Assembly (NCBI GenBank): GCA_009760855.2 | Contig: WPIO01000051.1 | Span: 552,001-616,000, forward strand | Reading direction: 5' to 3' | DNA length: 64,000 nt | DNA from: Cristatella mucedo | Taxonomy: Eukaryota; Bryozoa; Phylactolaemata; Cristatellidae | Part shown: one piece after another, positions 1 through 64,000 of the stretch | Layout of the letters: each line of letters begins with the position of its first letter | Numbering within the stretch: the first letter of the stretch is position 1 | Program-made: the position numbers and the translations under genes | Notes under the pieces: model-generated | Databases searched by the model: none | What the model was told of the DNA's origin: nothing | What the model saw: the letters and a program-made list of their open reading frames with translations, nothing else

Positions 1-1075
1 CAGATGACACTCAGTTGTACCTTTGCTTTGATCCCCTATAGCCCTCGAGCAAGTCGAACGTTTTCAACTCCCTTGCTCCATATATAGCTGGAATCTGTAC
101 CAGGACGGCAGCAAACTTTCCTAAATTGAATAACGATAAAACCAACTTACTCGTGATAAGAAAACTAAATGTGACATTGAAATTGGAAAACATAGCACTC
201 AAAATCGGCTTTTTCGGTATACCTCCTATTGCATTTGTTCATAATCTAGCTGTCTTCTTCCGAAGTGACCTTGTACTAGACGGCCACATCAGCTCCACAG
301 TCAAGTCTGCCTACTTTCAGCTACATAATATTGCTAAAATTTGGGCTGCCTTTGACTGGGATACCACATCTAAAGTGGTCCATGAATTTGTGACATCCTG
401 TCTCGACTTTTGCAACTCACTGCTTGCTGGTCTATCGGCCTGTGCAATCAGGCGCTTACATTTGGTATACAACTCTGCAGCTTGACTTGCCTGTCGTGAA
501 CGTCGCAGTGGCCACATTACACTAATTTTTGCCGACGTGCACTGGCTTCCAATCAAGCAGTGCATCGACTTCAAGATTCTCTCATTCACGTTTAGGTCCC
601 TTTATTCTCTGGCTCTAACATACCTATCAGATCTGCTCCCCTCCTTGCTTGGCAAAGTTCTACTCACATTACTGACTCAAATAATTTAGCTATATCTCAT
701 GCCAACCTCAAATACTTTGGAGACCGTGCCTTAAGTTCGTATTCTTCCAAAGCCTAGAACTCACTCCCGACTGATACAACGACACCCCCCCCCCGACTTG
801 ACAACATTTGAAAGGAAGCTAAAAACACACCTTTTTGACAGCATTTGGTGGTACCTTGTCCTTTATGTGACTACGCATGCTGACACTGTGCATGGTGTCA
901 CTAACAATATTCCATGTTGATACTGTGCATTGCGCCCTAACCAAGTTTTGCTTGTTGACATTGTGCATTTACCACTAACCGCTTGGGCATGCTTCCTGTA
1001 CACTACAATTAAAGTGCCTTGAAAGAAGCCAAGTTCTCTGTGGGCGATATGCAAACGCTATTGTTATTATTAGTA
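1..1075 (+). mobile_element. LINE (CR1/L2/Rex-type), 3' half, decayed
   Basis: The fragment enters at the window edge inside the reverse transcriptase, at the Ala-Asp-Asp-Thr-Gln box (bases 2-20). It continues through the conserved C-terminal region of this LINE family: [17 protein letters not shown] near 290-345, a degraded 'CNSLLAGL...IRRLHLV' block near 410-470, and a 'HWLPIKQ' equivalent near 540. It ends in the family's untranslated tail, with the tRNA-like 'CTGACACTGTGCATG' repeats and an AGTTCTCTG-type end near 1030-1075. Several stops (for example near 482) and frameshifts show it is dead. Compare the fuller copies at 32050 and 60377. Confidence 0.85.
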
Positions 1076-1149
1076 GTAGTGTTAAGATTGAGCTTGGTTG
1101 TGGGAATTAATGAGCAAAAGAAAATGAAAGCTAGAGCTGAGCATCCGCG

Positions 1150-1187
1150 AGCATCACCGCAGCAAATTAATTTGCTGCGGTGATGCT
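1150..1187. repeat. Perfect 38-bp palindrome
   Basis: Two 19-base arms are exact reverse complements with no spacer; the centre lies between 1168 and 1169. It lies just beyond the LINE tail in otherwise featureless sequence. It could be a cruciform-prone site, a fused pair of inverted ends from a small DNA transposon, or a dimeric protein-binding site. Nothing nearby decides between these. Confidence 0.9.
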
Positions 1188-1189
1188 GA

Positions 1190-1879
1190 AAAATCTTCTT
1201 TTTTCAAGTTGCCCGGATGTGGTTTGTAAACTCAAGCCCCATTGAACTGACCGCTGTTTGAGTTCAGAAGGGATTTGGTAATTCGTAGCTTGGCAGTACT
1301 ACTGGATGCAGCTTATCAGCTCCACTGAGCATGCAGCTTTGACAGTTCAACGATGTATTTGAGCTGTACCTTCTTTCCTTTCTCGTGCCTCGCACGTTGA
1401 CATAGTAATCAACCGTTGAGCTGCAGTGGTGTTTTGCAGTGCATATCCATATTCAATGCCACAAAGCCACGAGGGTTGACGAAAGCCTACAGAAAGCCTG
1501 AGCTTTCGAAAAGTAATCGCTTGCGTTTAGCTAAACGTTAAGTGTGACAGAGAACATATTTCGGATGCAATTGGACATACATTCAACCTCTAAGGATGAG
1601 AGTGCTTATAAAACCATCCACACAACAATTTGATCAAAATTACTACTAAAATTAGGGAAAATGATTACGTCACTAGTAGACATCGAGCCCTGCGCGGAAG
1701 AATCAGACCCCTAGAAGCTAGCTATTGGATTTTTCCAAGTGGCTTGGTAGACCGTGCCGAGAGTCACTTCCGTAAGATCAGAGAAGCCCTGCTAAAGTCA
1801 CAGCGCCTACAGAGTGACTCACCTATCCTTGGGGAGATAACCTAGTCAAGACTAACGATCTCTATTGCAATGGAGATTT
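1190..1879. other. No gene recognised
   Basis: A short open frame (about 1630-1845, +) encodes a basic Arg-rich peptide. It has no recognisable domain and no consensus splice context, and it sits between LINE fragments, so I treat it as debris. Confidence 0.5.
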
Positions 1880-2140
1880 TTGCAATAGTAATCAGCATTT
1901 AGTGGGTCTCTATGATTCGTCCTTGATGTGCTTATGCATGCTGACACTGTGCATGCTGCCACTAACCACATTTGCATGCTGACCCTGTGCATGTCACCCC
2001 TAACTACATTATTCTTGTTGTTTATTGAGCATGCTACCACTAACCATTCGATCGTGCTTCCTTTGCAACAAATGTAAGGCACATAGAAAGAGATCGAGTT
2101 CTCTGTGAGTGCATTATCAATTGTATCATTATTATTGAGC
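1880..2140 (+). mobile_element. LINE 3' UTR fragment
   Basis: This is a 3' end only of the same family. It has the 'GTGGGTCTCTATGATTCGTCC' lead-in, three CTGACACTGTGCATG-like repeats, 'GCAACAAATGTAAGGCACATAGAAAGAGATC', and the terminal TTATTATT run. The orphan tail is what 5'-truncated target-primed insertion leaves behind. Confidence 0.8.
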
Positions 2141-2494
2141 ACACTGCTGTAGTCATTCAAGCCAAAACACTCTGGAAATACTGCAAATGGCTTAAACCAC
2201 ACCAGGCTTCGTTGGTGTAGTTCTATGGAAAAGGTGAAGTCCGTAAGAGCTTCGGTTTTTGGAAACATGGGTATAGAGCAGTTTTACCAGCTAATAGCAG
2301 TCCTTGCTGCAAAGCAAGCTCCAGTTAATATGACTATTGTAGGTCGCCCCATCCATTCTTGCTAAGGTCAAGTCTAACTTCTATATAAGCATAGTGGAAT
2401 CATAAGATCCACAATCCATAAATACTGCTGTCGACCATCAGCTGTCTCCTTAACCATTATTACGTCAGCACTTAATGCAGACATCCTTCTGGTG

Positions 2495-2960
2495 ATTTTA
2501 AAGACGGTTACTAAGCTTCGTAAACAAGATTGATGAGATCACAGAGGCCATTCTCAAGGTAGCACTCCCTCTGGATTTCTTGCCTTCTCCCCCATGCTTT
2601 ACCTCAACGTTCGTCTTAAAGCCTGTCATCTGTGATCTCATCTCTAATTTGATCCAACTGTCCAAGAAGACTACTAGCCCCCTAGACCCCATAGCTACTG
2701 TTTTCCTTCTGAGTTGCTTAGAGTTCCTGCTGGCGTTCATAGCAAATATTGTATGTCCTGAGCATTAGGTCTTGTCCCTGCATCCTTCAGAAAGGCTGCT
2801 GTTTAAGAAGTCAACACTAGACACAACTTCCGCCCAGTCTCCCTATTGGTGCTCCTAATAAAAACATCGTGATAAGTAGTGGCCGACCACCTAAACTTTT
2901 GTAATGTTGAACTTGAGCCCTGAGCACGGGTAGTAGCTAGGTTTTAGAGCTAATCCTCCC
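2495..2960 (+). mobile_element. LINE reverse transcriptase N-terminal relic
   Basis: Translated with frameshifts, this reads like the start of the RT domain of the same LINE. 'LIQLSKKTTSPLDPIATVFL' (about 2650-2710) is the family's 'KKTISPLDPIPTVLL' motif, and the next part matches 'ANIVNMSLASGH...FKKAAV...LLKKS', then 'NFRPVSLL'. The fragment stops before the catalytic boxes. It matches 32050-32400 and the minus-strand piece at 39595-40400. Confidence 0.7.
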
Positions 2961-3748
2961 AAGGAGTGAGCACAGATGCAAGTGTATAATGGCTAAATAT
3001 AATCTAACTACAGTAAGGAAAAATATAGTCGGCTTTTACAGTGCCGTTGCAATGTGGTTGGATGAAAACCAAGAACTGCTATTGTAATAGCATCAAGGCA
3101 TTTCCATTGTGCCCTAAGTGAATTAAAAGTCGTTTTTATTTCGCCCTAAGAGAACCAAGACATTTTTATTGCGCTCTGATGAGAACTGAGCCTCTTTCTA
3201 GGTGCTACCACCAGAGTACTAAAATTTAAATGCAAGCTTCGTCGTGCGCTGTATGTCTAGCCTCTTGAGAGCAGTTATTTGGCTGAAGGAGCCAAAGCAG
3301 GAGCCGAGTGACAGGACGGGGATGTCGGGGGGGAGGGCTGAGCCTCCATAACTAACATTGATAAATTATATCCTCTTTTCCAGCCATGCAGAGGCATGTT
3401 TCGAGTCGCGTTTCACTTGAGCTGCGAGAAAGTTGCCGAGAGGCAGCTGCCCATGTGCAGTTGGTTAGTGCACAGCATTAGACCGGCCCTTGCCTTTGTA
3501 GCTTGCTTACTGGCCAAAAGTCTACCCACTCTGCGTTTTTCAGATGGAAGACTGAGGCGATTTTGACTCCACAATGGCCATGCAAAGCGACGCGTCTGAG
3601 TGGGAACCGGCAGGAGATATCGCGTGCAGTGCGACTTCATTTGCCCTGTATTCCCGTGCGTGCAATGAATTACTGCACCCCCCCCCACTCTTTGCATGGT
3701 TTTGGTATGCTTTGAAACCTTGCGGTCCTTTTATTTTCAGCACTCCAA

Positions 3749-6700
3749 ATGTTTGCTAGGTTGAACCTGGACAATCCAGCTCCGGATGCAACCGGATCGG
3801 CAGCAGCCGCAATTTCACGTCAGAAGCTCTTTGAAGAAGAGGACGACAGCAATTCAGATCTGCTGCGGTCAGTGGCTGAATCCAAGCAAGTCCCAGAGAG
3901 ATCTCATTTACGCAGTCGTCTGACCGTCGTTGTGTTTGACTGACCTTAGTTTACGATCGAGGCGTTTCTAAAACCGTGCACTCAGACACATTAATAGGCT
4001 AATCATATTAACGGCCTTCTTTTAGCAACCGAGAAAACGTATAAATATGCTTGTCTTGCTATATAACGCTGAGTCTTGGACTAAGAGTGCTCACACTTGC
4101 TCCTGAAATCTTCTGTACTCTGGCCATGTGACTATTTATGTCTTTGCTTGCTCCTGCATACCTGTAAGCTCATGCATGTAACTCAGCCTTCCAAAAGTTT
4201 CTATGAGCCTGCACTACCAGCACATTATTGCAGTCAAAATGCATACGATTTTGTATGTATATAACTCGATAGCAGTTGTATGCAGAAAATTAAACAAATA
4301 TATAGTTACGTATAATTTACTGGAGACTATCAATAACTAGTCGAGGCACCACGGTTTTTACTACCTGTTCGCAATCGCCTCGGCATTGACTCCACCAGCT
4401 TCAGGCGCGTTTCTGTCGGAATCAACTCCCAGGAATCCTTCACAACTTCAAAGAACTCCTCGGGTTGTATATGCCTGAAAACTCTGAACCTTGGAGCTTG
4501 GTCGACTTCTTCCCTCGTATTTTCAATTAGGTCCGAGTCCACGCTTGGTAGTGGCCACTAAATGATCTCAATTGGCTCGATACCATAGGCCACTGGGTGA
4601 ATGAACAATTCTTAAACTATCACATCATATCTATCATAACTATCGCATAAATATAGGATAACTATCGCAGTGTGCTTTGGATCATTGTCTAGCTGCCAAC
4701 AGAAATCGAGCCAACGAAGAGTAAAGAGTGAAAGCAGATGGAATGCCAACATTCTGAAAAATGTCTAGAAAGACATTCTGATTCGTGATTTCTTGAATCC
4801 TGTGCAGCTACTCGACACCGGAAGTTGTAAAGAAACCCCTAACCATTACACTTCCACCGCCAAATTTCATAGTTTTTGGGAGACAACTGTGAATGTGTGT
4901 TTTTCCCATTTACAAATTGACGTACTTTTTGTTTTGCGCATACACATACACAGGCCATATCTGATTTGAGAATATGCAAGAAATAGTTAATGTAGTTAAA
5001 GCAAGTAACCAGCTCACTACTTTTCCTGGTTAAAAAAGAGCCGTAGAGCACTATAACCCTGCTTTAGAAGTCTTGGCAAATACATTAGATGCCAAAACCG
5101 TGATGACCTGCATAGGTTTTAATGTGTTCCCTGAAATAATGAGATGATAGTTTAATTTAAATGCATGCATTCGTCGAAATGGTGTAATTAAACCTAAGAC
5201 ACAATTTTAAAGAACTCTTTAATTCCTTGTTTACATTAAACCGTTGTTCAATTTTTCCTTTCTACATCGGCATCATCAAATTTTAGCATCTCTTCGAACC
5301 ATATCAAACTTATGTATGGGAATGCTCAAATCAGCGTGCTTCAAACTCTTGATGATTGCTGAAAAAATGCCCAACACAGTGGGTAATGTAATGTATCTCC
5401 GTCTGTAACTCCACAAAGTCATAAAGACTATGTGGGTGTTACGCAGGAGAGTTTTGTATAGCGCACTCACAGCCTAAGCGGCTTTCGGTACGCATTCGGT
5501 AGCCAACAGACTTCGTCTCATGCAACAAAGAGAAAGTGGGAAGCATAGCAGAGTCAGGAGAGCAGTTGAGGTAGTGAGTAGCATAGAAGTAGCAGCTCAG
5601 GACCGCTGAAAAGGATGTGCCATAGTCGGCAGTAGGAGAGTAGTTGTCGTTGCGGGTGAGATCGGTTTTTATAGATTGGGATACTTGCTGCACCTAGTAA
5701 ATCTTACTTTGCAGTGCTGCAACAGTAATAGAAAATATTATCTGTCGAGAATAGTGATTATGTCAGTAGCCGGAAATTGCCCTAGTTATTGCAAAAGCAG
5801 GGTCACTCTGCATATTTTCAACTGTTAAGATAACTACGTTGGTAGCATGTCTGATTTTTTACAAATATTTCTAAGTCATGCAAATCATAGGCTCCGGGGA
5901 AATTTTGTTGGCCTGCAGTCCATGAAAAACTGAGTTATCAGAGATTATAAGTCGATCCTCTCGGGCCTCCACTATATGCATCTGCCAGTATGTACTCTGT
6001 GAGCAGGTGTGTACTTGCTACGAGTGCATATTTGGCACAGAAAATTGCCCCGGCCTCTATCTCAATTAAGAGGTAAATGTAGTATATGCCCAGGATTCTA
6101 TTTGTGGACTTGAGGACTCTGAAGGATAATTTATTTCAAGTGATCAGTCTTTATTAGTTTTTATACAGCAGAAAACACAAACTAGGTTACTAGAAAATGG
6201 CCTTGCATTAAGCTTCTCCCTGCGTCAATAGATATCCCTGTTCTTACCAAGGCGATTTCGTGCATCTAGAACACCTGCTTAGCTGATTATCTGGATCATA
6301 TAGGCTGATCAAAAGATTACTAGCATAATAAATGCATACTCGTTGTCATTAATCACTTTTGGCACTACTTTAAGTTGGTGCTGCGATGCTACTTAAGATG
6401 AAGTGACTGTAGTGGAATTTTGGTAATTTCACTAACAGTAAATGTAGGTTTATGGAGTTGTCTTATTGTAACCCCTCCTAATCAATACCAAGTGGGCAGT
6501 GTGTACACCTGCTTTGAAGCATTGTGTTCGCTGGAATGATGCACCAACCCCATGCTCAATGGCATTAGCAATAAATGAAGGCTGTGCTGTGGTACATTGT
6601 TTCTTGCACTACCAAGTTTCAGCAGCCCTTGCATTCTCAGTTGGTCGTGACCTCTGAGAGGTTATGCCTTGCTGACGTCTACAGCTGTTTTCTGCCATTA

Positions 6701-7100
6701 AGTGGTCCTCAAGTCGTGCTTGCTACTTGCTCCTAAGGTCTAACACTCTTCTACTGGGTGGTTCATACTTATGAGTGTGCAGCCTTCTGGGCTATGTGGT
6801 CTACTAGCCTTCAATCGCAATCGATATTTGCTTTCTACGTGTAGAGTTAATGATTTGGATGACCTGCTTGGCCTGCTTACCAAGAAGCCACCATCATCAA
6901 CGAATGCTGCTGTACCCAGTGTAGCTCTGACTGAGAAAAAGAAGCCTGGCCCTGTTCAGCCCAACGTTTTGAACTTTTCGTCGGAACTTGAATTCTCTGC
7001 ACCCGTGCTTGAAAGCATGGCTTCGAACGATATTCTCCGATACATAGCTGATCACAATGTTCGGATCGATCACGATGATGAGGACGATTTGTTCAGCTAA
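3749..7100 (+). CDS. Small acidic protein, two-exon gene, function unknown
   Basis: Two exons join in frame. The first runs from an acceptor after TTTTATTTTCAG (exon from 3741) to a donor at 3868 (GTCAGT). The second runs from 6845, after a pyrimidine-rich CTTTCTACGTGTAG, to TAA at 7098-7100. The split codon CG|A restores Arg. Starting at ATG 3749 gives about 124 residues. The first exon has an Ala-rich stretch followed by an acidic run (FEEEDDSNSDLLR). The second starts NDLDDLLGLLTKK, has a Lys/Pro linker, and ends DHDDEDDLFS. Acidic-phenylalanine tails and DDLL motifs are often short binding motifs for adaptor or complex partners, but I do not recognise the family. The start is uncertain: the exon is also open a few codons upstream of the ATG, so coding or 5' UTR exons may lie farther upstream. 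The intron holds a Tc1 relic (4330-4900) and a LINE relic (5390-5700). AATAAA at 8112 is a possible polyadenylation signal. Confidence 0.6.
4330..4900 (-). mobile_element. Tc1/mariner transposase relic
   Basis: On the minus strand the C-terminal part of a Tc1-type transposase is readable. Around 4870-4830 is 'KTMKFGGGSVMV', then 'LHRIQEITNQNVFLDI'. Around 4560-4330 a degraded 'WP..SVDSDLIENTREEVD' matches the family's SPDLNPIE block, followed by 'LIPTETRLKLVESMPRR' and a terminal GASTSY, which matches the usual GGxTxY end. There are several stops and the N-terminal half is not visible. It lies in the intron of the small acidic protein gene, in antisense. Confidence 0.8.
5390..5700 (-). mobile_element. 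LINE C-terminal fragment, second LINE family
   Basis: The minus strand encodes 'RNDNYSPTADYGTSFSAVLS', the distal end of a non-LTR ORF2. The plus-strand copy at 50930-51300 also includes 'GDRSFSSAGPRLWSSLPQFL', equivalent to the GDRAFS..APxxWNSLP motif of CR1/L2 elements. Further relatives are at 17515-17755 and 21430-21665. The family differs from the main LINE of the window in this C-terminal sequence. Confidence 0.65.
5701..6770. other. Intronic sequence, no gene recognised
   Basis: AT-rich intron sequence between the two exons of the small acidic protein gene. No conserved ORF, repeat family or RNA gene is visible to me here. Confidence 0.5.
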
Positions 7101-8680
7101 GCATCAACAACCTTTGACTTGCCAGGAAGTTCACCGATATTCCTAGGTCACCCAGCAGATGTTGTCCACCACAGCCACGAGAGTGCCGAATGCTAAGTGG
7201 CAATTTGTTTTCAATTGCTCTTTTAAGTCCAGTCAACGGCATCGTCTTTTGCAAGGAACTTCATGAGCAAGTAGGCAATCGTTTGAAGCTGGTCAAGTTA
7301 TTCCTCTCATTAAAATTTTGCTGGAAGCCAGCATATGTTATTTGCCGATGGCCGGCATGGCTCCTTTTTGTCCTCTGGCATCACATTTTTATTTTGCTAG
7401 CCATACTGTGCGTACACGTTATATCGCTATGTGTAAAACTACACGTGCCCATGCTTGTGCAGTGGTGTTTACCTTGTGCAAAGTCAAAGCAGTTGCATCG
7501 TTCTCAACCCCATTACTTTCCTTGCGACCAGCAATAGAGCCACGGGCCATCAGTGGTGATCATCCTCTGTGGCCAAGGATTGCTTACAATGATATCGCAA
7601 ATAGCTGTTTAGAAGGTTGATCCCTCTTGAAAACCCTGACTTGGTTAATACTCGAGTTGGTGTTCAGTTTGGTTGCAGTTGGTTTGCAGATTGTTTGCAA
7701 GAGCATATTTCTTCACTTACACTTACTTTGCTTGGGATCTTTTTGCTGCATATCCCTGCTTTGGTGGGTTTTTGGTTTTCATAAGAACGTTAGACACTGA
7801 GTGTAGGTCTGGACACAGGAATTGTCTTTTACTTTTTCTCTTTCTCACTTGAAATATCAACGAGACAATAACTGCCAGGGAAGCAATACAGTTCATCTTA
7901 GGGCTTGTATATCCAATGAGCATGATGCAGCCACAATTGTTGCAAGTGTGAGGATGACGGACAAGTAAAATGCATGGGAATCAATGCATTTCTACTTGCT
8001 GATCACTGGCATATCTTTTTCTGACTTGTGTTCACTAGCTCGTAACTGTTATGGCTGTTGCTCAATCTGAATAATTAAATGTAATCTTACGAAGAGCCAC
8101 GGGATATCAGAAATAAAGAAGCGTTGCAACTGAGTGTCGACTCTGCTGTGCGATGCAGTGAAAGGCATATTTTTAGCTCGGCCATTGATTAATCTTTATT
8201 TTTCACGAGTTTACACGCTGCTTCGTTATTGTTTGCAAGCGGTCGCACCTTACTGGTGGGTACCCAAGAGTGCAATCAGAGAAACAAATAACTCATCACG
8301 TAGTCGTGGTGCACACATTTAACGATCGTAGGCTTAGTGGATCGTAGGCCTCGCGAATGTATTAAAGTGGTTGGCCAGGGGACCCTGATCTATCTTGAAC
8401 CGACCCCCAAAAGCATTCCCTATGTGGCATGTTCTTTCAGCCCACCAATGGTTGGCTAATCTTAGCCAAGTCAAGGTTAGGTCTGGTCATTGGTGTCAGA
8501 TTGGGTGTGTGCAAGTTTATCAAACCTTTACGTCGATTGATGCTCGTGCCTGGTCTTGTCACCCTCTCAATTCAACTGCTAGTAATCCCCGTTTTTCCTT
8601 TTGCTTCCACACAGTCAGCCGGTTGGCTACCACCGGCTAAATTGTATCGTAGCCCAATCATGTGGACTGTGATCGCCATT
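7101..8680. other. 3' flank of the acidic protein gene, no further gene
   Basis: Overlapping frames at 7190-7620 are hydrophobic or Cys-rich, without domain signatures. Their position after the TAA suggests 3' UTR or intergenic DNA. The AATAAA at 8112-8117 is the first good polyadenylation hexamer that I see downstream. Confidence 0.45.
8112..8117 (+). promoter_or_regulatory. Possible polyadenylation signal AATAAA
   Basis: Canonical hexamer about 1 kb after the stop codon of the small acidic protein gene, on the same strand. Position is the only support. Confidence 0.3.
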
Positions 8681-8689
8681 ATTATAGGC

Positions 8690-9180
8690 AATTCGGGTTA
8701 CCGAGTTTAGTCATTCTTGTACCGAGGGATGGCCCTGCAGCCCTCAACTATTGGCTGGCAGAAGTAACGCCCTCTCAAAATTTGACGACATTCAAAGCGT
8801 ATCTATACGTCTTCCTTTTCCAGATAACCATTGTTCAGTCCTAGTGAGTTGTCCTTCGCATGCACTGTATTACAAAACTGCACCTCGTGAATAAGGGCAA
8901 GTGTGGTAGGCTTTGGTATAGCATCCCAGTGAACTGGTGTTTTTATCTCGCGTGCCTTGAGTTCCTGAGCATAAATTGGTACAATTCCCTAACCGTGGTC
9001 CTGCTAACTAGCGACCGGGTGTTTCTTCCTACGGGATTTTGCATACTCATCCAGTTTGACACTTTGCAAGTCATTGTACTTGTTTATTGCTTTTCTGTAA
9101 AGATTTGTAAAGTACCTGACTTAAGATTAGGTTCTGTTAAGGCACTATACGAAGAAATTGTCATCATTATTATTATTAAT
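8690..9180 (+). mobile_element. LINE C-terminus and 3' tail, decayed
   Basis: 'SQNLTTFKAYLYVFLF' (about 8775-8820) corresponds to the family's '[20 protein letters not shown]'. The tail 'GGTTCTGTTAAGGCACTATA' and a TTATTATT run follow at 9130-9178. It is heavily diverged. The sequence upstream (8400-8690) may be part of the same copy but is too decayed to align. Confidence 0.5.
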
Positions 9181-9479
9181 GTTTACTATCGCATGTGCGC
9201 AGTCAGGTCTTGGTCATTGACACTCAATTTCCTTGCGAAACTGACCAAACAAGCAAACCTGCTCAGCTGCAGCAAGTCATTGCATTGGTCTTTATTTTGC
9301 AATTGATAGGCACTTGTGTCCTCTCGTAGGCTGAACTTCTTCCATAAGAATCGTGAAGGTGGGGTCCACAGTCAATGGCCGGCAGAGTAAAATGCTCTGT
9401 CATCAGCGGTCTTTAAATAAAGGAATATAAAAACTAATTGATTGTCCCTCGAGGATATGAGGGCGCGTGGGAGGTTGAA

Positions 9480-10215
9480 ACTAGTAAAGCAATACAGGTA
9501 ATTATTATGGAGCCAAGGCATGGCGGACCTTGCAGTAATAATGTTGATCTGTACCCGTTGATTGACCGGACCTCTTCAGCAAAAGAAGAGACAGCTGGTT
9601 GAACCTCAGGAAATTTGTTACTAGCCTTGCAACCATATTCACCTTCGCCTGCTGAGGCTTGCGGCTATTTTCGGTAGCTCAGCCAAAATTAAATGGAAGC
9701 AGTCCAGCCTAAACAGAACCAAGGAAGCTTCTAAGGTTGTTAGCAAGCTACAATGGTAAGCAGTACCGAATCTTAAAAAGAGATTGAACATGATAGCTAG
9801 CTGTGGGAGCGATCATCTCAATGTTGCTTTCTTTAGCAGTCTCAGTTCCAAGAGCATGACCCCCGTCTTACTACATTCTTATCAAATAAAAGAGCAAAGC
9901 CTTTAAGTCCAGCCCCTATCTTGGGATTTGCTATAACTAGGAGTTCAGTTGTATCACCGTTTTGTTTAATGTAATTGGCCGACATCTAACATCGAATGTA
10001 TGCCAGGCAGGCATTCATTTTATTGTTCCTGCAGCTGTAGTGTCACGGTTTTAAATGTCAGACATATCTGGGTGACGTCAACAATTAAGCGACGGCCGAT
10101 CCCTCGGACCCACATATATTTTCCGAGATGTTCTGTACTATCAGAGAACAGAAAAAAGACCAGAACAGACCTTGTGGAATTCCACAGATGACTGTTCTGC
10201 TGGATCAGGCATGAC
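9480..10215 (-). mobile_element. LINE reverse transcriptase relic
   Basis: This is a minus-strand fragment that resembles the clearer copy at 33790-34310 in the same orientation. Shared text includes the 'AGTTGTATCACCGTT', 'GCCAGGCAGGCATTCA' and 'GCAGCTGTA' segments and the 'TTGTGGAATTCCACAGATGACT' block, which is equivalent to the family's V-P-x-GSVLGP region. The ADDT box is degraded. No open frame survives. Confidence 0.5.
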
Positions 10216-10290
10216 CACTAGACGACACTAGTTGAACACGATCGACGACCTGCAGCACATGCAGATTTCAAAAATGTATTTACATCAATG

Positions 10291-10296
10291 TTTATT
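10291..10296 (-). promoter_or_regulatory. Possible polyadenylation signal for FAHD2
   Basis: AATAAA on the minus strand (tttatt on plus), about 750 bases beyond the FAHD2 stop. It is the nearest canonical hexamer I found. A closer variant could be used instead. Confidence 0.3.
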
Positions 10297-11045
10297 CATG
10301 TTTCGTCGCCTGAAAAAACTTAAAGCCGCTCTGCTCGTTTGAGGGAAGAGTTCATTCTTTTACCCTTCATACTGAAATTAAAATCACCTCTAAACACAAG
10401 TATTGCTGCAAATACTGCCACGATATACTTCCGGCTGAGTTAAATGTCGTGTTTTATCTTCCTGCACATTTTCACGTAAGTGGGGCCGTATTTGTACAAG
10501 ACAGGGCCAGCTTTGGATTTCGCTCATCCGAGTAACAATCCCAGAACTATTGATTGTAATAACATGAGTCGTGTTAAACTACCATTTCCAAACAGAACTA
10601 ATAGGTGGTGCTATATCTATTAGGCAATTGGAAACTTTACCTTTAGCTAGAAATTTGCATCTAGGTCAAACGTGCATGATCTAGTCATTATTATGAGGTC
10701 ACGAATAACTCACACTGAGCCTCGGTTGTCACTCGATTGAACGAAGCTGTCCTGCCTTCACCCCGTGAAGTCAAAGGCAGCAGCTCAAAACAATTAAATG
10801 TAAATAAGAATCAAAACAAAGAGTTGAACTTGTATTGTTTCTGCTGAACGAAGCTGCGTTCCTGCTATGACTCGTCAAAGAGTAGCCGACAATAAGAGAT
10901 CCTCCTCACAGAGGCTAGCGACATTGTCGCCGAATCAAATGGCACAATTAATCAACAATGGCACATGCATATATTTAGTTTACCATTTCATTAGCACAAT
11001 CACTGTGGTTAGGTGCACAGACGATGCAGCAGCATGTTTATGTCT

Positions 11046-12752
11046 CTAAACGAACTTGTTGACAACAGTTCCAATCTCGTCAATTTCTACTTCCACAACG
11101 TCGCCAACCTAAAAGCAAGAAAAAACCGTTTCTGTGGCATGTCGAACACTGAGATTGCGACTTCACAAGCCCATCTTTATCGAGGCTCCCAAATTTAGAT
11201 ACACAAAGTCCCTTCACTAATGACACAGCTTTTTCGAATCAGCTACTACCAGCCTAAATGACAGTTTTTTAATGGTCGACGTTAAACTTCAATACAGATT
11301 AATAAGATATAATTACACTCACTTTGAGGAATTCTGGTGGTTTTCGGAACACACCAACTCCTGGGGGAGTGCCGGTTAGAATGACATCACCTGGGCACAA
11401 GGAGAAGAATCTAAAAATGAAAAAGAAAAGAAAAATAAAATAAAATAAAATAAAGACAATTGGTCTACATGAGTGCCATGTGTCACAAATATACGAAGTC
11501 ATTGTGCAGGAAGCACGACATGGCAGCAGCCAGGAACGGCAGAGGCAACTAAAAAGCTGGCCTTGATAAGCATTAAGTGGATTCCTGCTACCTTGAGGAG
11601 TAGCAAACTAATTTTAGGAGATTACCGAATGCAAAAACCGGGGAACAGGTGCCGGCTAGCCTCTCAGACCCAGTCGTTGCTCAAGCGAGGCAGAAGCAGG
11701 AGGCGTGAAGCAGGTGATACTCTTGCCTGCCTGCCCCCCCCCCCAGGATGGAAACGTGCTGCACAGGAGAGCACGGTCTGATGCCCGTTGGGCCGATGCC
11801 TACTTCCGGCATGGACTTCCGTGTCGATCGGCTTACGGCTCTGACAGCTAGCTACCCAGAGCAAATCCATCGCTGGGCATCCGCCCTGGGCACTAACCCG
11901 GAGATCGACCGGCATTGCACAAGCAGGGTGAAACGCTTCCTTGAGACTTGCCGAGGTGCCTACAATGGGCAGCTTGCATGTCTGGCGGCCGAGGTGCAGT
12001 CTGCGAGCACGCAATTAGACACAGAAGCTATTTTGCTGACCACAGAGACGATCGCGTCAGAACACCCTGGCTTTGCAGGCAAGATACAAGCTATGGCAAT
12101 GTGGCGAACGATGCATGATAAAACTGCACGTGATCTTTGGCTTCAGTAAAAGCTGCTGCCATCGATGCCCATGATCGGTGTTTCGAAGCTTTGAACTCAG
12201 CTGACAAATACACAGCCAAAAGTCTCTTAGATAGACGACGGCTAGCAGCTATTAAAAATGAGTGCTAATGCTAAAAAGACTGTTACAAATGCTGCAAACG
12301 ACTTCAGGCAATGTCCTTTTCACGTGCATAGCATAGTATAGCAAAGGATGGTGCATCCCAAAGCCAATGGAGCATTACTGGTAGGCTCAGTGTGTGGATG
12401 AGCAGTTAAAGTTTAAGTTAAAGCAGGCCTCAGTAAACTCAGATATGCCGACGACAGCAGAACAGTCACAACCAATATTGCTTACAGTTGAGACATCAAT
12501 CAGAACGTCTTCTCCGGACAATCGGCTCTGTTCAGCCCCATAATTGTCCAAGGCATTCTCACTTAATCATAAAATATACAGTTATCAATACGAAAGCCTA
12601 ATATTATTACATTCAAAGGCATGCACACACACACAAACACACGCACACACAAACACACGTACACACACACGTACACACACACACACACACACAGATACAC
12701 ACAAACATCCACATGCACACATGCCCCTGCGCACACACACCCAATTATGCAT

Positions 12753-12802
<50 letters not shown>

Positions 12803-15206
12803 GCACGCACACACACCACAGAGATTCGCACAAATACATAAACACACATTCACAAACACAAATACGCACATGCGCGCTCAGGCACGCATGCACACACACA
12901 CACTCATGTGTGGTTTCTAGTACCTTGTCACAATACATGAACCAAAAGAGGATTATGTTGGTAGGAGCCTAAAAGAGGGGGGAATATGCTCGGCTTGTGT
13001 CTCAAGTACATCCCAACCATGGTATAAGGTGACAGAGCAACTCAACTACTTCTATGGATAACTACTTCATATGGATAAAGTCACTGGAACTACGCGATCG
13101 ATTGGACAGTGGTCGAAGACAGGTTTAAGGCCAGCAATGTAATAGCAGTATGCAGCTGTGAACAGCAAAAAGTGCATTTTATCATAGTTCATATAAAAGG
13201 CCTCAAATAAGGTCTTGAGAGTGCTTTGAAATGTGTGAGAATGCTATATTAATGATGCCGCAACAAAATGGAGAAATTCAAAGCGTGTGCTCTACGACAC
13301 TCCAAGAAGTAAATCCTGATTAAGCAACTCTTCTCACAAGCACTAAGCCCAGGTTTGCCACTCACTGCCCTAATCCATCACATACCAATAATAATAATAA
13401 TAATATTGCACTTGATAAAGCGCCCTCAGAGAACTTAATCTCTTTCTAGGCGCTTTACATTTGCTGCAAAGTGATACGCAATAGAATAGTAAGTAAAATC
13501 ATGCTTGAAAAACAAACAAAATGAATAACATGGTTAGGGGTTACATGCACTGGGTCAGCATGCAAATGTGGTTAGTGGCAGCATGAACAGTGTCAGCACG
13601 CATAAGCACATCGAGGACGAATCACAAGGACCCACTAAATGCTGTCCTAAATAGGTATGTTTTTAAGTTTCTTTTAAATGTGGTCAGGTCAGGGGATGTT
13701 CTGATGCAGGTCGGGAGGGAGTTCCAGGCTGTGGGAGCATACGAGCTAAATGCACGGTCTCCAAAGGATTTAAAGTTTGTACGAGGTATTTCTAGACTGT
13801 TGGATTCCAAAAAGCGAGTGGTACGATGCTTTGCCTGATGGGGTAGTATCTCTGAAAGATAGGCTGGAGCCATAGAATGAAGAGACCTAAAAGTGAGCGA
13901 CAAAACCTTGAAGTCAATCCGTTGCTTGACTGGTAACCAGTGCAGGTCGGCGAGAAGTGGAGTAATGTGGCAACTGCGACGCTCACGACAGACAAGCCTA
14001 GCTGCAGAGTTTTGCACCAGCTGCAATCGCCTGATCGCACATGCTGGTAGGCCAGTAAGCAGTGAGTTGCAGAAGTCGAGACGAGATGTCACGAATGCAT
14101 GGACCAACTTGGACGTGGTATCCTTATCTAAACAAGCCCTAATTTTAGCAATGTTATGAAGCTGAAAATAGGCTGATTTGACTGTGGAGTCGACTTGCTG
14201 CAAAGCAGGATGCCTTTCATGCAAGAGGAAGCAATGTACTCAGTAACTCCCAAAGCCTGGAACGCCCTCCCGACTTGCGTCAGAACATTCCCTGACTTGA
14301 CCACATTTAAAAAGAACTTAAAAACATACCTATTTAGGACAGCTTTAGTGGGTCCCTATGATTCGTCCTTCATGTGCTTAAGCGTGCTGACACTGTGCAT
14401 GCTGCCACTAACCACATTTGCATTCTGACCCTGCACATGTCACCCCTAGCCATGTTATTCATGTTTATCAAGCATGATATTACTCACCATTTAATTGCGC
14501 TTCCCTTTGCAGTAAATGTGAAGCGCCTAGAAAGAGATTGAGTTATGTGAAGGCGCTTTATCAAGTGCATTAATGCATTATTATTAGTAGTAGTAGTAGT
14601 AGCAACATTCCAGGCCTTCGACAGTAGCTAAATTAGTGTGCATGAGTGCGTGAACCAATCTTTGCTTTGGGTTGAAAGAGAAGTGACTTTACTCTAGTAA
14701 AACTGTGATACTATCTGCAAATTGTTAGCATGCCTGATTTCAGTGGCGGAAGGTCACTACTGGGTAAAAAAAAAGTTCACTCGCGATGAGCATCCTCTAT
14801 TCCAGCCTTTCTGCTGATTCTTAACTCGTTACTTCTCATGCAGACCACGAAATGATTCTATGACAAAATCAAATAAATTATTTCAAAATGTAATTATATT
14901 GAATAGCGCCCTAATGGAACTTAATCTCTATTCAGACACTTCACATATGCCTCGGAGCTCGAGCCCACGACCTCAGCCAGATCTTGGTCGGGGCGAACAC
15001 CTTAACTGCTGGACGAAACCAAAATTCACACAATAGATACATCAGAAGCATTGAAAGCAAAAAAAGGACTGTTTAGGCTTGTTGAACCTGGAGTTACTTC
15101 TAGCTCTACTTTCAGGTGAAACACAAACATCCACGTTTGTGTTTTAAAGTAGCAGAGGGAGAGAGAGAGCAAGGAGAGAGAGAGAGGAGGTAGATAGGAG
15201 AGATAG

Positions 15207-15293
<87 letters not shown>

Positions 15294-18200
15294 GGGAACG
15301 AAAACAGAGATAGAAACAAGACGGGCAGAGCAATAGAAAAAGAGGGAAGAGAGTAAAGATGAGAGGTGAAGTCACTGAGAAAGTTGAGGGAGGGCATGAG
15401 AGGTAAGAGCAAGTGAGGGAGAGAGAGATAATAGGTGACATAGAAGTACCCGAAATATTATAGCACTCGTGGAAGCATGCCGTGCTATAGATTTGCGAGA
15501 TTAAATAGGAGAGTGACAGAAAAGTTAGTCTAAGAAAACAAGAAAGATGTATACCGGGTGGCAATACCAAAGGGAAGGTTGCACGTTCTTTTCGAACTGT
15601 GATAAAGGCAAAGACTGATTACGGTTTATATTGCTCTCATAAAATCAATAAATAGCATTCATCTCACTGTGACAGTTTGTAAATTCATTACAGCTGACGT
15701 ACTTTATCTTAGGATATACTAACAGCGCTGTAATGTGTACCCAAATAACTAAGGATAGAAAAGGCAACAGCCATGCAAAATGATAGACTAGCGATGCATC
15801 TGATGTCTGTCAAATCCCTCCCCACATTCTTGCCGAAAAAGTCAGAGCACACCACAAAAAGCTGTTTCTCTACCTCGTTATGTATGCAATGAGCTGCTCA
15901 GTCTTGAACACTAGCTGATTTGTGTTGCTGTCCTGCTTGACGACACCATTCACTCGAGTGCGAAGTCCGAGATTATGTGGATCTGTAAGAGTTAGGAACA
16001 GAGCAAATTAAAGAAATGCACAGCCGAACAAACAACGATTAGTGATCAATGAATAGCTTTGTCTGCGAGTTTAGATGCACACAACCACAACAGATGTTTC
16101 CCATTTTGTAACCAGGTATATAGCATGTATGTTGACATGTCAAATGGCAGAGGCTACGAGCAAATGGTTGCAGAATCAGGAATAACCGAATGACTAGGCA
16201 GTGTACCATTGAGAACTAATAATAATACTAAAGAATTGGGTAACGCCCAGTAAATTTATTTCTAAGCAGTACACAAATACTAGATGCACGATTTAGTGAA
16301 ATGAGTAAGCAGCAGTCACGGCTGGTTGGGTCGTAACTGCCACATATCCATTCACGCTAGTTTTGGAAGGATCCGCTCTGCCCTCTGTAGGCACCAAGAC
16401 ATTGACACTAACAATGCATACTTCAAGAATGGAATTTCTCGTCCATAGTAAAGGACAAGGCATGGCAAGTTCCAAAGCCGAAGGCTTCCGGTACTGCATC
16501 GTGAGCTTGCATGATCACACCACATCGACATACGCAAACAAGCTCAAGTGAACCACCTTGGCGGGGGGGGGGTGGTTCTGGAAGAAAGCACTTTGATGCC
16601 ATCACACGTGCTGCCAATCGAACCCTATACAATGTTTACTGAATAGAAATTGTATATAACGACATGCTGCAATATAAGCTCCCACCGTCGTCCCGAGAAG
16701 GGCAAGACAGCTCAAAAGAACCGTCATGCAGCCACTGCATTCCGGCTGTGCGGTCATCTCACCTTGGTTACGTGAGGTGGCTAAGCAGGGAGGAGCTGCA
16801 GCAAAAAGTCGCTGGCCACAGCAGATGCGGTCTACACTCAGGAGGCATGCAACAAGATCACATGCTGCAATACAAATCACGACAGGCGAACAAGAGAAAC
16901 CAGATTGCTGGCAGAAATGCATCATTGTGAATAGGTACAAGCTCAGAAACTACAATGGAACTATGCTGGAAACTCGTAAAGCAATCCTTTAAAAAAATAA
17001 AATACCGCATAAAATCTTAGATGATTTAACAGCCTCATTTGTATAGCAGCAGAAAGCCTTATCGCCTACCACCTTCGTTTGCAGTTGGCCATAGAGGATT
17101 GTTCAACTGCAGGATTTGAACCCATGACCTTGGTCGTGAAGAGCAAGCACGGTACCTCCTGGGCAAGCACGGCCGTGATAGATGCAGTGAATGACTGCGG
17201 CTTTTAGTGGCAGTGTATCAAACACCGGCAGGTTTGTAACGTGTATGCAATTGGTCACGCAAAGGGCAGCTTCTAACTGCTACGCCAGGGTCCATTTGCA
17301 AGGTGCTCACAGTTCATGACAGATTTGCAGGTTTGAGTCCTGCAGCAGTCATTTATTCTTTGCCCTCAGCAAGCTGCATGTAAACAAAGCTCTTTTGTCT
17401 CACATATATTCAAGGCTGTCAAGTCAGCCGACGTTGATATCTTTACCTGCATGCCATATCAGGCTGTGCATATGCCTACTCAGCTGTAATTTAATGGTAC
17501 ATGCATCACTATAAAAATCTGCAACTCCACAAGGACTAAGTGAGTGTTACGCCAGAAAATTTCCAATGCACACTCAAAGCCTGGCCGGCTATCGGTGCAC
17601 ATTCAGTAGCCACTGGACTCCACCTCATGCAGCAAAGAGGTTACGAGAAGCATTGCTGCGTCGAGAGAACCGTCGAGGAAGTGAGTAGCATGGAGCTAGC
17701 AGCACAGGCAGGTCGCACAGGATTTGCCACAGTCGGCAGCATAGGATAAGCTGTCTGTTAGCCGTGATGGCACACCGGGTAAGGCGGTTGCTTTTCACGA
17801 CCTCGGTCCCAAAGTCGTGGGTTCGAATCCTGCGGTGGGCAAGCCTTTATTGCAACTGCAAGTGGTGGTGATAGCCATCAAGGCTCTTCTGTCGCTATAC
17901 AAAAGAGGCTGTTAAATCAGCTAGTATTTTTTTTTATGTCATCAAGCTCCTCCCTGTGCTAGAGAGCATGTCTCTCTCTCACTCTCTCCCATTGTCCTTT
18001 TAAATAGATAAATAGACGGTCACACTTATTTATCTTCTTAATGGCACAGGAGTAGAAAAAATTACTAATAAAATAAACATTGCATCTGTATCTACTAAAA
18101 CAATCGCTCAAATTCCTCGTTGCAGGCGAAGGTTCCGAATAGCTCATAAGTGGAGGGAAAACCAACAGCAATCCTGATCACAAACAGGTGGTACAAGGAT

Positions 18201-21200
18201 GAAGATGCTTTCGTGATCCTGGTAATATAAACGCTGTTATTCTGATAAATATGTCCAGCAATATGTAGCATGAATGCAGACCTAAAAGTAACTTTTCGAG
18301 AGCATCCTACAGTAGTAAACTCGCCTTTATCAGGCAGCGTTTTACGGGCAAACCTCTTCGGGGCCATTAGTGATTAGCATCACACATAAACGCAATAGTG
18401 CTTTGCTAAATGAAACTGAGGTTTCAAAGTCATCGAAAGCTTAGATGAATCACTATTGAAGGTGGAAACAACTGAAAAATTGAGATGTGCATTCGCTGCC
18501 CACAGGTGCAGTCATACACTGGCACACATGGACACACACACATTCACAACGTACATATATACACACATCTCTTCACTTTCTCTTTTTTGTATCGACACCA
18601 GCCTTAAGAAAGAGATGATGAGCTTAAACTAATGATGGAAATTAGAGGTACAAGCTCACCGGTAATAACATTTTAGCTTTACGTGAATAACAAAAAAATC
18701 TCAAGCACAACATTTTCGGGCCGAGAAGTTGTGCGAATTTACCACTAAATAAAATACATAGCCTAAAACTACATGAAACAAAGGTCAATTGTTGGAGAGC
18801 TAAATTGCATACATGACACAACACACACAAAGCCAAGACCAAAACTAAGGTACGCAATATAAAATGGTGAGGTGTGCACCAGTCAGCGCAAGTTTCAACT
18901 AGCAAACTCTTCGGTGCTTCGGGTCACTGCAAAAGGACAATAGATGAATAGGCTGATTACTGCTACCGCGACGTGCCACTAATGAAGCTCTATTATAACA
19001 AAGTCGACAAAGCATACACACAAGTATACTAAACAAAGTTCTGCTGTCACATGCTCAAAGTGCTAATCTGATTGCTAGCCGTTTGAAAACGATTGCCGAA
19101 AGAACTTAAGAAGGTGAACAATACCCTAGGATGAATCGCTTACCACTTAGGCTGTCAGTAGTAACGATGTACGGGCCAATAGGACAAAAGCGATCCAAGC
19201 TTTTTCCTATTATCCACTGTCCAGCATTTTTTCCTGACATCTGCCAGTCCCTGGCAGACAGGTCGTTTGCAACAGTATAGCCAAACACATGCTTCATGGC
19301 ATCTTTCTCCTGAACAGTACCAACATAAACCAGTTTAAAACTGCAGACAAAGCATCTATTAAATTGTATTCATAGCCTGCTACCAATTCACAACAATTCT
19401 CTAGAAAATGTCAAAGGCAAAATAATCAATAAAAAATAACAACTATTGGTTTTAGAGTTCCCAAAAAGTCATACATCTTTGCGCAGAAAACGGCTATCGC
19501 AACAGGTACGAAATCATCAAAATAATATAATGGTTTTACATTCTGAAGGTCCCTAAGGCAGTAACGTCTCTTTCTAGGCACCTTAAACATGATAGCGAGA
19601 AAGTTGGCTAGTGATGTGATATGATGACACGCAGTCAACACTCACAAGATGACAAAAGAACGATTCTTTTGAACTGAGGAAATGCTGTGAGGAACAGGTG
19701 GATTGTGTACTCTTTTGTAAATGCCGTCAAGTGGGGCAATGTTATGACATCAGTCAGAAGTGAGTTATAGACTTTATAACGATACCAATATGCTTTCCTT
19801 TGCGAATGAAAGAATACGACTCACTGGCATTGGGAGCTAAACAAGTGCCTCTAACACCAAGGTCGAACTGATATAGCAGCCGCTGTATTCTAACTGTCCA
19901 AAAGACATGCATGAGGCTAGCGTTCAGCCTTGATTGACAAGACACTTTAGGTATACACTGCTAATACTTTCTTAAACATGAGGTGCAGCACAGAAGCCGC
20001 CCTGGTTTGGCCCAGCTGCTAAGAAGCTCGCCTTTAACGGCCGAAGTCATGATGAATGCATTGCATGATAGGGGTCATGGGCTCAAGCCCTGTCGTGAAT
20101 GTGAAGCATCTGAATAGAGATTAAGTTCTCTTAGGAAGAAATGCAAAATGAAGCATATTCATTTATATTTAAGGATGAAATGTCCGACTAAGAATATTCC
20201 CACTAAGTATACAAGTATGCACTATGACTTTGTCAAACACTTCACACGATGAGTCACCTAGCATTTCAAGGTAGCACCGTGCACTGCCACAGCTTAAAAC
20301 AATCAGGCAATCAAAAACAAGATAATAATGCTAGTTGACAAGCTAGGAGAAAGAAAAGAGTAAAATTGCATAAGGTAGTGTCATTCTGGCATTGTATTTT
20401 CCTCAGAGCGCAACAAATTCATGTGATTGGAGTACTTGCCTGTATGTTTTTGCCTCCTCTACCGATAACGATGGCTAGCTCGACTTCATAATCAATCTCC
20501 TACAACATGATTGGCACATACAAGTGTACACACTAAATATGATCTGAAAATCGTTATCTAATCATGCCGTGTAAAAAACTATTTCACAAGTAAAAGTTTC
20601 AAAGCAGACTCGGGCACTTTCCTAGATTCTCTACGATGCTGTCCTTACGAAAGATTGATTCAATTAGCAACGAGTTCTCCTTCTCCATTCATCTGGAGCC
20701 ACTCGAGAAAGTAATGCAGAACTGTGGATTAGCTATTACTTCTTTGCTGCTGAAATCCACTTGCTTTAGCCATTTATCCATCTTAACTAGTTGTGGTGAA
20801 TGAAAAAATGAATGCCTGCTTTCAGAAATTCGATCCTGGAAGTTGGATAATTTCCATTAACTACATGAGGATGTAGCCAAACTGCTCACGGGCATTACTC
20901 TGAACGTACAGCGGCAATAAGAGGCTTTGTTGTTTGTAATTAGTGGTGCCATAGCAAAACAATCATCAAGTGATCAAAACGTGGGTGTCCTATTTTAGTT
21001 TCATTCAGAAGACTGTGGCCAGGGTAGTCATGATGAGTTCGGTCCCTGTCCAGAATTAGGGAGTACATTCTGCAGTGGCAAGCAGAAGATCTTAATAGTG
21101 TCATGATTGTCTCAATACTGTACTACTATAACTCAGTTTTAGCATTACTTACAAAAATTACAATGAGACCATAAGGCCGGTGATGAATAATGGTTGAAGG

Positions 21201-23931
21201 GTCAACTAATAGGTCCAAGCAATTCAACTTAAGGTCTCCTTTGCTGAACGAGCTGTAATGGCTTCATGTTGATCAATGGGTGAAGAGCAATATCTTTTAA
21301 ATTACCCACAGGGCCAACGATGGCTTGGCTTCTACTTAACTAGCTGTACTCATGCACATGTTTAAACCTCTCTGTGTGCTTAGGTCCTCCATAGACAATC
21401 AAATACCCTTTTTATAATGACACTTCAAGACCGTAAGCAACCGTAACTTTTGCTTTGCAGGTCCTTGATTGTGGTTCTTGCTTGCACAATTCTTACACGA
21501 CGACATCGTTGCCTCGGCTGCCAAATCGAGCACATCCTTTCTAAATTTCCCGGGACTGCAACTTCTATTCTACTCACTTCCTCGACTAGCTATGCATCTC
21601 ACTCCCTGCTATGTCTGCTGGCTACCGTGAGAGCAACGATAGTTGCTAACCGGCTTTGAGCTAGCTATAGAAAGAAGTTTAACATAAGCCCCACTCAGTC
21701 CTCGCTGCTTTATTGAGTTAATGACAGAATTACTAGTCAAAATAGAAACCGATAGATTATTGCCGACACACTGAGACCTGTCATGGTTGGAATGGAGATG
21801 ATTACAAAGAGGGCTCTCAGCTATAATGCAGGTAGCATTAAAGACATCCTACTTGAGAGCTTTGTGGCATCAACATGAAAATCACAGCAAATCCTCAAAA
21901 AAACAAGGAATGTCCGCTGCTGCGATGGCATAATTTTTTGCACACAAAATCACAGCAGCTTTCAGCTGCTCGCAACAAGCAGGAAAGAATTGCCTACAAA
22001 GGGTGACTCAAAAGCATGTCCTGGATTGTTAGGTTTAAGCATCATACACCTTAGCTGAAGCCAAGAGAACTTTAGTGCACTGCCCCTCCTCAGCTGCTAC
22101 AGCTGAAGGTGAACAGTGTACTCATGCGATACATGCACGATGAACAGCACATATTATGTGTGCCATATTAGGGCACAGGTCTGCAGCGAGCAGGCTTTTA
22201 AAGTCATTAGTCCGAGTGCAGTAGGCACTCATTATAACTAATAAGTTCGACGGCCTCAGCTACAGAGTGGCCAAGGAACCTTAGCTGATACTTCCCACCT
22301 TGGAGTGGGCAGTTGGAGACTGCCTGCTGTTGTAGTACTGCAAGCAATGACCAAGAGCAAGCACTTTAAACCATCGGGCAGAGGCATTGGCACTTACTAC
22401 TGGCCTTTGTAGTGGTAGAACTTACTGCAGCAGTAAAGAGAGACAAGCAGTATGTGAAGCAGCTACAGGTGCAATTTACCACATGACTCCATCGGGAAGT
22501 GCTACAGGGCACTATTCCACAGGCAGTTCACACCTTGTGTCTAGGTCTCAACATTAAGTCATTGCAGCACATTTGGTAAGGGCATCACAGGGACAGCTTA
22601 CCGACAGGATATCGTTGGTTCGGTGTACAACGAAGCTTTCAGAGCAGTTCACTAGAGACAAAAGGAGCTCACCTGTTAATGTCCGTTGCCTAGACAATCA
22701 AGAAAAGGCTGAGCCCAATATTACGTTAGCCCAGGTGTGGGAGCTAGGCTAGCAGCCTAGAAATGGACAGGTGTGGGTAGAATGCTCCCCTGCCTGAGCA
22801 TGCCTCAACTCGTCAAACAGACGCGTTTGGCTTAAGACGACCTTGCCTGAGCCAACCTGAGATAGCAGTTTCTTGTCAACGATCGCCAGATGCTTGCCAT
22901 GGTCTTCTCAGCCACATCGGCAAAGTCACTTTGAATAAACCTGACCGGGCAGCCAATTAGATTGCCTCGAGCATTGAGCATGAAATGCTTGCTTGACGAT
23001 TACAGCGATTGCAGCGATTGACATGCCGACGGCATGTTGTAGACAGTGGGGGGGGGGCTCCAATCAGTAGGGCAGCCCCACTAACACAGCCGTCCGACAC
23101 ACCCCCTCCGCAAAAATCTCAGTGTATGGAACTGGCATCATCGAAAGCAGTAATCTATTCAATCGAACGCAAAAAACAGTTGTCCCGTATAAAACACAGG
23201 TGACAAAGCAAACTCGGCACCTGGGCCCAAAAACCAGGCACACGCTGGTGCTCTGTGGGATTTCATCGCCATGCAAGTCCCGCAGAGCTGGCCAGGGCAA
23301 ACCAAAATGTTTGTTACATTAGATTGACTATCGTAAGCGATGTCCTCGTTGGTGGCCGTCAAGGTGCTCGGAAACTTGTTAAAGACGACTGGCTCCGAGG
23401 GCACAGGCGCGCCCTGCTCAGCGCAGTGGTCTCGGTAATTCATGCCGGCGCAGAGGACTTTGTCAGGGGCCACGATCGGCGGCAGGAGCTTCAGCGTCGA
23501 CAGCTCGAGTCGAGGTACGTCGATCTGGTTGAGACACCTAACGCGGCGAGAGAGAGTAAAGCACACCGTTAAAGCCTCGCCAACCCACCGCGGCACCACC
23601 CAGCGCCTGCGGCTTAGTCGAATTACCTCTCGGCTTCTCTCACGATCGGCTCGCCATGCTGAAGGCAAGCTCTGAGATCACGCGACAGCTTCGGACAGTG
23701 CTCGCTCATGTTGACGACTCGGTCACCCTCATCCAGAACGCCAATGCATAGGCGACCGGCTGCTTCGAACTGGAGGAACTTCATCTTGTCTGCCGGCGAC
23801 CTGGAGCCGAGTACTGAGTACGGGCGACAGCCGGCGAGCCTTCGATAAGGTAACCGGGCTCCGCCTCCTCTCAAGCCGAGATAGGCTGCTGCGGCGAGGG
23901 GCCTAAGCAGAGTTGCAGCTCGACCCTTCAT
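11046..23931 (-). CDS. FAHD2: FAHD2-type fumarylacetoacetate hydrolase-domain protein, seven exons
   Basis: Seven coding exons on the minus strand join without breaks to 336 codons: 23627-23931, 23318-23537, 20440-20499, 19144-19309, 15874-15982, 11323-11410 and 11046-11108 (stop TAG 11046-11048). All phases match. The Arg-rich, Ala/Leu-rich first 45 residues ([20 protein letters not shown]) look like a mitochondrial presequence. A shorter start at Met 23784 ([10 protein letters not shown]) gives 287 residues. The FAH fold follows: GMNYRDH (residues 133-139), [21 protein letters not shown] with the paired metal-ligand glutamates E180 and E182, NDLSARDW with the metal-binding D211, and the [13 protein letters not shown] signature. 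Human FAHD2A is 314 residues and has the same motif order. Family members are Mg2+-dependent C-C bond hydrolases or decarboxylases, but the FAHD2 substrate is poorly defined. Intron 3 has a GC-AG donor (AG|GCAAGT, 20434-20439). Exon 1 is CpG-rich, fitting a promoter just above 24 kb. No broken residues are seen, so the gene is probably functional. Confidence 0.95.
11748..12290 (+). pseudogene. Decayed unknown ORF inside a FAHD2 intron
   Basis: A 133-codon frame (ATG 11748 to TAA 12149) lies antisense in the intron between FAHD2 exons 5 and 6. It is soluble and helix-like, with few low-complexity runs (for example [20 protein letters not shown]). After the stop, a one-base frame change gives a further 35 or so sensible codons, ending KNEC at about 12264. 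This suggests a longer ancestral protein broken by one indel. It is preceded by a (C)12-AG acceptor-like tract and is more GC-rich than its surroundings. I do not recognise the family. Candidates are a processed pseudogene or a mobile-element protein. Confidence 0.35.
12615..12905. repeat. (CA)n microsatellite, interrupted
   Basis: About 290 bases of CA repeats with occasional T, G and A interruptions, in the same FAHD2 intron. The long 'ORFs' across it on both strands (His/Thr or Val/Cys repeats) are artefacts of the dinucleotide. Confidence 0.95.
13386..14194 (-). mobile_element. LINE (CR1/L2/Rex-type) 3' end, best-preserved C-terminus
   Basis: A 200-codon open frame (13622-14224, -) carries the typical tail of this LINE ORF2: [89 protein letters not shown] and [17 protein letters not shown]. 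The 3' UTR follows to 13386, with the AGTTCTCTGAGGGCGC-type end and a TTATTATT run. The copy is 5'-truncated at the SSTVKS codons. Its open frame suggests a relatively recent insertion. It lies in a FAHD2 intron in the same transcriptional direction as the gene. Confidence 0.9.
14195..14605 (+). mobile_element. LINE 3' end, inverted next to the previous copy
   Basis: It reads '[35 protein letters not shown]' from 14232, then the family 3' UTR and a (TTA/GTA)n tail ending near 14605. It abuts the minus-strand copy 5' end to 5' end, so the two could pair in an intronic transcript. Confidence 0.85.
14872..15005 (-). mobile_element. tRNA-derived SINE with a LINE-like tail
   Basis: On the minus strand there is a tRNA-like head with an A-box equivalent near 14995 and a B-box GGGCTCGAGCTCC near 14960, followed directly by 'TGTCTGAATAGAGATTAAGTTCC...GGGCGC'. 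That tail resembles the 3' end of the LINE family in this window. See also 20005-20165 and 44115-44225. Confidence 0.6.
15153..15292. repeat. (GA)n microsatellite
   Basis: Near-pure AG repeats with flanking GA-rich sequence to about 15430. Apparent Ser/Leu-repeat ORFs on the minus strand are artefacts. Confidence 0.95.
16000..17015. other. FAHD2 intron, no gene recognised
   Basis: Several overlapping 60-110 codon frames on both strands (16293-16992) show no domain, no consensus exon borders and no agreement with each other. Confidence 0.5.
17020..17180 (-). mobile_element. tRNA-derived SINE
   Basis: On the minus strand it starts GCCGTGCTTGCCCAGGAGGTA, with a B-box GGGTTCAAATCCTGC (about 17108-17122). 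The body 'AGAGG...GCGATAAGGCTTTCTGCTGCTATACAAATGAGGCTGTTAAATC' is shared with the SINEs at 17758, 27720, 49848, 59107 and 63493. Confidence 0.75.
17181..17435 (+). mobile_element. tRNA-derived SINE, divergent copy
   Basis: A B-box-like GCAGGTTTGAGTCCTGC lies at about 17327-17343, followed by 'AAGCTCTTTTGTC' and 'GGCTGTCAAGTCAGC', the family's 3' body. The A-box half is poorly preserved. It stands back to back with the previous SINE. Confidence 0.5.
17515..17755 (-). mobile_element. LINE C-terminal fragment, second family
   Basis: This is the minus-strand relative of 5390-5700. Shared segments include 'ACTCACTTAGTCCTTGTGGAG', 'GCCGGCCAGGCTTTGAGTGTG' and 'GCTGCCGACTGTGGCAAATCC'. No intact frame remains. 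Confidence 0.55.
17758..17925 (+). mobile_element. tRNA-derived SINE, well preserved
   Basis: The tRNA-like head GATGGCACACCGGGTAAGGC (A-box region) and the perfect B-box GGTTCGAATCC at 17820-17830 form an internal RNA polymerase III promoter. The body continues with 'GTGATAGCCATCAAGGCTC', 'TGTCGCTATACAAAAGAGG' and 'CTGTTAAATCAGCT'. It is not a functional tRNA: the 3' half does not fold into an acceptor stem and the body carries on. Confidence 0.85.
19518..19592 (-). mobile_element. LINE 3' tail remnant
   Basis: On the minus strand it reads 'AAGGTGCCTAGAAAGAGACG...CCTTAGGGACCTTCAGAATG', the terminal segment of the main LINE's 3' UTR. There is nothing else of the element. Confidence 0.55.
20005..20165 (+). 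mobile_element. SINE with LINE-like 3' tail
   Basis: The tRNA-like head has a B-box GGGCTCAAGCCCTG at about 20087-20100. It is followed at 20107 by 'CATCTGAATAGAGATTAAGTT' and 'CTCTTAGGAAG', a tail that matches the LINE 3' end (AAGAGATTGAGTTCTCTGAGG). Confidence 0.6.
20600..21425. other. FAHD2 intron 2, no gene recognised
   Basis: No ORF or repeat family is clear, apart from short tRNA-like traces (for example around 20820-20840). Confidence 0.45.
21430..21665 (+). mobile_element. LINE C-terminal fragment, second family
   Basis: The plus-strand 69-codon frame overlaps the same element as 50930-51300. Shared features are 'GGTCCTTGATTGTGG', 'CAATTCTTACACGACGACATC' and 'TCTATTCTACTCA'. It lies in intron 2 of FAHD2 on the opposite strand. 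Confidence 0.55.
21700..23300. other. FAHD2 intron 2, no gene recognised
   Basis: No coding signature or known repeat was recognised between the LINE relic and FAHD2 exon 2. A (G)9 run lies near 23048. Confidence 0.45.
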
Positions 23932-24001
23932 ATATTTTCGAGTGCATGCGACAAAGAGGGCCAAATGGAACGGGCAAGGACGAGCGCGCACACGCGCTAC
24001 G

Positions 24002-24130
24002 CTAAAGGCCGAGGCGGCCGGCGAGCCCCGACGTCAAGGTCATCACGAAGCTCTGCCTGGCTCCGAGGTCATTGTCTGGGTCATTGCCCAAGTCGGCCCA
24101 GTCCGCTTCCCGTAAGCCTCTGGTGTCCAT
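24002..24130 (-). CDS. 42-codon ORF just upstream of FAHD2, possible uORF
   Basis: On the FAHD2 strand an ATG at 24130 opens a frame that ends TAG at 24002, 71 bases before the FAHD2 start codon. The peptide starts MDTRGLREADWADLG and ends with a Thr/Leu/Gly-rich segment. The region is CpG-rich like FAHD2 exon 1. It may be an upstream ORF in the FAHD2 leader, an exon of another gene, or chance in GC-rich DNA. No splice consensus is obvious. Confidence 0.3.
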   Translation of the reverse strand: MDTRGLREADWADLGNDPDNDLGARQSFVMTLTSGLAGRLGL

Positions 24131-24139
24131 GTCGCTAAC

Positions 24140-25295
24140 TTCCGTGAGCTTTCCCTTCTGGGTCCGTCGACCGTCGACGAAGTTAAGTATGCATCAACGT
24201 TTTGAACCGAGATGGACGGAAGCGAAGACCGGTCGATCAATTAGAAGTGTCTTTTAAAAAATCTCCACCTCATTGATGAAAATTGAGGAGAACGAGGAGC
24301 GATGTCGGTTGAGTTACTGAACGCCTAGTCCGAGAGTTAGCGTTAATAGGACGCGATTACCTCGGGTTACTTGACTGTATCCTTTCGGAGGTGACCAAAA
24401 GAACATCGAAAAATTAGTCGCGACCGACAACAGCCCTGCGGATCGTGCTTATGGGTCTACCCTTGGACAACGGCCGTCCATCAGTCTGGCGGACAGAAAA
24501 GCTGACGGATGAAAAAAGGATAGCGTAGTAGTATCTGAACCAAGCAGACCGCAATCCGGACGACAAGTGCACACGTTTTCAAGCTACGATTGGACCAGGA
24601 TTGCGAGCGAACCGAACTGACACTTGTCGCTTTTCAATGTTATCTGTACCGAATTCTACTGACATGATCGCGAACGTAATAGGGTACCTGCCAATGGACG
24701 GTTTTAGCCGGGCCTAAATTTGCTGGGGTCCACCTACGCAATGCGACACTTTACCTGAAATTCGTTTTCTCAGAATGAGTTCGACGGCTGCTGTCTCAAA
24801 AGCAGCACGATTAAAATGGGCGTTTTTAAATGCAGGATATACTAGCGTGTCTATATTTGTTATTACCATTTACGCATGGCCGTTGTCTTTTGATAATTTT
24901 TTAATGAGATACGACTGCGTCATCGGCGGCTGATACTGTGATATTTTGGAGTACCGATCTATATAACATGTATGGAGTTGCGTTTTCACAACCTCTAACC
25001 AATAATCCGCCAACTAGTTGGAGTTGATTACGCGGGCCACAAGAAATGCAGCAACAGAAATTAATTCAACTCATTAGACTGGACTATTCGCGATAAAAAT
25101 GTATAGAGACAAATTTTGGTAGCCGGATATTTGCTACTCCGACATTGGCAACATTTCAGCCATAAGTGTTCCTCAACAATTTTTACCACAGCTTTTGTCT
25201 GAGCTGTGAAGTGCAGCTATACTTAGTATCTTAATAAGTGGATATGAACAGCACTATTCTGTGTACGCATACCGGTTAAAGTTACGTACTCCAAG
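24140..25295. other. 5' flank of FAHD2, no gene recognised
   Basis: This should contain the FAHD2 promoter. I see no TATA box within the first 200 bases, consistent with a CpG-type promoter. There is no coding signature. Confidence 0.45.
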
Positions 25296-25299
25296 CAGT

Positions 25300-26100
25300 T
25301 CTAATAATAATAATGTACTTGATAGAGTGCCCCCAGGGAACTGAATCTCTTTCTAGGCGCTTTGGATTTGCTGCAAAGGGAAATGTTATTGGATGGTCAG
25401 TAAAATCATGCTTGAAAAACAAACAAAATGAATAACATGGTTAGGAGTGACATGCACAGGGTCGGCATGCAAATGTGGTTTGTGGCAGCATGCACAGTGT
25501 TAGCACGCATAAGCACGTGAAGGACGAATCACAGGGACCCACTAAATGCTGTCCTAAATAGGTGTGTTTTTAAGTTCCTTTTAAATGTGGTCAGGTCCGG
25601 GGATGTTCTGACGCAGGTCGGGGGGGGGGGAAGTTCAAGGCTTTGGGAGCATGCGAACTAAATGCACGGTCTCCAAAGGATTTAAGGTTTGTACGACATA
25701 TTTCTAGAATGTTGGATTCCGAAAAGCCGGTGGTACGATGCTTGGCCTGATGGGGGAGTATGTCGGAGAGATAGGCTGGAGCCATAGAATGAAGAGACCT
25801 AAAAGTGAGCGACAAAACCTTGAAGTCAATCCGTTGCTTGACTGGTAGCCAGTGCAGGTCGGCGAGAAGTGGAGTAATGTGGCAACTGCGACGCTCATGA
25901 CAGACAAGCCTAGCTGCAGAGTTTTACACCAGCTGCAATCGCCTGATCGCACATGCTGGTAGGCCAGTAAGCAGTGAGTTGCAGAAGTCGAGACGAGATT
26001 TCACGAATGCATGGACCAACTTAGACGTGGTATCCTTATTTAAACAAGCCCGAATTTTAGCAATGCTATGAAGCTGAAAATAGGCAGATTTGACTGTGGA
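25300..26100 (-). mobile_element. LINE 3' end, 5'-truncated
   Basis: Close relative of 13386-14194 in the same orientation: [30 protein letters not shown], then the 3' UTR and TTATTATT tail near 25303. A (G)10 run at 25620 disrupts the frame. Its 5' edge falls at the same 'ATTTGACTGTGGA' point as the 13-kb copy, within about a base. Confidence 0.85.
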
Positions 26101-26639
26101 TTTGTTTGTTTGTTCTGGGATTCGACGCCTAATACCAGAATTAATTAAAGTTCGGTTGACGCTTATTTTCTATAAATACTAGCTTTTTAATGTAATATTT
26201 TTGCAAGAACACTATTTTGATCTTGGGCTTGTAAAACTCGCTAACTTGGCTCGCTTGTGGCAGCCGTCTGCTGCGGCCAATTGAAGCTGTTGCAAACATT
26301 AACATACCAAAAATGTTCACCTCCAGCCAAGTAGCTCCTGGAAAAACCAGCTGCGGAACCTGCCCCCTTTTTCAACATTCTTCTTGCTATTAAATGCACA
26401 AGTGAAGTAACATTTCTAAGTAAATATAGAAAAGAACCGAGAATCCACGCTCAGGGCTCGCGAATGCAATAAGATTGCGCCAAAATGCACCTCGCATTTA
26501 GCCTGTCGGATTCTCTCGCTAAGTCTGTATTCTTTCTCGTCACCCTTTATTCGAGCAAAGCTCTATCGAACCGAGTCCATGCAGTGCAGTTAAGCGACGG
26601 GCGCTTCGCGGACTGCGAGCGGACTGAACTGCGAGCACA

Positions 26640-27095
26640 AACAGAAAGCGTTTAGCGTATTTAACAAAGATATACATTTCAACACAAATTGCATTTAGTG
26701 TTTCACTGGACTGTGAGTGACTATACATTTACTGAGAAGCTTCGCTGACTAATGAAACATAACTCTGGAAAATAACGTATGACTGCTATCAGCCTGAGAA
26801 AAGGCGTGCAAGAATAATACAGCCATAAAGGCATTAAGCAGATGCGTTAGGTAGGACCAGGACAGAAACGGCTCTGAAAGAAACTAATTTATTTTACTTT
26901 AATAACAAACCGGACAGAAAATTTATCAATTTGGAAGGTCGGCACCACTTGAAAGACGTGGTCATCCTGTAAAGCTGCGATGTTTCGTTCGAAAACATGT
27001 CTAGGCTTAATTAGTCAGACAAGAAAATTGTACAGATGCTCGTCTAAAATAAATCAAGCCATTTAGTATCCGTTGAAAGGAAGTTATGTATAGTA
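26640..27095 (+). repeat. Diverged copy of the 50-52 kb local repeat (unit B)
   Basis: The segment around 26685-26715 ('AAATTGCATTTAGTGTTTCA') and the later 'GTCTAAAATAAATCAAGCCATTTAG' match, in the same order, the unit-B blocks at 50450-50925, 51297-51775 and 52070-52262. No coding frame is visible. The family is therefore dispersed as well as locally repeated. Confidence 0.5.
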
Positions 27096-27325
27096 CAGTT
27101 TACCTTTAGATAAATAAAAAATACCGTGGCATTTGGCAATGAGCAAATGTTCATATTTCATCCGCTGCTATCAGTGTGAATTTAGGGGGATGTTCTCTTG
27201 CAGTGAGCGAGTTATCACTGCATAGCTTACTAGCCTATCTCTTCTGACTTATGGCCCAAGCCATTTATGCCACTCATGTATCAAAACGGGCAATCTATTC
27301 CAATGCTTCTATTTCTTGTATTCTT

Positions 27326-27326
<1 letters not shown>

Positions 27327-27419
<93 letters not shown>

Positions 27420-27452
27420 TGTGTGTGCGCGCGCGTGTGTGTGTGTGTGTGT
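27327..27452. repeat. (TA)n(TG)n compound microsatellite
   Basis: About 44 bases of TA followed by about 80 bases of TG with GC interruptions. Confidence 0.95.
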
Positions 27453-27719
27453 ACATAGCTAGACTAACAAATCCGATGATTAATGACACCGTAAGCTCTT
27501 TAATAAAATGAAGTATTTGACTTTTGACTGCTGATATTCTCAACGCCAGTATATTAACTTGATTAGCTCACATAAACTCTGTCCGTTCTTCAAAATCGCG
27601 TGATGTACTTATAGTCATGGCTTAGTCAAGCAATCAGACAGAGCTAAAGTTGGGCATGTTGACCTAGCTTTAGTTGGGGTCACAGCTGAACTTTACTGAA
27701 GTAAATAAATAAATAAGTA

Positions 27720-27890
27720 AGTCCCAGCTGATTAAACATCCTCTTTTTGTATAGCGACAGAAAAGCCTTTACGGCTATCATCACCTCTTGCCGTGGCGAT
27801 AAAGGATCGCCCACCACACGATTCGAACACACGACCTCGGAGCCGAAGTAGTGAAACTAACCGCCTTACCTAGTGTGCCATCACGACTGA
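27720..27890 (-). mobile_element. tRNA-derived SINE
   Basis: Minus-strand copy of the 17758 family: the head GATGGCACACTAGGTAAGGC, the B-box region 'GTGTTCGAATCGTG', and the body ending 'GCTATACAAAAAGAGGATG' and 'TTTAATCAGCTGGG'. Confidence 0.8.
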
Positions 27891-28489
27891 CCTAGTAGGT
27901 AGGTTCTGTATATTATTTAAAGCCAGCGACATTCTAACCCACATTCTCGTAAAATAAATTAGTATCACACTTTTATGTAATTACCACGAAACTTGGTTCT
28001 AAAATTGTGCTTACATTTTCCTTAGTTGTAACTAGAGTTACTCATTTAGGCCAACGAATTTACCATTCTGCAAATAAGATCATTTTATCTGACTTAAACT
28101 CACCAAACTAGACATTTAAGAAGGCACACACAACTTTAGGTATGTCTATTTTTAACGCACGATTAAAAATCAGTACTGGTTCTTCTAAAGTCTCAAAGAC
28201 AATTTTGTTAACCAGATTATTGCCAGCAGTAATACAAAAGCACTCTATTGCAGTTAAAGTAAGTGAAAGGTGCCTTGAAGGTGTGCAGATTTCAGTAATG
28301 CTATCGATTTTGATGGAGCTGGATGCCTATGGATACTTAAAATATTAGTGCAACTATATTTGCGAAGAGATTTGCACTGCCTCCAGTGAGAAATAAAATT
28401 TATTTCTTAACTCTTTTTGTATAGTGGAAAGTAAGTAAATCTATTGTCTAGGGTGTGCATGCAAAGTTTCAACATGCTTTAGCTGACAG

Positions 28490-28960
28490 ACTACAATTCA
28501 CGAGGATAGAAAAAATTATGTAGGTGACCACCCAGGTTTGTCAGCTTCTTTTTAACTCTCGTCTTAGAGTAAATGCCTTTGCATCGGTCGGTAATGAGAT
28601 CCAGGCTTTCAAAGCATGGGAGCGGATGATACTTTATCCAACAAATTTGGGAATGGTGAGAGGCATTGCTGAACCTGCTAAGTAGGAGGACGGCATGGTT
28701 CAACGATAGGCCTAAATATTTGAGATATGAAAGCAGGGGCAAGAGAATGAAAGCGAGGTAATCTTTGACTCGGTAACTCTGAGATGGATTAATTAGAAAC
28801 CAACGCTAGTTGGTGAGAAGTGGTATACAACTGCATGTGCAAATTTCACGAATTACGTGCTCAACTGCGCAATTTTGAGCCGATTGTAAGTGTGTTATCG
28901 TATTCAAGGAAAAACTACAATTAGCACAGCGATTGCGGAACACTAACTCACGAGCACAGT
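28490..28960 (-). mobile_element. LINE ORF2 relic, divergent subfamily
   Basis: The minus strand reads 'CFESLDLITDRCKGIYSKTRVKKK' after a degraded 'FASLPLLSYLKYLGLSLNHAVLL' (equivalent to [13 protein letters not shown]), with an upstream 'HLQSAQNCAVEHVIREIC' (equivalent to [16 protein letters not shown]). The order of motifs fits a CR1/L2 C-terminus, but the sequence is well separated from the main family. Confidence 0.6.
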
Positions 28961-29249
28961 GAGGCTGATGACTGGTGGTCGAAGGGCCAGCCGCTGTTCG
29001 CACGCTTTTCTTCACGTTAGTTTTTATCTCATTTAATCTTGATTAGATTTCACTTGTGGACGTCGTTTCGGTACGGTCTCACTATAAAATGTGCATTACA
29101 CGCTTCCCCATTCTCTGACCCTACTTTTTGTCGTACATTTTCGCAGAGTCGCATCTCTGTAAAACTTTTGGCGAATCACCTTCCGACAAGTTATTCTGCT
29201 TTCCTCCAGGTCCATTACAATTACAATTACAAAGCGTAGATTAAACAGA

Positions 29250-31930
29250 AAACTAATATTGCAGTAGCCTTAGTGTCCGAATCGCAGCTCTAGGAGTAAA
29301 ACAAAAATTAGACGGATCAAGTAGAAAGTTATAATACAAACATAAATGTAAGCTATTTGTAAGACATGTTTTGGTACGTAGAATCTTCAGAAATACTGAA
29401 TAGATGTTTCGTGGAAGCCAGATACCGACTAATCTATGCTATTGACCCGTTTAAACAATTCCATGTACTATGAAAATAGTATGAAACCATAAAACCTGGC
29501 ATTCAATAAAGGTTGATCTCGGCGTCCTAATACAAGCAGCAGAATATTCACTTTACATTTGGTAGGTGGTAACTTCTTTCCCACCTAGATTCAAAATTGC
29601 AGTGCAAAGCTCGGGTTTGTACAATAACACCTTAGTTACGTAATTGAATTGCGTTTTAATTCAAAAAATGACTGGCTAATTTCACCAATAGTATTGATTG
29701 CAAGAGATTTTTTAGTTCTTCTTTAACCTTGAACGAACTTCCTCATAGAAAACATAGTTAATTGAAAATAAGTTTTTCATTTCTTAGCCAACCACACGAC
29801 CCCTTGTGACTTTTTTCCTTATGCAGCCAGGTGAAAAGAGTATGCACTGTAATGCACTAGAGGAGATTCAGCATTATGTCTTGTTAAAGAAGGAGATTTT
29901 TGGAAGTTTCTTAGCAGATCTGGATGGTATGCATAAGTAAAACATGCATGTACAGATTTCCTACTATATCTACCGCTTTAAAGACTAGTTTTGATCGCAA
30001 CCACCGTGTAGAATCAGTAGTATAATATTACATTTAAGACACCTGATGCATTGTTCATGTTAGCTAGCAACCGAATTTGAACTTCACGATTTTTGAAGGG
30101 ATTGATGCCTCAAGATTTTCATGGTTTTGGGTATCTCAAAATTAATAAAGCACTGTCATTTAAGATTGAGTGGCTAAATTTGACCTTAATATAAAGTAAA
30201 ATATCAATACATATTAAATTATAGTTGACCTTAATATAATAATCTATATTCCAGCAGAAATGGAAAGGCAAAACCTTTTATGTGAGCGTTGGTTGTGCTA
30301 TCATACAGCCTGATCAAGCGAAATACATAGCCAGTGACAAATGCCAGGAAAGAGATTCGCTTGTCTGAGCCAGCTATACAATTGTATTATTAGTATTGTT
30401 GTTGTAATAGTAGCCTCTGAACTGAATTAGGGTGCTGTGTTACAGCATGCGGCTACAGTAAATAATCACATCAGCTCAACCGCCAAGTTGGGCTGGTTCA
30501 TAAACTTTGCATTGTAAACGTCTGGATTTGTATAGATCAGCACGCCAAGCCAAACGGCTCAACATATATGTAACATCCCGCGTAAAGGACATTAACAAAG
30601 TATTTGCAGGTGTTTCTGCCTGACACCACGGAGCCCAAACTTATTTCAGGCCATGTTTGTAAATCATTAGGAAAATTTTCTCTCTATACCAGTCCTAATC
30701 TTATTGAACCTACTATGACAATTCCATTCCAAATAAACTTACCCTTAATGATTTAACTCAATTTCTATATAGGTTTGGTGACGATTTGGAAAATTGTTTA
30801 GGTACTTGTAAACTGTTACGCCCACTTAACCCTTTCTAGTTCAGCTAGCTGTGCAAAGCTTGTCATGCATATCGACCTGACATCTAACACACTCACGCAC
30901 AGAGCGCTAGAGGTTTTGCACTTACACCCAGGAAGCACTATTAGCACTACTAGCATCCCAAAAGCACTGCACATAATTGCACCACTTACCAAAGTTAATC
31001 ACTTCATCTAGCAACACGATTTGGCTTGCAGCTCACAGCCGTGCCTGAACCTGTCGCTGCTGATAGTGCAAAGCTGTTTCCTCGTTCATTCCACAAATTG
31101 ACCAGGTGATGCCCACGAGCTCACGCAGTAGATACCTCAATTTTGAATATATCGCTGAAGGAAAAAATTACCATGTGCTTCAGGTTGTGCTCTACGACGA
31201 TCCCCAACAAATTGCGAAAAAAAAATCTCAGTGTACCGCTCAACATCGGTTCCGATCGTAGCAGATTCAATCAAGTTTATCTAAAAAAGTACCTATTTAC
31301 TGTGTCAATGACAGCCAATTTACTAAAGCTACTCAAACAGGGCTTTGGTCACAATCGCTTCACGCGAGCAAATCCTTTTTATTCAAGCAAGTTTGAAACA
31401 TTTAATATTAGGCGTTTCTGTCCATTTTTTTTACATTCTTAGCATCCATCGTATCCCAGTCTAATCGCTCGTGGTTACGTATGTTAGAATTGCAAGTGAA
31501 GCATGTAGTTCTACTCGAGGATGACAATCCCTCTCCGAGGCACCACATATGTATGAACAAAATTGGATTTTATTCTAGGAAAACTAAACTTACGATTGAA
31601 CTAAGTACTAAACGGTAGATTATTAAGAAACAGTGCTTTTTCAAACACGAGCATATTAATTTTCTGAACTGTATTGAAGCTGAACGTGCTTACAGCAGAT
31701 TACTCTGTAGATCTAGCCCGATTCTGATTGATACATTTGATGAAATTACATCGTACTTGTAAGGCTAGCTACATTACTATGGCTGCAGTTACATAATAAA
31801 TATTTGAAGCAGTTTCTAGCTATGAGCAATCTTAGCTATTGTTAAATGATAGGCTTTTGCCAGCTGAGAGACCGAAGCCCTGCCGCCAGTACGATACCCA
31901 GGCACTGCTTGCATACACACAGTAGCGTGT
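29250..31930. other. AT-rich stretch, no gene recognised
   Basis: About 2.7 kb without a credible gene. A 99-codon plus-strand frame at 31143-31442 is Lys/Phe-rich and without a domain. TTATTAG near 30390 may be the end of an old retroelement. A real gene with very short exons could be missed here. Confidence 0.4.
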
Positions 31931-31933
31931 ATT

Positions 31934-31995
31934 AGCGTGTGGTTCATAATAATAATGTACTTATTCAAGTACATTATTTTTATGAACCACACGCT
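31934..31995. repeat. 29-bp inverted repeat with 4-bp loop
   Basis: Arms 31934-31962 and 31967-31995 are reverse complements with one mismatch, around the loop ATTC. The left arm includes AATAATAATGTACTT, like a LINE tail end. It could be a fold-back formed when a LINE 3' end was copied back on itself, or a fused pair of inverted ends. Confidence 0.9.
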
Positions 31996-32049
31996 CCCTG
32001 ATTCGATAGTACTCATCCAACCCCTTTGAAATATGCTCCTTTATTACTG

Positions 32050-33770
32050 GCTGCATCTCAATGTCAATGTTTATGCAGTTCACTGGTGATCTTGTCCTGA
32101 AGTTCATATGCCAATCGAAGGAGACTATAAGTCCTTTGGACCATATTCCCAATGTCCTGCTCCCACACTGCATTGATCTGCTTCTGCCGAGCAAAAATAA
32201 CATCATTAATATGTCATTAACCTCAGGTCACGGCCCAGCACCTTTAAAAAAGCTGTAGTCAGGCCACTTCTCAAGAAAAAGACAATAGAGTAAGAGAACT
32301 TGACCAACTACTGCCCAGACTCCCTTCTGCCATTCCTATCAAAGCCACAGGAACGAGTCGTGGCAGAGCAGCTGAACTCATATATTGAACCTCAAACTTT
32401 CCTAGAAACTTCCAGCCGGGCTTTAGAGCTAATCACTCCAGAGAATCAGCATTGCTTCGAGTGTACAACAACCTACTTAAGAATGCAGACATGGGTAAAG
32501 TATCCCTGCTTATTTTTCTTGATATTTCGGCAGCTTTTGATACTATCAATCACCAAGTTCTTATAGAGTGCCTCTCATCTCGTCTGAGCATCACCGGCGC
32601 TGCTCTGCAATGGTTCAGGTTATATCTGAATGGGAGACTCTAGAGTACTGACGTGAACTGACAAAGATCATCCGAGTTACCACTGAAATATGGGTTACCT
32701 CTGGGCTCCGTGCTAGGTCCGGTTCTTTTCACGGTTTGTATTCTCCCTCTTGCTGATGTGATTGACAAGCACAATCTAGGCTTTCACTTCTATGCGGATG
32801 ACACTCGGTTGTATCTTTCGTTTGTCCTCTCCCAGCCTTCGAGAACCTCGAATTCTCCCAACTAACTTGTTGCATGTATTCATGACATTCGCACCCGGAT
32901 GGCAGCACATTTTTTTAAATTAAAGGATGATAAAACTAACTTACTATTTATGGGCAAACCAAGTGTGGTTCAGAAATTAGAAAGGCAGACACTCAAAATC
33001 GGCTCAGCCAAAATAGCTCCTGTTGAATATGCACGAAATCCAAGTGTCATGTTCCAAAGTGACCTTTCGTTAAACGACCACGTCAGCTCCACAGTCAATT
33101 CTGCCCACTTTCAGCTACATAAAATTGCACAACTTTTCGCTTGGTTAGATAAGGATACCGAATCCAAATTGGTCCGAGCATTTGTGACATCCCGTCTTGA
33201 CTTGCTTGCTAGCCTACCGGCATTGCAATCAGGCACTTACAGCTGGTGCAAAACTCTGCAGTCAGGCTCGTCTGGCGTTAGCCCAGTAGCTACCACGTTT
33301 GAACACTTCTCGCCGACCTGCATTTGCTCCTAGTAAAGCAACGGATCAAATTCAAGGTTTTGTCGCGTATTTTGAGGTCCCTTCTTTCTTTGGCTTCAGC
33401 CTCCTTATCAGATCTACTCCCCCACCAGACCAAGCATCGTATGCAATGCTTTTTGGAATCTAATTGTTCACCTATACCTCTCAAAAACCTCAAATGCTTT
33501 GGAGACCGTGCATTTAGCTCGTGTGCTTCTAAAGCGTGGAATCAGTCTCGGCTTGTGTCACGACATCCCATGACTTGATAGCATGTAAAAGAACTTAGAA
33601 ACGCACCTATGCACCTATGTCATCCCTAACCGTGTTATTCGAGTTGTTTATCATGCAGGAACTTCCCACAATTCGATCGTATTTTCTTTGCAGCAAATAC
33701 AAAACTGTCCAGAAAGAGATTGAGTTCTCTGAGCGCGCCTAACCAAGTGTATTATTTTTATTAACATTAT
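32050..33770 (+). mobile_element. LINE (CR1/L2/Rex-type), most complete reverse transcriptase
   Basis: Frames change several times, but the RT domain can be followed: 'ETISPLDHIPNVLL' (32120), 'IFLDISAAFDTINHQVLIECLSSRL' with the first catalytic Asp (about 32505-32585), 'LGPVLF' (about 32715), and '[10 protein letters not shown]' with the catalytic Asp pair (32788-32817). Next comes the thumb-like region (KTNLLFMGKPSVVQKLE, 32938), and then the C-terminal blocks and 3' UTR to a TTATT tail. The endonuclease domain is not present. Multiple stops show it is inactive. It is the reference copy for most other fragments here. Confidence 0.9.
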
Positions 33771-33789
33771 TACAATAATCTAGCCGAGA

Positions 33790-34310
33790 CAGACCTAATA
33801 AGCTAGTTTAATTCTTGGCAAGCCACAGTGGAAGACAGCTCCTAATCTTAGATAGGGATCGGACGTGACGGCTAACTTTAGATGCAGTCTTCTGAATTAG
33901 GCTTTTGAATTTCAGGTAGTTGTTGTCGAAAACAACGCCTACATTTTAAGCACGTAGTGATGATTGCAGTACAGCATCACCTATTGGAAGAGCAAAGCCT
34001 ACTAATCCAGTCACGTGTTTAGGGTGTCCTGTTAGCAGCACTTCGGTTTTATTTTCGTTTTTAATCGAGAATCGATGCCAACATCCAGGAATAAATGTTG
34101 GCAAGGCAAGCATTCAGTTTTAATCAGTTGCTGCAGCTGATTCTAACGGTTTGAATAACATATACAGCTGAGTATCATCAGCATACAATTGATATCCTAA
34201 TCTACGGCCGTAATCACTTTTCCCAGAGCTTGAGTATCAATGGAGAACAGCAAGGGGCCGAGGACGGACCCGTGAGGGACTCCATAGGTAACTTGTCTGG
34301 TGGATGAGAC
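33790..34310 (-). mobile_element. LINE reverse transcriptase relic, opposite strand
   Basis: The minus strand reads '[18 protein letters not shown]' (about 34290-34240) and 'GYQLYADDTQLYM' (about 34195-34160), the two diagnostic RT boxes in the right order. The rest of the copy is frame-broken. It meets the 32050-33770 LINE tail to tail. Confidence 0.85.
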
Positions 34311-34314
34311 CAGA

Positions 34315-34845
34315 CCCCCAGAAAATAGAATGACTAGAAAGTCTTAGGACTTAATAATTCTGTATGCTGTGCTTTTCGCTCAGCAAAAAATTTACTTGCT
34401 CTTGTCTGCAAACATTTGAGATGGCGACACCGCCAGCGAATAAACAAGCTGCCGCGAAGAGACCATAGTTACAATGGACTGCCAAGCAGTAAAATGGCAT
34501 GACAGAACCGGCCCGGATTGTTTGCATCATCGTCGTTGGATTGCAATGTGGGCTACCCTATGAGAATTTATTCTAGACCCTCTTTTTCTTATTCAGCATG
34601 AGCCTTATAATTAGGTATGCGGGTAAGTCACGAAATAAACTTCTTGGTATCTACGTCTCGGATTTTCCTTTCAGTAGTCGTGCCGTTACCGAGGAGCCCC
34701 CGTGATAGATACCCTGAGTGTGGCATTGCAGTTCTAGATCACTGAAAGCGGAACACCTTTCTGCCCTAAAGTAACGTAAGTAAACTTTCCTTCAATCTTT
34801 AAAGACATTCAACACCTGGTTGACATACGGTGCCTAAAATATTGC
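34315..34845. other. No gene recognised
   Basis: Between the LINE relic and the duplicated promoter block. There are only short frames and no known repeat. Confidence 0.4.
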
Positions 34846-34847
34846 AG

Positions 34848-35165
34848 CCATGCTTAGCGTATATGATTGCTTGGCAAAATGAATCGGACCCACCAGCACG
34901 AGCCCACGTACTCAGGAAAATTGTCTAGCTTCCAGAAATCCTTCTTCGTGAGAAATCCTATGCCAGTCTGCTAAGCTCGCTTACCCGTGCTGGCCAAAAG
35001 CTATATATAACAAATTTGGGCAGCAGCATAGCCGGCTGCTGCTAGAAAACTATTAGTGAACTTCGTGCACAGGTAAAATCTCAAAAGACGCCATTCTGTA
35101 TAGCGTTCGGATCTGCTTTACCGTCGTCTGAGCGCATCCTTATATATTTATGCTATACTTGTAGC
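34848..35165 (+). repeat. Duplicated promoter/leader block, copy 1
   Basis: Nearly the same text, by eye, as 46803-47124 upstream of the secreted-peptide gene. It starts ATATTGCAGCCAT, shares the TATATATAA box (35002-35010), 'AGCCGGCTGCTGCT', 'CTTCGTGCACAGGTAAAATC', and ends GTAGCCAGTG.TCAGCAG. It differs by small insertions. In the other copy the coding exon starts within 15 bases of this point. Here LTR-element sequence follows instead, so this copy has no peptide exon attached. Confidence 0.8.
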
Positions 35166-35181
35166 CAGTGCTCAGCAGATC

Positions 35182-35372
35182 TTTGGATTATGGGGTGTTG
35201 CGATCTATGAGAGTGGTAGATAAGTAGCGGGCGGCAAAGGCCCAAGAGGGAGTTTGAGGACGCAGGTCGTACAGTCGCATACTGGCCCGCAGCCGGGTCC
35301 GTTTGAGTAAACGTCTTTGAGCCCGCTTCAGTGATACGTGTGGTTTCGCGCACCTGCCGCATAGAAATGTCA
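35182..35372 (+). repeat. Left LTR, 5'-truncated
   Basis: Aligns by eye with 37032-37240. It lacks the U3 part. The AATAAA of the right LTR is GAGTAAA here. Confidence 0.65.
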
Positions 35373-35415
35373 AACTACTTCGGCAGAAGCAGAAGAGAAG
35401 CCCGCGCCAGAAATG

Positions 35416-36900
35416 ATGCTGGAGTACTAATACGTCGGGGACGACTTCGTAAGCTTGCTGCTTGACGAGGAAAGAAGGCTAAACGAAAGAGGTGTGGATC
35501 CAGCTTTGTGGCTAATTCTCGAGTTTATATTGCTGGCAGGCGGTGCATTACCGCTCGCTGCGATCCTTCCTGACTCAGTGCAAGAGGACTACGCTCAGCT
35601 GTGTGCGACACTTGTGAAAATGTTGGCAAGCCCTAAAAGTGAGGAGAGGCTTCAATGGTCGGACTTGCAGAGTGCCAGGTGAGCGGAGGCGATAGCTCAG
35701 AAGCAGCTGGAGGTAGACGCCGGCAAAGCGTGGCTGCTGTGCTCGGATTTTGTTAACGCTGGTCGGAATGAGTGGGCCAAAAAGAGCGACCGGAAGCGGC
35801 TGCAGCAATCGTCAACAGTCAACAACCAGGCGGCAAAGGCAGAGCTAGCAAAGACGCCGGTGGAGCCCGTAGAGGCGGAGGCAAAGACAGCTGCAGAGCC
35901 CGCAGAGGCGGCGTCCGTGACGGAAGGAGGAAGCAATCTGTAGAGCGAATGCAGCGTCCGGCAGAGCGACGGCTCTGTCTGCAAGAGAGGTTGCTGTGTC
36001 TGCCAGAGAGGAGGCTCTGTCGGTCAGAGAGAAGGCTTTGTCTGCCAGAGAGGTGGCTGTGTCTGCCAGAGAAGAGGCTGTGTCTGCAAGAGAGGAGACT
36101 CTCTCTGCCGGAGAAGAGACTGAGTCTGCCAGCGAGGTGGCTGTTTTTGCCAGAGAGAAGGCTCGGTCTGCCAGAGAAGAGGCTGTGTCTGCCAGAGAGG
36201 AGACTCTCTGGCAGAGAGGAGACTGTGTCTAACAGAGATGAGGTTCTGTCTGCAAGAGAGGTGGCGTGGCTGGGAAAGCACTGGTAGAGAGCGAGAAAGC
36301 ACGGTAGCCGGCGAGTTGGCACTAAATGCTTCGGAAACGATGGCGGCGAAGGAGCGAAGCGTTAGCGTCGGCGGAAGTGCGTGGTGCGCCCGCTATGGAA
36401 GCAGACTAGAAGCTCGCCCGGAATGTCACACGAGATGCTCGACGAGTGGTCGGAGGCGAAGACCAATGAGTGGCAGCAACAGACGGTGGCTCGCATTGTG
36501 GTCACCTCGGTTTTCGAACAGCAGGTGGCGGAGACTTGCGGAGGACCAGCAGAAGACGTGAGCGAGGCGCCCGTCAAGGAGGCGCGACAGGCGGAGGCCG
36601 AGAGACCAAAGTCAATAGCTCAGGAGTGCCAATGGAGTGGCTAGAGGCGGCCGTACAGGAGCTGAGGCTCAAAGCATCTGATTCACGGGCGACGCGCGAG
36701 GCGACACCGTTTGAAGTCCAGAAGACAGCGGCCGGCGTGAGCACAAATTCCCGGAAGCCCCAGGCTGTGGCAGAGACTGGTCCCGCATTGAAGACTGGTG
36801 GTGCGGCGGAAAGCTCTATGGCTCGGCGATCCGGCAAAGCCCCTGCCATACGTACCCGGCAAGTTACTAAAGGCCGTGCTTTCATTTTCCTCCGCCAGGT
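35416..36900 (+). pseudogene. Gag-like relic with heptad-repeat coiled coil
   Basis: The frame from about 35416 encodes an acidic, helix-prone region (LLDEERRLNERGVDPALW...). It passes a TGA at 35680 and an Ala/Glu/Lys-rich part to a TAG at 35941. After a frame change, about 35980-36210 contains roughly ten tandem 21-base units encoding seven-residue repeats of the type A-V-S-A-R-E-E. More helix-rich text continues in other frames to about 36890 (EWQQQTVARIVVTSVFEQQ, LEAAVQELRLKASDSRA). A long coiled coil fits a structural Gag-type protein, but no zinc knuckle is visible, so the assignment rests on position between LTRs. Confidence 0.5.
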
Positions 36901-36963
36901 GCCGTTACCTAGTCTCGCTTGAGAAGAGAAGCCAGTTCAGGGCGGCACGTATTATTATTGAGC

Positions 36964-37243
36964 TGTTGTAATGCCCTGCTTGGTTGCTGTCCTCTTTGAT
37001 CTTTAGACTAAAGGGAAATGTGGTTATTTTGAGATTACGACACTGTCTTTGGATAATGTGTTGTTGCGTTTTACGACAGTGGTATATAAGTAACGTGCAG
37101 CAAAGGCCCAAGAGGGATTTTGAAGACGCCAGGTGGGAAGTTTCGTATTTGCCCGCTGCGGCGTCCGTATGAATAAACGTATTTCAGCCCGCTTCGGTGT
37201 TCTGTGTGGTTTCGTGTACTTGCCGCTTGGAGAATGTCAGACT
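36964..37243 (+). repeat. Right LTR
   Basis: Begins TGTTGTAATG and ends near AATGTCA. It holds a TATA box (37083-37089) and a polyadenylation hexamer (37172-37177) about 90 bases apart, the normal U3-R layout. The left edge is estimated because no clear polypurine tract adjoins it. Confidence 0.6.
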
Positions 37244-37254
37244 CAGTGGTCGCG

Positions 37255-37930
37255 TATGCAAAAAAGCAGGACATGTCCAGGTCGGAAGTAAGACTTCGTA
37301 TAGACCCGAGTTTACGTGGAACGGCCAGCCGAACATGTCAGCTTCGTAACGTCTAATTGTTTCTTTGAGCTTTCATAAGCTCAATAAAGGGAGTAAACGC
37401 TGAAGTAAAAGAGATTTGATATTTTAGAGTGGGCTTTTGCATCCATAGTTTGGCTGATGCTGTACTCGATGGCCATTGATGTAAATGCTAGTCCCAATCT
37501 CACAAGCCGCATAAATCCTTCTTTAATCACACCAATTTGGCCCGATTTAGTAGAAGCATGCTATACTCGGTGAATTGGCAAGATTCCGTACCGCCCAAAG
37601 ATCCGTCTTCTGCCCAGGCATCTGCATAACGTAGCAAGTAGGACTCGGCACCAATCTGCAGCTTGTTTGCCGGATAGTCGAACGGATAGCCTCTGCTTGA
37701 GTAGCATCTCCATCTCTAGTTCTATTCACTTGGGGGATCGCTAGTGTAATACTTATCGCTCACCCCATGTGCTCTCCATTTTCTGCTGGTTTCCAGTGGT
37801 GATTATACCCAGCAAGAGTAACCGTCTACAGGGAACGATCAATTGCGGCAATTATTATTGGTTATGCTACCGAGTTAACTCTAGTCGGAATTGCAGAATT
37901 GCAGAACTGCGGAATTGCAGAACTCTAGTC
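37255..37930. repeat. Local duplication D, copy 1
   Basis: Matches 45283-45930 in the same orientation over about 650 bases, starting at 'GT.TGCAAAAAAGCAGGACA' and ending 'TTATTATTGGTTATGCTACCGAG' and 'TTAACTCTAGTCGG'. On the minus strand one frame reads smoothly for over 50 codons (GYPFDYPANKLQIGAESYLL, ..., LLNRAKLV then stop at about 37555). The second copy breaks that frame with a stop and an indel. It may be a relic of a duplicated coding exon. I do not recognise the protein. Confidence 0.75.
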
Positions 37931-37939
37931 GGAATTACA

Positions 37940-39270
37940 GATTGAAATTGGCATCCTTGATCTAAAAGACGTAACACAGTCTAAATTACATAGCCTTGCT
38001 CGATATGGGTTAGCGTTCCAACTTTATGATTTCCACGAAAGTCTCTTCATTTTAAGAATTTAAATAGTCCAGACAGTGCTTTAGAAAGGTACTGTAGTGG
38101 CTAAATCGAATTTGCGTCGAAAGTTTTCAACTGCGTTTTTAAACAGTGATCACATTCTGGGTTTCAGTCACCAACCAGTTTTTAAATTCAAACTGTAAGC
38201 CTTCAGCACTAGCACTGAAATGGGTAAGATCAGATACTAAACCACCTCGTATCACACTAGTACCATTTATCCTTGGGTCTCACGCATCTTTTGCTATCGG
38301 GTTTTCTATGATATTTGTGATTTGTTAGCTTGGAATATGCTTATTGCTTACAATTGTTGATCTTATACAGCTGGAGCTATTCATGTTTTGTACAATCACA
38401 AAATAACTCAGTATATTCCCGACTAAAACGGGGAGTTGTCGACTCGTTGCCAGACTCAGTGTTTGCTCTTATGTAGCATGCAGCTTGTGTGTCGGCGTCT
38501 TGATTGAGCTCCAGCTAGCTGTTTTCTGACTGCATTTTCCGTGGGCGGCCCGTGCTGATGGTACGTGCCTCTACTCTGCAATCTCAGTTGGGCTATGGAT
38601 CGACAGTCACAGCATATACTGCCGAGGCTACCGACGACTGTGGTGCTGAAGAGCGACACGGGGGACCATTGCGAAATCAACCTCACCGCTCACTGCATGA
38701 TAAGTCGTTGGTAAACTCAGCGTAGTTCAACGTTACGGCTAAACTAACGTGTAACATATAGAGCTCGTAAAAAATGATGGTGGGTATTCCTGCACTGGTT
38801 GCAGACACGGTTAGCCTAATACAACTACAGATCTCTCAGTAATGGGCACGATAACACTTTTGGTAGAGTTTGGCATTTGGGCGACATCTGGGTATAACTT
38901 CTGATCATTATGTGGTTCAGACGTTCTTTGCAGCAAGAACTTAAGAAATACATTAGTTATCTTCCTTTTCCGGCAGCAATTTTTGAAGTCCTACAATTTT
39001 GCCGTTATTGCCAACAATAACCAGTTGTCCAAGCAATGAACTAGCGTTTGAGATGTCCTCTTGACACTCACTTTGTGTTACTACCTCAGAATGTCATCAC
39101 CGATTAGGGTTTTGATAATCCCACGTTTACCGCTTACTCCTAAACAAAATGATTTGAAGGAGAATTTTTGCAGAATTGCTTTCAAGGCTAAGAGTTGCTG
39201 TTTATCACAACTGCGACTTAACTATCTTAGTTATTGGCTACGGCGATGCACGGACCTGGCATCCTTCTAC
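37940..39270. other. No clear gene; one short exon-like ORF
   Basis: A 39-codon frame at 38595-38714 (+; starts MDRQSQHILPRLPTTVVLKS) ends beside a weak donor (GTAAAC, 38711), and a good donor (GTACGT) lies at 38561. Neither joins in phase to a recognised exon, so I do not call a gene. Confidence 0.35.
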
Positions 39271-39272
39271 AG

Positions 39273-39506
39273 AACTATGCTGCCACACGGCCTGTCACTT
39301 ATGCTGTACGCTACGTGTTCTACACCTCAAGAATAACGTCCGCAGATATATATAGCCGTTACGGTAGGGATGACAGAATAAAGAAGGCAGAAAGTTCTGG
39401 ACCCCATGTTCAAAAAATTGAGCCTGCTAAAGACTCAAAGCGATCTCTAATTAAAAGAGAGATTGAAGAAATTATTATTAAAGATAAAATGCTTACCATT
39501 TCTTGA
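39273..39506 (+). CDS. Possible 3'-terminal coding exon, unknown protein
   Basis: A consensus acceptor (CATCCTTCTACAG) is followed by 77 open codons to TGA at 39504-39506. The peptide begins NYAATRPVTYAVRYVFYTSR and becomes very rich in Lys, Arg, Glu and Asp (RDDRIKKAE, DSKRSLIKREIEEIIIKDK), a likely charged helix at the end. No upstream exon with matching phase and strong support was found. It could also be unrelated repeat sequence, because LINE DNA starts just after it. Confidence 0.3.
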   Translation, partial: NYAATRPVTYAVRYVFYTSRITSADIYSRYGRDDRIKKAESSGPHVQKIEPAKDSKRSLIKREIEEIIIKDKMLTIS

Positions 39507-39542
39507 AATACTACAGCTCAGATTTGGTATGATTTATCCAGT

Positions 39543-39592
39543 AGAGGTACCCCATATTTCAGAGGTACCCCATATTTCAGAGGTACCTCAGA
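39543..39592. repeat. Tandem repeat, 18-bp unit
   Basis: AGAGGTACCCCATATTTC occurs twice exactly and a third time partially. Confidence 0.9.
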
Positions 39593-39594
39593 TT

Positions 39595-40400
39595 GTCTCA
39601 GTCCATTCACGTTAATTCTCTGGAATCTCCCACTGAGATGTGATCTGAACCATTAGAGAGCAATGCGAGTGATGCCCAGGCGAGATGAGAGGCGCTCTAG
39701 AAGAACTTTGCGATCGATAATATCAAAAGCTGCCGAAAGATTGAGCAAAAAAAGCAGAGACATTCTACCAATGTCTGCATTCCTCTGTAGGTCGTTGTAC
39801 ACCCTAAGCATTGCTGACTCTGTGGAGTGATTAGGTGTAAAGCCAGACTGGATTTCACTGGTTTGAGATTTCAATATATAAGTTCAGCTGGTCTCCCACG
39901 ACCTGTTCCAGTGTGTTTGATAGGAATGGTAGAAGGTAGACCGGGAGGTAGTTGCTCAAGTTCTCATGGTCCAGGGTCGCATTCTTGAGAAGTCGCCTTA
40001 CTACAGCTTTTTTGAAAGGTTCTGGGAGATGACCTGAGGCTAATGACATAATTATGATGTTAGTTATTCATGGCAGCCACAGTTCAATGCAATGTACGAG
40101 CAGAAAAGTGGGAATTGGGTCTAGAGGACTCGCTCTCTTCTTTGATTGGGATAGGAACTACAGGACGAGATTAATAGGAACCTGTTTAAATGGACACAAT
40201 AAGGAGCAGTCGGTAATCAGGGAACAGCATTTTAGGGGGATGTTGTCGTCACAGGGATGGATTCCCTTATCTTGTCTATCTTCTGCACGAAGAATTGAGA
40301 GAAGCGATCGGCTAGATCATCACAAGAATCAACACGAATTGACAAAGAATCTTGTGTGGCATGTCCATTGGAAGCTTTTCGACTTGCTCGAGTCTTAGTG
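39595..40400 (-). mobile_element. LINE reverse transcriptase relic
   Basis: Minus strand: 'LFLLNLSAAFDIIDRKVLLERLSSRLGI' (catalytic Asp box, about 39755-39670), preceded by 'EIQSGFTPNHSTESAMLRVYNDL' and 'MSLASGHLPEPFKKAVVRRLLK' (about 40049-39990). This is the N-terminal two-thirds of the RT domain, with frameshifts. It is the opposite-strand counterpart of 32050-32650. Confidence 0.85.
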
Positions 40401-40439
40401 ATTAGTCAAGAGGATTTTAATAGATTTTATTTTATTTAT

Positions 40440-42940
40440 AATTTTGTTTAATGTTTCTTAAGCGGATGAGCACTTCTGAGTGGCACCACTCACATTACCA
40501 CCTTTTTGAAGGGCGAATAACAGCGATTAGTGGCAATGGTTGTTGCTTGCTTGTGGCACACAGTACGGGGAATTTGAAGCCTCTTATCACTGCACATTGT
40601 TCTTGCTGAATGTCAGGTCCGGTGATCGAGTCACAAACCCTGCGAAAACTCAGTGGGCAGCGGAAATTGCTTTTATCCGAGTGTTTTTGGGCATGCACAG
40701 TAGTACGTTGACTTAGGAGTGTGTGAACCGCGAGTTTTCAGATATACGAAGTGCCTCTAGGCCGATTTTCCATTTTTGGGTTACGATCCGATAAAAATAC
40801 CCCACCGCGAGTTGCCACAGTGAACTTCACAGTGAACCCTGCAACGTCCATCCAGCATCCTGTGCCACACTCGTTCACCTCAACAAGTTGCAACGGAATT
40901 TCTCTCATTTACACAAGTGCGAGTGCGTGTGTCAGCGAGGCAATGAAGACGGCGAAGGCTGCTTGCATTTATTTGGTCCATTAAGGGTATGGCAGGGAAA
41001 GACGTTGAGCTGCAAGAAGCTACTTGACGACCCGAATGTAACGTCAAGCACAGGCAACTTGGTGCACGCCTGTTTAGAGATAACTGTGGTTGTTGGTTGG
41101 ACAAGATCGCAAGACTCCAGTTTTAAATCCTACTACAGCAGGAACGGCTAAGTACGTACCATACTTTACTTAGGCACTTCCTTCGTGTGAAATTTCTTCA
41201 TAACTGATAAAAATCGGCGCATCCACGTAAATTCCCAGCCAATAAATGCGCGCTTTCCACGTCGCCTACACATTTCTCATACAGTTTTGTCAACATCTGC
41301 TAGTCTTCTGATCTCCACGTTGCACATTAAAAGTATTAAAATACGACTGTAGCTGAAGCGTTCCCTTGTATTGCTTAACAGCAATGTTTGTTAAGTGTAA
41401 GCAGCTTTTTAAAGTAAAACACGAGACAAAAAATTAGCATTTGAATTCTTAAAATGGAAACACTAATTTGACATACGAGTAAATTGAGTTACACCCTCCC
41501 TCGAGGAACTAATTAAACTCGTGAGCTCAGGTACCACTCTATTCGTTAACGGTCCGGTGTGAAAAGATTGTGAGCCCTTGATTCAGGAAGACGGGTATTA
41601 TGATCATAGCAGCAAATGATCCTGAGCTTGCCATACGGCTTCGGTTGACTACTCCTCTCGTTCGAAAATAAGGTTTAAGCTCAGTGAGTTTACCTTTTGC
41701 AAAATGGTGTGAGCCAATAATTATGTACGGGTGTTAAGGCACGTAAAATTAATCGTGTTGAACTTAGCAGGAAGAAGCTGCAGGCACTGCAGCGGCTCCT
41801 ATACAGTATATTTTGATATGGTTGTGCTTGTGCAGTCCTTGTCGCAGGTCAACGATTCGCCCTAAGGCTCGAACGTGCTGGGCAACCAGCTGGGCCGTCA
41901 TGCTGAATATAATTTGCATACATCTGTAAACTGACAATGTCAAAATGCTTTTTCGGCACATGCCAGATACAATTCTGTCTGTAGCAAGTATTCAAAGGGT
42001 TATACGGCTTCTTTTTATATTGCATATGTATCGTGATCCCAAAGGGCCGGAACATGCTATCTGAGGCTTTTTCATGAGAGCTCTCATGCACATGTGCCTG
42101 AATTTTGTGAACGAGCACGAAGCAACCTTGCCTCCCGCGTACACTTAAAATCGTAGCATCTCGCCACTTGATTCGGAACTGGCTAGTGGATTGCAGTTCA
42201 AAAGTGCCTAGGCGGACTGCTGGAGGCCATTTTTATTAGAATGTTCAAGTAAAAAAGTTTGAAATTCGCTTGTAAACTCAGGACACAGCTATTAGCTATT
42301 GGGAATCAAGACTGCTGAATCGTACAGCCTGTTTGGAAATGGAAAGGTAGATCATTTTTCAAAAGTGGACGCCTAGCGTCTGGCTACAATCGCCACGGCA
42401 CATTTGCAGCACATTTTTGGTGAGTAAACCAGTAATGCGGTATTTCATGAGGCTAAATTAAAATCTCATTCATCCGATTATCTTTTTGTTACGATCACAT
42501 TGGATCGTAGCTATGAGTTGGATACAGGAACTGCAGCTGCTGGCCTCAAATCTGAACCAAACTATGGGTCCTATAACATCACTAGTCCGGTTTTTTAATG
42601 CAACAGTCAATCTGTAAGTTGTGGTTTACCAAGCTGTTTCTGTTACAGGAATACTCGCTGACGGCAGAAACCAGCCTTACGACCATAGTGCCACAGGGCC
42701 AAGTATGCTGTAAGGCAGGCTAATGAGGAACGCCGCCCTCCACATACTGCAGACTAGCTTCGATGCCTGCATAATTTAAGAGGCAGCTGTATCTTCGAGC
42801 TGCTCGAAGTCGGACTCTTGGCGGTGCCTCGGTTCCAAAGGAAACCTCGTAGTGTAGAGGCATTTACAACTGATGTTAGAGTATTTTTTCTGCTTTTTTG
42901 GATTCGGGTGAAGGCTGAGTAATGAGCATGAGCACTTGCA
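40440..42940. other. No gene recognised
   Basis: Frames of 65-90 codons (for example 40751-40984, 40888-41151, 41849-42118) lack domains and mutually conflict. No repeat family of this window is recognisable. Confidence 0.4.
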
Positions 42941-42944
42941 CAAG

Positions 42945-43230
42945 CTTTTAATAATTATTATTATAGGTTTTGTAACTGCTCTTCAGGAACTCAATTCTTT
43001 TCTAGGCACTATACATATGCTGCAAAGAAGCATGATACAATGCATTGCAGTACCATGCTTGATAGTCAACATTACAGTAGTATGCTTGATAGTTAGCTTG
43101 CTTAACACGGTTAGAGGTTACATGCATACTGTGAGAAATATGTAAATATGGTTAGTGGCAGCATGCACACTGTAAGCATGCATAAGCATACAAAGAACGA
43201 ATAACACGAATCCACTCTTCGTTGAGGTTG
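42945..43230 (-). mobile_element. LINE 3' UTR fragment
   Basis: Minus strand: the CATGCATGCTTACAGTGTGCATG-type repeats, 'GCAGCATATGTATAGTGCCTAG', 'AAAAGAATTGAGTTCCTGAAG' and a TAATAATTATT tail. No coding part is left. Confidence 0.7.
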
Positions 43231-43234
43231 CAAG

Positions 43235-44110
43235 TTGAATGTGAGTTTAGGGCTTTGCACAAACGCAGGCCCTGTAAAATGAATCATAGGCTACAATATG
43301 ACTTGAAGCCTCTCTCGGGAATGTGATGGCTTCCTGTAAGCATGCTGAAGTAATCATTCCCCTTAGATCCACGAAGCTCGATTAGCAGCACACAACCACA
43401 CCCGTATAGCTCTATCGAGTCATCTATCAATTTCAGCTGCCTTTGGGACGCTGTCAAAAAGCTTTTCTTGATAAAAAGCCAGTTTTCCAGCAGACTTTTT
43501 TGGACGCCCTTGTTGTATTCAGTCGTCAGATTGCCTAGGTTTACTTGTAGAAGTCAGACTGCGTACTCTTACTTTTACTGCGTACGTTTACTTTTAGAAC
43601 CTGATCTGTAGCCTAAAAAGGAAAGTCTTGACTTGCAGCTTTGTCCTGCTCATCTGTGGCGTCATTTGGGCTCAGGTAATGGGCAGCCATACTAATGAGT
43701 TTCGTTTTTGTTTTGCGAAGGTTGAGCCAAGAGAATTGCTAAACCTTAAAAAGTAAAAAAACCGAGTAGCTGAACATAGTGATCGCGATCAAAGTAAGCT
43801 TCAGCAATTGTCTTTGAGGCACACATATGATATAAACCTAAATTGAGTCCTTCAGAACTTGCATAAATTCTGGCTTTTACTCAGGCGACATTATCAGCTA
43901 GAGACTATTTCAGCTGTCAGCTGTCAGCGAGGTTAGATGCTCTGGCAAAGCCAAGATAGTTGAAGTTGGTGAATTAACGAAAATCTAATAGACTGCTCAA
44001 TTATCATATCATTGTTAATGTTATTGCTTCAATCGTCCGAATTTCTTTGGGCTGCATATTCTGCAACCCTAATTCGGCTCAAAAATTAACTTGGTCACCT
44101 TTGATGACTG
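43235..44110. other. No gene recognised
   Basis: May include further, very old retroelement sequence next to the LINE 3' UTR. There is no clear ORF. Confidence 0.35.
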
Positions 44111-44114
44111 ACGT

Positions 44115-44225
44115 CTAGGGGACTGCATTTGATGATTGAGGTCTTTGGGTCGAATCCTGAGGGATACTGGATGAGCCTGGATAGAACTTAAGTTGCCCGT
44201 GGTGCTCATTAAATGAAGCTATATA
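44115..44225 (+). mobile_element. SINE fragment with LINE-like tail
   Basis: B-box-like GGGTCGAATCCTGAGG (44147-44162) followed by 'CCTGGATAGAACTTAAGTTG' and 'CCCGTGGTGCTCATTAAATGA', a diverged LINE-type 3' end. Confidence 0.45.
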
Positions 44226-44410
44226 TTGTTTTCACTCAACAATGCGACCTATTCTTTTCAGCTTCAAAATATTGAATCACTTAGCATGAAGCATGAACTG
44301 CACTGTACGCTTCGAATGTGTCGGCGAAAAAAGTGGTTTTTATGTGGTCCGTGGCTAGAAAATGTTTACTGTTATTTTTTCGATAATTAAAAGAGATTAG
44401 TTTTTACCAG

Positions 44411-44462
44411 AAGTGTGTGTGTCTGTGTCTGTGTCTGTGTCTGTGTGTGTGCCTGTGTGTGT
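44411..44462. repeat. (TG)n / (CTGTGT)n microsatellite
   Basis: Short GT-rich tract with CTGTGT hexamers. Confidence 0.9.
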
Positions 44463-44499
44463 TCTGGTGTGCTACATCGCTAGCAGTAGCTGAGGCTAC

Positions 44500-45280
44500 T
44501 GCCGACTCGACGATCGTGCAGTCCGACTCTTGAGGCTACAGATAACTACCTGCTCCTCTTTGGGTCGAATCGTGCACCGCCTGGTGTCGAACCACAGGAC
44601 ATATTTTCCCGTAGGAAGGACGAATTGATGTTCTTCCATCGCTGAATCTCATCGATATTATGCATACGACGTGAAAAGCCATCGCCGTTTCAGGCCACGG
44701 TGGCCGGATCGTAAACCTTGAGTTTTTCTTGACCATGGTGATCACGGGAAAACATTGTATCAGGAAGGTAGGAAATGGCCCTCGGGCCTGCATATCTAAC
44801 TGAAATATTCCTGCGATATGTGTTGTCGCGATTGCCGTATTCCTCTGTCGGCAGCCTATGCTGGCTGTTGCTGATCGTACTCGTGTATTTAGGAAGCAAT
44901 TTTAAAGCACGAGGTTGCATTGGTGTTTGAAAACTTTTCTTAATTTTCACGATGCTTTAATCGCAAGCAGCCTCGTTGTCTGACTCAAATGTGAATAGCT
45001 AGCAGTTTCCAGTAAGCAGGAACTCTCGCTTTGGAATAAGGACTATTATATCACACAAATAGTGATTCTTGTCTCTAAGTTCATGTAAACTGGAATCGCT
45101 TCAATGATAGCCCCGGTCGTGTCGTTTGCTATGCTTTCTAAGGGAAAGAAAAAGGGTTACCTATTCTAATATCTTTAATCGGTTATTTTTTTCAGTCTCG
45201 CCTTTATCTTGGCCAGGAAGCAGAACCCGTTCAACTTCTGAGTCTTCGCTTACCCTGAGTCCACGGTAACACCCACTAGC
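44500..45280. other. No gene recognised
   Basis: Two overlapping minus-strand frames near 44536-44950 show no domain. The sequence precedes local duplication D copy 2. Confidence 0.4.
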
Positions 45281-45282
45281 TG

Positions 45283-45930
45283 TGGTCACGTATGTACAAA
45301 AAGGGCATGACACGTTTTTAACGGAAGGAAGACTTGGATTAGACGCGGGTTTACGTGGAACGGCCAGCCGAACTCGTCGGCTTGGTGACGCCTCGTCGTT
45401 TCTTTGAGTTTTCATAAGCTTAACAAACGGAGTAAAAGCTCTAGGAAAATAGATTTAGTCTTTGAGAGCCCGTTTCTGCGTCTATAGTTTTGCTGATGCT
45501 GTAGTCAGCGGCCATTGATGTAAATGCTAGTCCCCATCTCACGAGCCGCATCAATCCTTCTTTAATCGTACCGCTTCGTCCTAATTTTGTAGGAGCATAG
45601 TAAACTCGGTGAGTTGACAAGATTCCGTACCGCAGATAGATTTGTCTTTTTCCCGGCATCTGCATGACGTAAAAAGTAGAAATCGGCCCGAATCTGCAGC
45701 TTGTTGGCCGGGTAGTCGAACGCATAGCCTCTGCTTGATTAGCATCTCCATCTCTAGTTCTATTCATTTGCGGAAGGCTAATGTAATACTTATCTCTCGC
45801 CCCCTGTGCTTTCCTTTATCAGCTGGTTTTCAGTAGTGATTATACTCAGTAAGAGTAGTCGTCAATGGGGAACGACCAATTAACGCAATTATTATTGGTT
45901 ATGCTACCGAGGTACCATGTAGTTAACTCT
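45283..45930. repeat. Local duplication D, copy 2
   Basis: Second copy of the 37255-37930 block. A 108-codon minus-strand frame (45441-45767) is open here but is broken by a frame change in copy 1. Differences between the copies in the shared part (GLAFTSMA...) are mostly amino-acid changing, so neither copy looks like a gene under selection now. Confidence 0.75.
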
Positions 45931-45934
45931 AGTC

Positions 45935-46800
45935 GGCCGTCTGAGCATGATCGGCTACCCGTTGGACGTGAAAACCTGAAAACCTCGAGACGATCGCATA
46001 CCTTTCTCTGAAACTGTGGAGCTTCAGGTGCAGTACTGGCATGCCGGGCTCGAAATTCATCAACTCATTCAGGCTTGGAAAACTTCGAGTGATTGTTCAG
46101 TGACCACTAACACCGTATTCACAAGCTGCCCCTCATTTCTTTACAGGTGCTACTGTCCCCGTGGTCTTAGCCCAAGGATTGGGCAGTTGCCCACAACAAC
46201 CCATGTAGTGGCTTGTATTTCTGCAGCTCTAAATTGAGTATTGTCCGTCGCAAGTAGGCCGGCAGCCCCTTAACCTCTTCTGCCGATATGTAAATAATGC
46301 TGTTTAATCAGTTGCACTTGGACACTTACTTTTTTCTAATAATTGCGTGTTATGGTATACAAAATGCAAAGCTAGTCACTAGGTCGGCGAGGCTAAATTG
46401 ACCCACCTGATGCAGAGTAATACTGAAGGCTTCGTGCCAAAGCCATGTGCCATTTCCAAGGCACATGATTTCTGTCATCGCTCTAATTCTGATACTGATT
46501 TTCTTTAAATGCATAGGAGTACTCCATTGGAGGCAAGTAATAGCCATTGATGGACATCCCTATTTTAATTACCTTAAAGTCCCCGTCATTAATTTGCTAT
46601 AGTCTTAATTTTTTGAATGTAAGGTATGCAAACGTGATTACATTGTTCATTAGGAAGCCTACACTGCTCCTCAGCAGTCAGCCGATGCGGTAGGCGGAGA
46701 CGTCGATGCTGAAGGACGAGCCCTGGGTGAGAAGCGCTTGCTTTGAGGGATAGCACTGTGGGCAGCGATCTGTGGGCAACCGTAAAGACCGTCGTTCTAT
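45935..46800. other. No gene recognised
   Basis: Upstream region of the peptide-gene promoter block. There are only short frames and no known repeat. Confidence 0.4.
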
Positions 46801-46802
46801 CA

Positions 46803-47124
46803 TATTGCAGCCATACTTTGCGTATATGATTGCTTGGCAAAATGAATCAGACCCACCAGCACGAGCCCACGTACTCTAGGAAATTGTCTAGTTTCCAGAA
46901 ATCCTTCTTCATGACAAATCCTATGCCAGTCTGCTAAGCTCGCTTACCCGTTCTGGCCAAAAGCTATATATAACAAGTCTGTGCAGCCGCATAGCCGGCT
47001 GCTGCTGGAAAACAATCGCTTCGTGCACAGGTAAAATCTCAAAAGACGCCATTGTGTTTAGCGATTGGATCTGCTTTGCAGTCGTCTGAGCGTATCTTAT
47101 ACTTGTAGCCAGTGATCAGCAGTG
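46803..47124 (+). promoter_or_regulatory. Promoter/leader block of the secreted-peptide gene (duplication copy 2)
   Basis: Homologous to 34848-35165. It carries a strong TATATATAA box (46965-46973), 160 bases before the start codon, so transcription would begin near 47000. Inside the leader, AG|GTAAAA at 47031 and CTTTGCAG ending at 47081 could delimit a very short leader intron, but 51 bases is near the lower limit. The conservation between the two copies covers the TATA box and the leader and stops just before the coding exon. Confidence 0.6.
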
Positions 47125-47132
47125 CCAGGAAA

Positions 47133-49060
47133 ATGAACGTCTCGACTGCTTACTTTGTGCTGTGCATCTGTGTCCTTAATTGCAATCGGGTAAGTTTCTT
47201 GCGCACCAACTAGGTTTGACTCCATTAGCCACTGTTAATTTTGGAGAATTAGCATGCATGCTAAATTGAGAAAACATGAATGCTGAATATGTACTGACAG
47301 CAATGTTTTCTAGTAAATACAAGACGCATTAAGTTGAAATTCACACTTGAGGCAAAAATCTTTTAGAAACTCTATTCGAGTGGGATTCTGGAGAAGCTAT
47401 AGTGAAATGGAAATAAGCTTGCCGCTGCTATTTGTTGCTTTGTTGCTTTACTTGCTTATTTGTTGCTTTTTATTTGTTGCTACTTGTTCATCTGGATCGT
47501 CTGCCACTCTTTGTGACTGATGGTTAGGCTCTAGGACATGGCAATTTAGCTTTAGTAAAGCTGGTTGCATAGATACAAAGTACAATGCTGCCATATCAGG
47601 CGATCTTGACCCGTAGTTTAAATTTAATTCCCAATGAGATGTGTATTTACATTAGTATCCTTAGCAACCTTAGCATCCTCACTAATTTACATCGTCTCGT
47701 TCAGTTCTAAACGTCTACACACTTTGCATGAAGCAGCCAATTCATTCATAGTAACCTGAAAAAGCATTAGGTAGGTGGTCGGTGGATTGAGCATTAGCTT
47801 GTGTTGTTTTATATGACACAGAGTATAGTTGTATCGCTAGTCGATTGTGCATCCTTTGCAGCAAATGTAAAGCACCTAGAAAGTGACTGAGTTCTCTGAT
47901 GGCGCTTTATCAAGTGTGTTGTTATTATTATTATTATTAGTTAGTATATCGCTAAGAGGAGTCTTTTATACAGCTGAATTACTAAACTTACATTTTGAAA
48001 AAATATTCCCAACTTGTCGGCAGCAAATATTTTGCTAAGCTCGCCTTGGCTCCCCATTGTCGGCTCATTTCAGTGGGCTCACTGGAATTCGTTTGAGCAA
48101 CTGACTTTGGCTGGCTGTCATATGGAAATATATTTACCGTCTGCTAAATTAGCAGTCGCGTACCAATCAAAGTGACAGCTACAACGTAGCTATACGAAGA
48201 CAAAGTGGTGAGCTAGAGCAACGTCGGTAGGAAACTAGCGAGTAATAAAAGCATCAAGTGCAGCCTGCAGTTTGGTCGTCTCAGCACGTTCATCTGTGCT
48301 CAAGGTGCGATCAGAAGGTACAGAAATCGCAAACTTTGGTCTGCGTAAACGAATTTCATTTACTCTGCCTTACCACCTTGGTTCTCAAAACTCGTGAAGC
48401 TCTTTAATAATTTGAGACGGACCAGTGGCTTATCAATCATCACTGCTGCCTTATTCGCATGTGTCGTCCTACTCGTGCCTGCCTGCATGGACAGTAGGTG
48501 AGCTAGGATACAGGGCTTCAAATCGTGTCAGCAGTGAGCGAGCAATGCAAGGGTACGTCAACTTATTCAGACATTCACCAAGGGCATTCATTCTTGTCCT
48601 CGTGGCGTAAATGCACCTGAGTTGCCGAGAGCTCTAGCGTTAAGATATTTTTAGACAGGTGCGACGACAATCGAGGTAAGCATAGCTAGTGCTTTTGCAC
48701 CAGAAAACACTCCAATCAACATTGAAGTACCGCAAACTCTTTCCGATCCACGGCGGCATTTATTTCGCGCACCAAATGACCTCATCTGTTTAACGACTGC
48801 ATTGTTCTGTAGGAAGCCGAAGCAGCTTCTGTAAATTCCTTCGTTATCCCCGACGGAGACATGAACCCAACTGATCTCGCCCTGGGTAAGTACTGTGCTC
48901 TCTTTGCTGACAAAAATACAGGCGATGATCCGATAGCAACAAACAATTATTGTCTACTTTTGCAGAAAATACGAAGGCAGCGAAAAGAATAATTAAGTTT
49001 GAAAATGGGAGAGGTCGCTGGCCTTCACCTTTTTACAAATTTGTGTTAAGCCGAAAATAG
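47133..49060 (+). CDS. Secreted peptide precursor, 74 residues, three exons
   Basis: Exons 47133-47189, 48813-48885 and 48966-49060 join in frame at consensus sites: CGG|GTAAGT, TTCTGTAG|GAA, CTGG|GTAAGT and CTACTTTTGCAG|AA. Residues 1-17 (MNVSTAYFVLCICVLNC) form a hydrophobic signal-peptide-like core, although without a basic N-terminal residue. Residues 20-44 are acidic (six Asp or Glu, no basic residue). Lys-Arg at 50-51 is a prohormone-convertase-type site. The last 23 residues start IIKFENGRGR, include Trp, Tyr and three Phe, and end SRK, with net charge about +5. Signal, anionic spacer, dibasic site and cationic aromatic peptide is the usual plan of antimicrobial or neuropeptide precursors. 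The final basic residues could be trimmed and no Gly amidation signal precedes them. A TATA box lies 160 bases upstream and AATAAA at 49240. I recognise no known family. The role is inference and the gene model rests on splice and phase logic. Confidence 0.6.
47820..47945 (+). mobile_element. LINE 3' tail in intron 1 of the peptide gene
   Basis: 'GCAGCAAATGTAAAGCACC', 'GACTGAGTTCTCTGATGGC' and 'GCTTTATCAAGTGTGTTG' followed by a TTATTATT run. Only the last 120 bases of the element were inserted or kept. It is in the sense direction. Confidence 0.8.
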
Positions 49061-49239
49061 CACCGGATGTTTTATTTTGACCACGCCACTAACTAAAAAT
49101 GGCGAAAAACGCATGCCTTCAGCGACCGAAAAAAATGAAACGGCTGCATCGAGTTGAAAGTTGAAAAAAATGTACAATGATCACTGTGTTTTATGAGGAA
49201 AAATCAAAAGTCGTCACTGCAAAAGATCGCCTGTGTAAA

Positions 49240-49245
49240 AATAAA
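49240..49245 (+). promoter_or_regulatory. Probable polyadenylation signal of the peptide gene
   Basis: AATAAA 180 bases after the stop codon, on the same strand. Confidence 0.5.
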
Positions 49246-49847
49246 CGTTTCAGAGTTTTACATCCAGATTCCATCTCTCACAACTGCATTATGTTCATCT
49301 GCGATCAGGAGACTTCACTCTCCGAATCTAGGAAGAGGGAAACGGACAGGTGGAATAATAGTCACCACCCAAATTCCGGGGTCTGAATTTTTATATCTAC
49401 CTTTTGATTAAAAAACTATATGCCACCTTCTGCTATCACGCATGAAAAGTCAAAAACCGATTGATGAATTCAGTGAGTAACTTGCCCTTTCATATAATAT
49501 AGCACAAAGACAATCAGATACAAGGTGGGGAACTATTACAAAGCTCTTCTGAAATGTTTCCCGCTGGAGTTATAATTTAAACTTGAATGGACTTAGCGTG
49601 CCACGGCTCACAATTTGCAGTGGCTTTTAGCAGGGCTCAGTTAGTTGAAAGCAGGCATTCTTTTATCGATGAACGACGCCAATTTACTTGAAACGCATTA
49701 GCGGTTCCAAGCAGCCATCTAATTGAATTATTCGTTGTATTCGAATACGTTAATTTAACTGGAGTCTAGACTGGTTTAAAAAATGGTGACCAAAGGGAAG
49801 ATATCGTTCTATAATACGACACCAAGTCAAATGAAAAACACTAGCTT

Positions 49848-50008
49848 ATTTAGCAACCTCTTTTGTAAAGCAGCAGAAGAGCCTTTACGGCTATCACCTC
49901 CGCTTGCAGCAGCGATAAAGGATCGCCCACCACAGGATTAGAACCCACGACCTCGGGACCTAGGTCGTGAAAAGCAACCGCCTTACCTAGTGTGCGATCA
50001 CGGCTCGT
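49848..50008 (-). mobile_element. tRNA-derived SINE
   Basis: Minus strand: 'GATCGCACACTAGGTAAGGC', B-box region GGGTTCTAATCCTG (one change from consensus), body ending 'GCTTTACAAAAGAGG' and 'TTGCTAAATAAGC'. Same family as 17758. Confidence 0.8.
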
Positions 50009-50164
50009 CAATACCCGACACTAGGCAAGAAGCTGCCACACGCGAAGGCAGGACATTTGAGCGGAGGAAGGTCAATCTCGAGTCGCTGCCAGAGCGTCGC
50101 TAAGCTTTCCCAGCCATTCAAGTCGAATTCTCTCCACGATTAAATCAGAAAGTACATTTCTGAA

Positions 50165-50928
50165 GAGTAATGATGTAACTCTTTCTGATTGAAAAAAATT
50201 GTAGCCTTACCGTTTACCAACGAGTAACATATCTCCAGCTGAGCTTCACACAATTAGGCTTCTAGCCTTTAAAGGAAAGACATCGTCAGTGCATTAGCTG
50301 CACATATGAGAAAATGCAGCGGTGGATGCAATTCAAGTTAATCTCCAGAGCAGCTGCCGATTTATTTCAAATTGACCAACTTGGCTGCTTGAAAGACGGC
50401 TCAAATGAATGCTGAAATTCCCCTATTTATACCCTCAAACGTGCTATCTGCCACCTCAGATTGGCAAGCCGAGGTTGCTTCATATATAAAGCAAAGTTGT
50501 ACTTTTTCGCACAAAATGCATTTAGTGTTTCACTTGAACTTGACTGACCAGAGAGATCATGGCGAAGCGTCACTGTCTGCCAAATTTCAACTCTATAACA
50601 CTAATTACGACTGCTAGCTGCATGTGAAATGACGTAGACGAATGAGAAATCCATGGAAAAGAAGTAGCTTTGTTCGGTAGAGGATTGAAACAGCCGTAGA
50701 AAATTACCTTCGCTTGCAAAGAAAGAAATTGGACAAGAAACCTTCACTTTAGCACGTCGGCACAACATTGATTTTTTAATCTTTCTGAAAGTGTGATCGT
50801 TCGCTTGAAAATACACTTAGGCCTTATCGGATGAGGAAATTTTCCAAAGTCTGGTCTAAAATAAACCAAGCCATTTAGCACTCACTGGAAGAAAGTGGTG
50901 TACATTATTGCTCGCTTGTAATAGAGGT
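50165..50928. repeat. Local repeat, units A+B, copy 1
   Basis: Unit A (about 50165-50450, from GTAATGATGTAACTCTTTC to the 'CTATCTGCCACCT' joint) and unit B (50450-50925, from 'TGCCACCTCAGATTGGCAA' to 'GGTGTACATTATTGCTCGC'). A and B recur at 51790-52262, and B again at 51297-51775. No ORF is conserved among copies. It may be a non-coding element, such as an LTR or non-autonomous transposon, or a satellite-like unit. Confidence 0.7.
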
Positions 50929-50929
50929 C

Positions 50930-51296
50930 ATGTGTGGACAATAAATTAGCTGTCCCATTCCTCCGCTTAAAGACAGTTGGCGACAGAAGCTTTAGCTCTG
51001 CAGGTCCCAGACTGTGGAGCTCGCTTCCACAATTCTTACGCAACGACATCTACTCTCCAACTGCCGACTATGGCACATCTTTTTCAGCGGTCCTGAGCTG
51101 ATACTTCTATGCTACTCAACTGCTCTCCTGACTCTGCTATGCTTCCCACTTTCTCTTTGTTGCGTGAGGCGAAGTCTGTTGGCAACCGAATGCGTACCGA
51201 AAGCCGCTTAGGCTGTGAGTGTGCTATACAGAACTCTCCTGCGTAACACTCACATGGTCTTTATGACTTTGTGGAGTTACAGACGGAGATACATTT
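50930..51296 (+). mobile_element. LINE C-terminal fragment, second family
   Basis: Encodes 'GDRSFSSAGPRLWSSLPQFLRND' split by frames, then 'YSPTADYGTSFSAVLS' and stop, the clearest copy of this family here. The 3' part runs to 'TTATGACTTTGTGGAGTTACAG'. It sits between copies of the local repeat. Confidence 0.7.
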
Positions 51297-52262
51297 ATCT
51301 GCCACCTCAAAATGGCAAACCGAGGTTGCTTAGTATATAAAGCAAAATAGTAGTACTTTTTTTAGCACAAAATGCATTTAGTGTTTCACTTGAACGTTTT
51401 TGACCAGAGAGATTATGGCGAAGCTTAAATGACTACCGAATTTCAACTCTGAAACACTAATTACGACTGCTAGCCGCCCTGTGGAAAGGCGTTGACGAAT
51501 GAGAAATCCGTGAAAAAAGAAGTAGTTCGGTAGAGGATAAAAACAGCCGTACGAAAATTACATTTACTTATAAATAACGAAATTGGACAACATGCCTTCA
51601 CTTTATGACGTCGGTACAACTTAAAGTTGATTATCTTTCTGAACATATGATCGTTAGCTCGAAAATTCCCCTTAATTTAATCGGATGAGGAGATTTTCTA
51701 AATTCTGGTCTAAGATAAACCAAGCCATTTAGAACCCACTGGAAGAAAGTATTGTACATTATCGCTCTCTCGATAAGGGACACTATCGTGATGATGTAAC
51801 TCTTTCTGATTGAAAAATTGTAGCCTTTCCGTTTACCCACCAGTAACATATCTCTAGCCGATCTTCACACAATTAGGCTTCTAGCATTAAAAGCAAAAAT
51901 TGCTTCAGTACATTAGATTAGCTACACATATGAGAAAATGCCGCGGTGGATGCAATTCAAGTTAATCCCCAGAGCATCTGCCGATTTATTTTAAATCGAC
52001 CAACTTGGCTGCTTGAAATACGGCGCAAATAATTATGGAATTACCCCATCTACACCCTTACTTGTGCTATCTGCCACCTTGGAATGGCAAAAAGTGGTTG
52101 CTTAGTATTTGAAGCAAAGTTGTACTTTTTAGCACAAAATGCATTTAGTGTTTCACTTGAAATTGACTGACTAGAGAGATCATGGTGAAGCGTCACTGAC
52201 TACCGAATTTCAACTCTGAAACACTATTGACGACTGCTAGCTGCCCATGAAAAGACCTAGGC
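51297..52262. repeat. Local repeat, units B-A-B, copy 2
   Basis: Unit B 51297-51775, unit A 51790-52075, then a second partial unit B that ends where the hAT element begins at 52263. The order shows a head-to-tail array with period of roughly 770-790 bases, and that the hAT element came later. Confidence 0.7.
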
Positions 52263-54968
52263 CAGGGTTGTCCAACACGTGGCCCGCGGGCCACAACCCG
52301 GCCCGCCGAGGACTTCCATGCGGCACGCAACGTTATCCCCAAAATATGTGTTACTCAATGTTTATCGTTAATTTTTAATCCTTACAAACGGAGATTCAAG
52401 ACGCTGTGATGTACTTTACGGGCGCGTGAAGCGCGAAGGTGTCCGAATGGCTATTTTCACGTTAAGGTGAAAAATCGATTTATTATGCTAGCCTTCTTGT
52501 GAACATTTTGGCGCGAAGGGTAATATATTTGTGCTACAGCGGTGCCATTACGATCACATTTATAACGCTTCCGCAAGCGGAGTTAACCGTTTCACACTGC
52601 GGATAGGAAAAAAGAGCCGTTTCTCAGCTGCTGCTTCACGAACTGGAATCAGTCAGGTAGGTTTTTCAAAAAACGCGTATTGCTCAACTTACTTACTAAT
52701 ACTAAGATACTGCTGTGATAAAATATAAATTAATCAATTCGTAACTGATCTGTATTTCACATATAAAAATGGCGGCGAATATGAATACTAGCAAAAAACG
52801 AAAAATTGACGCAGAACGAAGACTTTTCAAAGCATCTTGGACTGTAGACTATTTTGCAATGGAACGCTTCGGTAGGATAATGTGCCTAATATGCCGAGAA
52901 ACAATTGCCGTTGCAAAGGAGTACAATGTTAAGCGACATTTTTTAACAAAGCATGGCGACAGGTACAACAGCCTGACTGGTCAACTTCGAATTAATCTCG
53001 TGAACTCGTTGAAACAGAGCGTCATCGGACAGCAGTCATTGTTTACGGCAGTCAGCAACAAGTCTGAGGCTTCAACCGAAGCAAGTTTTTTAATAGCTGA
53101 AGCTATAGCTAAGCGGGGGAAGCATTTTCCGATGGTGAATTTGTTAAGGAATGTCCCAGGCTGTTTACTGGTGTGGTCTGTCAAGAAAAGAAGTCAGAAG
53201 TAGAGAAAGTCAGTCTTTCTCATCAAACGGTTGCGAGAAGAGTTGACGAGCTCGCATCCAACATAGAAGAAAGTCTCACTAAAAGACTTTCTGAATGCGA
53301 ATTGTATTCTCTTGCGCTCGACGAAAGCACGGACAATAGCTATACGGCTCAACTGTCGATGTTTGTACGCGGAGTAACAGGAAAGGTTGTCATTATCGAA
53401 GAACTGTTGGATATATGTTCAATGAAAGGCATTACAACGGGGGGGGGGGATATTTTGGATCAGGTCAAGAGGGTCCTCACAAAGTGTAATCTTCCTGAAA
53501 CTAAATTGATTGGTTTAACCACAGACGAAGCCCATTCAATGACAGGTAGACACAACGGATTTGTATCTTTAATGGTAAAATTAGTACCTCCCAAAATTGT
53601 CAGTCATCACTGCATCATCCACCAAGAACAGCTATGTGCAAAGGTCTTGAGCATGCAACATGTAATGGACAATGTAGTTTAAACAGTCAATGTGATAAGG
53701 TCTCGTGCGCTAAACCACAGACAATTTCAGGCTTTCCTTGAAGGGTTGGGATCAGATCATTGTGATGCTATTTATTTCTGCCAAATCCGTTGGCTATGTA
53801 GGGCAAACACGTTAGCCAGATTTTGGTCACTTCGGGACGAAATAAAAACATTTATGACAGAAAAGAGAAAAGATGTTGGCTTTGTCGATGACCAGCAGTG
53901 GTTGGATGACTCGGCTTTTTTGGTGGACATGACCAAACATCTTCAGATTTTAATGTCAAACTCCAATGTCCATAAAATCAACTGGTCCATAAAATGTATG
54001 AGTGTGTTGTCGCGTTTGTGCAAAAGCTGAAACTTTTCCGGAAACACTTAGGTCAGAAAAAACTGTTACATTTCACCACACTAGCAACAAGATCGCTTGA
54101 AACGCTAGCTCATATGAAGTACTCCACTCTTGTTAGCAAACTTGTTGATGAATTCGAAGAGAGGTTTCAGGATTTTCAACAACATGCGGATGACATGAAC
54201 ATGATTAGTAATCCATTTAATATCAATCCCTCTGATGCACCTGATGAATTTCAACTCAAAATAATTGACATTCATAATGACAGCAATTTAAAAACTGCTT
54301 ATGATCAGCCTGACCTTGTTACCTTTTAAAAGCAGTATGTTTCATCAGAGTCTTTTCCTAACCTAGCCAAACATGCTCGCAGGTATATTGCACTTTTTGG
54401 CAGCACATATTGCTGCGAACAGCTTTTTTCCAGACTGAAAAATGTGAAAACAAAGACTCGATCCATTCTCACAGATGAACATTTATCAGGAATCCTTAGA
54501 ATTGCCACATCCACTGTTGCAGCAGATGTCGACTTTTTATGCGAACAGAAATAATGCCAAATATCTCATTGATGCCTGCAGTGCAGAAGATATTGAATAC
54601 CTGTGGCATTTAGTTAATCCGAAGACATTAATACTATGTGAGTCCTTGTCATGCAATTTTGTAAGTTTTATAAGTTTCTGTCTTCATGTTGTTAAAATAA
54701 AAATCCAAAAGTAAAAGATTGGCCATAATATCTATCGAATTATTTTCCAGGACACATGATTACATTTTTATTATTTATTATTTTTTATTATAATTATGCT
54801 AAAAAGTACTATTGTATTGTGGTTTATTTATTAAGTATAATAGTAATAGTCATAATGAAGTACGGTCTTATTTTCTGATGTGGTCAACTACGCCAATTTA
54901 CATGTGGCCCTCGGACCTTTTAAATTTTTTTAATGTGGCCCCCAACGCAAAAAGGTTGGACACCCTTG
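52263..54968 (+). mobile_element. hAT DNA transposon, nearly full length
   Basis: Terminal inverted repeats CAGGGTTGTCCAAC (52263) and, inverted, CAAGGGTGTCCAACC (ending 54968) enclose 2.7 kb with a decayed transposase. The subterminal 'GTGGCCC' motifs at both ends (GTGGCCCGCGGGCCAC at 52279; GTGGCCCTCGG and GTGGCCCCCAAC near 54904-54946) are typical of this hAT branch. The 8-base flanks (ACCTAGGC and GGTTACAC) do not match, so the target duplication is lost or a flank has been rearranged. Confidence 0.85.
52769..54554 (+). pseudogene. hAT transposase (GTF2IRD2/ZBED-like branch), inactivated
   Basis: The order of domains is intact across frames. There is an N-terminal BED-like zinc finger (CLIC...HFLTKH, residues about 38-61), then the RNase-H-like core with 'LALDESTDNSYTAQLSMFVRGV' (first catalytic Asp), 'GLTTDEAHSMTGRHNGFVSL' (second Asp) and 'HCIIHQEQLCAK'. 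The C-terminal dimerisation block 'ALFGSTYCCEQLFSRLKNVK' and 'LTDEHLSGILRIA' ends at TAA 54552. Lesions are a frame change near 53190, a stop at 53680, a frame change near 54000 and a stop at 54327. A full-length protein would be about 590 residues, typical for the group. It is dead, but of moderate age given how well the motifs have survived. Confidence 0.9.
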
Positions 54969-54969
54969 G

Positions 54970-56880
54970 GTTACACATTTTTAAGAATTTCTATTAGAAT
55001 TGCTCAATCAGTGCTTATTCCAATTCTAAAAAAATATTTCAAGTGTTAAAATAAATGCCTACGCCGTACTATTTTTCTAATATGAGCTACAATTATTATA
55101 AAAGATGCAGTTATATTACAAGCCAAACTGGCCGTACATTTTTTATAGAATGACCTGACTTTTTTACCGACATGCAACTCGATGCTAGTCCAAAGAAAGA
55201 GAGAGCATGACCAAGGATTTCCCGACATAATACTGCTGCCGCAAGTGTGAGTTGGGAAAACGTTTCGTCGATCGCCAACTATTAAGCGATGCTGGAGATT
55301 GATGGAGGAGCACAGAGCTCTTGTATGACCCTTCTTTTTCAGATTGTCACGATAGAGTGTATATGCGTGAAAGAATGGATGCTCAGGAACTGTCTTCTTA
55401 GCTGATAACCCTGCTATCTAATCCAAAATCTCGTTGACAGTTTTGGCAGACACGCTTTGAGCTCTTTTAGTCAGTTTTTGCAAAGATTCTAAAGGAATGA
55501 GATTTCTCCTGTCTTCCAACTGATTCAGCGTGGCCCCAGCAATGCTAGTTGATATGGCTGCAAGGACGAAGACTTTTGAAGGTTCAATACCGAGAGTTTG
55601 GACTGGCCTTATGCAGAATTCCAACAGTGCTCATTCAACTACTTTAATAGTACGCTATCAATTATTGGATAACTCTCGAGCTAGTTAAAACCAGCCCAGC
55701 TCTCATCAGGCACCTAATATACTATGCATCCTAAGTTTGACGTCATTCCTGCAATTACCAATGAACAGTAGTAATTGAAACCTACTCGTGGCTAACATTG
55801 AGCAGTATTAGTCCCTTGTCAGTTGAGCGTTCACTGAGCCTGACAAGCTTCAGCACTCTTTCAGCACGCTACGACTTGCCAATGTGTGAAGGAAGGCACT
55901 CAGAAGATAGCTGCAAACACTAGTACTTGGGGTGTAGCTACTCGTTATTAAGCAGCTGCATGGTCAGCAGAAGCTAAAATACAGTAGGATTTCCTCGGAC
56001 AATACGAATTATCCCTAAGCACCCCTATTCGCTTATGTTCAGGGTCTTCAATTTTTTAAATTTAATGTTGCAAGCCAGCGATCGTTCACGGTTAGCCTAT
56101 AAAATACGTAGTGCTGTTAAGAAAGACTTTCGCATCCGGAAAATCACTACTAACCTGAAACGTTGCTAATGTTAAAAAATTTCGGACAAAAACAACTACA
56201 ACGTAGGAATATCTTGATGATGAAGCAGCACATTAAGCAAGCTGTGCGTGATTACCCTGGTTTGCCTACTCAACAAATTTAGAGTGCACTTTGAGTAAGA
56301 AAATAGGCAGCTACAACGTTCTCTGATGTAAAAAGAGAGCCTTATCAAGTCGTCATCTGATTACTGAGTCTCGGCAAACTCTTAGTATGCAACAGTCACA
56401 TGATCTGCATGCATTTTCAAAAGTTTTCATAGGAGTTATGAGAAGGCAGTGAAATTTAGCCCATGATTTGGCAAAGTAAGAGAGTTAAGACCTAAGAAAT
56501 AACTTAAGAGAATTCCCTGTTTCCTTGTTCATCAGGAAACGGGTGGAAGATACATTCCTCTAATCAATCAATTTTGTGTATCTGTTCAAACCAATTTCAA
56601 GCCTATGGTTAGACATTCACAAAAAAGTGCAATTCAAACTCTCGATGCTTGCGACAGAAAAAAAAGCTTAACATGGCCATAAAAACACATTTCTAGATAA
56701 GTGAATACTTTATACATCTGGTAAATCCTACTCAGAAGTGATCCGATAGTACAACAAAATAATATCTGCCCCAAAGCGATGACTATGTCGGGAGCGACAC
56801 ATTACCCGGGCTAAAGCAAAAGTGGAGTCACTCTATACACATTAGTACTTGGTGGAAAAACCAAGATTGTAGAATCCTCG
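54970..56880. other. No clear gene
   Basis: AT-rich. A 68-codon minus-strand frame (55418-55624; contains 'NQLEDRRNLIPLESLQKL') may be an old Tc1-type C-terminus, but the match is too weak to call. Confidence 0.4.
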
Positions 56881-57056
56881 ATTTTTTAAGTTTATTGCTA
56901 ACTCGTGCAAATAGTATGCTCTGGCCAAATGTTTTTTGGGCAGCAGTCCATATACCACCGAAATATTATGTTAATTCTTGATAACCCAAGCGGTTGGATT
57001 TCTTGGTATATATGTATACAAGAATATAAATATTTACACATATATATGTAGGTAAA

Positions 57057-57124
57057 CGCATACACACACACACACACACACACACTCACACACACACACA
57101 CACATACACACACACATGCCCGAG

Positions 57125-57217
<93 letters not shown>
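57057..57217. repeat. (CA)n(TA)n compound microsatellite
   Basis: CA repeats to about 57154, then TA repeats to 57217. This is nearly a mirror of the tract at 27327. Confidence 0.95.
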
Positions 57218-57220
<3 letters not shown>

Positions 57221-57469
57221 CTGTTAGCTTGTTCTATCGGACACAACAATATATAGTTATGATATAGATAAAAATTATTACGACCTGATATAATCATGCG
57301 CAGTATATAGAATAAGCTAACATAATATGTAAGCAAAGTTTGAGTTTATGCACATTATTTTTCAGTGCTAAAATGAAGTTACAAGCAAAAAGAAAAATCT
57401 CTCGGAGCAGCTCCAGCATTGAGCGAGCTAAACATCCAAAACATTCGGCTTTATTCTTTTTTAAACTCC

Positions 57470-57720
57470 TCACACGCTTATGAAAGGCGATTCTTGAGAT
57501 GTGATACGGCCCACCTGTGTTCTGAGCTTTCCATCTACTTCACCCCAGAGACACAGGCTAGGATTAAGGCCTGAAGATGGGCTCAGCCACTCAGTTAGCA
57601 GAATGGTCCCAAAATTATTACTAAAGTCAATAGGGTAGTGGGTAATATTGACTGCTTTTATCCGCACGATTAGGCTTATTATCCTCAGAAAAAGAAAATT
57701 ATCTTCACGGAGGCTCACTA
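57470..57720 (-). mobile_element. Tc1/mariner transposase relic
   Basis: Minus strand: 'LLTEWLSPSSGLNPSLCLWGEVDGKLR' (about 57610-57525) corresponds to the family's WPSQSPDLNPIE-LWGEVDRRVR block around the last catalytic Asp. One 82-codon frame remains. No terminal repeats were found. Confidence 0.65.
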
Positions 57721-57769
57721 TACATAATGCATTGCTTCAGATTAGTTCTAATTAAAAGTTTGGCGTCGG

Positions 57770-59100
57770 GATGCCGGATATATGCTGCAGAAGCTCACCC
57801 AGACCATTAACTCTTTATGGCCAGACTTCTTCTTCAAACGTCTATTCATCGGACATCAAGTCTTCATAGGAAGCCTCGACCGTGACGTCTATGTATGTTT
57901 TTCCATGTATGCACCCTGCTAATCTTGTATTACGTGTATCGTTTTCCTTTGAACTTTTTTGTTAGCCTGTTGATTTCAGTCGGTGTATACTAATTTTTAT
58001 TGAGCGTTGGCCTATATGGATTTACATGCCTGGCAAGGCACGCGGGCTATCTAGTCCGATCAGGATAGACAAGCCTGTGAACTGGCGAAACGAATTCGGC
58101 CTCGGGTGAAGATCATTGGCAGCAGGCGGGCTAGTCCCAAAGGTGCTCAAGCCCATAGATATTATTGTTGTCGTGGCTATCGCAGAACGCCGAGGCTACC
58201 TCAACTTTGTGTCGAGGCTGTATCCAGGTGTCGCGAGCCCGCAGTGGTGAGCCGGTGCATGGAATATATTTTTGAGCCCAAATATTGCCACCTGCCTGCG
58301 CGAGAACTGCTTGGCTGCTATGCTGGGTGAGGCACCGAGTCTTGCTGGCACCACTGCCTCCCCAACTGAAGCTCTTTAACGAGTCAGTGTAATGGGGAAC
58401 AATCTGATGGGTCATCCAGGTAAGTAACATAAGTGTTATTGGCCTTGCTGACCTTGTCTCAACGATTTGATGCGATGATTGATGAAGAGTGGGCCAGGCA
58501 GCAAGTGCAGTTGCAGGGCCTCAGGCTTTGCCTGAGCCGATGGCTCAAAGACCACGGTTCGAAGCTCATGTGGTGATCTACAAGCCCGACCAAAAGCACA
58601 TCCTGACTAATCATAGAAGCTGTTGATTCTGAATTAGTAGCGACGGAAATAAATTCTTAAATAGTCGGTAGCATATAGGTGCCCTAGCTTTTTCGAGTTC
58701 TCAGGTCATTTAAGTAGTGCACTTAAAGATTCTGCCAGATGATATGCCTGCCAGTAAGCTTGCTGCGTCTGTCAATCATAATAGGATTGATTGAAAAATT
58801 CAAGTGAAGTTCTTCAAGTGCGGGTCTTAACTGAAAGCAAGAAGAGCTTAGTGTCTTGATTAGCTGACTCGATTTTCGTACAGTAAACCTAGAGTGAGCC
58901 CCGTGTGACTTCGCAGACTTAGGTGAACTGGACTGACAAGCCTTACTGAGGCAAATAATCATATTAAGTATTGTATGGCCACTAAGAGAACCAAATATTT
59001 ATGTCGGCGCTTTACTACCGACTACCAGAGAAGCAGTGCATAAGAGAATGAAATGCAAGGTGACCCGCATAGACAAATTTGCGACAAAATAATGCAATAC
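57770..59100. other. Unassigned region with exon-like frames
   Basis: 58106-58330 (+) and 58131-58430 (-) are overlapping open frames in more GC-rich DNA. A further plus frame around 58441-58577 reads smoothly (RFDAMIDEEWARQQVQLQGL) to TGA but has no acceptor. Retroelement origin is possible, but no LTR pair or RT motif is visible. Confidence 0.35.
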
Positions 59101-59106
59101 AAAAAA

Positions 59107-59275
59107 GACTTGCTGATTTAACATCCTAGTTTGTATATCGACAGAAGAGTTTTAACGGCGATCACCACAGCTTGTAGCTGAAAAAAAGGATCGCCCACCG
59201 CAGGATTCGAACCCACAACCTCGGGAGCGACATCGTGAAAGCAAACACCTTACCTAGTGTGCATAACGGCTCTCC
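59107..59275 (-). mobile_element. tRNA-derived SINE
   Basis: Minus strand: 'GAGCCGTTATGCACACTAGG', perfect B-box core GGGTTCGAATCCTG, and the body ending in 'ATACAAACTAGGATG' and 'TTAAATCAGC'. Same family as 17758. Confidence 0.8.
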
Positions 59276-59279
59276 AGAA

Positions 59280-60235
59280 GTCACTCAGGGTAAAGTTTTG
59301 GTAGAAATCCTAGGCTACTAATATGCACCGAATCATGCATTGGTAAGCATAGTGGGCAGCAGCAAAAATGACTCAAGTTTATTTGGTGACGGGAAAGCTG
59401 ATTCAAACATGTGCATCTTACGCTGCAACTTAGAATATGCAAAGCCATTCCAGGTAATAACTGAAACCAGTTTCAGATGGCTTAAAACCGGGTGGTTTCA
59501 ATTTAGACAGGAGGACAGTAAAAAGACGGAATTCTGAGAAGCTAGTGTTGGAGAGCATCCTGGAAGCTCCTATGCAGCCTAGTATTCCTTCTCAGAGTGA
59601 ACCGAGAGTATGAATCTCACTTCCTGGCTGTTAAATATTTGTTCAGACTGATAAAGTCACGCGACTCATGTGCTTGATTAATTGCTCCACCTAGAAAATA
59701 AGTTCAGGGAACTCTCTTAGTGTGAAATTCATGTCATCGCTCGCATCGCTCGCTCTCGGGAGGCGAGTTTTGAAAGGCACATTTCGCCAGCTATGCAGGG
59801 TGTCGCGTAAAATCAGAATAGAGTAAGTAAACCTTAACCGAGCCTTGTACAGATACATAGATTATCGTGGGTAAATACCATCTATTCGGAGATTGCCTCC
59901 GCAATACAGCTCAAGGTGAATTCTAACCTTACGCGATTGCCTTTATTACCAGCCGCGACATTATCTGATTCTGATATGATGAGCTCAGCTTGTCTCATAA
60001 TCTCGTGAAATGCTTTTAAGGTTTCGCCGTTCGAGTCGTCCGCCGTGCTTTTCAAAGCAATTAAGAAAGCCTGCCCTTAACAGTGCCAGCAATAGCTTAC
60101 TCGTTTGTTCAGTCTTGCCAGATTTTGGCGAAGACGTAGAACTGCATATAACTTCTAAGCCATCGCCTCTCTCTGTTAGCCTTTTCTCTGCGGTTACTCT
60201 CCGCTATCTCCATCCCATCCCCTTTCTGACTCTCT
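59280..60235. other. No gene recognised
   Basis: Short frames only (59340-59537, 60010-60237). No repeat family was assigned. Confidence 0.4.
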
Positions 60236-60239
60236 AGCC

Positions 60240-60372
60240 ATCTATCTCTCTCCTCTTCTCTTTCTCTTTCTCTCTACCTCTCACTCTCTCCCTCTCTCTC
60301 TCTCTCTCTTCTCTCCCCCCTCTCTCTCTCTCCTTCTCCATACTTTCTCTCTCTCCCCCTCTTTCGCCTGCT
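60240..60372. repeat. (TC)n microsatellite
   Basis: Imperfect CT-rich tract directly upstream of the next LINE copy. Confidence 0.9.
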
Positions 60373-60376
60373 TCGA

Positions 60377-61345
60377 TTGACTAACTTACTAGTTATGGGC
60401 AAACCCAGTGTGATCCAGAGATTGGAAAGGCTGACTCTCAAAATTGGCTCTACCAGCATATCTCCAGTTGAATCAGCTCGAAATCTAGGTGTCATATTCC
60501 AAAGTGACCTCTCGTTAGACGACCATATCAGCTCCATAGTCAAATCCGCCTATTTTCAGCTTCATAACATTGCTAAAATTCGGGCTTGTTTAGATAAAGA
60601 TACAACGTCCAAGTTGGTCGATGCATTCGTGTAATCCCGTCTCGACTTCTGCAACTCACTGCTTACTGGCCCACCAGCATCTGCGATCAGGCGATTGCAG
60701 CTGGTGCAAAACTCGGCAGCTAGGCTTGGCTGTCATGAGCGTCGCAGTTGCCACATTACTCCACTTCTCGCCGACCTGCACTGACTACCAGTCAAGCAAC
60801 GGATTGACTTCAAGGTTTTGTCCCTCACTTTTAGGTCCCTTCATTCTATGGCTCCAGTCTATCTGTCAGATATACTACCCCATCAAGCTAAGCATTGTAC
60901 CACCCGCTTTTCGGAATCCAACAGTCTAGAAATACCTCATACAAAACTTAAATTCTTTGGAGACCGTGCATTTAGTTCATATGCTCCCAAGGCCTGGAAC
61001 TCCCTCCCGACCTGCGTCAGAACATCCCCTGACCTGACCACTTTTAAAAGGAATCTAAAAACACACCTATTTAGGACAGCATTTAGTGGGTCCCTGTGAT
61101 TCGTCCTTGATGTGCTTATGCATGCTGACACTGTGCATGCTGCCACTAACCACATTTGCATGCTGACCCTGTGCGTGTCACCCCTAACCAAATTATTCAT
61201 TTCGTTTGTTTTTTCAAGCATGATTTTACTTACCATTCAATTGCATTTCACTTTACAGCAAATGTAAAGCGCCTAGAGAGAGATTAAGTTCTCCGAGGGC
61301 GCTTTATCAAAAGAATTATTATTATTATTATTATTATTATTATTG
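60377..61345 (+). mobile_element. LINE (CR1/L2/Rex-type) 3' end
   Basis: Starts within the thumb-like region ('TNLLVMGKPSVIQRLERLTLKIGS'), then SARNLGVIFQSDLSLDDHISS, the [18 protein letters not shown] block, [49 protein letters not shown] and a complete 3' UTR with a (TTA)n tail. Stops lie at about 60632 and one frame change follows. It abuts the (TC)n tract. Confidence 0.9.
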
Positions 61346-61424
61346 ACCTTCTCTCTATTAGCGACAGTCACTCCCATGCTTCGCTGATGTGGTCAGCTAC
61401 AGGAGAGGCGTCTCCGGATGATAA

Positions 61425-62585
61425 CAATTATAATAAATTTGATATAGCACCCTCAGAGAGCTCAATCGCTTTCTAGGCACTTTCCACATTTGCTGCACAT
61501 GAAGCAAAATCGAATGGTTAGAGGTAGCACGCTCAGTAACAACAAGCATAACATGGTTAGGGGTTACATGCACCAGGTCAGCATGCAAATATGGTTAGTT
61601 GCAGCATGCACAGTATCAACACGAATACGTAAATAAAGGATGAATCACACAGACTCACAAAATAGTGTGATGAATAAATGCGTTTATAGTTTCTTATTTA
61701 ATGTGGCTAAGTCAGGATATATTTTGAGACAACTAGAAAGTTAGCTCCAGGCTTTAGGAGCATACGAACTAAAGGCTCGGTCTCCAAACATTTTGAGGTT
61801 TTACGAGGTATAGCTAAACAATTAGATTCCGAAAAGCAAGTGGCACGAAACTTAGCCTGGTGGGGCAGTAGAAATGGTAGGTAAGCTGGAGCCGGAAACT
61901 GAAGTAACCTAATAGTGAGTAACAGAACCTTGAAGTCGATCGGTTGCTTGACTAGGAGCCAGTGCAGGTCGGCGAGAAGGAGTGTGAGGTGGCAACTGTG
62001 ACTTTCACGACAGACATGCGTAGTTCCAGAGTTTTACTCGAGCTGCAAGCGCCTGAGTGCACAGGGCGGTCAAACAGCAAGCTGTGAGTTACATAAGTCG
62101 AAGGAATGTCACAATGACTGGACCAACTTAGATGCAGTATTCCTGACCAAACGAACCCAAACTTTAGCGTTTTTTATGCAGGTGATAGTAGGCAGACTTG
62201 AAAGCGGAGCTGAGATAGTTGTCTACTGAAAGGTCTCTTTGGAGCAGGACACCTATCGTGCAGGTTCAACTGGAGATATGCTGGCAGAGCCGATTGTGAG
62301 CGTTAAACTATGCAATTTCTGAATCACATTTAGTTTGCCCGTAACCAATGGTTTAGTTTTTTTATCATTCAATTTAAGTAAGTATTCTCCCATTCGTGCA
62401 CGGATATCATCAATACATGTAGCAAGGAAGCTGAGACGATTCGACGAGCAGGAGGGTTTGGAGAGATCAAAGTACAGGTACAATTGAGTGTCATCTGCAT
62501 ATAAGTGAAAGCCTAGATAATGCCTGAAAATCACGTCGGCAAGTGGAATAGTGTCAGCCGTGAAAAGAATGAGACAAGCACAGAG
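61425..62585 (-). mobile_element. LINE 3' half, opposite strand
   Basis: From the minus strand: 'FHLYADDTQLYLYFDLSKPS' (RT catalytic box, about 62515-62455), 'KTKPLVTGKLNVIQKLHSLTL' and 'GSASISPVEPAR', the decayed C-terminal blocks, then the 3' UTR to about 61430 with an AATAATT-type tail. The ORF is interrupted many times. Confidence 0.85.
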
Positions 62586-62589
62586 CCTT

Positions 62590-63210
62590 AAGGTATGAGT
62601 GTAGCAGTTGCCACATTACTCCACTTCTCGCCAACCTGCACTGGCTACCAGTCAAGCAACGGCTTGACTTCAAGGTTTTGTCGCTCACTTTTAGGGCACT
62701 TCATTCTTTGGCTCCAGCCTATCTCTCAGATATACTTCCCCATCAGGCCAAGCATCGTACCACCCGCTTTTCGGAATCCAACAGTCTACAAATACCCTGT
62801 ACAAACTTCAAATCCTTTGGAGACCGTGCATTTAGCTCGTATGCTCCCAAAGCCTGGAACTCCCTCTCGACCTGCGTCACAACATCCCCTGACCTGACCA
62901 CATTTAAAAGGTTTTTAAAAACACACATATTTAGGACAGCATTTAGTGGGTTCCTGCAATTCGTCCTTCATGCGCTTATGTGTGCTGACAATGTGCATGC
63001 TGCCACTAACCACATTTGCATCCTAACCCTGTGCATGTCACCCCTAATCATGTAATTCATTTTAGTTGTTTTTCAAGCATGATTTTACTCACCATTCAAT
63101 TGCATTTCCCTTTGCAGCAAATGTAAAGCGCCTAGGGAGAAAGTTGAGTTCTCTGAGGGCGCTTTATCAAGTGTATTATTTTTATTATTATTATTATTAT
63201 TATTATGCCA
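62590..63210 (+). mobile_element. LINE 3' end
   Basis: A 125-codon frame (62678-63055) contains '[21 protein letters not shown]', '[19 protein letters not shown]' and 'LTTFKRFLKTHIFRTAF', followed by the 3' UTR and a (TTA)n tail to 63205. It is very similar to 60377-61345 and lies 5' to 5' with the minus-strand copy before it. Confidence 0.9.
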
Positions 63211-63214
63211 TACT

Positions 63215-63480
63215 TCAGAGGTTCATCGGAAGATCCGTGTCCATTCACATTAGTACTTAAGAGTCACCCACTGAGATAGGTCTGAGCCTTGATAGATTTG
63301 AGCCGTGCAGTGATGATTGCCCAGTGGTGGTCAGGTGTGGTGAGAGGCGCTCAAGAAGGACTTGGTGACAGATGTTAGTAAATGCTGCCGAGAGATCTCG
63401 CATAACAAGCAGAGGCATTCTACCTAAGTCTGCATTCGAAAGTAGATCATTATGCACCCACAGGAACGCTGACTCTGTGA
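63215..63480 (-). mobile_element. LINE reverse transcriptase relic
   Basis: Minus strand: 'LLVMRDLSAAFTNICHQVLLERLS' (about 63415-63345), the first catalytic Asp box of RT, preceded by 'MHNDLLSNADLGRMP'. Confidence 0.8.
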
Positions 63481-63492
63481 TATCCTAGAGAC

Positions 63493-63640
63493 AATAAGGT
63501 GCTTGCTCTGGATGACCGAGGTCGTGGGTTCGAGCCCTGTCATGGGCAATCCTGCAATGGCAACTTCGAGCGGTGGTGACAGCCGCTAAGGCTCTCGTGT
63601 CGCTATACGAACGAAGCTGATAAGTTGGCTTATACATAAT
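63493..63640 (+). mobile_element. tRNA-derived SINE
   Basis: A-box-proximal 'AATAAGGTGCTTGCTC', B-box GGGTTCGAGCCCTG (63527-63540), body 'GTGGTGACAGCCGCTAAGGC' and 'TGTCGCTATACGAACGAAGC'. Same family as 17758. Confidence 0.8.
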
Positions 63641-63740
63641 CTGAGCTAATAATGCTAATGTTTTTGTACGTGGGCCGTTTAGTGTTACACACACAACTTT
63701 CAGTCTCGGTCAGCCATCGATGTCACGCCGATGGCTCTGA

Positions 63741-64000
63741 GAGCTTCAGCTGAAGAAACAATTAGTCTCTCCATTGCCAGCTGCAGGTTGGTGTCAGCGT
63801 TTCAAGCACGACAAGTTTTATTTGAAGCTTAACAAGTATATTGACAGCGAGATTAAATTTGTAGAGAATGCATATGAATTTAAGGTGACCACTTGCATCG
63901 CCGCGCACGAAATGCTGCGTCGCGGCAACATTGTTATGACGTTGCTTGATAGAGCGAGTCAGGCATTGCCATGCCCCAACCAAGTGTATATGAAAGCAGC
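63741..64000 (+). CDS. Probable coding exon at the window edge, partial
   Basis: One frame (codon starts at 63741, 63744, and so on) is open for 260 bases to the last base of the window. An acceptor-like site (GTGTCAG) at 63791-63797 would start the exon at 63798 with RFKHDKFYLKLNKYIDSEIK, followed by a mixed, helix-like sequence (FVENAYEFK, IAAHEMLRRGNIVMTLLDRA). Residue choice is balanced and without repeats, unlike the transposon debris around it. No family is recognised. An alternative 33-codon ORF (ATG 63731) overlaps in another frame but reads less well. Only the continuation beyond 64000 can settle it. Confidence 0.45.

Follow-up and report, generated by a model that had tools for sequence, protein, structure and literature searches.

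Phylloseptin precursors are composed of a signal of 22 residues, an acidic propiece of 24-26 residues ending in Lys-Arg and a C-terminal peptide, adding up to 66-67 residues in total (PMC3742671). For the Hydra arminins and the arminin-like placozoan precursors, a signal, an acidic N-terminal region and a basic C-terminal region are described (PMC12013895). Mussel myticalins are presented as an expanding family with pseudogenes, encoded by three exons with a phase-1 second intron and possessing a dibasic site and no cysteines (PMC12294457).

Here, we describe a gene of three short exons (called gene C for simplicity) located on contig C464. The window, i.e. the whole stretch of 64,000 nucleotides analysed, spans C464:552001-616000, and gene C occupies its positions 47133-49060 on the plus strand. 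With the phylloseptin/dermaseptin precursors of frogs, gene C shares the succession of signal, acidic propiece to Lys-Arg and single C-terminal peptide; in the frog precursors, the signal ends with Cys and the tail with Gly, neither of which is found in gene C, and the four cysteines in the relatives of gene C are a further difference. Nor was the conserved prepro sequence of the frog precursors seen in gene C, whose product retrieved no Pfam family at E values up to 1. We regard gene C as laid out like phylloseptin precursors by analogy, with no kinship implied. The acid-then-base layout with a signal is also common to arminins and gene C, but the arminins are described with a C-terminal Gly where gene C ends in Lys, and the placozoan arminin-like precursors with about 150-250 residues as opposed to the 74 of gene C. 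With the myticalins, gene C has in common the number of exons (three), the phase of the second intron (phase 1), the dibasic site, the absence of cysteines and a family expansion rich in pseudogenes; however, the cationic myticalin peptide is central and the anionic part C-terminal, an order which is reversed in gene C and in its relatives E1-E5, and myticalin exon 1 is untranslated whereas exon 1 of gene C codes for the leader. Gene C would, by analogy, work like the precursors of all three groups but, as filed, belongs to none of them.

The preliminary description of the locus had proposed an undescribed family. This stands with respect to Pfam, NCBIfam and PDB, in which no meaningful match was found, and its scope is that of these named libraries and a limited literature search. 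The product of gene C matched no NCBIfam family and its best PDB match (E 1.4) was taken as chance; E1 and E3 had no Pfam match, and E1 without its leader reached a best E of 5.3 in the PDB, again taken as chance. A collection of prokaryote genomes contained 594 pattern matches, none of which was a relative by tblastn. In the literature, the spacing CX4CX2CX4C in connection with antimicrobial peptides was absent among the matches listed, and other papers may contain it. Three weak matches in the animal genome were set aside: one to the gene C protein on C55 (E 1.43), which crosses the exon-1/2 junction without an intron, one to the same protein on C550 (E 3.04) and one to exon 3 of E1 on C18 (E 0.77).

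Exon structure, product and genomic surroundings of gene C

The three exons proposed in the preliminary description, their GT/AG borders, the phases 0 then 1 and the spliced product of 74 residues were reproduced exactly (Table 1). The precursor reads MNVSTAYFVLCICVLNCNR-EAEAASVNSFVIPDGDMNPTDLALENTKAAKR-IIKFENGRGRWPSPFYKFVLSRK and is divided into 19 + 30 + KR + 23 residues. As had been claimed, a hydrophobic leader is followed by an acidic spacer (residues 20-49, net charge -5), by Lys-Arg at residues 50-51 (in the context K-R-I-I) and by a basic 23-residue tail (net +5), which ends in ...VLSRK and thus in a C-terminal Lys; neither the position ahead of the site nor the terminus is occupied by Gly. 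The hydrophobic moment of the tail was ordinary compared to shuffled sequences and does not indicate amphipathicity beyond chance, which counts against reading the tail as an amphipathic helix.

Table 1. Positions of gene C and of neighbouring features within the window.
Feature	Position	Strand	Remarks
Exon, fumarylacetoacetate-hydrolase family protein	23159-24033	minus	PF01557, E 6.8e-6
Promoter-only copy A	34839..35178	+	Cut at 35179 by LTR-like insert
Exon-1 relative of B'	43619..43675	+	57 nt; AGG at the position of gene C's ATG
Exon-2 relative of B'	46654..46726	+	73 nt; acceptor and donor kept
Intron 2 of B', recognisable	46727..46809	+	71/82 nt like E5
Promoter/5' region of gene C	46802..47122	+	Contains TATATATAA (~46965-46973); 86% like 34839-35178
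Exon 1 of gene C	47133..47189	+	57 nt; ATG and hydrophobic leader MNVSTAYFVLCICVLNCNR; phase 0
Intron 1 of gene C	47190..48812	+	Contains repeat ~47834-47947
Exon 2 of gene C	48813..48885	+	73 nt; acidic spacer EAEAASVNSFVIPDGDMNPTDLAL; phase 1
Intron 2 of gene C	48886..48965	+	80 nt (82-120 nt in E1-E5)
Exon 3 of gene C	48966..49060	+	ENTKAAKR-IIKFENGRGRWPSPFYKFVLSRK, then stop
AATAAA, possible poly(A) signal of gene C	49240..49245	+	Weak; such sites common

The TATA element TATATATAA lies about 160 nt 5' of the ATG and the AATAAA begins 180 nt past the stop, both in agreement with the preliminary description. The latter is weak evidence taken alone, because the window contains 96 such sites on both strands where 60 are expected from shuffles. 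At the TATA position upstream of the relatives, CTATAAAG is found in E1 and E2 and CTAAAAAG in E3, and the upstream regions of gene C and its relatives align weakly over 266-376 positions in a comparison run without shuffle control. The promoter block itself occurs at three places in the genome, namely at gene C, at its duplicate C2 and in copy A. The LTR-like insert that cuts copy A (35179-37243) is flanked by direct repeats (35180-35376 and 37046-37243) which are about 80% alike and are adjoined by a 42/63-bp tandem array (35962-36265); its edge coincides with the start of a 16.5 kb duplication.

The window is animal DNA, as judged from the fumarylacetoacetate-hydrolase exon and from a zinc-finger frame of transposase type (Pfam). 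Its RT-like frames gave no Pfam match; LINE and hAT are the labels we presume for the RT-like and transposase-type frames. The genome is taken to be that of an invertebrate: by our judgement, COX1 makes sense when translated with the invertebrate mitochondrial code, and its neighbours, presumably cox3, atp6 and nad3, matched no gene order that we could assign to a phylum. Searching the 572 Mb assembly (688 contigs) with 47100-49100 yielded 43 matches, two of which are gene C and a 99% duplicate, while 41 fall on the repeat in intron 1; this last count is a lower bound (at least 41, with 40 of 2744 candidates scored). The possibility that the exons are pieces of a high-copy repeat, which would have undermined the gene as first described, is ruled out by this genome search, since among the candidates scored exon-bearing sequence is found at these two places and a stretch of intron 1 alone is repeated. 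The same repeat was also detected after RT-like frames elsewhere in the window.

Paralogous loci on contig C464

Upstream of gene C and on the same strand, we found a second locus, B', with identical exon lengths and phases and with kept splice borders (Table 1). Ungapped comparison including the borders gave 45/66 identical nucleotides for exon 1 and 57/97 for exon 2, and in 164 kb searched on both strands these matches are the best non-self places for the two exons of gene C. On the same 164 kb and both strands, a single-sequence model of B' exon 2 scored gene C exon 2 at 37.4 (best unrelated place 14.5), a model of gene C exon 1 scored B' at 33.8 (best unrelated place 12.6), and a model built from exon 1 of another locus, D, scored gene C at 15.2, below an unrelated place at 18.1. 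When the exons were aligned locally, with gaps allowed, to the 17 kb upstream, the score of exon 1 was reached by none of 200 shuffles and that of exon 2 by 4/200. The alignable stretches are confined to exon 1 with its near 5' side and to exon 2 including the borders, and no match between B' and gene C was seen for intron 1 in the self-comparison. Identical sites by codon position amount to 14, 10 and 14 of 19 in exon 1 and to 12, 15 and 11 of 24 in exon 2, i.e. no third-position excess of change was seen between gene C and B'. From these sequence comparisons, we consider the relation of exons 1 and 2 through B' to be firm.

Exon 3 is lacking in B', whose intron 2 stops where the promoter block of gene C starts, and a search for the exon returned no convincing candidate, suggesting that exon 3 of B' may have been cut away. 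Two copies (~80% alike) of the intron 1 stretch of B'-type genes lie at 37246-37888 and 45282-45936, and a third is found beside D (C464:629121-629749). For exon 3 of gene C, no relative was detected inside the window by gapped alignment, in which 90/200 shuffles reached its score, and this exon was therefore tested against a second cluster of loci at C464 772-839 kb, which had been found by a genome search with the B' peptide.

Altogether, 11 exon-1 loci (C, C2, B', a B' copy, D, E1, E2, E3, E4, E5 and F) were identified on contig C464 within about 250 kb. C2 is a near-identical copy of gene C located 39.8 kb downstream, arising either from duplication or from unmerged haplotypes; the blocks 587179-603789 and 627052-643573 are about 99% alike. 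Between 46700 and 49500, gene C and C2 differ by 15 substitutions and three gaps, with no change in the 225 coding nucleotides, an absence which is not significant as about 1.4 changes are expected. An older local duplication (61341-70663, given as contig position minus 552000, against C464:649775-657954; ~86-89% alike) overlaps the end of the window. D is a leader exon at C464:625336 with intact ATG, whose promoter and intron 1 start align with B'; exon 1 is all that was found of it within the 164 kb. In E1-E5, exon 2 has 73 nt throughout and exon 3 follows 82-120 nt further on.

Six of the 11 loci (C, C2, E1, E2, E3, E4) are intact over three exons with the same exon lengths (57 and 73 nt) and phases, and these six combine the 57-nt leader exon, the 73-nt exon 2, phases 0/1 and an exon 3 with a basic site near its start. 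The other five are broken or incomplete: apart from D, these comprise B' and its copy, both with AGG at the start position, F, which carries ACG there and a deletion spanning exon 2 and intron 2, and E5 (C464:842478), in which the donor of intron 1 is AT instead of GT and the rest of the frame is open. A DNA search with the promoter and exon 1 of E1 gave at least 42 matches, nine of which are the loci listed above other than C and C2, every one of them on C464, and 33 of which cover about 60-90 bp at the start of the query, a repeat; with 40 of 331 candidates scored, family membership is a lower bound. The members known so far are almost wholly on one contig. The clustering of copies with wrecks (B', F, E5) suggests that the family may have been shaped by birth and death of genes. 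Exon 2 of E1 and E4 is near-identical (dS 0.06) despite a dS of 0.48 in exon 1 and a strongly differing exon 3, which may reflect gene conversion or constraint on exon 2 DNA. A solitary copy of exon 3 (91% like E1) is present at C674:443107-443205, with no basic site and no exon 2 within reach.

Relatives of all three exons are found in order elsewhere on the contig, supporting the gene reading of the preliminary description. That unrelated sequence was assembled by chance into a gene-like pattern is scarcely conceivable: the exons are short and splice pairs are many in 64 kb, but several loci resemble gene C exon by exon in the same order and preserve the exon borders and lengths, which contradicts it. 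Gene C itself is in all likelihood real and protein-coding.

Third exon and candidate role of the family

Exon 3 of E1 encodes GVAKEEKR-IIGYPRLRCRIPPCVVCIRAPCPGDGWDNWNFLNRQ, as compared to ENTKAAKR-IIKFENGRGRWPSPFYKFVLSRK in gene C. Aligned without gaps from the exact exon starts, the exons of gene C and of E1/E2 are alike at 36 of the first 60 nt, a count that ranks first among 30,672 placements across five loci and exceeds all of 20,000 shuffles (maximum 32). The likeness fades towards the 3' side (42/93 over the first 93 nt, the later part being unlike), and exon 3 of E4 and E5 hardly resembles that of gene C (20/51 and 21/51, respectively). Protein searches of the genome with gene C, B' and exon 3 of E1 gave no link from gene C to the second cluster, and it is the DNA likeness and the exon structure that point to such a link, making the relation of exon 3 to the second cluster probable.

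After the basic site, all five genes of the second cluster (E1-E5) contain C-x4-C-x2-C-x4-C. Gene C has no cysteine after the site, K-R-I-I being kept, and for this reason we file it by its exons, as a cysteine-free offshoot. Neither the family cluster around gene C nor the four cysteines present in the relatives and missing in gene C appeared in the preliminary description. At the basic site, C, E1, E2 and E5 carry KR, E3 carries RR and E4 carries KEER; the peptide following it is cationic in gene C as well as in E1-E5 (net +3 to +5), and the spacer including the site is acidic (net -2 to -6). Variation within the family is greatest in the C-terminal peptide, which differs in length (20-36 residues) as well as in sequence. 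A predicted fold of E1 exon 3 was uninformative (pLDDT 43.5), and the hydrophobic moment of E1 at 170 degrees was reached by 2.7% of shuffles, in one of ten tests and uncorrected.

Between gene C and E1, dN and dS were 0.40 and 1.13 in exon 1, 0.61 and 0.75 in exon 2, and 1.02 and 0.74 in exon 3, values that are near saturation and come from few sites, the last dN being inflated because exon 3 was aligned without gaps and matches poorly over its second half; for these reasons we read the rise of dN over the exons as a gradient and not as positive selection. Between E1 and E3, the exon 3 values were 0.14 to 0.25. An exon 3 dN at or above dS, for C against E1 and E3, is also what might be seen if C and C2 were a decaying pseudogene staying open by chance, as is the loss of the four cysteines, the stop that comes early relative to E1 and the broken or incomplete state of five of 11 loci. 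This is very improbable given that 74 codons are open, that the ATG and all four splice borders are kept, and that exons 1 and 2 are free of indels despite a dS of ~0.7-1.1 against E1 while intron 1 is unalignable.

Our preferred reading, to which we assign a probability of about 0.6, is that gene C belongs to a birth-and-death family of secreted, convertase-cleaved peptides whose likeliest role would be host defence. Secretion, cleavage, disulfides and function of the family are what we infer from sequence. The leader encoded by exon 1 would guide the chain to the secretory pathway, exon 2 would supply an acidic propeptide accompanying the basic peptide, and exon 3 would contribute the basic site and, as the last part of the chain, a single cationic peptide. 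Cleavage behind Lys-Arg by a protease of the furin/convertase type may liberate the 23 C-terminal residues of the gene C product, and the relatives of the second cluster would release a C-x4-C-x2-C-x4-C peptide that is probably disulfide-bonded. Gene C would then be an old, cysteine-free offshoot giving a linear peptide, and the family would most likely act in host defence at a surface or in body fluid.

The preliminary description had left the choice between host defence and signalling; the former is retained as a likely role, and the latter is less probable in view of the C-terminal peptide, which varies more among the members than any other segment. In a neuropeptide or hormone precursor family, the secretory route and the Lys-Arg cleavage would be the same and the product would bind a receptor, and leader, spacer, dibasic site and single peptide fit this. 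Receptor ligands are usually conserved, though, and the variability of the product, the clustering of copies with wrecks and the lack of a Gly for amidation in gene C make such a family distinctly unlikely. Peptides of an exocrine family, such as those of venom or mucus, would be secreted, small and clustered with variable products and could accommodate the four cysteines of the relatives; no feature is specific to venom, and we hold this to be fairly unlikely. A less variable leader, a variable product and a cluster with wrecks favor host defence or an exocrine role over a receptor ligand.

We tentatively propose, at slightly short of an even chance, a lineage-restricted family absent from Pfam, one branch of which lost the four-cysteine product, kept the leader, the propeptide layout and the cleavage site and now makes a basic peptide that is linear. 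Exon-limited paralogy in one genome can thus lend support to a gene whose three tiny exons were recognised by eye in raw sequence, and the peptide family added here is one that the searched libraries lack. An array with matched four-cysteine and cysteine-free members lends itself to asking how an effector fold changes while the precursor layout stays; if the proposal is true, it would represent a natural switch from a probably folded effector to a linear one within a single array of genes.
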